The position numbers and the translations under genes are program-made. From Candidatus Binatia bacterium (lineage in GTDB: Bacteria > Desulfobacterota > Binatia > HRBIN30): DNA of 64,000 nucleotides. Positions 1 through 64,000 of this stretch are shown in pieces (the stretch's first letter is position 1; every line of letters starts with the position of its first letter). The notes under the pieces were generated by a model. It did not search any database. It worked only from the letters and a program-made list of their open reading frames with translations, and was not told the origin of the DNA. Where the stretch lies: contig CALAMI010000014.1 of NCBI GenBank assembly GCA_937925685.1, positions 1 to 64,000 on the forward strand, in the 5' to 3' direction.

Positions 1-580
1 GCGCCGGGGGGCTTTGCGGATGGAAAAACCGTGAGCCCCGGTTGCGCTCCACCCCAAACCGGTAAAGCGTAAATGGAAGTGGCTCCACAAAACCCGAAAC
101 AAGCGCAGCGGCAAGCCGGGCCTCAGTCTCTGGAGGTGTGCTCAGAAACAGGCCTCGCAACTCCTCCAACGGCAACGGCGTTGAAGCCCGGCGCTCATGC
201 CCTAGGGCAGTATCGTAACGAGTCATCCGCAGCGAACTGCTGCGGCCCCATTGAAGCGCGTTTGCGCACGGGAAGGTGGAACTTCTGGCCGAAGGAGGAA
301 CTTTCACGCACACCTCGAAGTCCGAAAGCCGTGCTTTTGCCCGCCGCGAACCATCGGCATGCGGCTGCCAGGCTGCAGGCAGTAGGAGGTCCCCGTGCGC
401 AGCCTCACTTGGGGGCGCGCGAGTGCATAGCAAATGCGCGGTACAAATTTTGACACAATGCGCTTTTGCTGAAACAAAAGCACCAGGCCCCTTGTCGAAC
501 CAGCGTCTCATCCTCGCTGTCGCTCGATCCGCTGCGCATGGTGCAAAGTTTGCTCCGCAACGACTCGGAGTCGAGCGTCT
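1..580. other. Leading stretch without a convincing gene
   Basis: Open frames here are short, overlap one another in several frames and resemble no family I recognise, so I call no gene. The left edge (about 7-40) can fold as a GGGGCT/AGCCCC stem with an inner CGG/CCG pair, but it matches no riboswitch I know. A perfect 7-bp hairpin lies at 462-481, and a TTGACA hexamer at 450-455 has no matching -10 element. The stretch may hold the promoter and leader of the metalloprotease that starts at 581. Confidence 0.4.
462..481. promoter_or_regulatory. Perfect 7-bp inverted repeat upstream of the metalloprotease
   Basis: GCTTTTG and CAAAAGC flank the six-base loop CTGAAA. No T tract follows on either strand, so it does not look like an intrinsic terminator. 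It lies 100 bases before the GTG start at 581, just after a TTGACA hexamer, so it could be an operator or a leader hairpin. This rests on symmetry alone. Confidence 0.25.
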
Positions 581-2269
581 GTGGGCACCCTCCAACGGAT
601 ACCGTATCTTCAACTTCAGCAGCACTACCGCACATCTCTTTGGCTGGCCATTCTGCTGTGCTTCCTACACAGCGCTGCCACGACGGAGGCGACCATCTTT
701 GTGCCTGGAGAGCCCGAAGAACTTTTCGCGGCGGCCGATGCGGCGATCTTGGGCCAGGTGGAAGGAATCGAATCGGTCACCAACGAGGAAGGAACTTTCA
801 CGAACGTCACCATCGCCGTGGAGCGGGCCCTCGGCGCGTACAGCAACAGCCGCGTGGTGCTCGTAGAACCTGGTGGTGAAACAGCAGTGCAACGCCGTTG
901 GGTATTTGGCTCACCCACATTCCACCTCGGCGAGCGCGTGCTGGTGTTCGTCGATCACTCTGCCCGAGGATTTGCTCGCTCTTTGTACCTCGGGCTCGGC
1001 AAGTTCCGCATCGTGCGCAGCCGGGAGGGAGAACAATACGCTGTGCAAAACCTCACAGAAGCCGTCGTGTGGGATGCGCAACGACGCCGTAGCCAGCGCT
1101 CTTTCAGTCGAACCTACCGCCTCGAAGCCTTGCTGCGACGGTTGGAGATGCAACACACGCGCCGCCCGCGCACAGCCCGCAAGCTGAGCAGCACACCGAT
1201 GCGCGGCACCTCGTCCCGCCCTCGCTTTGCCTTTTCCGGGCCAGCAGCCGCGCGCTGGTTCGCTCCGGACCGGGGGGAACCGATCACCGTCGGCATCGAC
1301 CCTACAGGCGACTTGCGGATTGGCCCCCACAACTCCATCGCCGCCGCACGCGATGCTCTCCAGGCCTGGAGCAACGTTGCCTGCACGGCTGTGCGCTTCC
1401 TCGCGGAAGAAGAGGTCGTACCCGCTCCCTTCGCTGCATGCGATGGCAAAACGCAAATCCTATTCAACGACCCGTTCGAAGATATCGCCGACCCGGTGAA
1501 CTGCGTGGGCGTTCTCGGAATCGGTGGAATTTGTGGCGCTTCCGCCCTGCCCCAATCGTTTTCCGGAAGCCAGTTTTTCGAAATTTCCGAGGGCGATGTC
1601 ATCATTGCCAATGGCTTTGCCGACTGCCCCTTTTGGAACATTCCCGGACTTGCCGAAGTGCTCACCCATGAGGTGGGACACGCGCTCGGCCTCGCGCACT
1701 CGTCCGATGACCCCGAAGAGCGCGATCGCTTACGCTCCGAGGCCACCATGTACTACCGCGCCCATTTCGATTACCGCGGCGCTGCCCTACGCGACGATGA
1801 TCGCGCAGCGATCTGTGCCCTCTATCCGGCACCGTCGGAAACCACCCTCTCCTTCGACCGCGCAGCTCTGGTTTTCGACGGTCGCGAAGCCCCTCCGCGC
1901 CACCGGCTGCTTGTCGAGGGCACCTTTCGCGTTGCCGACCCGGCTTGGCAACTCGCAACCGATGCCTTCTTTCTGACCGTTCGCGACGGCGCCCGAACTT
2001 TGGTCTACGCGGGTATCGCACCGCAAGACTGGCTACGCAGCACGCGAAACAACCGCTTCCGCTGGCGTGCCCGTAGCGCCGTCGGCGTCACCGCGATTGA
2101 TCTCGTACAGCGCGACGCGCAAACCTACGACTTTATCCTACTGTCTCGTAGCGCCACCATACAACCGAGCGCTACCGGCTCTCTTACCGTATCGATGGCC
2201 TTGGGCGAAAACAGCACCACGACTCCACTCTCCCTGCGACCCGGAGCGCGGCTGCTGCGATTCCCGTAA
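581..2269 (+). CDS. Secreted M10-type (matrixin-like) zinc metalloprotease
   Basis: A 562-residue protein predicted to be exported and to cleave proteins with a zinc-bound water. The N-terminus has a hydrophobic stretch (about residues 19-33, WLAILLCFLHSA) that fits a signal peptide. The zinc motif HEVGHALGLAH begins at residue 363, giving His363, His367 and His373 as ligands and Glu364 as base. A Met at 390 (SEATMYY) fits the Met-turn of metzincins, and DDDRAAICALYP after it is the usual end of a matrixin catalytic domain. Residues 35-200 form an unassigned N-terminal domain, and residues 425-562 a beta-rich tail. The start is a GTG with GGAG about 10 bases upstream. It stands alone, convergent with opgH. 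The metzincin family is well supported; the substrate is unknown. Confidence 0.85.
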   Translation: MGTLQRIPYLQLQQHYRTSLWLAILLCFLHSAATTEATIFVPGEPEELFAAADAAILGQVEGIESVTNEEGTFTNVTIAVERALGAYSNSRVVLVEPGGETAVQRRWVFGSPTFHLGERVLVFVDHSARGFARSLYLGLGKFRIVRSREGEQYAVQNLTEAVVWDAQRRRSQRSFSRTYRLEALLRRLEMQHTRRPRTARKLSSTPMRGTSSRPRFAFSGPAAARWFAPDRGEPITVGIDPTGDLRIGPHNSIAAARDALQAWSNVACTAVRFLAEEEVVPAPFAACDGKTQILFNDPFEDIADPVNCVGVLGIGGICGASALPQSFSGSQFFEISEGDVIIANGFADCPFWNIPGLAEVLTHEVGHALGLAHSSDDPEERDRLRSEATMYYRAHFDYRGAALRDDDRAAICALYPAPSETTLSFDRAALVFDGREAPPRHRLLVEGTFRVADPAWQLATDAFFLTVRDGARTLVYAGIAPQDWLRSTRNNRFRWRARSAVGVTAIDLVQRDAQTYDFILLSRSATIQPSATGSLTVSMALGENSTTTPLSLRPGARLLRFP

Positions 2270-2581
2270 GCCGCCGCCCGCGATCGAGGAGCTAGTTATC
2301 TCCGGGTCGGCCGCTCCGAGCCCAGCCCCCAAACTGCCGACCGACGCTCAAAAAACACCTCCTGCGAGCCACCTCCGCTTCGGTGAGGTGCAACGCCCTT
2401 GGCCGAGAGCCAACGAGGCGGAGGCGAGCGCCGCCGGTCGAGCCAGCCGATACGAACACCCGCGCGGGAACCTCGCCGGGGCAATGCCAACCGCTCCACG
2501 ACGCTACGCGATCACAACCATCGCTAAGCCAGCCCAGCAACCGCAGCGGCACCGTGCTTCCAGAGGCAAATTCGCACAGCC
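2270..2581. other. Convergent intergenic gap between the metalloprotease and opgH
   Basis: No gene is supported. Both flanking genes end here. The one visible element is the minus-strand terminator-like structure at 2350-2390. Confidence 0.5.
2350..2390 (-). terminator. Possible intrinsic terminator of opgGH
   Basis: On the minus strand CACCTC (2390-2385) can pair with GAGGTG (2361-2356), which is followed directly by six T (2355-2350). An alternative nested partner GAGGTG lies at 2375-2370. The position, about 190 bases after the opgH stop, fits the end of that transcript. The loop is long for the T-adjacent pairing. Confidence 0.4.
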
Positions 2582-5191
2582 TCAGTGCACTCCAACGGGG
2601 CGTCCCCACCGGGCCAGGCGAAGCTCATCTTCCATTCCCCACACGCGCTCGTGCAGCGCGTCTACCGCCTCCGGGTCGTATAAAAGGTAGCGAAGTTCCC
2701 GTGGGCTCACAGCGTCAGGTCCGTTTTGCAGAAGCTTCTCCAGCCACTGTCGGCGCCGGGCACGCACCGTTGGGCTGAGGCGCCGTGGCGCACCCAATAG
2801 CGCGCGGTGCCATGCATTGATCCACGGGTCCACCGCACTACGAATAAAGCCGTCGTGCTCCAGACGAGGCAACGCTGCTGCAGCCTGTTGCAGCCTTTGC
2901 CAATGCCGCTGCAAATCAACCAGTTCGGTCGGCGGCGAGACTTCTTCCGGAATCAAAAACAAACCAAGGCGACGGGTACGGTCCCCCCAGCGAACCCGGC
3001 TTACCGTAACGGACAGGGGCACCGACAAGATCAAGGCGGCAATGATCGGCGTGAGCCACCAAAAATAACCCGGGTTCAACCAGTAAAGCCCAAGGCCCCA
3101 AGCACTCGCCCACAAACCATCCCAAGCGTGGTGCCGCAAGGCGTCGGCCCACGTCGTCTCCGCGTCCTCGCGCCCCTGCGATTTCCACTGAACCGTTCGG
3201 CCCAGCAAGTTTTGGACGACGAAACGACTATGGAACACCATGCGGATGGGGGCAAAAAGACTGGAAAGCACGATCTCGAAAAGCACACTGAGCAAAAGCC
3301 GCGCAAGCCCGCCGAAGGCTTGCGCCTGACGCCAAACCGCACATACCAAAAAGACGCTGAGCAGCTTGGGTAAAAACAGGATCGCGGCCGTCACCGCCAT
3401 GAGCGCAATCGCCCACTCGGGCCGCCAAATGGGCCATTCCGGGAAAAGTGCTGGACCATGGGGGAAATATTCAGGCTCCCAAAACACATGAGACACAGCT
3501 TCGATCGTGCTCAGCGCCAAAAACGCAAACCACAGCAACGCCGAAACGTAAGAAAGCACCCCATTGAGGAACAGCACCCGATGAGCGCCAAACAACCCTT
3601 CAGTGAACAGCAGCCGCAAGTGTTGCAGGTTACCTTGGCACCAGCGGCGGTCTCGGTTCATTTCTTCCAGCAGGGTGGATGGCACCTCTTCGTAACTGCC
3701 ATTGAGGTCATAGGCCAACCAAATTTGCCAGCCAGCGCGCCCGAGCAATGCCGCTTCGACGAAGTCGTGGCTCATGATTTCGCCGCCAAGGGGTGGTTTT
3801 CCGGGTAGGCGGGGCAAGCCGCAGTGGCGCGTGAACGGCTCGACGCGAATGATCGTATTATGGCCCCAATATTGGCCATCGCCCAACTGCCAGAAGTGCA
3901 AGCCAGCGGCGAACATCGGTCCGTAAAGACAGCTGCTGAATTGTTGCACCCGCGCCAGTAGCGAACGCCGATTCACCGCTCGCGGGGCGGTCTGGATCAT
4001 GCCGGCCGTGGGATGGGCGTCCATCAGCTGCACGAGTCGCACGATGGTTTCGCCGCTCATGATGCTATCGGCATCGAGCATGACCATGTATTCGTAATGG
4101 GCACCCCAACGGCGGCAGAAATCGGCGACGTTACCGCTCTTGCGTTTCAGGCGCACGCGGCGACGCCGGTAGAAGATGCGACCGAACCCGCCAACTTCGA
4201 GGCACCAATTGAGCCAAGCCTCTTCTTCGCGCACCCACGTGCTGGGATCGGAGCTGTCACTGAGCACGAAGAAATCGAAGTGCTCCAGTGCGCCGGTGCG
4301 CTTCAAGGAGTCGTAAATTGCCCGCAAGCCGGCGAAAACCCGCTCCACCGGCTCCTCGCAAATGGGCATCACGATGGCCGTGCGGCCACGCGGGCGAAAA
4401 CTGGCGGTTTCAACCGGGGGTAAGCGCGTGATCGCGAAGCGGTCTCCGAACAACAAGGTAAAAAAACCAAATACCGCGGTCCAAAATCCGATGGAGATCC
4501 AACCAAACAACGCGCCGAAAAACAAAACGATAAAAAACTCGAGCCACGTTCGGCCTTGGTACGGCAACACCGTCTGCATAAAGCCGCTGGCCACGATTGT
4601 CGGCAACAAGACCAGCGCTGCCAACAGGATTCGGCGCAGCCGTGCCGCACGAATCCATGGCAAGGCCGAGCGGCGCTTGCGCAGCTCCTTACCGCGCAGC
4701 ACTTGTTCATCGCTCTGGCCCCGCAGCCGCTTCCACAGACGTTGCCACACCCGACGCTCCACCGGCTCCGGACGCATATGCCGGCGGCGCAACACTTGAT
4801 GCGAAGTCGGGTACCCGCTGCGCTGCGGGACCTCGCTGCAGGTGCGGCCACTCGCTTGCAACACTCTTTGCAGTCGCCAGCGAAGGTAGTCCGGCAACTG
4901 AGGGAACGCACCTGCGGATGGCGGCCACTGCTCCAGCAGAATTTCCCGAAACGCACGCAACGTTTCTGCGCTGGCGTGATTTCCTTCGACCCAGCGCGGG
5001 CGTTCGATTGCCCGTCGCACCGCACGATCGGCCAAGGTCGCGGCTTCTTCGTCCTCGAGCCCGAGGGCTTTGCCATACCGCAAAGCACGATGGCGCGCTG
5101 CGGCCCAGTCTTGGTACAACCGCTCCGGCGGAACTGTCAGCGGCCGCCGCTCGAGGTCCTCATCCATCTGCCGCTTGGCCGGCTCGCTCAT
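2582..5191 (-). CDS. opgH: OpgH glucan biosynthesis glucosyltransferase
   Basis: An inner-membrane family 2 glycosyltransferase that polymerises UDP-glucose into the beta-1,2-glucan backbone of osmoregulated periplasmic glucans. The 869 residues compare with about 847 in E. coli. Membrane helices occur near residues 180-260 and again in the C-terminal half. The cytosolic GT domain between them has the DAD motif at Asp373-Asp375 and RRWCQGN with Trp517, the family's form of Q/RxxRW. The ATG at 5191 overlaps the opgG stop as ATGA, so the two are translationally coupled. An in-frame TTG at 5212 is less likely. Very sure of the family. Confidence 0.95.
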   Translation of the reverse strand: MSEPAKRQMDEDLERRPLTVPPERLYQDWAAARHRALRYGKALGLEDEEAATLADRAVRRAIERPRWVEGNHASAETLRAFREILLEQWPPSAGAFPQLPDYLRWRLQRVLQASGRTCSEVPQRSGYPTSHQVLRRRHMRPEPVERRVWQRLWKRLRGQSDEQVLRGKELRKRRSALPWIRAARLRRILLAALVLLPTIVASGFMQTVLPYQGRTWLEFFIVLFFGALFGWISIGFWTAVFGFFTLLFGDRFAITRLPPVETASFRPRGRTAIVMPICEEPVERVFAGLRAIYDSLKRTGALEHFDFFVLSDSSDPSTWVREEEAWLNWCLEVGGFGRIFYRRRRVRLKRKSGNVADFCRRWGAHYEYMVMLDADSIMSGETIVRLVQLMDAHPTAGMIQTAPRAVNRRSLLARVQQFSSCLYGPMFAAGLHFWQLGDGQYWGHNTIIRVEPFTRHCGLPRLPGKPPLGGEIMSHDFVEAALLGRAGWQIWLAYDLNGSYEEVPSTLLEEMNRDRRWCQGNLQHLRLLFTEGLFGAHRVLFLNGVLSYVSALLWFAFLALSTIEAVSHVFWEPEYFPHGPALFPEWPIWRPEWAIALMAVTAAILFLPKLLSVFLVCAVWRQAQAFGGLARLLLSVLFEIVLSSLFAPIRMVFHSRFVVQNLLGRTVQWKSQGREDAETTWADALRHHAWDGLWASAWGLGLYWLNPGYFWWLTPIIAALILSVPLSVTVSRVRWGDRTRRLGLFLIPEEVSPPTELVDLQRHWQRLQQAAAALPRLEHDGFIRSAVDPWINAWHRALLGAPRRLSPTVRARRRQWLEKLLQNGPDAVSPRELRYLLYDPEAVDALHERVWGMEDELRLARWGRPVGVH

Positions 5192-6723
5192 GGTACCAAC
5201 AGGTACGACCAAGTTTCCGTCAAAACCCGCTCACCAAGCATTAAAAAGGCCCGAAGTTCGACGGGTTCGTTTCGCTTCGGGCGCACCTGAAAGGCCAGAC
5301 GCCACCCGCCCGTAACGGGGTTTTTCACCACTTGTTGGTCGAGGAGTTCGGCCGAGTCGGGACCCGAAGCGATGGTTACTGCTCCGTGCAGCACCGTTTC
5401 CGGCGGAATGGCTTCTAGCTCCCCGCCAGCAAAGTCGACGATCAGGCGGTAAGCGTCCTCACGGTTGCCGCGGTCGCGGCGAGTGGCCACAACCCTACCT
5501 CCTGGTGGACGGTGGGGGTCGTCGCCATACCACCACAGGCGGTAGCGCATCGAAAATGGCACACCCGGCTTGGCTTTCGCGTCCGGTACCCAAAAGGCCA
5601 CAACGTTGTCATTCGTATCTGACTTCGTAGGAATTTCGACGAGCATGACTCGTCCCGCACCCCAGTCGTCCAGCGGCTCGACCCAGCCACTGGGGCGGCG
5701 ATCGCGCCGAGTTTCTAGATCTTGGTAATGATCGAAGTTGCGGTCACGCTGCAAGAGTCCAAAACCACGCGGGCTTTGCATGCGGAAACTACTAATCGAT
5801 AACGAACGCGGGTTCATCAGCGGCCGCCACAACCACTCCTCATTGCGAAAGCACAGCAGCAAACCATCGGAATCATGCACTTCGGGGCGAAAATCTTCCA
5901 CCGGACGAGGGCTGTTTTCCCCATGAAAAAACATGCTTGTCAGCGGTGCGATCCCCAGTTGTTGTACGTCCCGCCGCAGGTAGAGGCGGGCCTCCACGTC
6001 TACCCGTGTTTGCTCTCCAGGCCGAACGAGAAATCGGTAGGCGCCTGCAGCACTGGGGCTATCCAAAATGGCGTACACGATGAGCTCGGTCGACCACGGT
6101 TGAGGCCGAACAATCCAAAACTCGCGAAATGACGGAAACTCTTCACCACTGGGCAATCCAGTATCAATGGCCAAACCACGTGCCGAGAGACCGAACACGT
6201 GCCCCCTCCCCACCGCGCGGAAATAGCTGGCACCCAAGAACACGATGACCTCATCATAGTACTCTGCGCGGTTGATCGGAGCGTGAATGCGGAAACCGGC
6301 AAAGCCCAAGTTGTGGGGTACGCGGCTAGCAAAGTCGTTGCGTCCGTAATCGAAGTCGCTTGGCGAAAACGCCAAGGTGTGTACTCCAGTATCGTCAACC
6401 ACGTGGATGGCGACCGTGTGCCGGTAGTAATACCCGGGATGAAAGAACTGGAGCTGGAAGGGCAAGCCGGTGTCGCGCCATAACGCTCGCTCACGCCTAA
6501 AGCGAATATCCCGCCACTGGTCGTAGGTGACCCGGGTCAACCACTCCGGGATCGGCTCTGGCGGTTGATACGCCTGAGCGGCAAGCTTCTGCGCCCGGTC
6601 GGCAACCAACTCGAAGTGAAAGTGCGCTCGTGCGGCGCTGTGTCCCGCTACCACAAGCAACGCAACCGCCACAGCCGTTTTTAGCAACGAATCGCAGTTC
6701 GATTGCGCCTGACCCTTTTGCAT
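5188..6723 (-). CDS. opgG: OpgG periplasmic glucan biosynthesis protein
   Basis: A 511-residue periplasmic protein needed with OpgH for osmoregulated periplasmic glucan synthesis; the family is thought to help branch or release the glucan. A signal peptide is visible (TAVAVALLVVAGHSAARA, about residues 16-33). The mature protein begins with the family's F-x-F-x-x-V-x-x-x-A-x-x-L-A pattern, and WLTRVTYDQWRDIRFR and the PxY/HPG segments are typical of MdoG. The gene is first in an opgG-opgH operon with a 4-base ATGA overlap. Its start faces the divergent lipoprotein hydrolase, so a regulatory region of about 185 bases lies between them. Confidence 0.95.
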   Translation of the reverse strand: MQKGQAQSNCDSLLKTAVAVALLVVAGHSAARAHFHFELVADRAQKLAAQAYQPPEPIPEWLTRVTYDQWRDIRFRRERALWRDTGLPFQLQFFHPGYYYRHTVAIHVVDDTGVHTLAFSPSDFDYGRNDFASRVPHNLGFAGFRIHAPINRAEYYDEVIVFLGASYFRAVGRGHVFGLSARGLAIDTGLPSGEEFPSFREFWIVRPQPWSTELIVYAILDSPSAAGAYRFLVRPGEQTRVDVEARLYLRRDVQQLGIAPLTSMFFHGENSPRPVEDFRPEVHDSDGLLLCFRNEEWLWRPLMNPRSLSISSFRMQSPRGFGLLQRDRNFDHYQDLETRRDRRPSGWVEPLDDWGAGRVMLVEIPTKSDTNDNVVAFWVPDAKAKPGVPFSMRYRLWWYGDDPHRPPGGRVVATRRDRGNREDAYRLIVDFAGGELEAIPPETVLHGAVTIASGPDSAELLDQQVVKNPVTGGWRLAFQVRPKRNEPVELRAFLMLGERVLTETWSYLLVP

Positions 6724-6908
6724 CGTCCCATCCGATGAGTTGCCTCTTTGTATGCACAGAGGTGGTATCTGACCAGCCCGCTAGCGCATTTTTCCGCCGA
6801 GTGCCGATGTCCTGCATGCTTCCTTGGGGCGCAAACCTCGTACTGGCGTTGCCCACACCCACTTGTGCAGGCAACGCAGGCATGAAAGAGAGACTTACCG
6901 TTTCCTGT

Positions 6909-8099
6909 ATGCGCCACCCATCGTACTCGACTGTGAGGTTTCGTGCTCGTTTCTTGCTGTGGGGATTTCTTCTCGGGGTCGTGGCCAGCGGCTGTGGCGA
7001 CGACGGCGAGCCAACCGCACTCCAACTCACCGCTCGTCGCATTGCCGTCTGGCAGATAAGCGCACCGAACGAGCCACCGAGAAGCAACGTGAGTAATCCC
7101 TTCCTTTCCCCTGGCAAGCAGTTTGTGGCCGAAATTTACGAGGTGCCCGAGTTCCCGTGTGTGCGCACGGACAGTGACGACTACCTCCACATTCCGGAGG
7201 CCACACAATCTCCGGGGCTGCCTGCTGTTTTTCTCGCAGTGCCTCCGGCTGACCCGGGAGCGCCCGTCATCATGCTGTTTCATGGCAACGGTCTCGATTT
7301 CATCGAGGCTCTGGCCTCCTTGTTCGTCCACGCCGCCCCGCGCACTGCAGCACAACTATTGCAAGAGCAACCGGGATTCGCTGGCTTTATCGAAATTCTC
7401 AACCGCGGCGGGGCAATGCGTGGGCTTACCGGCGAGGCCAGTGGCGCCGTGGCCGCAGCCGCGCTCGAGCGCGGCTGGGGACTCGTCGTGCCGGGCAACT
7501 GCTGGGGCGACGGTGGACACCACCGCGGTGAAGTGGTCGATTATTATATCCGCGCCCCGCGGTACGGCCGCAGTATGGACGATTTTGTCTGGCAGTGGTA
7601 CCGGAAGCAGTTTGGCCACGACCGCGCTCGAGAATACTCCTTTGGGTGCAGCGGCGGCGGACAACGGACCGCGCAACTGTTGCTAGCCGATCCCAACGCT
7701 GTGGCCGCCGCCGCGGTGGACAGTCCCGCAGACTATCTCCCTGGCTTCAAGGAAGATCCTCCGGGCTTGTTCTCGTTGCTACAAGGGATTCCCGGTTACC
7801 TCGAGCGGCTCGATGCGTTTTATCTCGCCCACTACGGCACGTGGGAAAACGCCGCGGCGCAAAGCCTCGGAACGCAGTTACTCGAGCGTGGCATTCAGAC
7901 GCCGATCTACCTTACTTTTTCGCGCAAAGACCCCTTGGTGACGTACAGTATCACTCGCCGATTGGCTGAAGCGCTCGGGCAACGCCAACCAGCCGGGCGG
8001 CAGGTTGTCTGGGATACTGGCGAGGCGGTGCACTGCCAGGTCAACACTCGTAGCCGCGCCGAAGCGGTTCTCGACTGGCTCGAGCAGTGGCGACACTAA
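6909..8099 (+). CDS. Lipoprotein alpha/beta hydrolase
   Basis: A predicted lipid-anchored serine hydrolase. The N-terminus carries a basic head, a hydrophobic core (FLLWGFLLGVVASGC) and a lipobox ending at Cys29. Alpha/beta hydrolase features follow in order: an oxyanion-type strand MLFHGNG, the nucleophile elbow GCSGGG, an acid candidate in FSRKDP and a late His in EAVHCQ. An in-frame ATG at 6882 would add nine residues; I prefer 6909 because it gives a compact lipoprotein signal. The substrate is unknown; secreted esterases of the feruloyl-esterase or depolymerase type have similar elbows. It is divergent from opgG and co-directional with namZ 62 bases downstream. Confidence 0.7.
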   Translation: MRHPSYSTVRFRARFLLWGFLLGVVASGCGDDGEPTALQLTARRIAVWQISAPNEPPRSNVSNPFLSPGKQFVAEIYEVPEFPCVRTDSDDYLHIPEATQSPGLPAVFLAVPPADPGAPVIMLFHGNGLDFIEALASLFVHAAPRTAAQLLQEQPGFAGFIEILNRGGAMRGLTGEASGAVAAAALERGWGLVVPGNCWGDGGHHRGEVVDYYIRAPRYGRSMDDFVWQWYRKQFGHDRAREYSFGCSGGGQRTAQLLLADPNAVAAAAVDSPADYLPGFKEDPPGLFSLLQGIPGYLERLDAFYLAHYGTWENAAAQSLGTQLLERGIQTPIYLTFSRKDPLVTYSITRRLAEALGQRQPAGRQVVWDTGEAVHCQVNTRSRAEAVLDWLEQWRH

Positions 8100-8161
8100 G
8101 TCCACACCCCTGGCCCGCAGAGCTTGCTTCGGTTCCACGTGCCGCGCGACACTGAAGGACG

Positions 8162-9367
8162 ATGGATTTTGGCATCGACCACCTGTTGAAAAGCGAGCAG
8201 TGGCAGCGACGTTTACGCGGCCGACGCGTGGCCTTACTTGCGCACCCGGCGTCGGTCACCCGGGAACTCGTGCACTCCCTCGATGCCCTCGCGCAACTTC
8301 CCGGCATGCAAATCACCATGGCCTTCGGCCCGCAACACGGGCTACGGGGAGAAAAACAAGACAACATGGTCGAGTCCAGCGACTACGTCGACCCAGTCCA
8401 TCGCATCCCCGTGTTCAGTTTATACGGTCGAACCCGGCGGCCCACGCCGGAAATGCTGGACGGTTGCGACATCGTGCTTGTGGATCTTCAGGATCTTGGC
8501 TGCCGGGTATATACGTTCGTCACCACGTTGCGTTACTTACTCGAAGAAGCTGCCCGTGTCGGCAAGGAAGTGTGGGTGCTCGACCGACCCAACCCCATCG
8601 GTCGAAACGTCGAAGGCTTGCGCTGTCGGCCTTCCTGGGAGAGCTTCGTGGCCGCGGGTGACTTTCCCCTTCGCCACGGACTCACCCTTGGCGAACTCGG
8701 TTGGTACTTCGTCGGTTGCCTCTCGTTGGACTTGGCCTACGAGGTCGTGCCCTTACTGGGCTGGCAGCCAGAACAGCCACCCGGCTATGGTTGGCCACTC
8801 GATGAGCGTTGCTGGGTCAACCCTAGCCCCAACGCACCCAATCTGTGGATGGCTCGCTGCTATCCTGGAACCGTCATGCTCGAAGGTACCGAACTCTCCG
8901 AGGGAAGGGGCACCACCCGTCCCCTCGAACTGTGCGGGGCTCCAGCACTGGATGTTCCGAAAGTGCTCGCTCGCATGGGGGAGCTTTGTCCCGATTGGCT
9001 CGAGGGCTGCAAACTCCGCCCGTGTTGGTTCGAGCCAACGTTCCATAAACATGCCAGGCAGCTCTGCAGGGGGCTTCAAATTCATGCTGAGCCGCCGGTA
9101 TACGAGCCAGCGCGGTTTCGTCCCTGGCGACTCGTAGCACTGTTGCTCAAAGCCACGCGTGACACGCATCCCGACTGGCCCCTGTGGCGGCGCTTCGCGT
9201 ACGAATACGAGTACGAGCGGCTCGCTATTGACTTGATCAATGGCGGGGAGGACTTGCGACACTGGGTCGATGACCCTGGTGCTACCCCCTACGACTTAGA
9301 GACCTTGGCACGAACCGATGAGGAAAAGTGGATCGAGGAACGGAGACAGTGGGTGCTCTACCCTTGA
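8162..9367 (+). CDS. namZ: NamZ-type exo-beta-N-acetylmuramidase (DUF1343)
   Basis: A 401-residue member of the DUF1343 family, whose characterised member NamZ removes terminal N-acetylmuramic acid from peptidoglycan fragments. Family hallmarks are seen in order: FGPQHGLRG, PVFSLYG, the DIVLVDLQDLGCRVYT segment, VLDRPNPIG and the late SEGRGTTRP. Unlike typical secreted members I see no signal peptide, so this copy may act on recycled cell-wall fragments inside the cell. AAGGA lies just upstream of the ATG. Confident of the family; activity is by homology. Confidence 0.88.
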   Translation: MDFGIDHLLKSEQWQRRLRGRRVALLAHPASVTRELVHSLDALAQLPGMQITMAFGPQHGLRGEKQDNMVESSDYVDPVHRIPVFSLYGRTRRPTPEMLDGCDIVLVDLQDLGCRVYTFVTTLRYLLEEAARVGKEVWVLDRPNPIGRNVEGLRCRPSWESFVAAGDFPLRHGLTLGELGWYFVGCLSLDLAYEVVPLLGWQPEQPPGYGWPLDERCWVNPSPNAPNLWMARCYPGTVMLEGTELSEGRGTTRPLELCGAPALDVPKVLARMGELCPDWLEGCKLRPCWFEPTFHKHARQLCRGLQIHAEPPVYEPARFRPWRLVALLLKATRDTHPDWPLWRRFAYEYEYERLAIDLINGGEDLRHWVDDPGATPYDLETLARTDEEKWIEERRQWVLYP

Positions 9368-9420
9368 CTCGTTCCTGCAGTGTGGCACGCAACAATTGCG
9401 TTCGGAGGAGGACGAACCTT

Positions 9421-9900
9421 ATGGCCATTGCGGAAGGCAAGGCAGCACCGGATTTCACCCTCAACGATGCAGGCGGTAAGCCGGTGTCGCTGGGGGATTT
9501 CCGCGGGAAAGATGTCATCTTGTACTTTTACCCGAAAGATGACACCCCCGGCTGCACGAAAGAAGCATGCGGCTTTCGTGACGCCTGGAAAGAGCTGCAA
9601 CGCTTAGGAGTGGTGGTGCTCGGGGTATCCGCGGACAACGCCGAGTCTCACCAAAAATTCATCCGTAAGTACAACCTGCCGTTCCCGCTGTTGAGCGACC
9701 CGAACTACAAAGTGATGAAAAAGTACGGCGCCTACGGAGAGAAAACCATGTACGGCAAAAAAACGCTCGGCGTCATTCGCTCGACCGTGTGGATTGGGCC
9801 TGACGGCAAGATCAAAAAGCACTGGGCAAAGGTCGCTAACGCCGAGAAGCACCCGGCACAGGTATTGGAGGCCATCAAAGCAGGAAGGACGCAACACTAG
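9421..9900 (+). CDS. bcp: Bcp-type thioredoxin-dependent peroxiredoxin
   Basis: A 159-residue atypical 2-Cys peroxiredoxin that reduces peroxides with electrons from thioredoxin. The motif DDTPGCTKEACGFRD places the peroxidatic Cys at 45 and the resolving Cys at 50, the spacing typical of Bcp/PrxQ. The start at ATG 9421 follows a strong GGAGGAGG ribosome site; longer readings back to 9328 would overlap namZ and have no such site. It ends in a convergent gap with the SDR gene, where a hairpin is seen. Confidence 0.95.
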   Translation: MAIAEGKAAPDFTLNDAGGKPVSLGDFRGKDVILYFYPKDDTPGCTKEACGFRDAWKELQRLGVVVLGVSADNAESHQKFIRKYNLPFPLLSDPNYKVMKKYGAYGEKTMYGKKTLGVIRSTVWIGPDGKIKKHWAKVANAEKHPAQVLEAIKAGRTQH

Positions 9901-9924
9901 TGTCGGTGTAGCCCTGGGGCAAAT

Positions 9925-9942
9925 TGCCGCAAAAAAGCGGCA
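9925..9942. terminator. Hairpin between convergent genes, possible terminator
   Basis: TGCCGC and GCGGCA flank a loop of six A. It lies 24 bases after the bcp stop and could serve both strands. No T tract follows, which lowers confidence. Confidence 0.3.
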
Positions 9943-10035
9943 CCGCGGCGCTTCGCAGTCGCTGTGATCCGTCCTTTTGATCTGATGGGGTCACTCTTGG
10001 AGGCGAAGTAACGTCGTTGCCGGGCCCCTTGGCGG

Positions 10036-10827
10036 CTACTCAGCGGGCAAGAAGTGCCGGAACAAGTCGACCAGGTTCGGTCCACGACGCAAGGTGTGAC
10101 CACCGTCAATGGCAACGCACTGGCCGGTAATCCACGCTGCCTCGTCGCTCAACAAAAACGCCACCAACTGGGCCACATCTTCCGGTTTGCCAATGCGGGC
10201 TAGCGGCATGCACCGGAGGTAGTCTTCGCGCGCTTCTTGAGTGTGCACCAATGGCGCAGCCAGGTCGGTCTCGACCAAACCCGGCAGCACAGCGTTCACG
10301 CGGATGCCGTGCTGCCCCAAATCGTCGGCCGCACAGCGGGTCAACATATTGAGGCCGGCTTTCGACACGCAGTATGCCGTCATGCTGCGATGCGTGAGCA
10401 CGCTGGCAATCGAGCTGATGTTGACCATGCTGCCACCGCCATTGACCTTCATGGCCCGGGCTTGGTGACGCATGCAGCGGTAAACGCCGAGCAGGTTCGT
10501 ATCGATCGTGTGCAAAAATTCATCTGGGCGCGCGGTCAACACCGAACCGAGCGTCGCGCTGCCGGCCGAATTCACGGCCAAGGTCAAGGGACCAAGCTCC
10601 CGTTCGGTTGCGGTAACGGCTTTCTCGACATCGGCCATGCGGGTCACATCGCAGTGTACCCAACGTGCTGCCGGCCCTAAGGTGTCTGCCGCCTTAGCGA
10701 GAACGTCCTCCCGCCTGCCCGCCAACATCACCTTTCCCCCACCGCTCACGATCGCCCGAGCGCAGGCCAGGCCAATGCCGCTTCCGCCGCCGGTAATCAT
10801 AGCCACCTTTCCCTGAAAGCACGCCAT
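10036..10827 (-). CDS. SDR-family oxidoreductase
   Basis: A 263-residue classical short-chain dehydrogenase/reductase using NAD(P). The nucleotide motif TGGGSGIG lies near residue 12, NSAG near 85, the catalytic Ser in NISSIAS, and Tyr/Lys in AYCVSKAG. The C-terminal ITGQCVAIDGG segment is typical of FabG-like members. The start is set by GGAGGAG six bases before ATG 10827; the ATG at 10842 lies inside that ribosome site. The substrate cannot be told from sequence. It is a single gene on the minus strand. Confidence 0.88.
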   Translation of the reverse strand: MACFQGKVAMITGGGSGIGLACARAIVSGGGKVMLAGRREDVLAKAADTLGPAARWVHCDVTRMADVEKAVTATERELGPLTLAVNSAGSATLGSVLTARPDEFLHTIDTNLLGVYRCMRHQARAMKVNGGGSMVNISSIASVLTHRSMTAYCVSKAGLNMLTRCAADDLGQHGIRVNAVLPGLVETDLAAPLVHTQEAREDYLRCMPLARIGKPEDVAQLVAFLLSDEAAWITGQCVAIDGGHTLRRGPNLVDLFRHFLPAE

Positions 10828-11091
10828 GGCTGTCTCCTCCATCGTTAGGCCCTTTTGTCTCGTTGACCCTGCTAGGGCAACTCGAGCAGCGTGGCGACGT
10901 AGCCTGAATTCGTACGTTCGTCATTCAAGTTGGCTGACCGGCACCTGGATCAGGGGGCGTCCAGAGAGGAAGGTGTGAGCAGGAGTACCTGGCGGCGCGG
11001 CGTGCGTCGGGAAACCGACCTTTCACGACCCCACGGTTCTTCTCTTTTTGTTGAAAAACACGGAGCAGCAGCACACCTAATTGGGTTGACA

Positions 11092-12347
11092 ATGGCCGCT
11101 GACCTCAAGAGTTTGTTGCCTCGAGCTTCTGCTGTCTTTCGGGCCAAATTCTTCTGCCTGTTTGCCGTCCTTGCAGCCGTGCGGTTGCTGCGACCGTTCG
11201 TTTCTCCCTCGACGCTAGCAACAGAACTCACTCTGGTAACAGCGATCGCCGTTGTGCCAGCACTATGGCTCGCTGTCCAACGAGAAGAACCACGGAGGTC
11301 CTGGATCACCTTCGCTCTCCTTTGTGATTTGGTTGCCCTAACACTGGGCATCCACTTCGGAGGAGGTGCCGACCACGCCAGCGGGGTGATTCTTTACGGA
11401 GTGATTATCCTGCTCGGCGGTGTGCTGGCGTCAGAGCAAGTATCCAATCTACTGAACACCGTGGCGATCACTCTGTACACAACGATGGTTGCTGCGGAAT
11501 ACTTGGGTTGGGTTGCCTTGCCCACTGGGTAGCCTATCAGCGACCGTCAGACCGCCGAGTTGCCACCGCTCTCATGGTCGGCGTGTACCTCATAGTGTTG
11601 CGATGGCTTGTGAGCTGTGGGATAGGGCTGATCCGGCGGGCTCAGCAAGTTGCTGAGGAAATCCGTGCGGACACAATACGCACCCTCGCCCATGCCCTCA
11701 ACAATGCATTGTTTGCGATTTCTGGCTACGCGGACATTCTGGCAGCCGAAGGACTGCGCTGTGGTAGCAGGCTCGCCCAGGGCATTAAATTTTTAGCGTT
11801 GGGCGCCGCCCAACTTCTCATGAACATGATCGACGCCACGCGCCCCGAAACGCGACCCTTCGTCGCGCGGCCGGAGACCCTCGCTCCCAGCGAAGTTCTC
11901 GAAAAGGTGCACCAGTGGTTCGCGGGAAGGGCGCAAGACCTGGGAGTTACCATTACCCTGGTGCAAACACAGGCACCCAACAATTGTGTCGCGGACGGGC
12001 AGGTGCTCGAACGAGCCCTCCACAATTTAGTCAGCAATGCACTGCGACACGTTAAGTCTGCCGGGCACATCGAGATCGGCTGCCGGGAAGAGGCGGGATC
12101 GATCGTCTGGTAGGTTCGGGGCGATGGGGAAGGGATCCATCCAAAACTGCTGCCACGGATTTTCGAGCCGTTCGTCAGTGGAGAGTTCAGCACTACTGCA
12201 GGCGGAGCCTCCGGGCTTGGGTTGTACATCGTCAAGCGAGTGGCTGAGGCACACGGTGGGGAAGCAAGCGTGGATTCGCTCCTGGGCGGCGGTAGCCTTT
12301 TCACCCTGCGTCTTCCCTTTCGCTTGCCTCCAATGGCCTATCCTTGA
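11092..12347 (+). pseudogene. Broken membrane sensor histidine kinase
   Basis: Three pieces together make one kinase. From 11092 an N-terminal part with about four membrane helices runs to a stop at 11530-11532. The protein then continues in another frame from about 11508, with a further helix (VGVYLIVLRWLVSCGIGLI), an H-box LAHALNNALFAISGYA whose His codon is at 11691, and an N-box. An in-frame TAG at 12111-12113 interrupts it just before the ATP-binding G boxes. After that stop the same frame reads GDGEGIHPKLLPRIFEPF and GLGLYIVKRVAEAHGG and ends at 12347. A frameshift near 11508-11532 plus a stop codon suggest real decay rather than a single read error. No response regulator is adjacent. 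Confidence 0.75.
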
Positions 12348-12509
12348 TTCCCAGCCAAGCCCAGGTGCCTGCTGGTTGTTTCCAAGTGCGTCGTCTCCGC
12401 CCTCCGCCTCAGGCTCCGGCGGAAAGCAAAGAAACCGACCTTGGTCAGCGTTCACCACCTCGTCTAGAACCCTAGCCGGGTTTTCCCGGAGCAGTTATGA
12501 GCCTCACCC

Positions 12510-13541
12510 ATGATGGGAGTGGAACTCGTACCTTGTGCCAGCGAAGCCACGTGGGAGCGACGTCTGAAGGAGCTTCCTGGTGCCACGGTTTTCCACCGTT
12601 TCGCTTGGTTAAAGCTGGTCGCCCACCTCAGCGGAAGTGAGCTACGTCTCTATGAAATCAGCGATGGAGCCAAGAAAGTGGGCTTGTTTCCCTTGTTTTT
12701 TTTTCGCCGTGGCGCGGCCAAACTGGCGGCATCGCCGCCACCGCTGGCAGCAACGCCTTATCTGGGACCCGTGGCTCCAACTGAGGTGGTGGCTGGCGCG
12801 CTCGAAGCGGCGGCCCTCGAAGCAAAACGGCTGAGTGCCGTGTACCTCGAGTTTCGGATTGCGCAGAGGTTGGAGCCCGGAAAGATCAAGGCGTGCGGCT
12901 TCGAGGTGGAACCACGGAGCACGTTTGTCCTCGATCTTCGTGCTGGGGCCGACGCACTGTGGTCGCAATTCTTGGACTCATCGTGTCGCCGAGCCATCCG
13001 CAAGGCGCAAAAAAGCGGCGTGGAGATCGAGGAGGCCAGCTTGGCGGAAATCGTGGAACCATACTACCACATGGCTCAAGAGGTATTTTCCAAATACCAT
13101 CGCCCTCCCCCGCTCAGCATGGAGCAATACCGGCAAATTGCTGAAACGCTGGAGGCTGCGCCCTTGGCCAAGGTATTCGTTGCCCGATGCCAGGGTAAAC
13201 TCTTATCTGCCGGGATTTTCCCGTTCGATGAACAGAGCGTGTACTATCTCGACGGGGTGAGTACGGAGAGTGGCTTAGCGATGCGACCGAACAACCTGCT
13301 GCACTGGGAAGTCATCTGCTGGGCCACCCGCTGCGGCATTCAGAGGTACGACATGGTAGGCGCTGGGGTTGCTGGTGTGGCGCGTTTCAAGCGTAGCTTT
13401 GGTCCCGAAGAAGTCCCTTACACATATTGTTTCCGGTCCCTCACCCCCTGGGCAGGGCTAGCTCGGCAGGCTTACGCCCTGTTTGCCCCGGCAGGGCGAA
13501 TGGTTCGATACTTTTTGCAGTCGAGACGGAGGGATTCATGA
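12510..13541 (+). CDS. FemAB/GNAT-fold acyltransferase-like protein
   Basis: A 343-residue protein with the tandem GNAT-like fold of FemAB and BioF2-type acyltransferases. Supporting segments are FHRFAWLKLVAHLSG near the start, the central SSCRRAIRKAQKSGVEIEEA, and the late VYYLDGVSTESG...PNNLLHWEVICWA followed by YDMVGAG. Such proteins add aminoacyl or acyl groups to peptidoglycan precursors, sugars or lipids; the acceptor here is unknown. Two ATGs occur (12510 and 12513). The stop overlaps the ATG of the ATPase gene as ATGA, so the two are translated together, an odd pairing. Confidence 0.7.
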   Translation: MMGVELVPCASEATWERRLKELPGATVFHRFAWLKLVAHLSGSELRLYEISDGAKKVGLFPLFFFRRGAAKLAASPPPLAATPYLGPVAPTEVVAGALEAAALEAKRLSAVYLEFRIAQRLEPGKIKACGFEVEPRSTFVLDLRAGADALWSQFLDSSCRRAIRKAQKSGVEIEEASLAEIVEPYYHMAQEVFSKYHRPPPLSMEQYRQIAETLEAAPLAKVFVARCQGKLLSAGIFPFDEQSVYYLDGVSTESGLAMRPNNLLHWEVICWATRCGIQRYDMVGAGVAGVARFKRSFGPEEVPYTYCFRSLTPWAGLARQAYALFAPAGRMVRYFLQSRRRDS

Positions 13542-16339
13542 TGGCTGCCCCCCGGAGAGAGTCGAAATTAGAGCCTGCGGCTGGGTCCGAGGAGCTGGTG
13601 AAGCGCCCCGGGCAGCACCAAGTGCATGCTCTATCCATTGCCGAGCTTTTGATTTTGCTCGATACTGACGCACATCGGGGCCTCGCTGAGGAAGAAGCCG
13701 AGCAGAGGCTTGCTCGCTTTGGACCCAACGTTTTGCCCCCGCCGCGCAAACTGCACCCACTGCAACGATTTCTCCTCCAGTTCCATAACCCGCTCATTTA
13801 CGTCCTCCTTGTTGCAGGGGGCGTCACGGTTGTTCTGCGTGAGTTTCCGGATGCTACGGTGATTTTTGCTGTTGTGCTGGTCAACGCCATTGTTGGCTTC
13901 ATACAAGAATCGCGAGCTGAACGCGCCCTCGAAGCCCTACTCCAATACCTGCGCAATGAAGCCACGGTGATTCGGTCCGGCATGAAGCGCCGCCTGCCTG
14001 CGGCGGTACTCGTTCCTGGGGATTTGGTGTTGCTGGAGCCCGGGGACAAAGTACCGGCTGATCTCCGCATCATTTCCACTCACGAGTTGCGGATCGACGA
14101 ATCGCTGCTCACGGGAGAATCCGTGCCGGTGTTGAAACACGCTGCAGTGATCGACGCGGAATCGAGCCTAGCCGACCGTGGCAACATGGCGTTTTGTGGC
14201 ACCCTCGTCACTTCGGGCCGCGGCACTGGCGTGGTGGTGGCCACCGGAGGAGCCACCGAGCTCGGGCGAATCCACCAGCTCGTGGCCACCACCCAAGGCA
14301 TCGACACCCCACTGATTCGGAAAATTCGCGCCTTTAGCCGGGTGTTGACGGTAGCCATTCTCGCCCTCGCAGCGCTCACCTTCGGTGTCGGCCTTTGGAG
14401 GGGCCAGCCTGCTGGCGAGGTCTTCCTCGCAGCGGTGGCCTTGGCTGTTGCCGTCATCCCTGAAGGTCTGCCTGCCGCCATCACCATTACGCTTGCCTTA
14501 GGCGTGAGCCGCATGGCCCGCCGCCATGCGATCATCCGGCGGATGCCTGCAGTAGAGGCCTTGGGCAGCACCACAGTGATTTGCTCAGATAAAACTGGCA
14601 CGCTGACCGAAAACCAAATGACCGTTTCCACAATCTGGGCTGGTATGGAGACGTTCCGGGTGACAGGGACCGGGTACGTGCCCGAGGGCTCGATTCTCGG
14701 CGAAGACGGCGTGCCACCGCCGACGTTTTCCAACCCACTGATCGAGTGCTTACGGGCTGGGGTACTGTGCAATGACAGTCGCCTCGAAAAACAAGGCAAC
14801 AAATGGACCATTATTGGTGACCCCACCGAGGCCGCCTTGATCGTGGTTGCTCGCAAGGCAGGTTTTGACAGCGATGGACTGAGCCAAACGTTCCTCCGCG
14901 TGGGCACCCTACCGTTCGAATCCGAGCGTCAGTTCATGGCCACGCTCCATCGAACGCCGGCTGGCGGAAGTGTGTTGTACCTCAAGGGAGCGGTGGAAAG
15001 AGTGCTCGAGCTGTCGCAGTCCATGCTCGATGCAGAGGGCAACGAGGTGCCACTCGATCGAGGACGTGTGTTAGAGGCCGTCGAACAACTGGCTGCCGAT
15101 GGTCTACGGGTTCTTGCCTTTGCCCGGCGCATATGGTCCGAGGCACTGGGTTCGCTCGATCCCACCCAAGCCACTGGGCTCGTGTTCGTTGGGCTACAAG
15201 GGATGCTCGATCCACCTCGTCCCGGAGCGCAGAGCGCGGTCCGCTCTTGCCTGCAGGCTGGAGTTGCCGTCAAAATGGTGACCGGGGATCATGCGTCTAC
15301 GGCCGCTGCCATTGCCCGCCGTTTACTCTTGACCGGGTCACCCGAAGTAGAACCGAAGGTTGTCACTGGTACCGAGTTAGCTCAGTGCGACGAATCTGAA
15401 CTGCCTGAACTGGTCGACGCCGCCCACGTGTTTGCGCGGGTAACGCCCGAACAAAAACTGCATTTAGTGCGGGCTCTTCAGGCGCGACGCCACGTGGTGG
15501 CGGTAACTGGCGATGGCGTCAATGACGCCCCGGCACTGAAACAAGCGGACATCGGTGTTGCCATGGGCAGCGGCACGGAAGTGGCCAAGGAAGCAGCCGC
15601 CATGGTGCTCACCGACGACAATTTCCGCTCCATCGTCGCTGCGGTGGAGGAAGGCCGGGGCGTATTCGACAATCTAACAAAATTCATTGTCTGGAGTCTG
15701 CCGACCAACCTAGGGGAGGGACTTGTACTTCTCGCGGCACTAGCCGCCGGCACGGTACTGCCTATCCTGCCGGTGCAGGTTCTTTGGATCAACATGGCCA
15801 CCGCTATTTGCTTGGGCATGATGCTGGCGTTCGAGCCCAAAGAGCGCGACATCATGTTGCGGCCTCCACGGGACCCAGAAGCTCCAATTCTTACACCGTT
15901 GCTCATGGTTCGGATGGTGTTCGTATCTCTGTTCATGTTGGCAGGGGCCTTTGGCATCTTCATTTGGGAGCAAAGCATGGGTAGTACTGTGGCTCAGGCA
16001 CGTACGGCCGCTGTGAATGTATTCATCTTCGTGGAGATTTTTTATTTGTACAACTGCCGCTCCCTAAAAGACTCGCCGTGGAGCCAAGGGCTGTTTTCGA
16101 ATTTGTGGGTGAATGTCGGTGTACTCATCATGATCCTGCTGCAGGTTGCATTCACGTACGTTCCTCAAATGCAGTATTTTTTCCACGCTGCGCCGATCTC
16201 GCTTGACGCGTGGGCTCGGGCGGCGTTGATTGGCTTGCTTGCTGCGGTTGTCGTGGAGGTCGAGAAAGGGTTACGTAGGTCGCTCCTGAGTCAACGGGGG
16301 CGCAAGCCTTCGCTCGCCACCGCGGAGCGCCGAGTTTAA
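13538..16339 (+). CDS. P2-type cation-transporting ATPase
   Basis: A 933-residue E1-E2 ATPase that uses an aspartyl phosphate to pump cations. In order: an N-terminal cation-ATPase domain (about 30-100), TGES at 192-195, the membrane motif PEGLP at 308-312, the phosphorylated Asp351 in DKTGTLT, and the hinge GDGVND at 658-663, with further helices to the C-terminus. PEGLP and lack of N-terminal CxxC domains place it in the P2 (Ca/Mn or Na/K-like) group, not the heavy-metal P1B group; the ion is not certain. GGAGGGA sits three bases before ATG 13538, which overlaps the previous stop. Confidence 0.93.
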   Translation: MMAAPRRESKLEPAAGSEELVKRPGQHQVHALSIAELLILLDTDAHRGLAEEEAEQRLARFGPNVLPPPRKLHPLQRFLLQFHNPLIYVLLVAGGVTVVLREFPDATVIFAVVLVNAIVGFIQESRAERALEALLQYLRNEATVIRSGMKRRLPAAVLVPGDLVLLEPGDKVPADLRIISTHELRIDESLLTGESVPVLKHAAVIDAESSLADRGNMAFCGTLVTSGRGTGVVVATGGATELGRIHQLVATTQGIDTPLIRKIRAFSRVLTVAILALAALTFGVGLWRGQPAGEVFLAAVALAVAVIPEGLPAAITITLALGVSRMARRHAIIRRMPAVEALGSTTVICSDKTGTLTENQMTVSTIWAGMETFRVTGTGYVPEGSILGEDGVPPPTFSNPLIECLRAGVLCNDSRLEKQGNKWTIIGDPTEAALIVVARKAGFDSDGLSQTFLRVGTLPFESERQFMATLHRTPAGGSVLYLKGAVERVLELSQSMLDAEGNEVPLDRGRVLEAVEQLAADGLRVLAFARRIWSEALGSLDPTQATGLVFVGLQGMLDPPRPGAQSAVRSCLQAGVAVKMVTGDHASTAAAIARRLLLTGSPEVEPKVVTGTELAQCDESELPELVDAAHVFARVTPEQKLHLVRALQARRHVVAVTGDGVNDAPALKQADIGVAMGSGTEVAKEAAAMVLTDDNFRSIVAAVEEGRGVFDNLTKFIVWSLPTNLGEGLVLLAALAAGTVLPILPVQVLWINMATAICLGMMLAFEPKERDIMLRPPRDPEAPILTPLLMVRMVFVSLFMLAGAFGIFIWEQSMGSTVAQARTAAVNVFIFVEIFYLYNCRSLKDSPWSQGLFSNLWVNVGVLIMILLQVAFTYVPQMQYFFHAAPISLDAWARAALIGLLAAVVVEVEKGLRRSLLSQRGRKPSLATAERRV

Positions 16340-16488
16340 CCTGCTCGAGTTTCGCTGCCGGCGGCAAACGGTTCTATCAACCTGTCGACATCTCGGTCCC
16401 CACTCCGCGCTGCAGCGAAAGGCGTGCAGGGAGGCTGGTGGATGAGTAGTATGGCGGGAACTTCCAAGTCGCTCCGAAGGAAAGGGAT

Positions 16489-18294
16489 ATGTTTTTTTCT
16501 GTGGAACCCAACCCAGACTGTGACGAGCGGTCAACCAATTCGCAAAAGCCTACGAGCTCAAAGGAGTTTCTGACGGTTCCCCCCGACGGGCACGCCAGCG
16601 CCACTCTGCAAACGCCGGAAGGCGAGCGCGTACGGAGTCGCTTGAGCGCACCAACACTCCTGCTCGTCGTCCTTACGCTCTACTTTTGCTGGCTCGGGCA
16701 ACCCCCTTTGTTCGATCCCGACGAGGGACGTCACGCTGAGGTGGCTCGCGAGGCCATAGTCACGGGGAATTGGGTTACTCCGACCCTGAATTTTCAACCT
16801 TATCATCACAAACCCATGCCTTTTTATTGGCTTGTAGCCGCAGGAGTGAGTGCGTTTCCTGCTGCTCCAGAATTTGGCGCTCGTTTGCCTTCCGCAATTG
16901 CGGCAACTGCCACGGTGTTGAGCACTGCCTGGTGGGCTAGCCGGTTCTTTGGGCCCCAGGTGGCCTTTTGGACTGGGGTGGTGCTCGCCACCGCAGCAGG
17001 CTTCGTAACCGTCGGCCGGGCTGTGCTCGTTGACATGACTTTTACCTGGTGGGTGACGGCAAGCCACCTGTTGCTGGGGTGGTTCGCTCTCTCGCGTAAG
17101 GGCGCGGCCTTGTGGCCCCTTCCGTGGGTTTGTATTGGGCTGGCTGTTTTGTTCAAAGGCCCGAGTGCGCTGCTGCTCCTGGTGGGCTCGGGTATGTTTT
17201 ATTGTGTTGTCACACGGCAGTGGTCGTGGTTGCACCAGCTCAGACCAGCGCGCGGGCTGGTCCTCGCAGTAGCGATTGCCGGCAGTTGGTACCTTTGCGC
17301 TGCCGTTGTCGCGCCCGAGTACCTGCGAGACTTTCTGTGGCTTCACAACGTGGAACGCTTCGTCACAGGTCGACCGGGGCACCCAAACAGTTTGTTTTAC
17401 TACTTCTACATCTTGCCAGCCGTATTTTTGCCGTGGACGCTTTGGTGGCCGCTTGCAGCAAGGCCGGTCTTCCGTAGCCTTGCCCAACACAATGGTGCGT
17501 TACTGTTCTGCGCGAGCTGGGCGCTGAGCGTCGTCGGCTTTTTCACCCTCAGTAAAGGTAAACTTCCCACATACGTCCTTCCCGCTCTCCCGCCACTCGC
17601 GGTGCTCACGGCCACAGGCCTAGTTGCGTTCTCCCGCCTCAGGCACTGGCCCCGTTGGGCGATGCAGTGGACAGTTGCCGTGCACGCCGTTCTCAGCGTG
17701 GTTGCCATTGTCATGCTGGCGATGGCGTGGCCCGTGTTACGACTTCTCGGCGAGCCCGAGCTTGCCGCGGCAGTCACCTGCTTGAGCGCTGTCGGGGCTA
17801 CAGTGCTTGCCGCCTCTTATTGGTGGTATCGTGGCCAATTCCTCCCCGTGCGGCGGATCGCCTGCATTGCCATTGCATCCGGGGTCGTCGAACTTTCCGC
17901 ATATCGATTCGCCCTTCCGATGCTGGGTCCACGGTACAGCCTGTACGGTGCGGCGCAAGCGTTGCAGCAGTTCGCTAAAGACGCGGAGCTTTGCAGTTAC
18001 GACGCGGGCATAAACTCGCTCCTGTTTTACAGCGGTCGTGCGGTAAGGGAGCTTCAAAGCGTCGACGAAGCTGCCGAGCTTCTTGCGCGGGATAGGGCTA
18101 CAGTCGTGCTCACGAAACACCCCCATATCGATGATCTCGTCTGCGCAACGAAAGTACCACTCGTATCGCTTTGGGCTGGCGAGCGAAATAAGGTTTTGGT
18201 GGCCAACCCGGCGAGCATGGTCGGTAAGCCCGTTCCGTCGGAGCCGCTTCTTGCATGCCCACGGGTCCCCGGACAAGAGGCTCACACGCCGTAG
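16489..18294 (+). CDS. ArnT/PMT-like membrane glycosyltransferase
   Basis: A 601-residue integral membrane protein of the GT-C fold that moves a sugar from a polyprenyl-phosphate donor to an acceptor on the periplasmic side. The first loop has DPDEGRHAEVAREA, the acidic catalytic motif of ArnT-type enzymes, followed by the HHKPMPFYW segment. Many hydrophobic helices fill residues 45-460, with a soluble C-terminal domain after them. In ArnT the acceptor is lipid A; here sugar and acceptor are unproven. AAGGAAAGGG precedes the ATG. The first 45 residues are polar and not typical of the family. Confidence 0.82.
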   Translation: MFFSVEPNPDCDERSTNSQKPTSSKEFLTVPPDGHASATLQTPEGERVRSRLSAPTLLLVVLTLYFCWLGQPPLFDPDEGRHAEVAREAIVTGNWVTPTLNFQPYHHKPMPFYWLVAAGVSAFPAAPEFGARLPSAIAATATVLSTAWWASRFFGPQVAFWTGVVLATAAGFVTVGRAVLVDMTFTWWVTASHLLLGWFALSRKGAALWPLPWVCIGLAVLFKGPSALLLLVGSGMFYCVVTRQWSWLHQLRPARGLVLAVAIAGSWYLCAAVVAPEYLRDFLWLHNVERFVTGRPGHPNSLFYYFYILPAVFLPWTLWWPLAARPVFRSLAQHNGALLFCASWALSVVGFFTLSKGKLPTYVLPALPPLAVLTATGLVAFSRLRHWPRWAMQWTVAVHAVLSVVAIVMLAMAWPVLRLLGEPELAAAVTCLSAVGATVLAASYWWYRGQFLPVRRIACIAIASGVVELSAYRFALPMLGPRYSLYGAAQALQQFAKDAELCSYDAGINSLLFYSGRAVRELQSVDEAAELLARDRATVVLTKHPHIDDLVCATKVPLVSLWAGERNKVLVANPASMVGKPVPSEPLLACPRVPGQEAHTP

Positions 18295-18327
18295 GGGTTG
18301 CAAGGATCTTCCAACAAGCTAGAAAGT

Positions 18328-18342
18328 AGACCACTTAGGTCT
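18328..18342. promoter_or_regulatory. IscR-like palindrome in front of the SUF operon
   Basis: AGACC-ACTTA-GGTCT is a perfect inverted repeat in the 73-base gap before the Rrf2 gene. It keeps the GAC-N7-GTC spacing of the type 1 IscR site of gamma-proteobacteria (GACT-N5-AGTC there, GACC-N5-GGTC here). It lies 25 bases before the GTG start, where a repressor would block transcription. Binding by the neighbouring Rrf2 protein is an inference. Confidence 0.5.
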
Positions 18343-18367
18343 TCATTTCCAAGACAGGTACGACGCC

Positions 18368-18862
18368 GTGGTTCGGATTAGCAGGTTAACCGATTACGCC
18401 ATTGTTCTTTTAGTGCGGATGGGAGCAGAGCCAGGCCGCTTGCAGCGCGCTGGGGAACTAAGTGCAAGTACGAGGTTGCCACTGCCCACGGTGGCCAAGC
18501 TTTTGCGCATTCTCGCACGTAAAGGCCTTCTGCGGTCACAACGGGGTGTTCACGGCGGATACCGATTGGCGAAAAAACCCGAGGAATTGGGTCTCGGGCA
18601 AGTCATCGCCCTGCTCGAGGGGCCGGTGCGACTCACGGTTTGCAGCCATGAGGGGCAACGCCCACGATGCCAGCACCAACTCCTTTGCCCTGTTCAAGGC
18701 CCTTGGCAGCAGATCAACCGGGCGTTTGTGTCCACTCTCGAGAACATCACCCTCGCGGACATGGTGGCCCACGCCGCCGCGAAAGTTGTCGACACCGAGA
18801 AAGCGGCAACCACTTCAACCGTCAACGCTGCAGCACAGTGGCCGCAGCAGCATGGTGTCTAG
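18368..18862 (+). CDS. Rrf2-family Fe-S regulator of the SUF operon
   Basis: A 164-residue winged-helix regulator. Residues 1-75 form the Rrf2 helix-turn-helix (LTDYAIVLLVRM, then TVAKLLRILARKGLLRSQRG and a wing GVHGGYRLAK). Cys92, Cys101 and Cys107 resemble the three cluster-binding cysteines of IscR (92, 98, 104), so it probably senses Fe-S status. The start is GTG at 18368. Nine bases separate it from sufB, and the palindrome at 18328-18342 suggests autoregulation. Confidence 0.9.
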   Translation: MVRISRLTDYAIVLLVRMGAEPGRLQRAGELSASTRLPLPTVAKLLRILARKGLLRSQRGVHGGYRLAKKPEELGLGQVIALLEGPVRLTVCSHEGQRPRCQHQLLCPVQGPWQQINRAFVSTLENITLADMVAHAAAKVVDTEKAATTSTVNAAAQWPQQHGV

Positions 18863-18871
18863 GAGGACGAA

Positions 18872-20317
18872 ATGCCGACAAGTACGGCCAAGATCGAAGA
18901 AATTGTCAGCCGCGAGTACCAACACGGTTTCTACACTCCAATCGAGGAAGAGACCGTACCGGCGGGGCTCAACGAAGACATTGTTCGATTGATTTCGGCC
19001 AAGAAAAATGAACCGCAATGGCTCACCGAATGGCGCCTCAAGGCGTACCGTCATTGGCTGACAATGAGGGAACCGACATGGCAAAACGTGCGCTATCAGC
19101 CCATCGATTACGATGCCATTCATTACTACTCGGCGCCCAAAATGAAAAAGCAGCCGAAGAGCCTTGACGAAGTGGACCCCGAGCTGCTGCGCACTTACGA
19201 AAAGTTAGGCATTCCGCTGCGCGAACAGGAACTGTTGGCCGGGGTAGCTGTGGACGCAGTGTTCGATTCGGTTTCCGTAGCCACGACATTCAAGGAAAAG
19301 CTCGCCGAGCACGGCGTCATCTTTTGTTCGTTCTCCGAGGCAGTTCAAAATTACCCCGAGCTCGTGCGTCGCTATCTCGGTACCGTGGTGCCGTATAGCG
19401 ACAACTTCTTTGCTGCGCTCAACTCGGCCGTGTTTAGCGATGGCTCCTTTTGCTTCGTCCCCAAGGGCGTTCGATGCCCGATGGAGCTATCCACATATTT
19501 CCGCATCAATGCCGCGAAGACGGGACAATTCGAACGCACACTCATCGTTGCGGAGGAAGGGGCATACGTTTCCTATCTCGAGGGTTGTACCGCGCCGATG
19601 CGGGACGAAAACCAACTGCACGCGGCGGTGGTGGAGCTTATCGCCCTAGAAGGCGCGGAGATTAAGTACTCTACCGTTCAAAACTGGTACCCGGGAGACA
19701 AAGAGGGTCGGGGCGGGATTTACAACTTCGTTACCAAGCGCGGCATCTGCTTGGGCCGTCGTTCGAAAATCTCGTGGACACAGGTGGAAACCGGTTCGGC
19801 CATCACCTGGAAGTACCCGAGCGTGATCTTGCGTGGCGACGAGTCGGTGGGCGAGTTCTACTCCGTGGCGCTCACCAACCACTACCAGCAAGCCGACACC
19901 GGAACCAAGATGATTCACCTAGGACGAGGAACGCGCTCGACGATTCTCTCCAAAGCCATATCCGCCGGCCACGGGCAGAATAGCTATCGCGGCTTGGTCA
20001 AGGTCATGCGCGGTGCGGAACGGGCACGCAACTACACGCAATGCGACTCGTTGCTGATAGGAGATCGATGTGGTGCACATACCTTTCCGTACATGGAGGT
20101 GCGGAACTCTTCCGCCATCGTGGAGCACGAGGCTACAACCTCCAAAATCAGTGAAGAGCAGCTGTTTTACTGCCAAAGCCGGGGTATTTCGTTGGAAGAC
20201 GCGGTGTCCATGATCGTCAGCGGGTTTTGCCGCCAGGTTTTTCAGGAACTACCGATGGAATTTGCCGTGGAAGCGCACAAGCTCATGGGGGTGAGCTTAG
20301 AAGGAGCGATTGGGTGA
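18872..20317 (+). CDS. sufB: SufB, Fe-S scaffold subunit
   Basis: A 481-residue subunit of the SufBC(2)D scaffold on which Fe-S clusters form. The sequence is typical throughout: [37 protein letters not shown], the beta-helix core with [20 protein letters not shown], and a C-terminal [24 protein letters not shown] precedes the ATG. It is the second gene of the operon and overlaps or abuts sufC. Confidence 0.97.
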
Positions 20318-20319
20318 CC

Positions 20320-21096
20320 ATGGCCAAGCAGCCAATTCTAGAGATCCGCAATCTGCATGTGTCGGTAAACCATACGCCGATCTTGCGTGGTATCGACCTG
20401 GTGATTCACCACGGCGAGGTACACGCGATCATGGGCCCGAACGGTTCAGGAAAATCCACTCTTTGTTACGTGCTGGCCGGTCGAGAAGGGTATACGATCA
20501 CCGAAGGTCAGGTCCTGTACGATGGCAAGAACTTGCTGGCGATGAGCCCGGAGGAGCGAGCGCAAGCCGGGCTGTTTTTGGCATTCCAATACCCCGTGGA
20601 GATCCCGGGAGTGGGCAACATGTATTTCCTGCGCACTGCACTCAATGCCATCCGCAAACATCGGGGGCTCGAGCCCATCGATGCCATGGATTTCCTGCAA
20701 CTCGTACGGGAAAAGGCCAAGCTGGTCGGAATCGACGAGCGGTTGCTCAAGCGCTCGGTCAACGAGGGCTTCTCCGGCGGCGAAAAGAAAAGGAACGAAG
20801 TTTTGCAAATGGCGATTCTCGAGCCCACGCTGGCAATTCTCGATGAAACCGACTCGGGGCTCGACATCGACGCGCTGCGCATCGTTGCTGATGGCGTCAA
20901 CGCCCTGCGCAACGACCAGCATGCCGTGCTCGCGATTACCCATTATCAACGGCTGCTGGAGTATTTGGTTCCTGACTACGTGCACGTTCTGATCGGGGGT
21001 CAAATCGTGTGCTCGGGAGGTCCTGAGCTCGCTGCCGAGTTGGAGCGCCGCGGCTACGCTGAACTCGGGTCCCAGGTAACGGCCGTAGTGCAATGA
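20320..21096 (+). CDS. sufC: SufC, ABC-type ATPase of the SUF complex
   Basis: A 258-residue ATPase that binds SufB and SufD and drives shape changes of the scaffold. Walker A GPNGSGKST, signature FSGGEKKRNEV and Walker B LAILDETDSGLD are intact, and the ERAQAGLFLAFQYPVEIPG segment is characteristic of SufC. ATG 20320 is taken as start. A GTG at 20314 overlaps the sufB stop (GTGA) and is better spaced from AAGGAG at 20301-20306, so a start two codons earlier is possible. Confidence 0.96.
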   Translation: MAKQPILEIRNLHVSVNHTPILRGIDLVIHHGEVHAIMGPNGSGKSTLCYVLAGREGYTITEGQVLYDGKNLLAMSPEERAQAGLFLAFQYPVEIPGVGNMYFLRTALNAIRKHRGLEPIDAMDFLQLVREKAKLVGIDERLLKRSVNEGFSGGEKKRNEVLQMAILEPTLAILDETDSGLDIDALRIVADGVNALRNDQHAVLAITHYQRLLEYLVPDYVHVLIGGQIVCSGGPELAAELERRGYAELGSQVTAVVQ

Positions 21097-22472
21097 GCGT
21101 TCGTGGCCGAGCGATTCCGACCCCTGACTCCATGAGCGCCTCCGGCTTTATACCACCGCTGCAGGGGTTCGGCTCTTACGAAAACGCCTTTGGCCAACTC
21201 TCCCAGAGTGTGCCTGCATGGCTGCAGCAACTGCGTGCGGCTGCTCTCGACACTTTTCGCCAACTTGGGTTTCCCAGCCAACGCCTCGAGGATTGGAAGT
21301 ATACCGACACCACACCCATTGCGCGGGAGGTTTTCCAATTGCCAAGGCGGCCCCCAGCTACCGAACCCCGAGCGGAGCTTTGGGAACCGTGGGTGTTCTC
21401 CGGCGGCGCGGCCATGGTCTTTTTTCAGGGCTGGCCGCTGCCGCTGCAGCCAGTGGCTCCCCCGCTACCCGACGAGGTGAGCTTGCTTTCGCTCCAAGAC
21501 GCGCTGGCGAAAGAAGAGGCCTTGGTGCGTGGCCTTCTCGGGACATCCGCGCCCTTGAACGAACAGAGTTTCACCGCACTGAACACGGCTCTCCTCGATG
21601 AGGGCGCCTGGGTCCGCCTCGCCCCAGGTGCTCGGCTAGCAACCCCGATCCAGCTCTTGTTCGTCGGTGGCTCGGTCGAGCACCCCACCATCCTTTGTCC
21701 ACGGAACTTCATAGTGTTGGGGGACGGGGCCGAGGCAACAGTGATCGAGTGTTGGATTGGTGAGAGCTCCGTGCCTTTTTTGACCAATGGCATCACCGAG
21801 GTGGTGCTCGGCGAAGAGGCACATCTTACCCATGTGCGCATTCTCGCGGAGCGAGAGGCCATGTTGCACATGGGGCTTACGGCCGTCCGCCAATCCCGTG
21901 GCAGCACGTTCCGCTCTCAAGTCATTACCTTTCCCGGCCAGTGGACCCGCGTGGAAATTCACACTCGTCTCGAGGCACCAGCCGCAACAGCCTTGCTCGA
22001 CGGCTTATTCGTGGCCAACGGCAGCAGTTTTGTCGACCACCACACAACCATCGATCACGCCCAAGGGGCAACAACAAGCCGGCAGCTTTACAAAGGGGTT
22101 CTCAACGGCGCGTCTCATGGCGTATTCAACGGCAAGGTTTTCGTTCGTCCCGGGGCGCTCAAAAGCGATGCCCAACAGATGAACAAAAACCTTCTGCTCT
22201 CCGACGACGCGGAGATCGATACCAAGCCACAACTGGAAATCTTCGCCGACGACGTGAAATGCAGTCACGGCGCTGCCATTGGCCAGCTCGACGAAGAGGC
22301 GCTTTTTTACCTGCGGAGTCGTGGTGTCGCTGCGGGTGACGCACGCCACATGCTCATTTACGGCTTCGCGAACGAAATTGTCGAAAGGGTGCCGTGGGAA
22401 AATGCCCGCCGGCGTCTGCGGGCAGCTCTGCAGGAGAGGCTGGCAACCGCGCCCCCGGAGGACCCAGCATGA
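21093..22472 (+). CDS. sufD: SufD, Fe-S scaffold subunit
   Basis: A 459-residue partner of SufB in the SufBCD complex. The N-terminal helical part has RLEDWKYTDTTPIAR, typical of SufD. The C-terminal beta-helix holds SSFVDHHTTIDHA, the ASHGVFNGKVFVRPGA repeat, and DDVKCSHGAAIGQLDEEALFY near the end. The ATG overlaps the sufC stop as ATGA, and its own stop overlaps sufS the same way. Confidence 0.96.
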   Translation: MSVRGRAIPTPDSMSASGFIPPLQGFGSYENAFGQLSQSVPAWLQQLRAAALDTFRQLGFPSQRLEDWKYTDTTPIAREVFQLPRRPPATEPRAELWEPWVFSGGAAMVFFQGWPLPLQPVAPPLPDEVSLLSLQDALAKEEALVRGLLGTSAPLNEQSFTALNTALLDEGAWVRLAPGARLATPIQLLFVGGSVEHPTILCPRNFIVLGDGAEATVIECWIGESSVPFLTNGITEVVLGEEAHLTHVRILAEREAMLHMGLTAVRQSRGSTFRSQVITFPGQWTRVEIHTRLEAPAATALLDGLFVANGSSFVDHHTTIDHAQGATTSRQLYKGVLNGASHGVFNGKVFVRPGALKSDAQQMNKNLLLSDDAEIDTKPQLEIFADDVKCSHGAAIGQLDEEALFYLRSRGVAAGDARHMLIYGFANEIVERVPWENARRRLRAALQERLATAPPEDPA

Positions 22473-23728
22473 ACGGGCTTCTTTCCTCATCGACTCAACA
22501 GAAGCATTCAAGGCTGGATGTTCAGCGCATCCGGGAAGACTTCCCCATTCTTCGCCGCCTCGTTTACGGCAAGCCGCTAGTCTACCTCGACAATGCCGCC
22601 ACCACGCAAAAGCCGCGTTCGGTGATCGAAGCCATGAGCTCGTACTATGAGCATACGAACGCAAACATCCATCGCGGCCTGCATTTCCTCTCGGAACGAG
22701 CCACCGAGCAGTACGAGGCGGTACGCAGCAAGATAACGAAGTTTCTCAACGCTGGTGATCGCTGCGAAATCGTGTTCACACGGGGGACCACCGAGTCCAT
22801 CAATCTAGTTGCCTCGAGCCTCGGGCGGCTGCTGCTGAAAGCAGGCGACGAGGTCGTGCTCACCACGATGGAGCATCACTCTAACATCGTTCCTTGGCAA
22901 CTAATCTGTTCTGCCACTGGGGCAAAAATCCGTGTCGCTCCTGTGAACGACGATGGCGAGCTCTGCCTTGACGCTTTCGAGCGGCTGCTGAATCCCAAGA
23001 CTAAGATTGTCGCTTTGACTCACGTGTCCAATGCGCTTGGCACCGTCAACCCAGTGCAACAAGTTGTCCGCATGGCTAAGGCGGTCCATGCCACGGTCGT
23101 GGTAGACGGTGCGCAAGCGGTATCGCATCTTGCGGTGGACGTTCAACAACTGGGGTGCGACTTTTACGCCTTCTCCGGGCACAAGCTCTTCGGCCCCACG
23201 GGCGTGGGCGTTCTGTGGGGGCGGGCGGAACTGTTGGACGCCATGCCACCGTACCAGGGCGGCGGGGAGATGATCCGCACGGTGCGTTTCGAAAGCTCCA
23301 CCTGGGCCAAGATCCCGCACAAATTCGAAGCCGGCACGCCGCCGATTGCAGAGGTCATCGGTCTGGGTGCCGCAGTGGATTACGTTCTACACGTTGGCTA
23401 TGCGGCCATTGCGGAGCACGAGTCGGCGCTGCGTGACGGGGCCACGCGGACACTCAGCAGTATTCCCGGGGTACGCATTATCGGCAACGCTCACGACAAG
23501 GCGGCAGTCATCTCCTTCGTTTTAGAGGGAGTACACCCGCACGATATTGGAACCATTCTGGATCGAGAAGGTATCGCCATTCGTGCGGGACACCACTGTG
23601 CCCAGCCCCTGATGGAACGCTTCGGAATTGCCGCCACCGCGCGGGCATCTTTTGCATTTTACAATACGCGAGCCGAAGTCGATGCGCTCGCAGCCGGTGT
23701 GCAAAAGGTCATTGAGGTGTTTTCATGA
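22469..23728 (+). CDS. sufS: SufS cysteine desulfurase
   Basis: A 419-residue PLP enzyme that takes sulphur from cysteine as a persulphide for cluster building. The PLP lysine is Lys239 in SGHKLFGPTG, and the persulphide cysteine is Cys377 in RAGHHCAQP, as in group II desulfurases. LDNAATTQKP near the start and DGAQAVSHL are also typical. GGAGG lies just upstream of ATG 22469, which overlaps the sufD stop. The next gene is the U-type acceptor, so SufU rather than SufE is the likely partner. Confidence 0.97.
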   Translation: MNGLLSSSTQQKHSRLDVQRIREDFPILRRLVYGKPLVYLDNAATTQKPRSVIEAMSSYYEHTNANIHRGLHFLSERATEQYEAVRSKITKFLNAGDRCEIVFTRGTTESINLVASSLGRLLLKAGDEVVLTTMEHHSNIVPWQLICSATGAKIRVAPVNDDGELCLDAFERLLNPKTKIVALTHVSNALGTVNPVQQVVRMAKAVHATVVVDGAQAVSHLAVDVQQLGCDFYAFSGHKLFGPTGVGVLWGRAELLDAMPPYQGGGEMIRTVRFESSTWAKIPHKFEAGTPPIAEVIGLGAAVDYVLHVGYAAIAEHESALRDGATRTLSSIPGVRIIGNAHDKAAVISFVLEGVHPHDIGTILDREGIAIRAGHHCAQPLMERFGIAATARASFAFYNTRAEVDALAAGVQKVIEVFS

Positions 23729-24180
23729 AGGTAGCTCCGGAGCTACGCGAGTTGTACCAAGAAATGATTGTCGACCATGGGCGACGCCCACGGAACTTTC
23801 GCAAAATCGAGGGAGCGTCATGCCAGGCCGAGGGCTTCAACCCGCTTTGCGGGGACCAGGTGAAGGTTTACTTGCGATGCACCGATGGGCGGGTGGGTGA
23901 TGCTTCCTTTGAGGGGCGGGGCTGCGCGATCTCGATCGCCTCGGCTTCGATGATGACGGAAGCCGTGAAGGGGAAAAGCCGAGAAGAAGTCGAACGCATG
24001 TTCGATGCATTCCACCGCCTACTGACCGAAGAACATGTGGTACCCGCAGCGGAACTCGGCAAGCTCAAGGTTTTCGCTGGCGTTCGCGAGTTTCCCTCAC
24101 GGGTGAAGTGTGCCGTGCTCGCTTGGCACACCCTTAAGGCCGCCCTGACAGGCACACAGGAAACGGTGTCCACGGAGTAA
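23725..24180 (+). CDS. sufU: SufU sulphur acceptor / scaffold-like protein
   Basis: A 151-residue IscU-fold protein of the Gram-positive-like SufU type. Cys42, Asp44, Cys67 and Cys129 match the zinc ligands of SufU, and Cys42 would take the persulphide from SufS. The longer segment between Cys67 and Cys129 is the insertion that separates SufU from IscU. The ATG overlaps the sufS stop. No sufE or sufA is present in the operon. Confidence 0.94.
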   Translation: MKVAPELRELYQEMIVDHGRRPRNFRKIEGASCQAEGFNPLCGDQVKVYLRCTDGRVGDASFEGRGCAISIASASMMTEAVKGKSREEVERMFDAFHRLLTEEHVVPAAELGKLKVFAGVREFPSRVKCAVLAWHTLKAALTGTQETVSTE

Positions 24181-24200
24181 CCATCGAGGCGTGCAACACC

Positions 24201-24758
24201 ATGTGGAACAACAACGAACTCATCTCCTTACGGCGCACGGTCGAGGCCGTGCAAGTCCCGAGCGGAGCAGCACTGACTCTGCCTCAAGGGACCGAGGTAC
24301 GAATCACCCAGTCCTTGGGTGGTACATACACTGTCCTGACCCCTTGGGGTCTGGCCCGCATCGAGGGAAAGGATGCAGACGCCTTAGGGCTCGAGCCACA
24401 GCCCAGCTCTGCCGTAGCGGCGGCAGTTCAACCTCGCTCTGTAGAAGAGGTCGAAAGTGCCGTCTGGGAGCAACTGCGGACCTGTTACGATCCAGAAATT
24501 CCCGTCAATATCGTCGACCTTGGGCTCGTCTACTCTTGTCAGGTACAACCACTCGACTCCGATCACTATCGTGTAGAAATCCGTTTCACCTTGACAGCTC
24601 CCGGTTGCGGGATGGCAGACTGGCTTGCCCACGATATTCGAACGAAGGTGAAGAACATCCCAGGAGTCAAAGAGGCCGACGTCCAGGTGGTATTCGACCC
24701 ACCATGGCATCACGATATGATGTCGGAAGCAGCGAAACTCGAACTTGGATGGTTTTAA
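24201..24758 (+). CDS. sufT: SufT (DUF59/MIP18 family) Fe-S maturation factor
   Basis: A 185-residue protein with an N-terminal extension (about 1-80) and a C-terminal DUF59 domain. The DUF59 part reads YDPEIPVNIVDLGLVY, then APGCGMADWLAHDI with the conserved Cys, and FDPPWHHDMMSEAAKLELG at the end. SufT helps pass clusters to target proteins. It lies 20 bases after sufU and closes the operon. Confidence 0.92.
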   Translation: MWNNNELISLRRTVEAVQVPSGAALTLPQGTEVRITQSLGGTYTVLTPWGLARIEGKDADALGLEPQPSSAVAAAVQPRSVEEVESAVWEQLRTCYDPEIPVNIVDLGLVYSCQVQPLDSDHYRVEIRFTLTAPGCGMADWLAHDIRTKVKNIPGVKEADVQVVFDPPWHHDMMSEAAKLELGWF

Positions 24759-24763
24759 GCCAC

Positions 24764-24793
24764 CGGACGGTCCTGTGGCGACGACAGGGTCCG
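24764..24793. terminator. Hairpin between convergent sufT and the hybrid kinase
   Basis: CGGAC (24764-24768) pairs with GTCCG (24789-24793), and CCTGT (24772-24776) with ACAGG (24784-24788), with a three-base bulge and a seven-base loop. No T tract is present. Its place, five bases after the sufT stop in a convergent gap, fits a transcript end. Confidence 0.35.
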
Positions 24794-24826
24794 AAAGCAT
24801 CTGACGAAGAGAGGTAACGCCGCTCC

Positions 24827-27415
24827 CTAGGCTGCACGGCGGAGCTGCTGGAGCGCCAGGAGCACGCTTTTGAGCTCCTCCGGGGAGCAAGGCTTGCGCA
24901 AAGTCGGTTGACTCTCCAGGCGGGAGCGGAAATTTGTTGCGGTTTTTCGCCACAGCCCTCCGCTCACGAACACGACTCGACGAGCCAGCTCCGGGCGGTT
25001 TTCCGTCAACCAACGGTAAACGTCGCTACCGCTTAAATCCGGCAGGCGAAGATCAAGGAATACCGCATCCCAATCGCGACTCGTGCACCGATCAATTGCG
25101 TCGCGACCTGTAAAGGCCTTTTCCACGGACAAGCCTTCGCGCTGGAGCATTGTCGCCAAGGTCTCGGCCACTATCTCGTCGTCGTCCACCACCAAAGCGT
25201 GCGGCTTTGGCAGCTCTGGCGAACGCCGCAACTCTTGTGCCTCTGCGCCCGGCACCCCAGGCAATTCCAGACGGAAGGTGGTGCCTAAGCCGAGACGACT
25301 CCGAACGGTGAGGTTGCCGTGATGCTCGCGCACAATGGCATAACTAATGGACAGGCCTAGCCCACTGCCGGATTTCTTGGTGGTGAAAAAAGGGTCAAAA
25401 ATCCTCGACATCGTCTCCGGGGCAATCCCCATGCCGTTGTCCTCGACCTCGATCGCACCAACACCTCCGGAGGCGCTGGTGCGGACCACGATGCGGCCGC
25501 CATCTGTCTCGGGCAGCGCCTGAAGTGCATTGGTCAGCAAGTTCATCAACACTTGCTGGATCAGCCCAGGGTCGGCCTTCACTTCGAAGCCAGAAGAGGT
25601 GTCTTCAAATTCGAGTTGCACCCGTCGTTGCGCACATTGAGGAGCGAACAGCTCGACCGCGGTTCCGGCAAGGTCGCTCAACCGAACACAAGCAAATTTC
25701 GGGGGTGTCGGGCGCGCAAAGCCCAACATATCAGCCACCAAAGCTGCCATTCGCTGAGCTTGGCCCTCGATACGCTGCAACGCCCTCTCCACCACGACAC
25801 CGTTAGCGGCCGCCGTTGCCAATGAAATTTGGCCGAGAATGGCCGCGATGGCGTTGTTCAGTTCGTGCGCAAGCCCCGCAGCCAGCTCCCCTGCTGCAGC
25901 CAAGCGATTTGCTCGGGCAAGTTGCTCTTGGATCTCTTTTTCTGCCCTGATGTCTTCGAAAATCGCAACGATTCCTTCTACCGTGCCCTGGGGGTCGACG
26001 ATCGTGTTGGCATGAAGGCGTACGGGAACCAGGCTGCCGTCACGATGGCGCGCCGAGATTTCGCCGCGCCACTGATGGCGCACCTGCACTGACTCGTAGA
26101 CCGAACCCCAGCCTTCCGGCAGTGGCTCAGCAAAGTCGGTGGCGAGTTTGCCGGCGATATCATCCCACGTGTAGCCAAACATCTGGCTAAACGCCCGGTT
26201 CGCAAAGCGAATCCGACCCTCGCGATCGAGGATCAACACCCCCTCCTCCGTGCTTTCGACAGCGCGCAGCAAACGATAGCTTTGCTCTACCAAGCGCGCT
26301 CGCTCCAAAGCGAGCGCAAGCTGCGTGGCCAAGCCATCGGCTAGGCGAATGTCATACTGCGTAAAAGGGTGCTCAACCGAGCGAACGAATTGCAGCACGC
26401 CGTGAAAGTGGCGCTCGACCTTCAAGGGAGCAACGAGTGCACATTGCCCCGGCACACTGGCTGCGAACCCCACCGGCGCCCCCAGGATGACACAATGCCC
26501 TAAGCTTCGGACCCAGGCGAGATCCGGCACCTCATCGCTTGCAAGGTTTTGCCGTACCTGCCTCTGGGCAGCGTCCTGGCTTTCACCACGAACAGTGAAG
26601 TGGCTGTAACTCTGGAACTCCTCACTCCACAAAAGCGCGCTACTGAACTCCGCACGCAGCAGTTCACGACCAACCCGCAGAGCAGCGTCGAGTAGCTCGC
26701 GCGGATCTGCTAAGTGCGCTAGCGCGTTGCTGGCGCGCAGCAGCGCATTGGTGGTCCCCAGAGCGTGGCGCTCCCGCTGAGCCGCTGAGCGCACTCGCTG
26801 CGCTTCTGCGCGGCTCTTCCTCTCCCGTCGCGCCAAGTCGCCGGCAAGCCACACGAACAAACCGAGCGCAGTGGCAAAGACAAAAAAGTACGCGAACTGA
26901 AGTTCCAATCTGAGCGAGGGTGTCAGTGGTAAGACAAACGTCTCAATGCGCCAGACGCCTCCGACGATCGCAAACAGCAACAACCCCAAGGCAAACAGCA
27001 TCCCCGTGAGCACCCCCACAGCGGGGTTAACGACAAGCCCGTACGCAGCAACTTGGACACAAGCGAGCAATATCACTGGACTCACCAAGCCCCCGCTCAC
27101 GGCGGCAACCCAAAGGAGCGCGATCATGCTTGTTACTGCTTGAGCCAATACAATGCGGGGCCCAGGCTCACCCCTGCGGTAGCGTACGAAGGCCAGTGCA
27201 TTCACCGCGAAGTACCACCAAAGTACAGCCTCTCCGACCCCGAACCGCAACGGATGTTGCGGCCGCAACTGCTGCGCTACTTGCTCGAGCACGAGCCAAG
27301 CGGTCAAGCCAGCAACGACGCTCAGCCAAAACAGGGCCACGGCACTGCCTCGCATCCGCTCTCGGTCGGCTGGTTCGAACAAGACAAGCCTTGAAGTTGC
27401 TCGCACTCGAGGCAT
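24827..27415 (-). CDS. Hybrid sensor histidine kinase (TM-GAF-PAS-HK-REC)
   Basis: An 862-residue signalling protein. About six membrane helices fill residues 25-195. A GAF-like domain follows (about 200-370), then a PAS domain (about 380-490, STEEGVLILDREGRIRFANRAFSQMFGY), a HisKA domain with His517 in GLAHELNNAI, an ATPase domain ending in GLGLSISYAIV, and a C-terminal receiver with Asp788 in FLDLRLPDLSG. The attached receiver may act as an internal brake or pass phosphate on. The signal is unknown and no regulator lies beside it. It is convergent with sufT and divergent from the acyl-CoA dehydrogenase. Confidence 0.92.
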   Translation of the reverse strand: MPRVRATSRLVLFEPADRERMRGSAVALFWLSVVAGLTAWLVLEQVAQQLRPQHPLRFGVGEAVLWWYFAVNALAFVRYRRGEPGPRIVLAQAVTSMIALLWVAAVSGGLVSPVILLACVQVAAYGLVVNPAVGVLTGMLFALGLLLFAIVGGVWRIETFVLPLTPSLRLELQFAYFFVFATALGLFVWLAGDLARRERKSRAEAQRVRSAAQRERHALGTTNALLRASNALAHLADPRELLDAALRVGRELLRAEFSSALLWSEEFQSYSHFTVRGESQDAAQRQVRQNLASDEVPDLAWVRSLGHCVILGAPVGFAASVPGQCALVAPLKVERHFHGVLQFVRSVEHPFTQYDIRLADGLATQLALALERARLVEQSYRLLRAVESTEEGVLILDREGRIRFANRAFSQMFGYTWDDIAGKLATDFAEPLPEGWGSVYESVQVRHQWRGEISARHRDGSLVPVRLHANTIVDPQGTVEGIVAIFEDIRAEKEIQEQLARANRLAAAGELAAGLAHELNNAIAAILGQISLATAAANGVVVERALQRIEGQAQRMAALVADMLGFARPTPPKFACVRLSDLAGTAVELFAPQCAQRRVQLEFEDTSSGFEVKADPGLIQQVLMNLLTNALQALPETDGGRIVVRTSASGGVGAIEVEDNGMGIAPETMSRIFDPFFTTKKSGSGLGLSISYAIVREHHGNLTVRSRLGLGTTFRLELPGVPGAEAQELRRSPELPKPHALVVDDDEIVAETLATMLQREGLSVEKAFTGRDAIDRCTSRDWDAVFLDLRLPDLSGSDVYRWLTENRPELARRVVFVSGGLWRKTATNFRSRLESQPTLRKPCSPEELKSVLLALQQLRRAA

Positions 27416-27737
27416 TCCTGGCTAAAATTACGCCCACGTCTATCCCCGAGGCAAGCGGTGAAATGCGGGCACCTCAGCCCGCGCAACGCTTCGCCACTAT
27501 TCTTCGTGAGCGTGGGTTTTCTCGTGGAAGACTAGCGTTTGACCAAGGCCGCCTTCGCCGTCGAAGGTTTCTGTCGTTGCCCCCGAAGGTAGGCTGCTGG
27601 GTTTACTAGCCTGACACCTTTTGAGGAGGCGACCAGCCTCGCACTGCGACCATACGGAGCAGGCACCTCTCGGCCCTTGTTGCAACGAAGACGGTACAAG
27701 GATACGGGCAGGACAACACTTTGCAGGAGGACAGCCC
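27416..27737. other. Divergent regulatory gap
   Basis: No gene is supported in these 322 bases. They separate the hybrid kinase (minus) from the acyl-CoA dehydrogenase (plus) and should hold both promoters, but I see no clear -35/-10 pair. The AGGAGGA ribosome site of the dehydrogenase lies at the right end. Confidence 0.5.
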
Positions 27738-28976
27738 ATGGTCGAGTGGAGCGAGCAGCATCGCATGATCCAGGACATGATGCGACGCTTTATCGAAGCC
27801 GAGGTGTTGCCCCACCTCAAAGAGCTGGAACACGGTGAACTGCCACCTTACGGCATTATGCGTAAACTCGTGCAACAATTTGGTATCGCTGAGGCCGCGC
27901 GGGCACGCTACGAGGCGCAAAAGGCCAAGGCCCAGCGGGGGGAGCGCTACGGTGACGAGGAGCAAACGAGCAGAAGCGGGCCGCAAGCTGCGGACGCGTT
28001 AGCTATGCAAATCATTCCCGTCATCGAGCTCAGCAAGTACTGTCCGGGGCTGGTGACTGCAATGGGCGTCAGCATGGGGCTCACCGCCGGTGCGATCATG
28101 AGCAAGGGCACGTGGGCGCAAAAAGACCGCTGGGGGCTCCCCTTGCTCACGTTGGAAAAGATTGGGGCGTGGGCAATCACGGAACCCGGCTCCGGTTCCG
28201 ATGCCTTCGGCGGTATGAAGTCGACAGCCCGGCGGGACGGCGACAGTTACATCCTGAACGGGCAAAAGACCTTCATTACCAACGGTCCCTATGCAGACAC
28301 CATCGTGTTCATTTGCAAACTGGACGATGGGGTCACTCCTCCTCGTGACCGAAAAATCGTTGCCTTTATCCTCGACAAAGGGATGGAGGGTTTGCACCAA
28401 TCCAAGCCGCTTAAAAAAATGGGCATGCACTCCTCGCCAACCGGCGAGTTGTTCCTCGATAACGTTCGTGCGGATCGAGAACGCCTGCTGGGCGAAAGCG
28501 AGGATGCCTACGGGGGAAAATCAGGTGCTAAAGCAACGTTCGGTGCGGAGCGCTCTGGGGTGGTGGCCATGGCATACGGCATCGTCGAGCGCTGCATCCA
28601 ACTGTGCACGGAGTACGCCCGCACCCGGGTTCAGTTCGGGCGCCCTATTGGCGAGTTTCAACTCATTCAACTGAAGCTCGCTAAAATGTACGTGGCCCGC
28701 ATGAACATTCGGAACATGTTGTTTCGGCAAATCGAGCTGGCGGCGCAGGGCAAGTCGCTCAGCTTCGCGGAAGCGTCTGCCAATAAGCTTTACGCTGCGC
28801 AAGCGACGATGGAGGTCACGCTGGAAGCGGTACAGCTCTTCGGCGGCAACGGGTACATGGCAGAATACGGAGTGGAGCAACTCTGTCGCGACGCCAAGGT
28901 GCTGCAAATTTACGGGGGTACCGACGAAATCCAAGTCTCCCAAATCGCTCGCTCCATGCTCGCAGGCGAGGCGTAA
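27738..28976 (+). CDS. Acyl-CoA dehydrogenase
   Basis: A 412-residue flavoenzyme that makes the alpha-beta double bond in an acyl-CoA thioester. The FAD/substrate motifs WAITEPGSGSDAFG, FITNG and YARTRVQFGRPIGEFQ are clear, as is the C-terminal LCRDAKVLQIYGGTDEIQ. The usual catalytic Glu of medium-chain enzymes (IYEGT) is Gly393 here. Glu271 in FGAERSGV lies where isovaleryl-CoA and long-chain enzymes carry their base, so it is the likely catalytic residue. A charged insert (about residues 55-92) is unusual. AGGAGGA precedes ATG 27738. The chain length used is unknown. Confidence 0.93.
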   Translation: MVEWSEQHRMIQDMMRRFIEAEVLPHLKELEHGELPPYGIMRKLVQQFGIAEAARARYEAQKAKAQRGERYGDEEQTSRSGPQAADALAMQIIPVIELSKYCPGLVTAMGVSMGLTAGAIMSKGTWAQKDRWGLPLLTLEKIGAWAITEPGSGSDAFGGMKSTARRDGDSYILNGQKTFITNGPYADTIVFICKLDDGVTPPRDRKIVAFILDKGMEGLHQSKPLKKMGMHSSPTGELFLDNVRADRERLLGESEDAYGGKSGAKATFGAERSGVVAMAYGIVERCIQLCTEYARTRVQFGRPIGEFQLIQLKLAKMYVARMNIRNMLFRQIELAAQGKSLSFAEASANKLYAAQATMEVTLEAVQLFGGNGYMAEYGVEQLCRDAKVLQIYGGTDEIQVSQIARSMLAGEA

Positions 28977-29060
28977 GCCCGGGTTAAGTCGGCAGCTCAT
29001 CGGAACGCCGCACGTCGCCAAAGTCTTGAAGCTTGGCTTCTGGCAACGAGTGGACGCAGG

Positions 29061-29762
29061 TCAAGCGACTCGCCGGAACTCGCGCACCTCGCTACCGTCG
29101 CCAATGAATACCAAGTGAGCCATCCCTAGGAATAGACCGGTGCCCACCACTCCCGGTATGCTGCGAATGGCCAGTTCAAGTTCGTTCGCGTTTTCAATGG
29201 GATCGACCAAGCAGTCGAGAATGTAGTTCTCTCCGTCACTGAAGTAGGGGCCGTCGTCGCTACCGCGCAGCCGCGGCTCCCGGCCAAGAAGTTGCGCTAA
29301 CCGTCGCTGGCAAAACCGCCAAGCAAAAGGGACGACTTCGACGGGGAGCCTTCCGCGCACTCCGAGGCGCTCGACTAGTTTGTCTTGCGTTGCCACGATG
29401 ACCAATCGAGCCGAAGCCGCTGCTACCACTTTCTCCCGCACCAGCGCACCGCCATAACCTTTGATCAGATCGAGGTTCGGGTCTACCTCGTCTGCCCCGT
29501 CAACAGTGACATCCACAACGTCTACCTCCGCCAACGTGGTCAACTGAAGACCAAGCGAACGAGCGAGCGCTGCCGTGGCCTCTGACGTGGCGACACAACG
29601 GAGCCGTTGCAGCCGCTCCTTTGGCAGGCTCGCCAACGCGCGCACAAAGGCCGACGCGGCCCGCCCCGTGCCCAGGCCCACGGTTCCGCTTTCCGGCACG
29701 CACTCCAGCGCCCGGGCTGCCACCGTTGCCAGAATTCTTTCGTTTCCAGACCCGTTGGTCAT
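29061..29762 (-). CDS. rpiA: Ribose-5-phosphate isomerase A
   Basis: A 233-residue enzyme that converts ribose 5-phosphate and ribulose 5-phosphate in the pentose phosphate pathway. Family motifs are GLGTGRAASAF, TVDGADEVDPNLDLIKGYGG with the catalytic Asp and Lys region, and REKVVA. The ATG at 29762 overlaps the stop of the upstream CoA-transferase by one base (TGATG), so translation is coupled. A longer reading up to 30245 lies inside the transferase in another frame and is rejected. Confidence 0.95.
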   Translation of the reverse strand: MTNGSGNERILATVAARALECVPESGTVGLGTGRAASAFVRALASLPKERLQRLRCVATSEATAALARSLGLQLTTLAEVDVVDVTVDGADEVDPNLDLIKGYGGALVREKVVAAASARLVIVATQDKLVERLGVRGRLPVEVVPFAWRFCQRRLAQLLGREPRLRGSDDGPYFSDGENYILDCLVDPIENANELELAIRSIPGVVGTGLFLGMAHLVFIGDGSEVREFRRVA

Positions 29763-30958
29763 CAGATGACTCTCAGTTCGCGCAGTCGTTGTTGCTCCGC
29801 TGGCGACAAACCCAGCAGCTGCCCGTACACTTCTGCATTGTGCTCTCCTAACCGTGGTGCTCCACGGGTGATCTGGCCGGGAGTCTCCGATAATCGCGGG
29901 TACACAGCCTGCATGCGAATCGGTCCGATAACTGGATCGTTTACTTCCACGATGCTTTGGCGAGTACGATAATGCGGGTCTGCAAAGATATCGGCAATCG
30001 AATACACGCGTGAGACGGGCACCTCTGCTGCCACAAGGATGCTCTCGATCTCCGCCGCGGTGTGTTCTCGAACCCACTCCCCTACCACGGCATGAATTTC
30101 CTCGGCGTGCGCCACTCGCGCCTCCAGGGTCGCAAACCGAGGATCCGAGGGCAGCTCCGGCCGGCCCATGGCTTGGGCTAGTCGGCGGAACAATGCATCG
30201 CCAGCCGCCACGATGCAAACGAACTCGCCATCTTTGGTCTCCCAATTGTCCAGAGGTGCGGAATTCGGCAACTGGTTACCCGAGCGTTCACGGACGAAAC
30301 CGAGGCGATCGTAGGCCGCGGCCGTATACTCGAGTACGCGAAAGACCGACTCGTACATCGCCAAGTCGATCCACTGTCCTGCTCCACCCCGTTCTCGGTG
30401 AAACAGCGCCAGCATGATCCCAAAAGCATTGAACACGGCGGTGAGGTAGTCAGCAATCAGAATGCCGGGGCGCACCGGCGGGCGATCAGGATACCCGGTA
30501 AGGTACAAGAGTCCACCGAACGCGATACCGATCCGATCGAGGCCCGGGCGGTCACGGTACGGCCCGGTTTGCCCGTACACGGACACACGGGCCAAGATGA
30601 TCCGAGGATTGTGCTGGCGAAGCGTGGTGAAATCTAGCCCCCACTTCTCCAATGTCCCGGGCTGGAAGTTCTCCACGATCACGTCGACTTGCGGCACGAG
30701 TTTCAAGAAAAGTTCGCGCCCAGCAGGCTTACGCAAGTCAAGCGTAATAGACTTTTTGCAGCGATTATCCACTGCCCACCACAATGAATAGTCGGCAACA
30801 AATGGGCCGATATGGCGCAAGAAATCCCCGCCGTCAGGCAATTCCACCTTGATGACCTCTGCACCGAATTCGGCAAGTAGCGTCGCCGCGAACGGGGCAG
30901 CAATGCGGGTCCCTAAATCTAGCACACGGATTCCACGAAGGGGAAACTCGGCGCTCAC
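29762..30958 (-). CDS. CaiB/BaiF family III CoA-transferase
   Basis: A 398-residue enzyme that moves CoA between carboxylic acids through an Asp-bound anhydride. The N-terminus has RVLDLGTRIAAPFAATLLAEFGAEVIKVE, and KSITLDLRKPAGRELFLKL, VENFQPGTLEKWGL and VSVYGQTGPY follow as in the family. An Asp in GILIADYLTAV is at the usual catalytic place. The start is GTG at 30958. It is coupled to rpiA downstream and divergent from the NtrY-like kinase. The acid handled cannot be told; alpha-methylacyl-CoA racemases share this fold. Confidence 0.9.
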   Translation of the reverse strand: MSAEFPLRGIRVLDLGTRIAAPFAATLLAEFGAEVIKVELPDGGDFLRHIGPFVADYSLWWAVDNRCKKSITLDLRKPAGRELFLKLVPQVDVIVENFQPGTLEKWGLDFTTLRQHNPRIILARVSVYGQTGPYRDRPGLDRIGIAFGGLLYLTGYPDRPPVRPGILIADYLTAVFNAFGIMLALFHRERGGAGQWIDLAMYESVFRVLEYTAAAYDRLGFVRERSGNQLPNSAPLDNWETKDGEFVCIVAAGDALFRRLAQAMGRPELPSDPRFATLEARVAHAEEIHAVVGEWVREHTAAEIESILVAAEVPVSRVYSIADIFADPHYRTRQSIVEVNDPVIGPIRMQAVYPRLSETPGQITRGAPRLGEHNAEVYGQLLGLSPAEQQRLRELRVI

Positions 30959-31033
30959 GGTAACCCTCTCAGCACAACCCTCGAGGGATCGTTGCCTTGC
31001 AGCGCTGTTGGCTGCGCCTTAGAATTTTCGCTC

Positions 31034-33298
31034 GTGAGTTCCTCTACGCGGCCCAACAGTGCAGCCCAGGCAGCGGGGTCTGCGCTCGCCGATGACGAGC
31101 GGAAGCGACGACGCAGAGAGTCGTGGCTCATCGTCCTTGCGGCCGTTGTCTTCCTCGGCCTCGCGTGGTGGGAGATCTCCCGCGATCCCGTCCGGGACAC
31201 TGGTCCGCTCAGCAGCAACGTAATCTCGTTCCTTCTAATCAATGTCAATCTGTTGCTCCTGATCCTGCTCATCTTTCTCGTAACGCGAAACGTCGTCAAA
31301 CTCATCTGGGAGCGGCGGCGAGGCATCTTCGGGGCTCGGCTGCGTACGCGGCTAGTGGCGGCATTCGTGGCGTTAACGCTCGGTCCTAGCATCTTGCTGT
31401 TTTGGGTTGCCCAAGGATTCCTGCAACTTGCCTTCGAGGCTTGGTTCCATAGCCGCGTCGAGGCTGCTTTGCACGGCTCGGTTGGCGTCGCGCAAAGCTA
31501 CTATCAATTCGCTGCCAACCAGGCCCTGCGTTTCGCCAGGGAAATCGGCCGCCAAATTCAAGCGCTCGGCTTGCTGGAGCCGGGTAAAGAGAGAGAGCTG
31601 CAGTCTTGGGTGGCGGTGAAGCTTCAGGAGTATGGTCTCGCCAGCGTCGACGTTTGGAACGAACGCCGACAACCACTCGCCCGCAGCAACGCTCCCGAAG
31701 CACCTGGCTTGCCACCACTGCCCGCGGAAGCTGGGAACACCGTTGTGATGGGGAACGACTTCGCTGAGACTCACCGGTGGGGCAAAGCCGATGTGGTACG
31801 AGTCGGCGTGCCCATTTATGACGGAGAAAAGCGAGTACTTGGGGTCGTGTGGGCTTCCTACGTCGTTCCTCGCAGCGTGGCCGACACCGTGCGCGCGATC
31901 GCCCGCTCCTTCGAAGAGTACCGCCAGCTCAACGTGATGCGCCAACCGATCAAAAATAGTTACATTCTAACGTTGGCGCTTTTAACGCTCGTACTCATTT
32001 TTTCCGCCACCTGGTTCGGCATTCGCCAGGCACGTAGTATCACTCGTCCCTTGTTGCAGTTAGCAGAGGGCACACGGGAAATTGCGCGCGGGAACTGGAG
32101 TTACCGTATCGAGCCGGCTGCCGCCGACGAAGAAATTGCGGTCCTGGTGGAGTCGTTCAACCAGATGACCAACGACCTCGAGAAAACCAATCTCGAACTC
32201 GTGGAACGACGGAACTACGTCGAAAATCTTCTCGCGAACATTGCGGCCGGCGTGGTTTCCATCGACCTGGAGGGCAGGATTTCCTCGGTCAACCCAGCTG
32301 CGGAGCGGATGCTCGGGATCTCCTTTCGGGAAGCTGCTGGCGCCCGCGTAGAGGAAGTGTTCAAGGGGGAGCAGTGGTCGTCATTGCTTGAAAGCGTGCA
32401 CGAGGCCCATCTTTACCCGCACCGCGATATCCAACGCCAAATGCATCTCGCCAGCGGCGAGTCACCGCTCACGACTCTGGTCACCGCTCGTTCCCTCCGT
32501 GACGCCCAAGGCAATCCCAAGGGCACCATTTTGTTTTTCGAAGACGTGACCCACTTACTCCGGGTGCAACGAATGGAGGCTTGGGGAGAGGTGGCGCGAC
32601 GCCTCGCTCACGAAATCAAAAACCCCCTAACACCAATTCAGTTATCCGCCCAGCGGTTGCAAAAACGGTTGGCCGCTACGCTAAATGCCAGCGATCGCGC
32701 CGTACTGGACGATTGTGTTCGCGTGATCGTCGGTCAGGTGGAAGAAGTGAAGAAACTGATCAACGAGTTTTCCCGCTTTGCTCGCCTCCCCGCGGCGCAC
32801 TTGGAACCCGGCAATTTGAATCAATTGGTCGAGGAGGCGCTCGTGTTGTTCCAGCAAGCGCACCCAGAAATCGAATTCTCGCTTGTTGCTGACCCCTGGC
32901 TGCCGCCGGTCGACCTCGATCGGGAGACGTTGAAACGCGCGTTGGTCAACCTGCTGGACAATGCTGTGTTTGCTTGCCAAGCGGCAGGCGACGAACATCG
33001 GAAAGTCACCGTGAGCACCTTGTGGCTCGGTGAGCTCGAGACCGTCCGCCTCGAAATTGCGGACAGCGGCTGCGGCATGAGTGCGGAGGTGAAAGCGCGG
33101 CTCTTCGAGCCGTACTTCTCGACCAAGAAGGAAGGCACCGGCCTCGGCCTTGCCATCGTCGCGTCCATTCTTGCCGAGCACCAGGCTTACATCCGCGTGT
33201 TCGACAATGTCCCCCGCGGCAGTCGATTCGTCATCGACTTTCCGGCACGAACGTCAGGCCGCGCTTCCCTTGGCGTCCCCCAAGTCGCAGAGCGATAG
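31034..33298 (+). CDS. ntrY: NtrY-like sensor histidine kinase
   Basis: A 754-residue membrane kinase of the NtrY type. Three helices lie in the first 130 residues, with a periplasmic domain up to a fourth near 315-340, then HAMP, a PAS domain (LLANIAAGVVSIDLEGRISS) and a kinase core with His526 in RRLAHEIKNPLTPIQLS, the NtrB/NtrY form of the H-box. The ATPase part ends with GLGLAIVASILAEH. The GTG at 31034 is taken as start; a TTG at 30992 is possible. In other bacteria NtrY phosphorylates NtrX. Here the next gene is a receiver-LpxC fusion, the probable partner. Confidence 0.9.
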   Translation: MSSSTRPNSAAQAAGSALADDERKRRRRESWLIVLAAVVFLGLAWWEISRDPVRDTGPLSSNVISFLLINVNLLLLILLIFLVTRNVVKLIWERRRGIFGARLRTRLVAAFVALTLGPSILLFWVAQGFLQLAFEAWFHSRVEAALHGSVGVAQSYYQFAANQALRFAREIGRQIQALGLLEPGKERELQSWVAVKLQEYGLASVDVWNERRQPLARSNAPEAPGLPPLPAEAGNTVVMGNDFAETHRWGKADVVRVGVPIYDGEKRVLGVVWASYVVPRSVADTVRAIARSFEEYRQLNVMRQPIKNSYILTLALLTLVLIFSATWFGIRQARSITRPLLQLAEGTREIARGNWSYRIEPAAADEEIAVLVESFNQMTNDLEKTNLELVERRNYVENLLANIAAGVVSIDLEGRISSVNPAAERMLGISFREAAGARVEEVFKGEQWSSLLESVHEAHLYPHRDIQRQMHLASGESPLTTLVTARSLRDAQGNPKGTILFFEDVTHLLRVQRMEAWGEVARRLAHEIKNPLTPIQLSAQRLQKRLAATLNASDRAVLDDCVRVIVGQVEEVKKLINEFSRFARLPAAHLEPGNLNQLVEEALVLFQQAHPEIEFSLVADPWLPPVDLDRETLKRALVNLLDNAVFACQAAGDEHRKVTVSTLWLGELETVRLEIADSGCGMSAEVKARLFEPYFSTKKEGTGLGLAIVASILAEHQAYIRVFDNVPRGSRFVIDFPARTSGRASLGVPQVAER

Positions 33299-33426
33299 GG
33301 GAGCAACGTCAAGCTGCCTTTTGTCCGGCTTCGGAGCTGGCTAAGGAAACCACCCATGTGCTATCGACGTCACCAGTCTCGGGCTCGCGAGCAAGTGGGG
33401 TCGATCACGGGGAGGTAAGAGAACAG

Positions 33427-34725
33427 ATGGCTACCGTTCTGGTGGTGGACGACGAACCGGAAATTCGAGCCTCGCTGCGCAACATCCTTGCCGAGGAAGG
33501 CTTGGAAGTACTCGAAGCTGAGGATGGTCGGGCGGCTTTGAACGCGATGTACGCTGCCCGACCCGACCTGGTCATCGTTGACGTTTGGATGCCAGAAATC
33601 GATGGTTTGGCGTTCCTGCGGATCTTGCGCGAGGCAGAGCACCTCGATCCGTTGCCCCCGGTGGTCATGATCTCGGGGCACGGCAACATCGAAACGGCTG
33701 TGCAGGCAACCAGGCTAGGGGCGATAGACTTCGTGGAAAAACCGTTCTCCCTCGAAGGTTTCCTCTCCACGGTGCACCGTGCCTTGCAAACCCAGCGGGA
33801 GCAGGGAAAGGGGGCCGGTCCACTAGCCCCGGCGTTTCGCCCTGAAGACGCCCCGACTGCCACCGGCGTTTCTGTCGCCGCGAAGACCGTGCGCTCATTG
33901 CAGCGCACAGTAGCGCGAAGCGTGGTCCACACCGGCACAGGTCTGCATAGCGGCATGAAAACGGGCTTGATCTTGCAGCCCCTGCCACCGGGAGCAGGAA
34001 TTGTTTTCTCGAGCCTATCGGCCGAGGCAACGGTGCCCGCGCACCTGGACTGGGTAGATTCAACAGGTTACGCCACCACGTTGCACCGCCCTGGAATAAC
34101 CGTGCGAACCGTCGAGCACCTGCTCGCCGCTCTCCACGCCTATGGGGTCACCAATCTCTTCGTCAAAGTTCAGGGAGAGGTGCCCATTCTCGACGGCTCG
34201 GCTGCAGGCTTTTGCCGATTGCTGGAACAGGCCGGGGTGGTGGAACAGGACGCCTGGGTGGAAGACATTGTCATCGAGGAACCCATCGAAGTGCGACGCG
34301 ATGAAAACGAGTGGATTCGCATCGAACCCTTCGAGGGCCTGGCCGTGTCCTATTTTTTGGAGTACCCAGCTCCCGTAGGGAGGCAGTCTTACCAGTACGT
34401 CCACCGAGGACCTGCAGCGTTCCGCGACGAAATCGCCCCGGCTCGCACGTTCGGCTTTGTTCGTGACCTCAAGCAAATGGCGGCCATGGGGCTTGCCTCT
34501 GGCGGCCGGTTGGATAACTGCATCCTCATTGACGACGAAAAAATCGTCAACACGGCGTTGCGCTTTCCAGAGGAATTGGCCCGGCACAAAATCTTGGACA
34601 TCCTCGGAGACATGTATTTACTCGGGCGCCCAATTCGCGGGAAAATCACTGCCCAAAGAACCGGCCACTCCGAAAACATCGCCCTCTTACGAGAGGTCCG
34701 CCAACGTTGCTTCTTTTCACGATAA
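33427..34725 (+). CDS. lpxC: Fusion of NtrX-type receiver domain and LpxC deacetylase
   Basis: A 432-residue two-domain protein. Residues 1-120 are a response-regulator receiver with Asp8/Asp9, phospho-acceptor Asp52 and Lys105, most like the receiver of NtrX (MISGHGNIETAVQATRLGA). After a linker of about 40 residues rich in Pro and Ala, residues 160-432 are LpxC, the zinc enzyme that deacetylates UDP-3-O-acyl-GlcNAc, the committed step of lipid A synthesis. LpxC key residues are all present: Glu230 and His231, Thr341, His387 and Asp391 for zinc, and His414. The NtrX AAA+ and DNA-binding domains are absent. Its start is 128 bases after the ntrY stop. An in-frame GTG at 33889 could in principle give free LpxC, but no ribosome site precedes it. 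Confidence 0.93.
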   Translation: MATVLVVDDEPEIRASLRNILAEEGLEVLEAEDGRAALNAMYAARPDLVIVDVWMPEIDGLAFLRILREAEHLDPLPPVVMISGHGNIETAVQATRLGAIDFVEKPFSLEGFLSTVHRALQTQREQGKGAGPLAPAFRPEDAPTATGVSVAAKTVRSLQRTVARSVVHTGTGLHSGMKTGLILQPLPPGAGIVFSSLSAEATVPAHLDWVDSTGYATTLHRPGITVRTVEHLLAALHAYGVTNLFVKVQGEVPILDGSAAGFCRLLEQAGVVEQDAWVEDIVIEEPIEVRRDENEWIRIEPFEGLAVSYFLEYPAPVGRQSYQYVHRGPAAFRDEIAPARTFGFVRDLKQMAAMGLASGGRLDNCILIDDEKIVNTALRFPEELARHKILDILGDMYLLGRPIRGKITAQRTGHSENIALLREVRQRCFFSR

Positions 34726-34769
34726 AGGAGCGACAAGCAGCTCAGTCAAAGGGGATGAGAGGGCGCTTG

Positions 34770-34787
34770 GTGGATCCTGCGGACCAC
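34770..34787. terminator. Small hairpin in convergent gap
   Basis: GTGG-A-TCC and GGACCAC form a seven-pair stem with one bulged A and the loop TGC. It lies 44 bases after the lpxC-fusion stop and 27 bases from the end of the convergent carboxypeptidase gene. There is no T tract. Confidence 0.22.
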
Positions 34788-34814
34788 AGCCCAGACCGAC
34801 GTGCCGCACCGTTG

Positions 34815-35978
34815 TCAGCGCTGGACCACCGACACTGCGACCCGGTGATGGGCCCGGCGCAAGTCTTGCGCAACTCTGTGAGCTTCGGTGGCGTCGGCAA
34901 ATCCTCCCACCGTCACCCGGTACGCTGTCTGCCGTTTACGCCGCTCTTTTTCCACTCGCACAGAATACCCGCGCTGGCGTAACATCGCGCTGACGGTCCT
35001 TGCGGCATTGTAGTCCCGGAATGTTCCCAAACGCACGGCATAGGCTCCTCGCGCCGGGCGTTCGTCTAGCCGATCCCCGTCACCAGCAGTGCGACCGCCC
35101 GTTTCGGCCTGAGCAACGCGCAGGTCGAAGGGCCGTACCGAAGGCCACGGGTCCTGCCCAGTCGCAGCGGCTACGAGCTTTTTGATGTCTCCCCACAAGT
35201 CGGTCGTGCCCAGAACGGCAAAGGTCACGAGCCTGTCGTTCCAACGCGCTGCTCCCACGAAGCACCGTTTTGCCGCACGGGTATATCCAGTCTTTCCTAC
35301 GACTTCGATTGGGTATTCCCCGAGCAACCGATTGTGGTTTCGTAGCGCGATTGGACGAGCCCCGGCGCTGGTTGGGCGAATCTGCGCGGAACGTGTCGAG
35401 ACGATTTCCAAAAAGAGCGGATGTCGAACCGCATGACGAAAAATCGTGGCCAAGTCCCGCGCGGTCGAATGGTGTCCCTCCGCTGGGAGGCCATTGGGGT
35501 TGACAAAATGGGTATTTCGCGCACCGAGCCTCGTCGCCAACCCATTCATTTGCCGGGCAAATGCGGGTACCGATCCGGCGAGGCCCTCGGCAATGACGAT
35601 GCTTGCGTCGTTGGCGGAATTCAACAAAATCGCGTACACGAGATCGAGTAGCTGCATTCTCATCCCGGGTTTGAGCCCAATCTTGGAGGCTGGCGCCTGG
35701 GCCGCGTTGGACGACACGATAAAGGATTCCGCCAATCGCCCACTTTGCAGTGCCAGCAGCGCTGTGATGACTTTCGTCGTGCTCGCTGGAGGTAACGGTT
35801 CGTCTGGATTGTGGCTCCACAACACTGCCCCACTCTCCGCATCCATCACAATGGCCGAGCGCGCTGCAATCCCGTTGGCGGGCGGCGCGGCAGACACTGA
35901 TGCCGGCTCGCTCAGGCTGAGGCAAACGCCAAGCCCTACCAAAACCATTGAGGTGAGTTGTTTTCCTCCTCTTCTCAT
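34815..35978 (-). CDS. D-alanyl-D-alanine carboxypeptidase (S11) with SPOR domain
   Basis: A 387-residue periplasmic enzyme that trims the terminal D-Ala from peptidoglycan pentapeptides. The N-terminal signal peptide (LTSMVLVGLGVCLSLSEPAS) is followed by the penicillin-binding motifs in order: ASTTK, SAN (in LLNSANDAS) and KTG (in VGKTGYTR). Instead of the membrane-anchoring tail of PBP5, residues 310-387 form a SPOR domain (YAVRLGTFRDYNAARTVSAM), which binds septal peptidoglycan lacking stem peptides. GGAG lies eight bases before ATG 35978; ATG 35993 is also possible. Confidence 0.92.
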   Translation of the reverse strand: MRRGGKQLTSMVLVGLGVCLSLSEPASVSAAPPANGIAARSAIVMDAESGAVLWSHNPDEPLPPASTTKVITALLALQSGRLAESFIVSSNAAQAPASKIGLKPGMRMQLLDLVYAILLNSANDASIVIAEGLAGSVPAFARQMNGLATRLGARNTHFVNPNGLPAEGHHSTARDLATIFRHAVRHPLFLEIVSTRSAQIRPTSAGARPIALRNHNRLLGEYPIEVVGKTGYTRAAKRCFVGAARWNDRLVTFAVLGTTDLWGDIKKLVAAATGQDPWPSVRPFDLRVAQAETGGRTAGDGDRLDERPARGAYAVRLGTFRDYNAARTVSAMLRQRGYSVRVEKERRKRQTAYRVTVGGFADATEAHRVAQDLRRAHHRVAVSVVQR

Positions 35979-36100
35979 CGCCACATCTCCCATCCCGCTC
36001 ACTACATCCCGTGCTCCTTGCACCATGCTCGAAACCGGGTCGCCTTGTCAACCGCAAACTATCACCCAAGCCTCGCACTCGTTCTACCGGATTTCCCTCG

Positions 36101-37192
36101 TCAGCAATTCTCCACTGTCCGTCGACCCTTGACTGTTTGCGCCATCATATTGCGGAAAAAGAAAGCGCTAATCACAAGGGGCAAGAGATAGTACGCCACG
36201 CGGAACACCAGCACCGCAACGACAGCCATTTCGAACGGTACCCCAAGACTGACAAAAATCGCTGCCATGGATCCCTCCATTACGCCCAGTCCCCCGGGGA
36301 TCAACGAAATCAAGGAAAGAACAATGCCCACGGCAAAACCGACCACCACGAACGTGATGGGGACCTTGACGTCCACACAGGCAAAGGCCGTCTGCAGGAT
36401 ATACAAGGTGGCCAGCCAGTCGACCACGATCCAAAAAACCGGTCCGACCATGTGCCGCTTGCGGGACAACAGAAATTCGATGCCACGATCGAGATTGCGT
36501 TGAAATCGCCAAATGCGCACGCGGCGTGGTTTGAACCGAGGCGCAGCTCGCTGCAGCAGCCAGTGGCTAGCCTCCGCCAGCACAAACAGGGTCCGGCGTC
36601 GCACGTTGCGGTGCACCAGGAGGAACATGGCAATCAAAGTGGCTGCGCTGAACACCACCAGAAGTCCAGCAACAATCGCCAGCGTGATTCCCCCCAGCTC
36701 GTGGGTACGGAGAAGGTAGTAAAAGCCACCCACGACAAAAAGTAGGAGCACGACGTTGGTCACGAAGGTTTGAACCAGCGACACGGTTACCGCAGTACCC
36801 GAGCGCATGCCCATTCGCAGAAAGAAAAACATGCGCACGGCAAAGCCACTGAGGCCACCGCTGGTGAGAAGGTAATTCGCAGAATTGGCAACGAAGGTCA
36901 CTTTCAGCATCTCCCAGTAGGGAACGGCAGAACCGGCCGCCGACGCAATCCCCTGGTATGAGCGTGCCATGGCGGCGTAGCTTAATAGGGAGCAGGCAAA
37001 CGGCAGGAACAAAAGCCGACCGTTTAAGTTCGCGGTCACGCGCCACAACTCCCGCGCATCGGACAACACGAAGACTGCCACCAACACAGCCAAGCCAGCC
37101 ACGAGGAGCCACGAGACCCACTGGGGCCGGGCGTTCAGACGCTCGCTCCAATCCGCTTGAAAGGTATTCTCGCTGCGGTGCCGCTGGCTCAT
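36101..37192 (-). CDS. Lysylphosphatidylglycerol synthase TM-type flippase-like protein
   Basis: A 363-residue membrane protein of the UPF0104/AglD group that shares the transmembrane part of MprF. About eight helices are visible. The conserved SANYLLTSGGLSGFAVRM and SLISLIPGGLGVMEGSMAAIF segments are diagnostic. The group is thought to move or present lipids across the inner membrane, but this one has no enzymatic domain and its cargo is unknown. ATG 37192 is chosen over an upstream start in a Trp/Pro-rich segment. It lies upstream of the carboxypeptidase on the same strand, 122 bases apart. Confidence 0.85.
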   Translation of the reverse strand: MSQRHRSENTFQADWSERLNARPQWVSWLLVAGLAVLVAVFVLSDARELWRVTANLNGRLLFLPFACSLLSYAAMARSYQGIASAAGSAVPYWEMLKVTFVANSANYLLTSGGLSGFAVRMFFFLRMGMRSGTAVTVSLVQTFVTNVVLLLFVVGGFYYLLRTHELGGITLAIVAGLLVVFSAATLIAMFLLVHRNVRRRTLFVLAEASHWLLQRAAPRFKPRRVRIWRFQRNLDRGIEFLLSRKRHMVGPVFWIVVDWLATLYILQTAFACVDVKVPITFVVVGFAVGIVLSLISLIPGGLGVMEGSMAAIFVSLGVPFEMAVVAVLVFRVAYYLLPLVISAFFFRNMMAQTVKGRRTVENC

Positions 37193-37310
37193 GCATCTGC
37201 CCGGTGAGAGCTCGGGCCAAATAGTGGCGGGGCGCCAGCCCGTCAAGCGCACGATCTAGCTTGTGACCTCAAAAGACGTGAGCTAAGCCTAGGCCGCTCT
37301 TGGTTCGTGT

Positions 37311-37607
37311 ATGTTTCTGCTTGCTAACCTGATTCGGGCGCTCGCGCAGGTGCTGGATCTCTTGCTGCACCTTTACTCCATTATTTTGGTCATTCGGGTC
37401 ATTGTCAGTTGGGTCAATGCGGATCCCTTTAACCCCCTGGTTCGCTTCCTCTACCAAGCCACCGAACCAGTACTGCAGCGTGTTCGACGCAACTTGCCTG
37501 TGACCTACGCAGGCATCGATTTCTCCCCCCTGGTTGTCCTTCTCGCCATTGTCCTTCTTCAAGCCTTCTTGGTGTCTAGCCTTTACGATGTCGCCAGGCG
37601 CCTGTGA
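37311..37607 (+). CDS. YggT family membrane protein
   Basis: A 98-residue protein with two hydrophobic segments (about 1-30 and 70-92) flanking the family motif RVIVSWVNADPFNPLVRFLYQATEPVL, quoted only in part here. YggT proteins are small inner-membrane proteins linked to osmotic tolerance and cell division genes. No ribosome site is obvious. It is divergent from the flippase-like gene with a 118-base gap. Confidence 0.88.
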   Translation: MFLLANLIRALAQVLDLLLHLYSIILVIRVIVSWVNADPFNPLVRFLYQATEPVLQRVRRNLPVTYAGIDFSPLVVLLAIVLLQAFLVSSLYDVARRL

Positions 37608-37702
37608 GTTTAGGTGCCTGTGGACGGTGAGTCCGGGTTGACAGTTCTAGGCCAAATGGTTAATGCGGCGCCCCGTCAAGGTCACCTCAAAGGAGGGGTT
37701 CC

Positions 37703-37987
37703 GTGCCGATCTACGAGTACTTGTGTCCGAAGTGTGGGCAATTCGAAGTCACGCAACGGATTACGGAAGATGCTTTGAAGCGCTGTCCCACCTGCCGGGG
37801 CAAAGTGCAAAAGCTGATTTCTGCAAGTTCCTTTCAACTCAAGGGAACGGGTTGGTATCTCACGGACTACGCTCGATCTGAAAACGCCAAGCCCCGAGGC
37901 GAGGCAACGGCAAAAGCCGGCGACAGCGCTGCTCCCTCGTCTTCGTCTGAGTCCTCAGGCAAGACCGAGAACAAGGCAGCCGCATAA
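37703..37987 (+). CDS. FmdB-type zinc ribbon protein
   Basis: A 94-residue protein with an N-terminal zinc ribbon: [15 protein letters not shown] and RCPTCRGKV give two CxxC pairs. The FSFQLKG-like segment [16 protein letters not shown] is typical of the family. The C-terminal 35 residues are low complexity (Ala, Ser, Glu, Lys). FmdB proteins are named after a putative regulator of formamidase, but the general role is unknown. The start is GTG with AAAGGAGG upstream. Confidence 0.88.
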
Positions 37988-38235
37988 CTCGGCCGACAAC
38001 TTCCTTCGGACAGGTTCCAGCGAGCCTAGGAACACCTCGGTTACGCGCAGGCGTTCTGTTGCCGTGGCCAGCGGGGAAGCGGCGACGGACCAGAACCTGC
38101 AAGGCTCGTCCCACTCCTTGATTTTCCTTTCCCTCGCAACCGGTAGTGTGGCGTAAGCCCCGAGTGCCGCGCTCACGCCGGGTGGAGTGCATTTCTTCGA
38201 GGGGAAACGTGTATGTTGTTTCTCTTCGGGCCTTT

Positions 38236-40038
38236 TTACGACCTTGGGGCTTGAGGGTGCGAGCGTGGCTGGCTCTCCAGCGCTTTTACCCGGCTCGGGT
38301 GACGCAGTTTCCGCAGCGCCTTCGCTTCGATCTGTCTGATCCGCTCGCGCGTCACCGCAAAGCGTTGACCCACCTCTTCCAGTGTGTAATCCGACTTTTC
38401 GCCAATTCCAAAGCGCATCCGTAGAATCTGTTCTTCCCGGGGTGTCAACGTCGCTAACACGCGACGTGTTTGTTCTTCCAAGTTCGAATACACCGCTGCA
38501 TCCGCGGGGGAAATGGTTTGCTGGTCCTCAACGAAGTCGCCAAGCGAGCTCTCATCTTCGTCGCCAATTGGAGTTTCCAAAGACACCGGCTCCTTCACGA
38601 TGCGCAACACTTTGCGGACTTTCTCCAGCGGCATCTCCATCTTTTCCGCAATCTCTTCGGGAGTTGGCTCGCGTCCCAACTGGTGAAGCAAGTAGCGCGA
38701 CGATCGCATCACCTTGTTGATGGTCTCGATCATGTGCACCGGGATGCGAATCGTTCGCGCTTGATCTGCAATCGCACGGCTTACCGATTGCCTGATCCAC
38801 CACGTCGCGTACGTGGAGAATTTGTAGCCACGTTGGTACTCGAATTTCTCCACCGCGCGCATCAGGCCGATGTTACCTTCTTGAACCAAATCGAGAAAAC
38901 CCAGCCCTCTATTCGTGTACCGCTTTGCGATACTCACCACCAGGCGTAAATTTGCCTCAATGAGCTTACGCTTGCCCTCCTTTGCCTTGAACTCGCCGGC
39001 AGCGATGATGTTCAGCGCTTCTCGCAGGGCAGCGGGCTCCATGCCGACGCGGTCGACGGCTTCGCGCATTTGCTTTTTCGCTGCCCGGATCGCCTCCGCC
39101 GCCTGGCGCACCTCGTCTGGCGACCGACGCGGGCGTCGTTGACTGGCATCCGCCTCTATCCCTTGCCCGCGCGCAGCCAGGCGCAAAATCTCTGCGGCCC
39201 GCTGCCCAAAACGCTGCTCATATTGCTGAATCACTCGTTCCGCATTCTGAATGCTTTCCCAGGTTTTGCGCAATTGTTCGATGATTTTTGTAAAGTGGCG
39301 GCGGCCAATTTCGAGCTCCTCCAGCATCTTGCGCAAGCGTCGTTCCGCCTCTCGAAGTCGGCGTTCTGCTGTTCGAGAGGTCCGAGGATCGTGCCGACGG
39401 GCTACGTCTTTGGCCAATGCGTCGCGCGTCTCCACCAGCCGTCGCAAACGCTCCAACTTCTTGAGGATCATCCCTTCTGGTTCCGGGACGCGAACTTCCT
39501 CCCCCTCCTCCTCCAAAGCTTCCACGTCGAGCTGCTGATCTTGTTCTTCATCGAGCAGCACGCGCTCGGGTAGTTCGCCGTTGCGAATCCCTTCCTCGAG
39601 TTCGAGCAGGTAGCGGATGGTCAGCGGGAGCGAGAGAACTTGCTCGCGAACTTCCTTCTCACCAGCCTCGATCTCTTTGGCGATTTCAACCTCCTGCTCC
39701 CGGGTCAACAAAGGAACCGACCCCATCTCTTGCAGGTACATGCGCACGGGATCGGACGTGTCTTCTAGGCCGGCCCTGCTCTCCCCTTCCTCCTCGGTAG
39801 CCCAGTCCTCCTTCTCGTCCTTCAGCGCTCCCTCTAACGCCTCCTCTGCGTCCGCCTCGATATCCCCCAGAACACTCAGAGCCCCGTCGTAATCCTCTGA
39901 ATCCTCGGGGGGGAGCTCGTCGTCGAGATCCTGCGCGAATGGCCTGGCTAGGGGAGTTGCCAAGGCCTTTCTCGAATCGGATCTCTGCGTCCTTTGCGTT
40001 TTCCCCTTTTTCTTGTCGACGTCTCGCTTGCCCTTCAC
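38236..40038 (-). CDS. rpoD: RpoD, primary sigma factor
   Basis: A 600-residue housekeeping sigma factor. Residues 1-95 are charged and very acidic, a divergent form of region 1.1. Region 1.2 starts at [12 protein letters not shown], followed by a long helical non-conserved region to about 340. Region 2 is [20 protein letters not shown] with the -10 recognition part [12 protein letters not shown], then region 3, and region 4 with [20 protein letters not shown] for the -35 element. The start is GTG with GAGGGAG about nine bases upstream. dnaG, its common neighbour, is absent. Confidence 0.96.
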
Positions 40039-40280
40039 ACCAAGCTGCTCCCTCTATGAAAGCTTCCCCCAAGAATGCCAGCGAAGCTCCCATGCAGAGC
40101 ATTCCTATACTGCCCGACGGCTTCGGTAAGTGCACACAGCCACACGACAACGGTCGACCCTCGGCTGTGGTCACTGCGGAAACTGGCACCCAATCCTTTT
40201 CGATCCCTGGGAAACGTCACCGGCCCCGGAAACCCGACGCGGCGTTTAGACACGCGTCCTCGCTCCGTCAAGCGGTGACT

Positions 40281-42773
40281 TCATTTTTCCGATTGGCTTT
40301 GCGGCCGTTGTTCTTGCCTTTCCTTGTCGGTGGTCGCTTCGAAACGACGGAGCCCTTCGGCAAGCCGACGTAATCGCTGCGCGACCAAGTAGTGGACCGT
40401 ACCAGGCTCCTCGACGGAGCCCGCCTTGACACCCGTGAGGATCTCCAGACCCTCGTCGATCGAACGAACGGGATAAAGATGGAAGCGGCCCTCCTGAATT
40501 GCCTCGACCACTTCCGGACGAAGGACCAGTTCCTTCACATTTTGTGCTGGCAGCACGACACCTTGGGTCCCGGTCAGCCCCACAGCGCAGCACGTGGCAA
40601 AAAATCCCTCAACCTTCTCGTTGATACCTCCGATGGGTTGGATTTCTCCCCACTGATTCACGCTGCCGGTGACAGCCAGGTCTTGCCGCAGGGGCAACCC
40701 ACTCAAGGCGGACAAGATGGCAAACAGTTCCGTCGACGAGGCGCTGTCGCCCTCGATCCCCGTGTAGGACTGCTCGAAGCAAATGCTTGCAGTGAGGCTC
40801 AAGGGAAAATCTTGTGCGTATGTTCGGCGCAGATAACCGGTCAGGATGAGCACGCCTTTGTCATGTGTGCGACCACTCAGCTGCGCCTCGCGCTCGATGT
40901 TGATGATCCCTTGGCTACCCATGGAAACCGCAGCAGTCACCCGCGATGGCCGCCCAAAATCATAGCCCCCCACGTTCAACACGGCTAAGCCGTTGATCTG
41001 GCCAACTCGGGTCCCGGCAAGGTCGAGGAGCAGCAACCCGTCACGCACCAGCTCACGGACTTTTTCTTCCACCCGATTGAGCCGAAAGATGCGCTGCTCG
41101 ATCGCTCTTGTGACGTGGACACCTTGCACCACCGCGGCCCCATCTTGCTGGCTCCAGAACGCAGCTTCCCGCATCACGTCGGCAATCTCGGCAAACTGGC
41201 TTGGGAGCTTGCGTCGGTCACCGACCAATCTCGCCCCAAACTCGATGAGACGCGCCACAGCGCTCGCGTGGAACGCTGGCAACCCGTGTTCACGGGTCAG
41301 CCGCGCAACTTGGGAGACAAAGCGGTCGCGGGCCTCGTTCGCATCAGTCTCGTAACCAAAGTCAGCCCGCACCTTGAAGATGTCGTGAAATTCCTCATCG
41401 AGAAAATACAGAAGCTGGAACACCTCCGCTGGGCCAACGAGAACCACGCGCGTAGAGACCTGCATGGGCTCGGGCTTCAAAGTGGTCGTTGCCAACAAAG
41501 CAAACGGGTCGTACGCCTCGATCTCCAGCTGGCCGCTTTTCAGGCATCGCTTCAGTGCTCGCCAAACCAACGGTTCGGAGAGCACATCCACCACATTAAT
41601 GACAATGCAGCCGCCATGGGCCCGGAGCAACGATCCCCCCTGCACTCGCGTAAAGTTGGTGACCAGCTTTCCAAAGGGGTCGACAATTCGTTCCACCGCA
41701 CCAAAGAGATTCTTGTAAGTGGGGGAAGGTTCCACGATCACGGGGGCACCCGTACTTTCGCTATTATCCACCAAGACGTTGACCTCGTAATCCACGAATG
41801 CGCTTTCCAAAAAAGCTGCTGGGGAAACAGGGAACGGCAGCGGAAACGGTGGCGGCACCGTCGTCAGTTCTTTGATCGGTTCGCGAAAAAGGTCCAAGTG
41901 ATCCAGGATGTGCTCACGCACATCCTGCAAGTACTGATGCACCTCGGGGCTCTGATACCGTTGGGCAATTTCCTCCACCAAAGGAGCAACCACCTCCGCT
42001 GCCACACGGCGTTCGATCGCCTTGATCTCGCGGGCTAGCCGCCTCCCCAAGGCTTGTTGTCGACGCAGCATCGCCTTAAGTTCGCGGGCCACCTCGCGCT
42101 CTCGCCGACGCCATTCCTCTTGCTCCGCGGGCGACAGCCTCTCCAATTCTTGAGGACTCACCGGCTCGCCGTTGGGTTTCAGAGGGATAAAAAGCACCCC
42201 GCCTTGGGGGTGGGGCTGAAGGGCAAAGCCCCGGGCCGCGGCACGCTGCTCGAGTTCGCGGGCAATTTCCTCTCCCTCCTTGCCAAAGCGCTCCGCCAAC
42301 TGTTCCTTTTCCTCTTCAAACGTCTCCTGGCGAAAGGTTTCCGGCAGTAACCGCTGCAAGTCTTCGATCAACTCCTGCATGTCCCGCCGTAGTTGCTTCC
42401 CCTGGCCCGCGGGGAGGTAGAAGGCCCGAGGCCGGTCACGATTCTGAAAGTTCTGCACCAGAACGCGATCCCCGGGCACAGGCTTGTTGCGGGTCAGCGC
42501 CCGAAGCAGCTCGCCCAGCTTCTGCTCGCGTTGCGTTCCAGCGAGCCCGACGACATACACATTAAAACCCGCATCGGTAACATTGACCGCGAGCTCCAGG
42601 GCCGCCAGGGCTCGTTCTTGCCCGAACCACTCTGCTAACAGGGGAACTTCGTCGGTGGTCTCGAACCCCAAGGATGCGGCGTCAACCGCGAAGACAGCTT
42701 CCTCGGGGGCCAGAGGTTTTGCCCCCGCTGCGGCGATTGTTGGAACGGACGAGGTTCGTCCAGCTTCGCCCAT
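40281..42773 (-). CDS. Lon-like protease with degenerate AAA part (YcbZ/LonC-like)
   Basis: An 830-residue protein with an N-terminal AAA-type part interrupted by a long helical segment (about 150-300, rich in Glu and Arg), and a C-terminal Lon protease domain. The catalytic dyad is Ser677 in GDSASS and Lys720 in GINEKVEG, 43 apart as in E. coli Lon. The P-loop position reads GLAGTQREQK, without the GK[S/T] of a Walker A, and the Walker B-like strand ends VVDVL without the Asp-Glu pair, so ATP use is doubtful. AAA_32-type proteins that lost these residues are known. ATG 42773 overlaps the hsp20 stop (TGATG). Confidence 0.88.
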   Translation of the reverse strand: MGEAGRTSSVPTIAAAGAKPLAPEEAVFAVDAASLGFETTDEVPLLAEWFGQERALAALELAVNVTDAGFNVYVVGLAGTQREQKLGELLRALTRNKPVPGDRVLVQNFQNRDRPRAFYLPAGQGKQLRRDMQELIEDLQRLLPETFRQETFEEEKEQLAERFGKEGEEIARELEQRAAARGFALQPHPQGGVLFIPLKPNGEPVSPQELERLSPAEQEEWRRREREVARELKAMLRRQQALGRRLAREIKAIERRVAAEVVAPLVEEIAQRYQSPEVHQYLQDVREHILDHLDLFREPIKELTTVPPPFPLPFPVSPAAFLESAFVDYEVNVLVDNSESTGAPVIVEPSPTYKNLFGAVERIVDPFGKLVTNFTRVQGGSLLRAHGGCIVINVVDVLSEPLVWRALKRCLKSGQLEIEAYDPFALLATTTLKPEPMQVSTRVVLVGPAEVFQLLYFLDEEFHDIFKVRADFGYETDANEARDRFVSQVARLTREHGLPAFHASAVARLIEFGARLVGDRRKLPSQFAEIADVMREAAFWSQQDGAAVVQGVHVTRAIEQRIFRLNRVEEKVRELVRDGLLLLDLAGTRVGQINGLAVLNVGGYDFGRPSRVTAAVSMGSQGIINIEREAQLSGRTHDKGVLILTGYLRRTYAQDFPLSLTASICFEQSYTGIEGDSASSTELFAILSALSGLPLRQDLAVTGSVNQWGEIQPIGGINEKVEGFFATCCAVGLTGTQGVVLPAQNVKELVLRPEVVEAIQEGRFHLYPVRSIDEGLEILTGVKAGSVEEPGTVHYLVAQRLRRLAEGLRRFEATTDKERQEQRPQSQSEK

Positions 42774-43156
42774 CACGCACCTTGGCGGCGGATGTGAATG
42801 CGCAACACGCCATCCTCCAGGCGTGCGCTCACATCGTTTGGATCCACCGCGTACGGCAGAAGGAACGAACGAGTGAAGGAGAGGTTTCGCGACAGGCGCG
42901 CCCACGAGCCGGCAGCGGAGCGTTGCTCCGCATGGCGCCGCGCGGCACCGCGCACCCAAAGCTCTCGTCCCGATACGTGTACATCGATATCTTCGGCCCT
43001 GAGTCCCGGCACGGGAATTTCGATCTCCCAACCATCTTCTACCGTCTTCACTTCGGCCGGGGTAATTCCGGCTCGGGTTCCCCAGCGTCGATGCACGAGC
43101 TCGTCAAAAAGCCGATCGATTTCGTCCACAATGCTAAGAAACTGCGCCATAAGCAT
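42773..43156 (-). CDS. Hsp20 / alpha-crystallin small heat-shock protein
   Basis: A 127-residue holdase chaperone. The alpha-crystallin domain runs from about 38 to 125, with WEIEIPVPGLRAEDIDVHV and the late SLL-type segment FLLPYAVDPNDVSARLEDGVLRI (partly quoted), including the conserved A-x-x-x-x-G-V-L pattern. The C-terminal IXI tail is replaced by IHIRRQ. It is coupled to the Lon-like protease by a one-base overlap, so chaperone and protease are made together. An ATG at 43150 is an alternative start. Confidence 0.92.
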   Translation of the reverse strand: MLMAQFLSIVDEIDRLFDELVHRRWGTRAGITPAEVKTVEDGWEIEIPVPGLRAEDIDVHVSGRELWVRGAARRHAEQRSAAGSWARLSRNLSFTRSFLLPYAVDPNDVSARLEDGVLRIHIRRQGA

Positions 43157-44781
43157 TCGGTTACCACCCCACTGCTATGCAGGCAATGTACTCCGCCCAA
43201 GAACGCCCTGCGGTCACGTTGCACGACACCCATCGATTCGCCCCAAAGGGCTCTGCCCGGCAATCGGCTCACTCCTCGAACAACGCCGCAAAGCCCCTTC
43301 GGGGTCCAGGTCTGACTCCCAAGCACCGGTGGGTTGAAGCCCGAGGCGGTATCGAGCAGTGAGTACAGATTCTGTTTGGAGCGGCTACTGCGAGTTTTGC
43401 GGCGTTAACGCAGCCCCTTGACCTGCTTGCAAGCTCACAACCCCCTCAGAACGCACCTTCCTCCGAGCCTCCAAGCATTGCGGCGTTCGCCGCTGGTCTG
43501 TTCTGCAGAACGGCCGCCCTGAGGCGCATCCCGCCTAGACCATCAGCCTTAACCACCACGCACCCCAGCGCCGACCATCCTGGAGCAGTCACCGCCACGA
43601 TCACGATGTGAGGCTCTAGCCTGCTGCTCTTCTCTCCTAGCGACGGCTAGCACAGCGCACCCCAGTTGCCGGGCTTGCGGAACTCGAGCGAGCGTGCCGA
43701 CCGAGACGTGCGCCGCGTGCGTCTCTGCCCGTGATGTCCTAGTGGCCGTGGAATCAATGCTCGTCAACTAAGGTCGCACCCTCGGGTGCGCCTGATGGGG
43801 TGATCTCTCGAAAGCGGAAACGAACCGCAAACGTGTAGAAAGGGCCGCAGTCCGATGCTGGACCTGCAAGCGCGGAGAACGCTAAAGGTCGATTGCATTG
43901 GCCAGCACCGACTGACCTCATGCGACGGCGCCCGGTGGGAACCGCACCAATCCTGCGGCCCTGGTTGGATGAGGCATAACCAAAGTCTGCCAGCCCCAAT
44001 AGCAGACAGGGAGAAAATCGTCGGCAAGGTCCGCTCCGCTCCAGGGAAAATACTCGAAGAGGACACCCTCGATTGGGGCTAAGGCATGGCTCGAGGTTTC
44101 CTGGCGCTCGAACGTGACCGATACGTCGAGGACCTTGGTCAGCGCACCAGCCACGGCACCGTAGTGACGCCTATTTGCCGATCAAGTGAGGTTTGGTGGA
44201 CTCGCTCGCCGCGCCAAGGCTGGAGAGGCCACGCCGGGCTGACTTGGAGCTAAGCAACCAGGGGATGCAGGCCATCTCTCTCTGAAGTGTAATTTGCCAC
44301 ACCCAACTGTTGGCGCGTGTGGTCAGCTCACAGGACGACGCATGCACCAGGGTTGCCAAAAGGTGCTGCAGAGAATGCGTGCTCGCTGGGAGAGCCGGGG
44401 GCCGCCGAACAGGGGATGAGCACCGCTCCACGGGGATCACCTCAAGGCGCATTAGCCTTCAAGACTGCTTCCCGGGTCTTGGCTGCACCGTCCGACGCTG
44501 CGTCGGCCAAACGGTTCACGGGACCACGCTCAAATCGTCCTTCACTGTGTTGTCACGCGAGAGGACAGAAATCCCTTGCCCATTGATTTTCCAAGGGGGT
44601 TGCCGTCATGAACCGCGCCGAACCCCAATTCCTTTGCTTTTTAGGTCACACAACGCGTGCTTTCCTTTTGTCCGGACCGGGCGAGCGCAGTAAAGCTGCT
44701 TTCTACGATTAGACGAACTCGTGTCACACCTCGTTGCCTCGACCCCTTCCGCGTGGCACGTTGTGACGTGGGTCTGAGTTA
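43157..44781. other. Gene-poor stretch, about 1.6 kb
   Basis: No intact gene or known RNA is recognised. Open frames are short and disagree with each other. On the minus strand, about 44163 to 43754, pieces in two or three frames read like the end of an outer-membrane beta-barrel (VSVTFERQETSSHALAPIEG, then GPFYTFAVRFRF and APEGATLV), which may be a decayed gene. A CCCC/GGGG hairpin at 43294-43304 lies in the hsp20 leader. Confidence 0.45.
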
Positions 44782-44801
44782 GTTAGGCATATCGGCCTAA
44801 C
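44782..44801. promoter_or_regulatory. Perfect 7-bp palindrome upstream of nuoB
   Basis: GTTAGGC and GCCTAAC flank ATATCG. It lies 24 bases before the nuoB ATG and before its GGAG ribosome site. It may be an operator or a 5' leader hairpin of the complex I operon. The sequence matches no regulator site I can name. Confidence 0.4.
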
Positions 44802-44825
44802 GGAACACGAATCTGGAGAAAGTGT

Positions 44826-45413
44826 ATGGCAACGGTAACAGACGTGCAGGGCCGCGTTGCTGAGGGTTTCTTAACTCGGCTGCGTGCAGCTACAGGTCAG
44901 CCGCTGGCCGACGCTGACGCGTTTGGGGAGAGTTTTTTGCTGACGAAGCTTGCCGACGCAGTGCAATGGGCGCGGAAGTATTCTTTCTTTCCTTATCCTT
45001 TCGTCACGGCCTGTTGCGGGATGGAGTACATGTCGACGGCCGGGCCGCGCTTCGACATTGACCGCTTTGGGGCGGCTTTGCCGCGTTTCACTCCTCGCCA
45101 AGCCGACCTGCTGATGGTCGTGGGCACCATCACGCACCGCATTGCTCCAGTTCTGCGCCGTGTTTGGGAACAAATGGCGGAACCAAAGTGGGTAGTGTCA
45201 TTTGGTGCCTGTACGTCGTCTGGCGGGCCGTACAACAACTACGCGGTGGTTCAGGGCATCGACACGATCATCCCGGTGCACCTATACATTCCCGGCTGTC
45301 CACCCCGCCCCGAGGCCGTTCTCGACGGTCTCATCAAACTGCAGGAACGGGTGCAGCGCGAGCGAGGGGGCCAGCGCGTCCCGGAGCGCCACGGAAGTGG
45401 ACGCCTCCTCTGA
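44826..45413 (+). CDS. nuoB: NuoB, complex I subunit with cluster N2
   Basis: A 195-residue peripheral-arm subunit holding the last cluster N2, which passes electrons to quinone. The four cluster ligands are Cys63 and Cys64 (ACCGMEY), Cys129 (GACTSSGG) and Cys158 (PGCPPRPEA). The first 45 residues form a longer N-terminus than usual. GGAG lies nine bases before the ATG. It is the first gene of a five-gene cluster. Confidence 0.96.
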   Translation: MATVTDVQGRVAEGFLTRLRAATGQPLADADAFGESFLLTKLADAVQWARKYSFFPYPFVTACCGMEYMSTAGPRFDIDRFGAALPRFTPRQADLLMVVGTITHRIAPVLRRVWEQMAEPKWVVSFGACTSSGGPYNNYAVVQGIDTIIPVHLYIPGCPPRPEAVLDGLIKLQERVQRERGGQRVPERHGSGRLL

Positions 45414-45441
45414 TTGAACCTCGCATCCTCGAGGAAATCCA

Positions 45442-47019
45442 ATGGTGAAAATCACCGTGGACGGGCGTGAGATCGAAGTTGCCAACGACACCATGCTTCT
45501 GCCGGCACTGATCGAGGCGGGCATTCATGTGCCCCACTACTGCTGGCACCCGAAACTCTCCATCGATGGCAGTTGTCGGATGTGCCAAGTGGAGGTGGAA
45601 GGGAGCCCCAAATTGGTCATCGCCTGCAATACTCCAGTGCGCGAGGGCATGGTGGTGCGCACGGATTCACCGCGCGTCATCAACGCACGCCGCGGGGTCA
45701 TGGAACTCCTTCTGGTCAACCATCCCATCGATTGCCCGATTTGCGACAAAGCCGGCGAATGCTTGCTGCAAGATTACTCCTACAACTTTGGCACACGGAA
45801 AAGCCGCACCGACGAACCGCGCCGCAAGCTAGAAAAACGTAAAGACATCGGCCCGCGGATGATCCTGGACCAAGAACGCTGTATTTTATGCCGGCGCTGT
45901 GTACGTTTCTGTCGAGAGATTACGAAGACGAACGAACTCGCTGTCTTCAACATGGGTGATCGCTCGGTGCTCGATGTCCTTCCCGACGCTCCGCTTGCCA
46001 ATGATTATTCCATGAACACAGCCGACATCTGCCCCGTAGGAGCCTTAGAAACCAAAGACTTTCATCACAAGTTACGGGTATGGTTCCTGAAAAAGACTCC
46101 GAGCGTTTGCCCCAGTTGCAGCAATGGCTGCAATATCACCATCCAACACTATCGGAACCAAATTTGGCGCCTAATGCCCCGCCGTAACGATGCGGTAAAC
46201 GATACGTGGATGTGTGACCAAGGGCGGCTGCAATATGCTTTTGCACACGACGCCAACCGGCTGCGGTTGCCCATGGTGCGAAGAGGGAACACGCTGGAGC
46301 CTTGCGGGTGGGACGCTGCCGTGAAGCACGTGAGCGATGCCCTCCGCGCGACGGCCAAGAAGGGGGGTGCTGAGCGAATCGCATTGCTAGCCTCCGCACA
46401 TTTCACCAACGAGGAGCTTTACCTTCTAACGCAGCTCGTCAAAGTGCTGGGGCTGCGACACGTCGCCGTGCCGCTCGTCACGGGGTCCGGAGACGCTTTT
46501 CTCATTCAGCCAGAAAAGGCAGCAAACTTCACCGGGGCCCGTGAACTCGGCCTAGTTGCACACGACGGCGGCCGTGATTTTACCGCAATCCTCGAACTTG
46601 CGCGCTCCGGCCAGCTCGATGCTCTCTACGTTTGCGGCAGCGACATGACCAAGTTGGTCGAGCCGACGCTGTGGCAGGCAGCGCTTCGTGCTGTGCCGAC
46701 GGTAATCGTGCAGGATCTTTTCGCAGAACCGCTGGGGCAATTCGCTCACGTTCTTTTACCGTCGCTGAGCTGGGCGGAAAAGTCCGGCACGTTCACCAAT
46801 CGGAAACGGCGCGTCCAACAAATCCAGCGCGCACTGGAACCTCCCCAAGGGCAACCGAGTGACGGCGAGATCTTCGCAGAAATCTTGGGGCAGTTGGCCG
46901 AAGGCCACTGGACCTTTCACCCGGCTGAGATTTTTGAGCAAATCGGCAAGGAGTTCCCTGCCTTTGCTGGTTTGTCCCTCGCCAGCTTGGGGTTGCTCGG
47001 CGCGGAGTTAGCTCCGTAA
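45442..47019 (+). CDS. nuoG: NuoG, complex I Fe-S subunit, short form
   Basis: A 525-residue subunit that wires several clusters between NuoF and NuoI. The N-terminal ferredoxin-like part has the 2Fe-2S set (HYCWHPKL, SCRMC, then Cys in IACNTPV), the His/Cys set of N5 (HPIDCPICDKAGEC) and the N4 set (CILCRRCVRFC and CPVG). A further set CPSCSNGC with a later Cys in WMCDQG fits the extra cluster N7. The molybdopterin-like C-terminal part is cut down: E. coli NuoG has about 900 residues. The gap after nuoB is 28 bases. Confidence 0.93.
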   Translation: MVKITVDGREIEVANDTMLLPALIEAGIHVPHYCWHPKLSIDGSCRMCQVEVEGSPKLVIACNTPVREGMVVRTDSPRVINARRGVMELLLVNHPIDCPICDKAGECLLQDYSYNFGTRKSRTDEPRRKLEKRKDIGPRMILDQERCILCRRCVRFCREITKTNELAVFNMGDRSVLDVLPDAPLANDYSMNTADICPVGALETKDFHHKLRVWFLKKTPSVCPSCSNGCNITIQHYRNQIWRLMPRRNDAVNDTWMCDQGRLQYAFAHDANRLRLPMVRRGNTLEPCGWDAAVKHVSDALRATAKKGGAERIALLASAHFTNEELYLLTQLVKVLGLRHVAVPLVTGSGDAFLIQPEKAANFTGARELGLVAHDGGRDFTAILELARSGQLDALYVCGSDMTKLVEPTLWQAALRAVPTVIVQDLFAEPLGQFAHVLLPSLSWAEKSGTFTNRKRRVQQIQRALEPPQGQPSDGEIFAEILGQLAEGHWTFHPAEIFEQIGKEFPAFAGLSLASLGLLGAELAP

Positions 47020-47032
47020 CGAAAGGCGTTCC

Positions 47033-47596
47033 ATGGCCACGCGTACGGTGACAGTACAACGCCCCGCAGCGATGGATGCACCTCGAGGAGTGGTGCGTAG
47101 CGGCGTTGCGGTACTCAAAGGAATGTGGATTGCCAGTCGCCACTTCTGGCGCAATTTGTGGGGGTTCATGCGCGGTAAGCCCACTGTCTTCACCGTGCAA
47201 TACCCGGAGGAGCGGTTGCCACAACCGCCGGCGTTCCGAGGGATGCCCGTTCTTGTACAAATGGATAACGGCAAGGAACGTTGCGTGGCATGTGGACTCT
47301 GCGAATGGGCGTGCCCGACCGACTGCATTACCATTTACCCCGCGGAAACAGCCGACGAGATCGAACGCTTCCCCCAAGTGTTCGACATCGATATGTCGCG
47401 CTGCATGTTCTGTGGTCTATGCGAAGAGGCCTGCCCCGAGGAAGCCATTGTCATGAGCCACAACGTCGAGATCGCGGCATTCTCGCGCCGCGGTACGGTA
47501 TGGCACAAGGAGGATCTCCTGGTTCCCGTACGCGAGCTGGAAAGGACACGGTTTCGCCATATCCGCAAAACGTACGAACGCTCGACCGAGCCATAA
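47033..47596 (+). CDS. nuoI: NuoI, complex I subunit with two 4Fe-4S clusters
   Basis: A 187-residue subunit carrying clusters N6a and N6b. The two motifs CVACGLCEWACP and CMFCGLCEEACP are complete. The N-terminal region (VAVLKGMWIASRHFWRNLWG) is the amphipathic part that rests on the membrane arm. It follows nuoG by 13 bases, without nuoH between them as in common operons. Confidence 0.96.
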   Translation: MATRTVTVQRPAAMDAPRGVVRSGVAVLKGMWIASRHFWRNLWGFMRGKPTVFTVQYPEERLPQPPAFRGMPVLVQMDNGKERCVACGLCEWACPTDCITIYPAETADEIERFPQVFDIDMSRCMFCGLCEEACPEEAIVMSHNVEIAAFSRRGTVWHKEDLLVPVRELERTRFRHIRKTYERSTEP

Positions 47597-47632
47597 TGCG
47601 TTCCACTCAGTTGTTGTCGAAGCGATTGACCT

Positions 47633-49345
47633 ATGTCGAATAACGACCATTTACTGTCGCTCATTCGCAGCCGTTGCGGCGAATCGATCATTTCTACGCA
47701 CAGCTATCGCGGAGATGCTACTGTCGTCATTCGCCCAGAGCGCTTGCTTGCAACTGCACGCGTTTTACGCGAGGAGCCGGGGCTTTCTTTCGACTTACTG
47801 CTCGATGTCACCTGCGTCGATTACCTCGGGCAACAACCGCGCTTCGAGCTCGTCTACCATTTCTATTCCACTCGCCATCGTCATCGTTTGCGGTTGAAAG
47901 CCCGTGTTGACGAGCGTGATCCCACCATCGACAGCCTCGTCCCCTTGTGGGTCGGCGCCAACTGGCTCGAACGGGAAACTTTCGACATGTACGGGGTCCG
48001 CTTCCGCGGCCACCCAGACTTACGCCGCATTTACCTATACGAGGAATTCGAAGGCCACCCTCTGCGCAAAGACTACCCGAAAGAAAAGCGCCAGCCGCTC
48101 ATTGGCCCAGGCTCGAAGGGAACTTATCGGCCGCGTCCACCAGAGATTCCTCACGCCAGCCGGGTCGAAGGCATGTTGGGGGCTGAGCTCATGAGAGTGC
48201 AACTCGGCCCCTCCCACCCTGCCACACACGGTACGGTACGCATCGTACTCGATCTCGATGGCGAGACCATCGTCAACGCCGATGTGGAGATCGGCTACCT
48301 GCACCGAGGCTTCGAGAAAGAGTGCGAGAGTGGCTTTTATTACCAAGCGATACCGTACACGGACCGACTGAATTACAGCTCAGCCATACTTTGTAACGTG
48401 GGTTACTGTTTGGCGGTGGAGAAGCTTTTCGGCGTCGAAGTGCCGTTACGGGGTCAGTTTGTCCGTGTGATCGGCGGCGAAATCTCCCGCATCGCGGACC
48501 ACTTGCTATGTATCGGGGCAACGGCGTTGGAGTTAAACGCATTTACGCCGTTTCTCTATGCGATAGAAGCTCGGGAACTTGCTTGGGACCTCGTCAACGC
48601 CCTGTGCGGTGCGCGGGTGACAAGCAATTTCGTTCGCATCGGTGGCGTCAGTGCTGACCTACCCGAAGGTTTCGCCGAACTCTGCCAACACAACTTCAAG
48701 CGGATTTTGGAACTTGTCGGTGATGCGGAGGGAATGTTGCTCGAGAACCCCATTTTTCGGGCTCGCATGGAAGGCGTTTCCACGATGTCAGCCGACCGGT
48801 TAATTGCCTACGGAGTGACCGGGCCTTTGCTTCGGGCAGCGGGGGTGGACCTCGACCTCCGCCGGGCGGAACCATACCTCATTTACGATCAACTGGACTT
48901 CGACATTCCCCTCGGCTCCCGCGGCGATAACCTCGATCGCTTTCTCGTTCGCCTCACCGAGCTCCGCCAAAGTATCCGCATCGTCGAGCAGTGCTTGCGC
49001 CTGATCCCCCCGGGACCAGTCGACATCGATGATCCTGCTTTGCGCTTTCCCCCCAAGGGCCGTGTGTTCACTCAGATGGAAGACATGATCAACCAGTTCA
49101 AACTCGTCACCGAAGGTCCTAAACCCCCGCCCGGGGAGGTCTATTTCGCCATCGAATCCGCCAATGGGGAGTTGGGTTACTACCTTGTTAGCGACGGCAC
49201 CGGTAAGCCTTATAAGTGCAGGGCGCGGACTCCGAGCTTCTCCAACACGCAGCCGCTCGCTGAAATGGTCCGGGGGCGGCTGCTCGCCGACATCGTTCCC
49301 ACGTTCGACATGATCAATATGATCGGAGGCGAGTGTGATCGTTGA
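47633..49345 (+). CDS. nuoCD: NuoCD fusion, complex I peripheral subunit
   Basis: A 570-residue fusion of NuoC (about 1-165, with WLERETFDMYGVRFRGHPDLRR, partly quoted) and NuoD (about 180-570). The NuoD part has GPSHPATHGTVRIVLDLDGE, with the His residues at the quinone site, and ends with the family's DIVPTFDMINMIGGECDR. NuoCD fusions are known in E. coli and others. The stop overlaps the start of nuoEF by 11 bases. Confidence 0.96.
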   Translation: MSNNDHLLSLIRSRCGESIISTHSYRGDATVVIRPERLLATARVLREEPGLSFDLLLDVTCVDYLGQQPRFELVYHFYSTRHRHRLRLKARVDERDPTIDSLVPLWVGANWLERETFDMYGVRFRGHPDLRRIYLYEEFEGHPLRKDYPKEKRQPLIGPGSKGTYRPRPPEIPHASRVEGMLGAELMRVQLGPSHPATHGTVRIVLDLDGETIVNADVEIGYLHRGFEKECESGFYYQAIPYTDRLNYSSAILCNVGYCLAVEKLFGVEVPLRGQFVRVIGGEISRIADHLLCIGATALELNAFTPFLYAIEARELAWDLVNALCGARVTSNFVRIGGVSADLPEGFAELCQHNFKRILELVGDAEGMLLENPIFRARMEGVSTMSADRLIAYGVTGPLLRAAGVDLDLRRAEPYLIYDQLDFDIPLGSRGDNLDRFLVRLTELRQSIRIVEQCLRLIPPGPVDIDDPALRFPPKGRVFTQMEDMINQFKLVTEGPKPPPGEVYFAIESANGELGYYLVSDGTGKPYKCRARTPSFSNTQPLAEMVRGRLLADIVPTFDMINMIGGECDR

Positions 49346-51176
49346 CCATCCTGCAGCAAAGAAGGTAGTTCCTCCACCCCGTCGTGAGGGACACGTGTTG
49401 TCGGACGCGGTGCGTGCCAAAATCGTCGCAGAGGCCACGAACTACCCGCAAGCGCGATCGGCGCTTCTCGCTGCCCTCCACCTTGCTCAAGCTGAATATG
49501 GGTGGATTTCGCCGCCCGTGGTGCGGGAAATTGCGGAACTCCTCGGGCTTAAACCCATACAGGTGCAAGAGGTTGTGTCCTTCTATCCAATGTTTCACAG
49601 CCGTCCTAAGGGTCGCTGCCATATCCAGGTGTGTACGAACATCGCTTGCGCCGTGGCCGGTGCGCGTAAACTCGTGCGCCAAGTAGAGGATTCGCTAGGC
49701 ATCCGTGTTGGGGAGACCACCCCTGACGGTGCGTTCTCTCTGGTCGAGGTCGAATGTCTAGGCTCGTGCGGTAGCGCGCCCGTCGTGCAAGTGAATCACG
49801 ACCCCTACATCGAGCGAGCCTGTGCGGAAGACATCGCGGCAATCCTGCGAGGGGAGCGGGTCGAGCGTCAAAGCCCGATGATCTCCGTGATTCCTGAAGG
49901 AGTAGATGGCTATTTACTTCCCCCCAACGGCGTCACGCGGACGGAAATTGCCGATTATCTTGCCGTTGGCGGCTACGAGCAGGCCAGACGCGCCTGGTGT
50001 GAACTCGACCCCGATGCCATCACCGAGATGGTCAAGGAGTCAGGATTGCGGGGGCGTGGCGGAGCGGGCTTTGTCACCGGAGTCAAATGGGGATTCATGC
50101 CCAAAAATCCGGACAAGCCCTCTTACCTCGCTGTAAACGGTGACGAAAGCGAACCAGGGACGTTCAAAGACCGTCAAATCCTCGAACGCAACCCTCATCA
50201 GTTCATCGAAGGAGCACTGATCGCGGGGCGGGCAATCCGTGCCGTCGCCGCCTATGTCTACCTACGCGGCGAATACACCGTGCCGTACCTACGGCTCATG
50301 CATGCCATTGAGCAAGCATACGCGCGGGGATTTTTGGGGGACAACGTCTTTGGATCGGGCCGCTCATTTCATATGTTCGTCCAACGCGGTGCCGGAGCCT
50401 ACATCTGTGGGGAAGAAACGGGCATGATCGAGTCGATGGAGGGTAAGAAAGGCCAGCCGCGCAAGCGCCCCCCTTTTCCCGCGGCGTATGGGTTGTGGGG
50501 TTACCCCACCACCGTGAACAATTTGGAAACGCTGACGCACGTGCCAGTGATCCTCCGTCACGGGCCGACGTGGTTTCGACAGCATGGCACGGAGCGCAGC
50601 ACTGGCAATACGCTCTTTGGTGTCAGCGGCCATGTCAAGCACCCCGGCGTCTACGAGCTTCCGCTCGGAACGCCGCTGAGAGAGATCATCGAAAAATATG
50701 CTGGGGGAATGGCCAACGGTCGCCCACCGAAGGCAATCATTCCGGGTGGCGTGTCCATGCCAGTGCTCACGGCCGAACACCTCGACACACCCATGGACCA
50801 CGAATCGCTGCAACGTGTCGGCAGTTTGCTCGGTACGGCTGGCATCGTTGTGTTGGACGACTCGGCGTGCCCGGTGCGAGCCGCCGGTGTCATCGCACGT
50901 TTCTTCCGTCACGAGAGCTGTGGCCAGTGCACCCAGTGCCGAGAGGGTACTGGCTTTCTGTACAAGTTGCTCAAGCGGTTGGACAGTGGCCGGGGAACCA
51001 TGGCCGATCTGCGCACGATCGAAGACGTGTGCGGGTACATGGAAGGCCAAACGATTTGCGCACTGTCCGACGCAGCGGCCTGGGCTGCTGGGAATTTCCT
51101 TCGACGGTTTCGCGCCGACTTCGAAGCTCACGTGGCCCAGCGTGGTTGCCCCTTCCCCGACAGTTTCGAGATGTAA
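49335..51176 (+). CDS. nuoEF: NuoEF fusion, NADH-oxidising subunit
   Basis: A 613-residue fusion of NuoE (about 1-165) and NuoF (about 185-613). NuoE ligands are in VCTNIAC and VECLGSCG for cluster N1a. NuoF has GLRGRGGAGFVTGVKW for FMN and NADH, GAGAYICGEET, and SCGQCTQCREGTG plus a later Cys for cluster N3. The start is a GTG inside the nuoCD end. Separate nuoE and nuoF are the rule, so the fusion is unusual. The cluster ends here without any membrane-arm gene. Confidence 0.94.
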   Translation: MIVDHPAAKKVVPPPRREGHVLSDAVRAKIVAEATNYPQARSALLAALHLAQAEYGWISPPVVREIAELLGLKPIQVQEVVSFYPMFHSRPKGRCHIQVCTNIACAVAGARKLVRQVEDSLGIRVGETTPDGAFSLVEVECLGSCGSAPVVQVNHDPYIERACAEDIAAILRGERVERQSPMISVIPEGVDGYLLPPNGVTRTEIADYLAVGGYEQARRAWCELDPDAITEMVKESGLRGRGGAGFVTGVKWGFMPKNPDKPSYLAVNGDESEPGTFKDRQILERNPHQFIEGALIAGRAIRAVAAYVYLRGEYTVPYLRLMHAIEQAYARGFLGDNVFGSGRSFHMFVQRGAGAYICGEETGMIESMEGKKGQPRKRPPFPAAYGLWGYPTTVNNLETLTHVPVILRHGPTWFRQHGTERSTGNTLFGVSGHVKHPGVYELPLGTPLREIIEKYAGGMANGRPPKAIIPGGVSMPVLTAEHLDTPMDHESLQRVGSLLGTAGIVVLDDSACPVRAAGVIARFFRHESCGQCTQCREGTGFLYKLLKRLDSGRGTMADLRTIEDVCGYMEGQTICALSDAAAWAAGNFLRRFRADFEAHVAQRGCPFPDSFEM

Positions 51177-51232
51177 TCATCTGTTGATTTCTCTGCTCGC
51201 TCGTGAGCCTGAATTGGGCATGCTCTCCTTCA

Positions 51233-52105
51233 ATGTCAGATCTTGTCGGACCTACCTCTCATTATTTCTACTCGCAGCGGCTAAAACTCCACTATGTGGA
51301 TTGGGGCAACCCCACTGCGCCAGCGATGGTGTTGGTGCACGGGGGGCGCGACCACGCTAGGAACTGGGACTGGGTTGCCGCGCGCTTGCGTACGAAGTAC
51401 CACGTTATCGCTCCGGATCTTCGCGGTCATGGCGATTCTCAGTGGGCCGTCGGGGGCTCTTACTCCGTCGCCGATTACACCCTCGATCTTGCCCAGCTCA
51501 CCGAGGCTTTGCAGTTACCCCGTCTCATCCTCATTGGCCATTCTCTCGGTGGTTCCGTTGCTCTACACTATGCGGCGACGTACCCTGAGCGGGTCGATAA
51601 AGTCGTAGCGATCGAAGGGCTGGGGCCGCCACCTTCCCTCCTGGTTGAGCGTTCCGCGCCCGAACGCATGCGCGACTGGATTGCCGAGATGCAAGCGCTC
51701 GCGCGGCGACATCCCCGTCGCTACGCCTCGCTGCAACAAGCCATGGCGCGCATGCGGGAAGCTAACCCACACCTTACGGAAGAGCAGGCTCGCCACCTGA
51801 CGGTACACGGCTGCTATCGCGCAGAGGACGGCACCTACTTATGGAAGTTCGACAACTACGTGCGTGCCACTTCGCCTTACCTCACCGGGATGCGGGAAGC
51901 GCAGGAATTCTGGAGTGAAATTCGTTGCCCCGTTCTTCTCGTTCGCGGCGAGGAATCGTGGGCTTCCGACCCTGCCAAAGACGGCCGGGCTACCGCCTTC
52001 CGCAACGCCACCGTGATCAACATCCCCAAGGCCGGCCACTGGGTTCACCACGATCAGTTGGACGAGTTCCTACGAGTCGTCCGCGACTTTCTTGCGCAAC
52101 CATGA
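51233..52105 (+). CDS. Alpha/beta hydrolase
   Basis: A 290-residue soluble hydrolase. Features in order: oxyanion strand LVHGGRDH, the LRGHGDS turn, nucleophile elbow GHSLGGS, acid candidate in LLVRGEES and His in KAGHWVHHDQ. The best relatives by motif are esterases and C-C hydrolases; the substrate is unknown. ATG 51233 is preferred; a GTG at 51203 is in frame. It ends five bases from the convergent CDF gene. Confidence 0.9.
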   Translation: MSDLVGPTSHYFYSQRLKLHYVDWGNPTAPAMVLVHGGRDHARNWDWVAARLRTKYHVIAPDLRGHGDSQWAVGGSYSVADYTLDLAQLTEALQLPRLILIGHSLGGSVALHYAATYPERVDKVVAIEGLGPPPSLLVERSAPERMRDWIAEMQALARRHPRRYASLQQAMARMREANPHLTEEQARHLTVHGCYRAEDGTYLWKFDNYVRATSPYLTGMREAQEFWSEIRCPVLLVRGEESWASDPAKDGRATAFRNATVINIPKAGHWVHHDQLDEFLRVVRDFLAQP

Positions 52106-52110
52106 GTCTC

Positions 52111-53133
52111 TCACAGGGGGCGGTCAGGCTGGATGATTTCTTCCACCGTCATTGCCTGACGCTGCCGAAATGGCTCGACCCGAATCGGACAATGAGCCAG
52201 CTCGCACTGCGAGCAATAGAGCCGGCGGCACGGGTCAGTGTGGAAAACAATTTCGCCCGCGAGTGCGCCTGCAGCAATCACGTCACGCTCGAACGCATCG
52301 GCTTCGTCATGTGCTTGTTTCACGCTCCAAAATTCGGGAACGACCAGGTGGGCATCGACGTGGGTGAAGCGACCCGACCGAATGGCGCGGGTATTGTGAA
52401 CCCGAATGATGCCTGGCCTCATGGCCCGATTCATGGCTTGCAGCAGTTGTTCCAAGAGCCGTGGGTCTTCCTCGTCTAACAGGCCCCCAGCAGCGTAGCG
52501 AACCAAACCGACCCCGGTCACTCCTAAATGCACCGCAACGGCGGCAGCCACCAGCGGGTCGAACCACACCACACCAGTAACTTCCACGATCGCAAGCCCA
52601 ACGACCACCGCCACGCTTGTCCAGAAATCGGAGATCACGTGGCGGCCATCCGCGACCAAGGCAAGCGACTGACAACGCTTTCCCGTGCGCACGAGGTACA
52701 GACCCAATAACAAGTTTACCACCCCAGCCCCTGCGGTGATGGCGATGCCGATGTCCAGCTGCTCGGGGACGTGTCCCTGCCATAGCGCCAGCGCGGCTTC
52801 GTACCAAATCATCACGGCTGCGAAGGCAATTAAGCCACCCTCGAAGGCAGCGGAAAAAAACTCGATCTTGCCGTGGCCATAAGGATGGCTCCGATCAGCT
52901 GGCCGACTCGCAAACACCAGCCCACCCAAGGCGAATGCTGCGGCAACCACGTTGACGATGCTTTCCAGTGCGTCGGAAAACACTGCGGCCGAGCCGGTTA
53001 ACCTGTAAGCCACGAATTTGAGCACCAGAAGCACTCCACCCACCACGAGTGACGTCAAACCGGCTACAATGCGCGCCCGCTGCTCCGGTTGGGCGCTCAC
53101 CCATGCCACGTCCGGTAGAGAAGGCGCAGCCAT
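52111..53133 (-). CDS. Cation diffusion facilitator (CDF) metal transporter
   Basis: A 340-residue inner-membrane antiporter that exports divalent metal such as zinc or iron. Six helices span residues 25-215. The metal-site residues are seen in FSDALESIVNV (helix 2) and DGRHVISDFWTS (helix 5), and HPYGHGKIEF is the usual loop. After the normal cytosolic domain (about 220-310) a tail carries CRRLYCSQCELAHC, four cysteines and a His that could bind metal, not usual for the family. It is on the same strand as the MBL hydrolase but separated by 39 bases from it. Confidence 0.9.
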   Translation of the reverse strand: MAAPSLPDVAWVSAQPEQRARIVAGLTSLVVGGVLLVLKFVAYRLTGSAAVFSDALESIVNVVAAAFALGGLVFASRPADRSHPYGHGKIEFFSAAFEGGLIAFAAVMIWYEAALALWQGHVPEQLDIGIAITAGAGVVNLLLGLYLVRTGKRCQSLALVADGRHVISDFWTSVAVVVGLAIVEVTGVVWFDPLVAAAVAVHLGVTGVGLVRYAAGGLLDEEDPRLLEQLLQAMNRAMRPGIIRVHNTRAIRSGRFTHVDAHLVVPEFWSVKQAHDEADAFERDVIAAGALAGEIVFHTDPCRRLYCSQCELAHCPIRVEPFRQRQAMTVEEIIQPDRPL

Positions 53134-53172
53134 AGTTTTAGCTTATCAGGAACGGGCACTGGCCCAAAGCCG

Positions 53173-54435
53173 TTATGTCGGGCGCATAATTCCCAAGCGT
53201 CCGGCCGAGGGTGGCAGCGGTTCTTGGCCCAAGGCGACCCGCGCGTCGTTCATCGCCGCCCGATAGATGCCTTGTGCCATCAACGAAGGCTCTTCGCCAA
53301 GGCGCGCTGCATAGACGTCGCGTTTCAGTTCTTGGCCTCCGCGGTGCGTTGGCTCCGCACGCGTGACCCACTCTGCCAAATGAGCGGCAAGGCGCGTTTC
53401 GCCAGCTCGCAGTAGTTCTCTCCCTCGGGCGACAACCGCGTCGGCTCCGCCAGCAAGCCGCACAATTTCCTCCGCCTGCCTGCACCAGGGAGCTGGCAAC
53501 AAATCCGCCGCGTTGCCGTTCCACCAGCCGCCCCAGAGCCGTAAAAGGTTTCGAACGATAAACTTCGGATGGTCGTAATGCGGAAGTAAATAAGGACGCG
53601 AACTCAGTCGCGGATCGGGCTCGACGGCGTGAAAAATCTCCTCCGGCTGTACGCCCCGATTCATGCGCTCCAACACTTGATCGACCAACACTCGCAAATA
53701 GCGCGCTGTGTCCAACAAAACCGTTCGCACGGCCTGTGCGCCCTGGATGACCAGACCGTGACCGGGAAACAAGTACTCCGCTTCGAGGCCAGCCATGGTT
53801 TCTAACGCCTCAGCCCAGTCCTCCGGATAGCGCTGCACCTTTTGCGGGTTGCCACAGTTCGGAGACATCCAAATGATCAAATCGCCACAAAAAAGATAGC
53901 GCTTTTCTGGAATATAGAGATAACAAGCATCATCCGTCTCGCCTCGGGCAGCACGCAGTTCCAACGTGAAACGGCCTAGACGCTGGGTCAAACGGTCATG
54001 AAAAACCATGTTCGGCCAGATAAACGACCGAGGAAACATCGGCTGCGGCAAACTGAACTGCCTTTGATTGATGAACGCATTCCACCCGTGAGTTCGCTCG
54101 TAGCGTCGAAACCGCGCCAGACAATTCTCCTGCGCAAGGATCGTCGGTCGCTCCCCCGCTTCCAGGAATGGCTGCAAACCGAACGCATGGTCGGCGTGAC
54201 CGTGGGTGTACACAACCACCCGTAAGGGAGCGGAAGTCCACGTGCGGACTGCTTGATGAAACAGCCGAGCCAGGTGCTCGAAACCGGGGTCGACAATGAT
54301 CAAAGCATCTTCCAGGCAGATGGCGTAATTGTTCACGAAATTGGCAAACAACAGCACGTCAGGTGCCACTTCATGAGGTTCAGCAAAGAAACATGGACTG
54401 GCGTTCGTCGGATCAGATGTCAGCATAGGAGACAT
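53173..54435 (-). CDS. MBL-fold hydrolase of the alkylsulfatase type
   Basis: A 420-residue metallo-beta-lactamase-fold enzyme. THGHADHAFG gives the metal ligands, RGETDDACYL and the later FPGHG add His and Asp. The C-terminal part (about 290-400, HAVEPDPRLSSRPYLLPHYD and WNGNAADLLP) resembles the dimerisation domain of alkylsulfatases such as SdsA1. I see no clear signal peptide. ATG 54435 follows GGGAGGAG and lies just behind the nth stop, so it is translated with nth. Confidence 0.82.
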   Translation of the reverse strand: MSPMLTSDPTNASPCFFAEPHEVAPDVLLFANFVNNYAICLEDALIIVDPGFEHLARLFHQAVRTWTSAPLRVVVYTHGHADHAFGLQPFLEAGERPTILAQENCLARFRRYERTHGWNAFINQRQFSLPQPMFPRSFIWPNMVFHDRLTQRLGRFTLELRAARGETDDACYLYIPEKRYLFCGDLIIWMSPNCGNPQKVQRYPEDWAEALETMAGLEAEYLFPGHGLVIQGAQAVRTVLLDTARYLRVLVDQVLERMNRGVQPEEIFHAVEPDPRLSSRPYLLPHYDHPKFIVRNLLRLWGGWWNGNAADLLPAPWCRQAEEIVRLAGGADAVVARGRELLRAGETRLAAHLAEWVTRAEPTHRGGQELKRDVYAARLGEEPSLMAQGIYRAAMNDARVALGQEPLPPSAGRLGIMRPT

Positions 54436-54437
54436 GC

Positions 54438-55163
54438 TCAACTCCTCCCTCTCGACCTCGGAGCTACTGGAAATTTCAAGGTGGTGGCGCCTCTTCGCCG
54501 TGCAGTTGCCCCGGTGCGAGCCGGTGTCTTATCCGGATAAGGACAGAGATCGGCAAGCACGCATTGATCGCACTTCGGTCTGCGGGCTAAACAGACGGCA
54601 CGCCCATGCGCCTGCATGAGAATGCAAAACCGGGTGCGGTCTTGGACGGGCACTAACTGATCGAGATCCTCTTCGACTTTGTCGGGGTTATTTTGCCGCG
54701 TTAAGCCCAATCTTTGCGCCAGGCGCAACACGTGCGTATCGACACCGATAGCGGGCTTCCCGAAGGCATTGCCCAATAAGATGTTCGCGGTTTTTCTACC
54801 AACCCCTGGGAGGGTCAACAGCTCGTCCAAGCAATCCGGCACCTCTCCGTGGTAGCGTTCAAGAAGCGCGGCACAACAGGCCTTAAGTGTTTTTGCCTTC
54901 TGCCGATAAAACCCAGTAGCGTAAATCGCCCGCTCGAGTTCTTCACGTCGCGCCCGAACGAAATCTTCCGGGGTTCTATATCGTTGGAACAGTTCGGCAG
55001 TCACCTGATTGACCTTTTCATCGGTGCATCGTGCGGCCAAAATCAATGCTACCAATAGTTCAAATGGGCTGCGATACCGAAGGGCGAGCTGTGCATCCGG
55101 GTAAGCTTGCTTCAGTCGGCGCAAGATCTCAAGGACCCGCCGCTGCTCTTCTGAGCGCGCCAT
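54438..55163 (-). CDS. nth: Endonuclease III
   Basis: A 241-residue bifunctional DNA glycosylase/AP lyase for oxidised pyrimidines. The helix-hairpin-helix LPGVGRKTANILLG carries the catalytic Lys, and GVDTHVLRL the catalytic Asp. The 4Fe-4S loop is complete (CLARRPKCDQCVLADLC). About 20 extra basic residues follow it. ATG 55163 gives the family start (MARSEEQRRVLEILRRLK). The ribosome site of the next gene lies in its 3' end. Confidence 0.95.
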   Translation of the reverse strand: MARSEEQRRVLEILRRLKQAYPDAQLALRYRSPFELLVALILAARCTDEKVNQVTAELFQRYRTPEDFVRARREELERAIYATGFYRQKAKTLKACCAALLERYHGEVPDCLDELLTLPGVGRKTANILLGNAFGKPAIGVDTHVLRLAQRLGLTRQNNPDKVEEDLDQLVPVQDRTRFCILMQAHGRAVCLARRPKCDQCVLADLCPYPDKTPARTGATARRRGATTLKFPVAPRSRGRS

Positions 55164-55250
55164 GGCAGGTCTGCAGTATGCTAGAGGGTGGCTGATTGCA
55201 ATCACTGCCCTTGACCCAACGGGAAACCAACGCGAAGATAAGGTGCTGTC

Positions 55251-55658
55251 GTGACTGGGCGCATACGTCAGGGCGTTTTTCACCCCGGGTTACTTGTAGG
55301 ATTGCTGCTCGCGTTTCTCGTTCCGCTTACGTTCTGGGGCAATCGTCAACAAGCTGAGGAACCCTTTCCCTCCCCCACGCCCACAGTGAGTGACGTCGAA
55401 CTCGAGCGTTACATTGCCGTGTATCGGGCGATGCATGCGGATCACAGTCTCACCATTGACGAGGCTCTGCGTCCCCACGGCATGACTGTAGAAGACTTTC
55501 GCAACTTAGAACGACGAGTACAGGAAAATCACCGACTCGTCGAAAGAGTCCGCGAGGCGCTGCTGGAATACGCACGGTCAAACTCCGTCCTGGCCCTTGA
55601 ACCCACGCCAACCCCGACCAAGGCAGCGGCCACGGAAAAGCGACGCCGTCGACAATGA
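55251..55658 (+). CDS. Small membrane-anchored or secreted protein, unknown
   Basis: A 135-residue protein I do not recognise. One hydrophobic segment (LLVGLLLAFLVPLTFWG, about 14-30) is followed by a Pro/Thr/Ser linker, a charged helical part (50-110) and a Pro/Thr tail ending in basic residues (KRRRRQ). The start is GTG with AAGG upstream. It is divergent from nth. It looks like a periplasmic helical protein tethered to the inner membrane; no function is suggested. Confidence 0.6.
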   Translation: MTGRIRQGVFHPGLLVGLLLAFLVPLTFWGNRQQAEEPFPSPTPTVSDVELERYIAVYRAMHADHSLTIDEALRPHGMTVEDFRNLERRVQENHRLVERVREALLEYARSNSVLALEPTPTPTKAAATEKRRRRQ

Positions 55659-55912
55659 CAGGGTTCTACGGTTCCAAGCGAGACGGGTGTTGAGCAAATG
55701 TGCGGGGTAACGTGTGGTCCCACGCTCTGGCCGCGTCACTGTGGAGCGGGTGTTGTTCGGAACGGCAAAAGCGGTTTGCCCTGGCTAAGGCGGGCTGCGG
55801 TAACGAAAGCGAAACGGGAAGATCCAAGTAGGGCTACCGACAAACAAAGAGGTAGCGCGAGCATCGACTCGAACACCGTAATAAGCGGCGTAACAAGTTA
55901 AAGGAGACAAAG

Positions 55913-56173
55913 ATGGCACAAGATCCCCAGGAGCCTGTGGTTTTGGATCCACAAGAGGTTCTGCGCCTCGTGGACGAAGCACGCAGTCGTTTGCGCACGG
56001 CCATCTGGGCACTTCATGGGATGCACCAAGATATGACCGCACTGACCGCCGAGGATCTCGCCGACGTGGAGCACTTGCTCACCGAACTACTCGATGGTGC
56101 GCTAACGCCAGCATATGAATCGTTGCGGCAAATCGTGCAGACCAATCCCGACGGTACGGTGACAACTCACTGA
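55913..56173 (+). CDS. Small acidic helical protein, unknown
   Basis: An 86-residue protein of unknown function, rich in Leu, Asp and Glu, with a likely helical core. Its start has a strong site, AAGGAGA, eight bases before ATG 55913, which supports it being real. No membrane segment or metal motif is seen. It lies 51 bases before the UDG gene and may share its transcript. Confidence 0.6.
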   Translation: MAQDPQEPVVLDPQEVLRLVDEARSRLRTAIWALHGMHQDMTALTAEDLADVEHLLTELLDGALTPAYESLRQIVQTNPDGTVTTH

Positions 56174-56224
56174 AGCCACCGTCGGTCATAACCACCTCCG
56201 ACTCTCCATTGTCGCTCGCCCCAG

Positions 56225-56917
56225 ATGGCGCCCAGCAGGAGTACGCTTGAAGAGTTGCGCCAACAGGTTGTGCGCTGTCGGGTTTGTCCACGTCTCGTGA
56301 CCTACCGGGAGCGCATCGCAGCCGAAAAACGCCGAGCCTTTCAGGACTGGGAGTATTGGGGCAAGCCTGTCCCCGGATTTGGAGACGCCCGCGCTCGGTT
56401 GCTCGTGATCGGTTTGGCGCCCGCGGCTCACGGCGGGAATCGAACAGGGCGGATCTTTACAGGCGATCGCAGCGGTGACTGGCTCTATCGGACCCTGTAC
56501 AAATTCGGCTTCTCCAACCAGCCAACCTCCACCCACGTCGGCGACGGGCTCGAGCTACACGACGCCTACGTGACTGCGGTGGTCCGCTGCGCTCCGCCGG
56601 CAAACAAACCAACCCCTGAAGAAATTCGTAACTGCCGACCGTTCCTGCGCAAAGAATGGGATTCGCTCCCGGTCAAGGTCATCGTTGCGCTTGGGGAGGT
56701 GGCTTTCCGTAGCGTCGTGGAGACGTGGGAGGAGCGCGAGGACAAAAAACTTCGACCCCGACCTCGGTTTCTCCACGCGGCCGTTTATCACTTGAACGAT
56801 ACTGCCTTGATAGCCTCGTATCACCCGAGCCAGAGAAACACGCAAACGGGCTTTCTCACGGAAGCGATGTTCGACCGTGTCTTCGCCCAAGCGGTTAGGC
56901 TACTGAGGGACGCCTAA
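56225..56917 (+). CDS. Family 5 uracil-DNA glycosylase (UDGb)
   Basis: A 230-residue DNA repair enzyme that removes uracil and related deaminated bases. The motif GLAPAAHGGNRTGRIFTGD is diagnostic of family 5, which has no polar residue at the usual catalytic place, and HPSQRNTQTGFLT is the second motif. Cysteines near the start (CRVCPRL), in VRCAPPANKP and in NCRPFL match the 4Fe-4S cluster ligands. It is followed 30 bases later by the aldo/keto reductase. Confidence 0.94.
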   Translation: MAPSRSTLEELRQQVVRCRVCPRLVTYRERIAAEKRRAFQDWEYWGKPVPGFGDARARLLVIGLAPAAHGGNRTGRIFTGDRSGDWLYRTLYKFGFSNQPTSTHVGDGLELHDAYVTAVVRCAPPANKPTPEEIRNCRPFLRKEWDSLPVKVIVALGEVAFRSVVETWEEREDKKLRPRPRFLHAAVYHLNDTALIASYHPSQRNTQTGFLTEAMFDRVFAQAVRLLRDA

Positions 56918-56947
56918 ACAAGTTGAATACAAGGGAAGGAAGACAGC

Positions 56948-57964
56948 ATGAAGCGCAGGCGCTTGGGACGTAGTGGGCTTATCGTATCGGAACTGTGCCT
57001 TGGCACGATGACCTTCGGTAACCAAGCCGATGAAGCTACGAGCCTTGCCATCTTGGACCGGGCGTTTGATGGGGGGGTGGACTTCGTCGACGTAGCCGAA
57101 GTGTATCCCGTACCACCGGAGCGCCAATGGGCTGGGCGCAGCGAGGAGATTGTGGGCAAGTGGTTGCGCACGAAGTCACGTGACGCGGTCATCCTCGCAA
57201 CCAAGGTTGCGGGTCCCGGAGGCGGGTGGTTCGTCACTCCGGTACGGGAAAACAAGGGCACGTTGGATCGGCACCACATTCGCCGCGCCGTGGAGGGTAG
57301 CTTGCAGCGCCTGGGCACAGACTACATCGACCTTTACCAAACCCACTGGCCCGACCGTGATTTACCTTGGGAAGAAACCCTCGAAGCCCTCACCCGTTTG
57401 ATTGACGAAGGCAAAGTCCGATACATCGGCTGTTCCAACGAAACCGCGTATGGTTTGACCAAAAGTTTATGGGTAGCCGACGTAGCTGGATTAGCCCGGT
57501 TCGAGACCATTCAAAACAATTTCAGCTTACTGTACCGCCGCTTCGAGGATGAACTAGCCGAGGTGTGCCGCCGTGAACACGTGAGCTTACTGGCCTATAG
57601 CCCATTGGCCGGAGGCGTCCTCAGCGGAAAATACTGCAACGAAAATTGGCCAGAGGGAGCACGGTTCACGCTGTATCGGAGTTACAGCGAGCGCTCGCAA
57701 GCGATGACGCGACGCTTCGTTAACAAGGGAACGCTCATGGCCACCGAACGATTTGTTCGCTTGGCGCGAGAATTGAATCTCGATCCAGCCACCCTTGCCA
57801 TCGCTTGGGTGCTCTCGCGCGATTTTGTCGGAAGTGCCATCATCGGGGCCACAAAGCCAGAACAATTGGAACCCACTTTGGCAGCCGCAGAGGTTACGTT
57901 GCCACCCGAGGTGCTTGAAGTGTGCGACCGCATCAACCGGGAGATTCCGTATCCGATGGGATGA
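56948..57964 (+). CDS. Aldo/keto reductase, Tas-like
   Basis: A 338-residue NADPH-dependent reductase with a TIM barrel. The catalytic tetrad is seen as Asp and Tyr in VDFVDVAEVYPVPP, Lys in ILATKVAGP and His in LYQTHWPDR. The VYPVPP form and the inserted WFVTPVRENKG segment resemble E. coli Tas. GGAAGGAAG precedes the ATG. The substrate is unknown. Confidence 0.92.
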   Translation: MKRRRLGRSGLIVSELCLGTMTFGNQADEATSLAILDRAFDGGVDFVDVAEVYPVPPERQWAGRSEEIVGKWLRTKSRDAVILATKVAGPGGGWFVTPVRENKGTLDRHHIRRAVEGSLQRLGTDYIDLYQTHWPDRDLPWEETLEALTRLIDEGKVRYIGCSNETAYGLTKSLWVADVAGLARFETIQNNFSLLYRRFEDELAEVCRREHVSLLAYSPLAGGVLSGKYCNENWPEGARFTLYRSYSERSQAMTRRFVNKGTLMATERFVRLARELNLDPATLAIAWVLSRDFVGSAIIGATKPEQLEPTLAAAEVTLPPEVLEVCDRINREIPYPMG

Positions 57965-58005
57965 GGCTTCCAACTACATGAGGATGGATTTGGAGGAGCC
58001 ACACC

Positions 58006-58254
58006 ATGTCAGACTCCGATTTTGTCGTGCAAAAAGTCGAATGGTTTCAGTTCCGGACGCCCAAGGGGGAGCCGTTTCTCGTCATGGTTGCCTCTCTCCC
58101 CAATGGCTTCTACACGGCGGTGCCCTGCCAAGTCTCTATGACTTTGGCTTCCCATAGCCACATGGCTTTAGGAAACTCCGTCGACGACGCACTGGCCCAG
58201 TTGCAAAAAACGCTGGCTGGAAAGGGCGTCGACGAGATTTTTCGCCCTGAATAG
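58006..58254 (+). CDS. Small conserved-looking protein, unknown
   Basis: An 82-residue soluble protein I cannot place. It has an alternating beta-like first half (WFQFRTPKGEPFLVMVASL) and a helical C-terminus (DDALAQLQKTLAGKG), which recalls small HicB-like or DUF folds, but no motif decides it. GGAGGAG lies seven bases before ATG 58006. It is 41 bases after the aldo/keto reductase and probably cotranscribed. Confidence 0.6.
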   Translation: MSDSDFVVQKVEWFQFRTPKGEPFLVMVASLPNGFYTAVPCQVSMTLASHSHMALGNSVDDALAQLQKTLAGKGVDEIFRPE

Positions 58255-58297
58255 GTCGATTCTTGGGCAATGCCGCACGAGGAACGCGGCCCCCGAG

Positions 58298-60421
58298 TCA
58301 CGTGGCCAAGTGGTAGCGGCTGACGAGCTGCTCGAGGCTGCGGCTGACTTCGCTTAAATTTTGAATCGACTCCTCGATTTGTTGCACGCTGTTGACGTTG
58401 GCGCGACTGGCGTCGTCAATGAGCCTCATTGCCGCCGTAATCTGTTCCACGTCCACCAGTTGTCGCTGGCTCGTTTGAGTAATGGCGGCTACCGCTGCTG
58501 TGGCATCGACCAAGCTTTGCGTCAGCGTGCGGATGGTCTCTCCTGAATCCAAGGTTTGCTGGATCCCCGCTTCCGCCGCTTTTGCCGCCTGCTCACTGGC
58601 GAGGACCACATCGTGCGCTGCCTTCTGAATATCGCCGAGGATGGTGGTAATTTGAGCAGTGGCTCGTTTGGAGCGATCGGACAAATTCTTGACCTCCTGC
58701 GCTACCACCGCAAACCCTTTTCCGTGGACTCCGGCACGTACCGCCTCGATACCGGCGTTTACCGAAAGTAAGTCACTCTGGTCCGCTAGGTCATTCACCG
58801 TTGCAGTGACTTGCGCAATCGCCCGCGTTTGCTCGCTGAGTTGGGCAATCTTCTTCGCTATGATTTTCATTTGCTCCCGTACGTTTTCGATCCCAGCAAT
58901 GGCGTCCTGCACGGCCTTTTCTCCGATCTCGGAAATTGCCACGGCTTGCTCGCCTGCAGCCGCCACCTCGCTCGCTCGCCGGCTAGCTGCTTCGGCGGTC
59001 TCCTTGACCTCTTCGACAATCCTGCTGGCCTCTTGCACCGCTCGCGCCGCACGCTGCGCTTCTTCCATAACTCGCCGCACACCCTCGGTGACGCTCTGAT
59101 TCGTCGCTCCGAGCCGTTGGATTTCTCCTGACAACAGCCCAATCTGCTCCTGCAGAGTGGTAACCATCCGAGCCAGGGCCAAGCCCAGGGTGTCCTTCTC
59201 GGATTGCGGCCGGATCGCTACGGCAAGGTCACCTCGAGAAATGCGGTCTGCCGCATCAGCCACGCTACGCAACGACAGCACCATCCTTTCAAACGCGTTG
59301 GCCAACACTCCGACCTCATCGCGGCGGCCATTGGCGCTGAGATGCACGGTAAGGTCCCCCAACGCCAAGCGCTCGGCCACTTGCACGGCTTGCTGGAGCG
59401 GGCGGTCGAGATCACGAATGATGGCCACCGCGACACCTGTCACTGCCACACCCCCCAAGACCAAGAGTGCAATCGTGAGCAAGAGCTGCCGCGCTAACGC
59501 CGTCCAGCGTGCCTCCAAAACCTCTCTCAAAATCGGTGCAGCGGCATCGTGGAACCCATAGGCTGCTTCGATCGCTTGCGTGGACAACGACCACCAATCG
59601 GCGGGCGGAACCTTCGCGTACTCGACGTTCAGAAACTCCCGATCCAATGCCTCGAGAAAGTTCTGGGCTGCCGTAGTTACAGCACTGAGTTGGCTATCCA
59701 ATCGCCTTCGCATTGCGGGTTCAGCCTCGTACACCCGTGCCAGGTCGGCTTGAAGACGGTCTGTGTAGTAATACACAATGGCGTAACGACGGCTAAAAGC
59801 CTTGAGTTCTTCTTCGCGCATCACCCCCCCCTGCACGGCAATTTGCAGCGCCAAGTCGCGTACCTGCCCCATGATCTCTGCGAGCTCCGGAACGACCACG
59901 CGAGTGGCGTCGGATAAGTAATAGGACGCGGGGTTTGGATCGAAGGCTAGGTTGGAAGCATCCCCCACGCGCGCCAACAAAGCCAGGACGTCGCCGTGTA
60001 CTGCCGTGTGTCGGTCAAAGAGTTCTCGCCCATGATCTTGCCAGTGCGCGAGTAAATTTTCTATTTCCGTACGCAATCTTGGCCACTGCTGCAGCACGCC
60101 CAGAGCCTCGCCGTTTCGGGCATTGACTTCGTCTACGCCCCGAAGTCGCTCGCGCACACGGTCCGCAGCGTTTTGCCGTTCGGTGGCAAACTCACTTTCT
60201 CCCTGAAACACCGCTAAAGCCAAACCGCGGTGCGCTTGCAGGTCACGAAGCAAGTTGACGATCGGTATTTGGTATTCGAGGCCGACTGCCTCTTTGCGCG
60301 CGAACTCCGTGCCCAAGGCACGTATGCCTGCAACCATTCGGTAAGTCACCCCAGCTAAGGCGACACCGAAAATCGCACCCATCAGCACGAACTTTTGCGG
60401 GATGTTCAACCGTGACAACAT
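58298..60421 (-). CDS. Methyl-accepting chemotaxis-type receptor
   Basis: A 707-residue membrane receptor. A first helix (about 10-30), a helical periplasmic domain (about 35-310; LRDLQAHRGLALAVFQGES recalls NIT-type sensors), a second helix (about 312-335, LLLTIALLVLGGVAVTGVAV), HAMP, and a long cytoplasmic coiled coil follow. The signalling tip reads ADQSDLLSVNAGIEAVRAGVHGKGFAVVAQEVKNL (partly shifted from the usual LLALNAAIEAARAG). No che gene is nearby and no C-terminal tether is seen. It lies 39 bases after the DUF1329 gene on the same strand. Confidence 0.9.
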   Translation of the reverse strand: MLSRLNIPQKFVLMGAIFGVALAGVTYRMVAGIRALGTEFARKEAVGLEYQIPIVNLLRDLQAHRGLALAVFQGESEFATERQNAADRVRERLRGVDEVNARNGEALGVLQQWPRLRTEIENLLAHWQDHGRELFDRHTAVHGDVLALLARVGDASNLAFDPNPASYYLSDATRVVVPELAEIMGQVRDLALQIAVQGGVMREEELKAFSRRYAIVYYYTDRLQADLARVYEAEPAMRRRLDSQLSAVTTAAQNFLEALDREFLNVEYAKVPPADWWSLSTQAIEAAYGFHDAAAPILREVLEARWTALARQLLLTIALLVLGGVAVTGVAVAIIRDLDRPLQQAVQVAERLALGDLTVHLSANGRRDEVGVLANAFERMVLSLRSVADAADRISRGDLAVAIRPQSEKDTLGLALARMVTTLQEQIGLLSGEIQRLGATNQSVTEGVRRVMEEAQRAARAVQEASRIVEEVKETAEAASRRASEVAAAGEQAVAISEIGEKAVQDAIAGIENVREQMKIIAKKIAQLSEQTRAIAQVTATVNDLADQSDLLSVNAGIEAVRAGVHGKGFAVVAQEVKNLSDRSKRATAQITTILGDIQKAAHDVVLASEQAAKAAEAGIQQTLDSGETIRTLTQSLVDATAAVAAITQTSQRQLVDVEQITAAMRLIDDASRANVNSVQQIEESIQNLSEVSRSLEQLVSRYHLAT

Positions 60422-60460
60422 CGGGACGGCACCTCCCCGACAGTCGGTTGGGTGACGAAC

Positions 60461-62458
60461 TCATTTTCCAAATCGCACCAAAGCACCAGCATCAAAAATA
60501 CTGGGGTCGATCGGCACTCGTCTTTCGTACGGAGATTTGGCGTCGAGACGAGTTCCGCCTAACGAGGCCCGTTTCATCTTGAAGTTCTCCGCCACTGCCC
60601 ATCCCTGCGTCGAAACGGGTACAGTTTCCTGGCCATCTGGGGTCGCGTGATTCGGAAAAGCGAGAACGGCGTACGTGAGAATGTGTTCTCCCTTCCAGTT
60701 AAATTTCTGGTTGTACGCTCCCGCGTAAGTCTCGGCATCGATCCACAGCACCAGTCGACCGTATAAGTAGTACTTGTCACGTGGGACTGCCTCGACCAAA
60801 TACATCGGTCGCAAAGCGAGCCCTCCTTGCGGTAACGCCCAGGGGACGCCCTTCCAGTTCGGGTTCTCGAAACCGTAGTAGCCCGAGCGGTCGAGCAGTT
60901 GATCCCAGCCGCCTCCTTTCCCAGGTCGTGGCTTAATCGAGTTGGGTGGCAACGACTCGGGGTCGACGGCGCGCAAAGCTTCACGTTTCTCCAGCAAACG
61001 CCACTGGAACTCCTGGATTTTGCCGTCGAAAAAATGCCCATCATCTGAGCAAAAGTCTGAACCTAGGTAACCATCGGACCGGTTAGCTGGGCTGACCGCG
61101 CGCACCCGGCGTAACGCTGGGACAAAAGCCCATTGGGAATCCCGCACATCGGGATCACGGTAACGCCAGAACAGCGTGGCCGTTCCTTGCATGTCCAAGG
61201 GAGATAGAGCCACGCCCAGGAATTGATTCTGAAAGTTCATCGGGTTCGGGTGGCGATACTTCGGGGCTTGCCCGTCGTAAAACATAAACCATGCCTCTGC
61301 GCCTATATCACGCTCCACCCCCTTGCTGTTCATCATAAACATCCGCGTTCGGAGGTGCGCATTGCCGCCGTACCACGTGGCCAAATAGTAGTTCCAAACA
61401 ACCTTCACGCCCGCCTGCGGATCAGCTGGATCGATGTGCGGGAAAGGAAGACCATACAGATAGTCGGGCTGTTTGCCAGTCTCCTGGTCAATGACCGTTC
61501 CCCGTTCGTCCACGGTAAGTCGAGAAGCATTTTGCTTCGTGGCCTCTACAAACGCTTTCTCCCAGTTCGGGTTGCCTACGGGATAATGAACGATTTTGCT
61601 CACATACTCACCACGCGCATAATGTTGCCAAATCTCGGGGGGTAAAAGTCCTTTGGCTAACTCCGCTGTACTCGCGTCGAGGATCATCCCAGGCTTAAGG
61701 CGATCCCGTGTAGGGGGTGCTGCGACCTGGTGGGGGGGCAGCACCGCCGGCTCTTCTTTGACCAACTCCTGCGTCGGGGTCGGCGGTAGCGGGCTAGCCG
61801 TTGCCGTCGGCGAAACCCGAATCTCTGGCTCCGCTGCTGGCGTTTCCACAGGGGCAAGCACCTTTTCCGTCGCCGGGGGTACCTTGGCCACTTCTACTGG
61901 GGGCGCCTCACCCGCGGTAGCCTCCGGTTGCGGCACCGGCGGCGCGAAAGCTTCAGCCTGCACCCGTTCCGTTCGCGGTTTTACGCCAAAGACGAGGTTT
62001 TGCCCCCATACCCAACCTTCAGACCCATCCTGAGTACGCACACGATAGTAACCGTTCTTTGCCTCAGCCTCCAAGAGTTGGAGCTGCGTTCCCTGGTCGA
62101 GGACCTCCAGAGGAGCCTCCGCGGTGCCCGGGCTTGGACGCAAGTTCGTTGCCTGGGAAAGTTCCACCAACGCTCCAACCGCCACCCCAGCCTTGACCAC
62201 GCGCAAATTTCGCGCCCACAGCCAGCCTTCCTCACCCCGCTCGGTTTTGACCCGGTAGTAACCGTTTCGAAAAACCAAACCGGGCACCTCCACCCGTTCC
62301 GGTGGTGTAACCACGCGCAGCGGAGGCTGGCGCATCGATGGGTCGACTCGAAGATTGGAGTTCCGACGAACCTCTGCAACTTGAGCCCCTGCCGACCAAG
62401 CACCTGCCGCCACGAGGCTCAGCACCAACCACGCTGTCTTTGCTTTTGTCTCTGCCAT
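60461..62458 (-). CDS. DUF1329 protein with two N-terminal SH3-like domains
   Basis: A 665-residue exported protein. A signal peptide (AWLVLSLVAAGAWSAGAQ) is followed by two bacterial SH3-like repeats (about 28-90 and 95-165), each ending NGYYRV-x(5-6)-EGW-x-W-x-x-NL. A Pro/Thr/Glu-rich linker runs to about 255, and DUF1329 fills the rest (KPGMILDASTAELAKGLLPPEI, TWYGGNAHLRTRMFMM, FWRYRDPDVRDSQWAFVP, partly quoted). DUF1329 proteins are LolB/LolA-like and tied to lipid handling at the outer membrane; the function is not proven. GGAAGGAAG precedes ATG 62458. SH3 repeats suggest binding to peptidoglycan. Confidence 0.88.
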   Translation of the reverse strand: MAETKAKTAWLVLSLVAAGAWSAGAQVAEVRRNSNLRVDPSMRQPPLRVVTPPERVEVPGLVFRNGYYRVKTERGEEGWLWARNLRVVKAGVAVGALVELSQATNLRPSPGTAEAPLEVLDQGTQLQLLEAEAKNGYYRVRTQDGSEGWVWGQNLVFGVKPRTERVQAEAFAPPVPQPEATAGEAPPVEVAKVPPATEKVLAPVETPAAEPEIRVSPTATASPLPPTPTQELVKEEPAVLPPHQVAAPPTRDRLKPGMILDASTAELAKGLLPPEIWQHYARGEYVSKIVHYPVGNPNWEKAFVEATKQNASRLTVDERGTVIDQETGKQPDYLYGLPFPHIDPADPQAGVKVVWNYYLATWYGGNAHLRTRMFMMNSKGVERDIGAEAWFMFYDGQAPKYRHPNPMNFQNQFLGVALSPLDMQGTATLFWRYRDPDVRDSQWAFVPALRRVRAVSPANRSDGYLGSDFCSDDGHFFDGKIQEFQWRLLEKREALRAVDPESLPPNSIKPRPGKGGGWDQLLDRSGYYGFENPNWKGVPWALPQGGLALRPMYLVEAVPRDKYYLYGRLVLWIDAETYAGAYNQKFNWKGEHILTYAVLAFPNHATPDGQETVPVSTQGWAVAENFKMKRASLGGTRLDAKSPYERRVPIDPSIFDAGALVRFGK

Positions 62459-62722
62459 CTCTTCCTTCCCCCACCCCCTGCTCCGCCTTTTGGAGTCCGA
62501 CGGGGGCGCAGAGCCTCGAAGCAAGGCATGGGCCAAGGTGGGTGCTGTGTCATGACAGAGAAAATCTCCGGCTAGCGGCGGTGGCTGTCAACTTTGAACG
62601 CACGGCTGGCGAATTCCTGTCAGGTCTTGTTGCCCGAGAAATGCTCCTTGCTACAAGGGTGCTCTTGACGGCGGAGTCGAGCAACGAGCGATCAGCCGCA
62701 GAGGGAAAAGGAGGCGAATTCT

Positions 62723-63277
62723 GTGGCCAGGTGGAACCCTCGGTTAGTCGGCATTGCTGCTATGGTCTTTCTATACGGACTCTTTGGGGACCGGGATGCC
62801 GGGGCAACGACACCCGGGCTTGCGAGCCTCGATCAAGAGTATGGGTTCAAGGGAATCAGCTTCGGGACCGATGTCGACAGTGTCCCCAAGCTTAAGAAAA
62901 TCGGGGAGCGCGGCCAGTGCGAGGTGGCTTACGCACGCTCGGGTGACACCCTCGAGTTCGAAGGGGTGCCGTTAACAGCTATTGAGTACTCCTTCCAAAA
63001 TGACCGGTTTACCCTCGTATCGCTGTTGGCGAAGGCGGAGGATTGTTCCCGCCTCTATCTGGCCTTGCGAACTCGCTTCGGCGAAGACGACACCAAGCTT
63101 GGTCCAGAAGGTACGAAGAAGCCGTTTTGGACGGCTACCTGGGAAGGCAAACGGGTCAAGGTGGACATTACCGGGCCCACCGGGTGTATTGTCACTATCA
63201 GCGCCCCCGAAGAGGCGATCCTCGAAGAGAGGCGCTGCCGCGAAGACGACAGAGTGAAGGCTGGCCGGGGCGACTGA
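62723..63277 (+). CDS. Secreted protein of unknown function
   Basis: A 184-residue protein with a short signal-like N-terminus (LVGIAAMVFLYGLFGDRDAGA). The mature part alternates strands and helices (FKGISFGTDVDSVPKL, LEFEGVPLTAIEYSFQNDRFTLVS, LYLALRTRFG) like small periplasmic alpha-beta proteins. Two or three Cys could form a disulphide. GTG start with AAAGGAGG upstream. I do not recognise the family. Confidence 0.65.
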   Translation: MARWNPRLVGIAAMVFLYGLFGDRDAGATTPGLASLDQEYGFKGISFGTDVDSVPKLKKIGERGQCEVAYARSGDTLEFEGVPLTAIEYSFQNDRFTLVSLLAKAEDCSRLYLALRTRFGEDDTKLGPEGTKKPFWTATWEGKRVKVDITGPTGCIVTISAPEEAILEERRCREDDRVKAGRGD

Positions 63278-63310
63278 GGTGGTGTGCTACACGCCTCTTG
63301 TCAGGACCAG

Positions 63311-64000
63311 CTACGCAGCTCGCCGCACACGCACGGGGTACTGACCGAGCACCCGAAAGAGCGACTGACCCCAGACGATTTCGTCACTCAGCGGCTCCAC
63401 TTCCTCGAAGCGCGCGGCCATTCCAGCAAAGGCTTTCTGCGCTTCCATGCGGGCCAAGTGTGCCCCCAGACAAAAATGCACTCCACCCCCAAAGGCTAAG
63501 TGATCGATGTCCGGGCGGGTGATGTCGAAACGGTCAGGATCGGGAAAGTGCTCTGGGTCGCGGTTTGCAGCCGCTAGGAAACACATGACCGGCCGGTCGT
63601 CCGGAATGATCACCTCGCCAAACCGGGTTGGCTCGCGGGTCACGCGCATGGTGGCGACAATCGGCCCGTCGAAGCGAAGGCACTCTTCCACGGCGTTGCC
63701 CACTAAATCCGGCCGGCTACGCAAAAGACGCCATTGGTCTGGGTGTTCCACAAACGCTCGCATTCCGTTGCCAATCAACCCCACCGTGGTTTCGAACCCA
63801 GCGATGAGCAACCCGACGGACTGAGCCATCAACTCCGGTTCGCTCAAACGATCTCCTTCGGCTTCGGCGCGGATCAGGTCGCTGAGAATGTCGTCCCGCA
63901 AATGTCGGCGACGCTCCGCAATCAGGTCAGCGAAGTACGCGACAAGCTCTTGCACAGCACGGATAGACTCCTGCAGTTGTTCCGGGCTGAGAAATGCCGC
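63311..64000 (-). CDS. Cytochrome P450, C-terminal part (cut by window edge)
   Basis: The last 229 residues of a P450 monooxygenase; the open frame continues past 64000. The I-helix motif AGFETT, the K-helix ECLR (ExxR) and the heme loop FGGGVHFCLGAHLARME are seen, with the heme Cys codon at 63472-63470. It belongs to the bacterial soluble class. Substrate and redox partners are not visible. Confidence 0.93.
   Translation of the reverse strand, partial: AAFLSPEQLQESIRAVQELVAYFADLIAERRRHLRDDILSDLIRAEAEGDRLSEPELMAQSVGLLIAGFETTVGLIGNGMRAFVEHPDQWRLLRSRPDLVGNAVEECLRFDGPIVATMRVTREPTRFGEVIIPDDRPVMCFLAAANRDPEHFPDPDRFDITRPDIDHLAFGGGVHFCLGAHLARMEAQKAFAGMAARFEEVEPLSDEIVWGQSLFRVLGQYPVRVRRAA

Follow-up and report, generated by a model that had tools for sequence, protein, structure and literature searches.

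A receiver of the NtrX kind fused to LpxC beside an NtrY-type kinase in Candidatus Binatia: a likely response regulator with a lipid A enzyme as its output

Closest described systems and the locus

CheB and other enzyme-output response regulators consist of a receiver, a linker and an enzyme, and phosphorylation controls the enzyme. CheB works within a signalling pathway, whereas the predicted output of the regulator described here is LpxC, the committed enzyme of one envelope-building pathway. NtrYX influences the lpxC transcript and LPS in Rhodobacter, with an apparently indirect effect in R. sphaeroides, and lpxC transcription in Caulobacter (excerpts of PMC7240162 and PMC12444477). For the response regulator DVU2934 of Desulfovibrio vulgaris lpxC is the single mapped target, and the operon of the orthologous regulator in S. 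fumaroxidans has lpxC immediately upstream of it (excerpts of PMC3333781); in contrast to the protein reported here, DVU2934 is a DNA-binding transcriptional regulator. A search confined to the open-licence PMC literature gave no published description of a receiver::LpxC architecture; a mention elsewhere is possible.

The window, that is, the whole stretch of 64,000 nucleotides analysed (Candidatus Binatia bacterium, GCA_937925685.1, contig CALAMI010000014.1, positions 1–64,000, forward strand), carries an NtrY-type kinase gene followed by a gene that joins a receiver to LpxC (Table 1). Compared with NtrY–NtrX of alphaproteobacteria and their relatives, the kinase is of the same kind and the receiver groups with the NtrX proteins of lpxC–ntrY–ntrX clusters, whereas the window regulator lacks AAA+ and DNA-binding domains and bears LpxC itself. 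It has the fold and the catalytic residues of ordinary LpxC, but differs from it by an N-terminal NtrX-type receiver, a short tail and a place on its own side of a long tree branch. LpxC also occurs in a natural fusion in bifunctional LpxC-FabZ (NCBIfam PRK13188), where the partner is a biosynthetic enzyme; the window fusion scored 201 bits against that profile (cut-off 465).

Table 1. Features of the ntrY–receiver::lpxC locus, in window coordinates.
Feature	Position	Strand	Basis or remark
NtrY-type membrane histidine kinase gene	31034..33298	+	Pfam; 754 aa if counted from GTG 31034, a start that is uncertain
His526 codon, predicted phospho-donor (AHEIKN)	32609..32611	+	Arithmetic from start 31034
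GGGAGG ahead of the receiver::LpxC gene, likely ribosome binding site	33410..33415	+	
Gene of the receiver::LpxC fusion (432 aa, beginning with ATG)	33427..34725	+	
NtrX-type receiver domain, residues 4–114	33436..33768	+	Pfam Response_reg 105.1 bits; tree
Asp52 codon, predicted phospho-acceptor	33580..33582	+	
Variable interdomain linker, about residues 125–158	33799..33900	+	Mean identity among Binatia 18.2%; pLDDT falls at residues 130–140 and 146–151
In-frame GTG, possible internal start	33889..33891	+	Weak ribosome site; position not conserved
LpxC domain, residues 159–424	33901..34698	+	The genome's only LpxC match; 18 residues after His414

The kinase and the fused regulator

The sequence-only reading had called the upstream gene an NtrY-type kinase and singled out His526, and a profile search bears out the kinase type: the NtrY domain set is complete, with Pfam scores of 36.3 bits for NtrY_N, 45.6 for HAMP, 41.6 for PAS_4, 38.8 for HisKA and 72.9 for HATPase_c, and His526 lies within the AHEIKN motif. 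This kinase is the single NtrY_N match in the window's genome, and its gene is separated by 128 nt from the fusion gene on the same strand. A scan of positions 30800–34950 for sigma-70 promoters found 0 against 0.6 expected in shuffles, which is uninformative, and no RNA family matched at gathering score anywhere in the 64-kb window.

Receiver and LpxC do share a single open frame, as had been claimed, the Response_reg and LpxC matches following one another without a stop between them. We take ATG 33427, which GGGAGG precedes, as the start and number the residues of the fusion protein from it; the longest listed open reading frame opens at the upstream GTG 33358, which we do not think is the start. 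Receiver and enzyme are thus found in one chain under one start, as in an enzyme-output response regulator. Pfam detected only Response_reg and LpxC on the fusion protein, without an AAA+ domain of the sigma-54 type and without a DNA-binding domain, and the protein reached 118.9 bits with the NCBIfam NtrX profile (cut-off 600). The LpxC domain scored 288.1 bits with PF03331 (cut-off 27) and 260 bits with TIGR00325 (cut-off 187.25), and its best solved-structure matches were LpxC of P. aeruginosa and A. aeolicus. Both halves proved intact in the residues expected of them: D8, D9, D52 and K105 are present in the receiver, and E230, H231, T341, H387, D391 and H414, which we take to be the zinc ligands and catalytic residues, in LpxC. 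Internal initiation at GTG 33889 as the source of the main product was rejected on the grounds given in Table 1.

A second ordinary lpxC and a full-length ntrX were sought in the window's genome and neither was found. PF03331 gave a single match (the assembly is 95% complete), and four full-length NtrC-family regulators reached 358–394 bits, below the NtrX cut-off, with receivers that fall outside the NtrX group in the receiver tree. The window LpxC, a predicted deacetylase, is the sole LpxC match in a genome in which LpxK is also present.

AlphaFold modelled the window fusion with a pLDDT of 90.4 and a pTM of 0.89, which is above what we would expect, by our own arithmetic, of a model with two freely placed domains. 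When a fusion protein of a genome beyond the class was modelled from a shallow alignment of 21 sequences, the pTM was only 0.73, and a fixed docking of receiver and LpxC was therefore not replicated.

Distribution and origin of the fusion

An LpxC match was obtained in 138 of 145 Candidatus Binatia genomes, with scoring limited to at most 12 top candidates in each; 131 of these matches span both domains and 7 are partial (both counted by eye), and 7 of the 145 genomes gave no LpxC match, three of them listed as 92–99% complete. Because the fusion is common to 131 of the 138 matching genomes of the class, a misassembly or sequencing error joining two genes is untenable, and this explanation was rejected. 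Of the 85 distinct loci in Binatia, 83 have an NtrY gene upstream on the same strand; at the other two the retrieved DNA stops 41 and 141 bases short of the fusion. The sequence-only reading had proposed such a mapping of fusions with adjacent ntrY; neither the class-wide occurrence nor the longer NtrX::LpxC forms described below appear in it.

Residues were strongly conserved. D8, D9, D52 and K105 are present in all 86 rows of Binatia fusions, which stand for 85 distinct genes, D52 in 141 of 142 fused rows overall, and the LpxC zinc and catalytic residues are invariant in 142 of 142 save that T341 is S in two. A conserved Asp52 by itself points to no particular kinase. Mean identity among 83 Binatia genes was 57.4% for the receiver and 57.8% for LpxC, as against 18.2% for the linker. 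Four loci (L246, L247, L248 and L249) duplicate the genes of L015, L168, L169 and L167, and stand inside the 142-row residue, motif, start and tail counts and the adjacency counts of loci with at least 1.5 kb upstream, but outside the other NtrY adjacency counts and the 83-gene identity count. L128, in which the first half of the receiver is unreadable, was left out of the receiver tree, the comparison of NtrX-type residues and the identity count; L148, whose frame is interrupted between the two domains, is not among the fused rows, and L155, chosen without a match position, held no LpxC and was left out.

Assignment of the receiver to the NtrX kind is upheld by tree, residues and structure matches. 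In the receiver tree a single starred group of 80 rows unites the receivers from fused proteins with those from separate NtrX, and 27 other receivers fall outside it. The fused receivers retain residues typical of NtrX, such as W54, and the best PDB matches were 4d6x and 5m7n, presumably Brucella NtrX. In the LpxC tree, with Binatia thinned to 19 rows, all 72 fused LpxCs lie on one side of one long branch. The fusion probably arose once, from a whole NtrX and LpxC.

Beyond the class, the best 5 candidates per genome were scored in a search of the phylum, the counts of which are lower bounds (at least), and 21 unfused loci were picked by hand, not at random, from the matches listed in it. The relatives present a series of architectures: separate lpxC–ntrY–ntrX, with NtrX after NtrY in 10 of 11 unfused lpxC–ntrY clusters; NtrX::LpxC with a degenerate AAA+ domain; and receiver::LpxC without AAA+. 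GAFTGA was found in 7 of 10 separate NtrX and in none of 32 long-fusion rows (30 distinct), all 32 of which have the Walker A pattern, and one locus, L181, encodes a receiver, an HTH-like remnant and LpxC without AAA+. The direction of evolution inferred from these sequences, from an NtrX transcription factor to a bare receiver on LpxC, would run as follows: after NtrX and LpxC were joined, the sigma-54 contact and DNA binding would have been lost, and finally AAA+, leaving receiver and enzyme, and a longer C-terminal LpxC tail may have been lost as well. Fusions in Myxococcota or Pseudomonadota were rejected among the matches listed, all of which begin past the receiver: none starts before query residue 124 in Myxococcota (LpxC matches in 97 of 117 genomes) or before residue 116 in Pseudomonadota (183 of 200). 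Some genomes hold further copies, G418 having receiver::LpxC plus a separate NtrY–NtrX pair, and G387 and G345, among the matches listed, a fusion plus an ordinary lpxC.

Proposed control of LpxC and alternatives

We consider it likely, from the gene and protein sequences, that the fusion is a response regulator for which NtrY serves as the kinase and LpxC as the output, the enzyme being controlled in cis. NtrY would sense the envelope or membrane state and autophosphorylate on His526; the phosphate would pass to Asp52, as is suggested by the residues, by the pairing of the genes and by the lack of a further NtrX; and the state of the receiver would set LpxC output in cis, most likely via receiver–enzyme docking or dimer contacts, in a manner that may resemble CheB. 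We weakly and tentatively suggest that the unphosphorylated receiver may restrain LpxC and that phosphorylation may release it. The earlier proposal that a membrane signal reaches the lipid A enzyme gains partial support from the NtrX-type receiver, the pairing with NtrY, the intact residues and the sole lpxC, while its alphaproteobacterial link is an analogy. It also appears fairly probable that in Binatota, Nitrospinota and several deltaproteobacterial lineages the two-component output is LpxC itself, by an NtrX fusion of single origin in which phosphorylation in cis replaced transcriptional or proteolytic control and the regulator decayed stepwise.

Phosphorylation might instead set the amount of LpxC and not its activity, the receiver being a signal-dependent N-terminal degradation tag or adaptor site in place of a C-terminal one. 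The tails of fused LpxCs are indeed shorter (13–34 residues in 140 fused rows against 32–67 in the 32 unfused examined), an argument that would weaken if unfused LpxCs of unsampled lineages had short tails, and the LAXXXXXAVLA degron is not in the 18-residue window tail, which ends in RCFFSR. According to excerpts of PMC12444477, this FtsH degron sits at the C-terminal end of E. coli LpxC, but regulation of LpxC through FtsH is for the most part confined to Enterobacteriaceae, so that the tail of unfused relatives may lack such a role; we judge the explanation unlikely.

It is rather improbable that another kinase or small-molecule phosphodonors use the receiver, with NtrY as a bystander or phosphatase. 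Kinase-rich genomes allow cross-talk, and NtrY is remote or not found in several fused genomes: NtrY_N had no match in 4 of 25 genomes tested and matched only below the cut-off in 2 more, and NtrY is adjacent in 1 of 19 short forms of other phylum members and 0 of 4 Nitrospinota long forms having at least 1.5 kb upstream, in 2 of 3 Nitrospinota short forms and in 7 of 12 long forms elsewhere. Against this, the receivers keep W54 and its like, NtrY adjoins the fusion in Binatia wherever the retrieved DNA reaches, and, of 14 fused genomes whose NtrY lies apart from the fusion, 13 showed no NtrX following it (three of these 14 loci, L300, L306 and L307, have at most 1.3 kb after ntrY, and L310 about 1.8 kb).

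Less credible again is a receiver that serves as a docking or localisation module tethering LpxC to membrane NtrY, phosphorylation being secondary: a membrane-type NtrY does adjoin the fusion gene in Binatia, and a LapB homologue has been suggested to localise LpxC in Neisseria (excerpts of PMC12444477), but tethering alone needs none of the four receiver residues kept in every Binatia row, and many fusions outside Binatia are not beside ntrY. A mere translational linkage, with LpxC working normally, e.g. from an internal start, and the receiver acting alone, is very improbable: the linker is variable, GTG 33889 is in frame and an ATG or GTG occurs somewhere in the linker of 50 of the 86 Binatia rows, but the other 36 have neither, a strong ribosome site precedes a linker ATG or GTG in 4 of 86 rows against 57 of 86 for the main start, and the joining persists class-wide and beyond.

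If control of LpxC in cis by NtrY holds, a signal may act through a sensor kinase as a direct switch of outer-membrane synthesis, in a field in which the matching of LPS synthesis to envelope state is poorly known beyond a few model groups. One protein and one kinase make a system amenable to an in vitro test of the effect of Asp52 phosphate on LpxC, and, LpxC being a much-studied antibiotic target with many inhibitor complexes among its structures, a naturally attached receiver is of structural interest. The series from separate genes through full fusion and decayed fusion to bare receiver seems to preserve, in nature, the steps by which a transcription factor became an enzyme regulator.

The kinase–fusion locus and its conserved residues

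In the window, the gene of an NtrY-type kinase (His526 within the motif AHEIKN) is followed by a single gene joining an NtrX-type receiver (residues 4–114, Pfam) to LpxC (residues 159–424), the enzyme that commits the cell to lipid A. The two form a unit on the + strand, with 128 nt between the kinase stop and the fusion ATG, and both flanking genes lie on the opposite strand. This arrangement, described in the sequence-only reading, was confirmed and much extended by our survey of relatives, and all receiver and LpxC residues named in that reading are present in the window protein. The adjoining D-Ala-D-Ala carboxypeptidase gene is a further envelope gene.

Features of the window at and near the fusion gene
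Feature	Position	Strand	Details
Hybrid histidine kinase	24830–27415	-	GAF, PAS, HisKA, HATPase_c, C-terminal receiver
CoA-transferase family III gene	before the two-gene unit	-	flanking gene
NtrY-type membrane kinase	31034–33298	+	Pfam: NtrY_N, HAMP, PAS, HisKA, HATPase_c
Receiver::LpxC fusion gene	33427–34725	+	432 residues; ATG start preceded by GGGAGG
D-Ala-D-Ala carboxypeptidase with SPOR domain	34818–36026	-	after the unit, convergent with the fusion gene

In the receiver, the acid pair, Asp52 and Lys105 were conserved in all 86 aligned Binatia rows, and the LpxC active residues in 142/142 fused rows, save for a serine in place of T341 in two. Mean identity in Binatia was 57.4% for the receiver, 57.8% for LpxC and 18.2% for the linker. 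Trp54 was found in every fused row counted and in 10/10 separate NtrX proteins, while in 27 other receivers R, L, K and C were the most frequent at this position; Gly84 was present in 8 of these 27, and His85 (16/27) and Gly25 (20/27) are widely shared and of little discriminating value. Of 85 distinct Binatia loci, 83 had ntrY upstream, separated by a median of 36 nt and at most 2289, and a simple pattern located the H-box histidine in 80 of the 83 kinases, the other three not being resolved by it.

Distribution within and beyond Binatia

The assembly that contains the window measures 3.7 Mb and is 95% complete. The fusion is also carried, at 83% identity, by a genome of the same genus (G007) and by record BEIG01000107.1 (Bacterium HR30, HRbin30); the titles of further fusion-bearing records name Candidatus Binatia, Candidatus Binataceae or Deltaproteobacteria MAGs, among others. 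HRBin30 is described as an order within Binatota in an excerpt of PMC8262859, and the terms LpxC, LPS and two-component are absent from the main text of that paper. Matches across both domains were obtained in 14/15 genomes of the order, the 15th having the LpxC part only, at a contig start. Of the 145 class genomes, 138 gave a match, 131 over both domains (one, G075, with a stop reported within the frame) and seven partially (G010, G060, G103, G106, G111, G120, G141), at least five of these at contig ends. An additional unfused lpxC was present in G125 on a 3.1 kb contig. The seven unmatched genomes had no PF03331 match at all in a profile search; three of them (G041, G045, G116) are listed as 92%, 96% and 99% complete, so that bin gaps are not the sole possible cause and real lipid A loss is the other.

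Within the phylum, taken with the tool's own boundaries, 274/297 genomes matched. Among the matches listed, at least 36 genomes outside the class had a single stretch over both domains, and at least 20 more had an LpxC match inside a frame of 448 aa or longer. Nineteen of these 20 were fetched: one (G274) was unfused, and in the remaining 18 an NtrX-like receiver preceded LpxC. Among these 18, the frame was broken between receiver and LpxC in locus L148, and in locus L128 (G225) the first half of the receiver was unreadable in frame, likely an assembly frame break or a decaying copy. A further genome outside the class, G354, had a fusion that was cut off. Two of the single-stretch genomes, G387 and G345, also have an ordinary lpxC; they come from one family (loci L133, L134 and L153), whose short receiver::LpxC is divergent, at about 40% identity, and the ordinary lpxC of G387 is followed by ntrY and, by eye, an apparent lpxK.

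A search of the phylum to which a Nitrospinia MAG belongs gave matches in 64/77 genomes, 56 of these LpxCs lying in frames of 670–797 aa; the 22 distinct loci fetched comprised 18 long fusions (with an AAA+ part), 3 short ones (without it) and 1 cut off. Among the matches listed, none extended into the receiver in Myxococcota (97/117 genomes matching) or Pseudomonadota (183/200).

A series of forms: separate genes, long fusions and short fusions

The forms can be arranged in a series. In the separate-gene form, an ntrY was clearly recognisable downstream of lpxC, in the same orientation, at 11 of 21 unfused lpxC loci, and at 10 of the 11 it was followed by ntrX; GAFTGA was present in 7 of these 10 NtrX proteins. 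In the long fusions the order was Response_reg, Sigma54_activat or Sigma54_activ_2, AAA_lid_14 and LpxC (five examples, Pfam); the Walker A pattern was found in 32/32 rows (30 distinct) and GAFTGA in none. Several long fusions lacked an HTH region by eye, and none of the five scanned gave a Pfam match to a DNA-binding domain. Locus L181 (Nitrospinota group, G437), with receiver, Fis-like HTH stretch and LpxC and no AAA+, appears to be a mosaic intermediate, its HTH-like stretch a remnant. The short receiver::LpxC forms complete the series.

In a quick, unrooted LpxC tree with Binatia thinned to 19 rows, 72 fused and 28 unfused rows were split by one branch (length 0.97, support 99). The three Nitrospinota short forms were nested among long forms (support 82–89), which would fit repeated loss. 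LpxC of L162 (G433, Planctomycetota), in a 460-aa frame, fell on the side of the unfused rows, at the end of a very long branch. In the receiver tree, its resolution limited by few columns, short fusions, long fusions and separate NtrX formed one 80-row group (support 99); the 27 other receivers, among them four of the NtrC family from the window's genome, fell outside it. Within family f43, G170 and G317 carry the fusion and G402 an unfused lpxC, so that transfer between lineages, as a horizontal replacement, is likely.

Kinase pairing and the proposed control of LpxC

Outside Binatia, adjacency of ntrY varies. Where at least 1.5 kb upstream was available, it was adjacent in 0/4 Nitrospinota long forms and in 1/19 short forms other than those of Nitrospinota. 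The counts were 2/3 for Nitrospinota short forms and 7/12 for long forms outside Nitrospinota. Tests of 25 genomes, four of them Binatia and one an unfused control, gave a single NtrY_N match in 21, above the cut-off in 19. In fused genomes with NtrY elsewhere, no NtrX was detected after it in 13 of 14 inspected, three loci being too short for certainty; the exception was G418.

After the last active-site His, 140 fused rows had 13–34 residues, compared with 32–67 in 32 unfused rows. The C-terminal end of E. coli LpxC carries the FtsH degron, and FtsH control of LpxC is not general (excerpt of PMC12444477). The shorter tail of the fused rows may mean that control has shifted from one end of LpxC to the other. 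An AlphaFold model of the window protein (64-sequence alignment; closest solved structures LpxC) gave pLDDT 90.4 and pTM 0.89 with a low-confidence linker; since our own arithmetic puts pTM near 0.65 for freely placed domains, a preferred arrangement of receiver and LpxC is suggested by the model. A relative from outside the class (21 sequences), with a long helix following the receiver, reached pTM 0.73, and for this reason we do not claim conserved docking.

In R. sphaeroides, the lpxC transcript rises on loss of NtrYX, and the effect is regarded as indirect, since the region upstream of lpxC yielded no NtrX site (excerpt of PMC7240162); a review adds two-fold LPS and similar repression in C. 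crescentus (excerpt of PMC12444477). For the D. vulgaris regulator DVU2934, lpxC is the sole mapped target (excerpt of PMC3333781). A two-component link to lpxC is therefore already known at the transcript level. No published description of a receiver::LpxC fusion was found in the open-licence PMC literature searched, and an excerpt of PMC5007114, on Nitrospina and LpxC, mentions none. For the fusion, the mechanism proposed in the sequence-only reading is the likeliest: LpxC would be controlled directly, by phosphorylation in cis.
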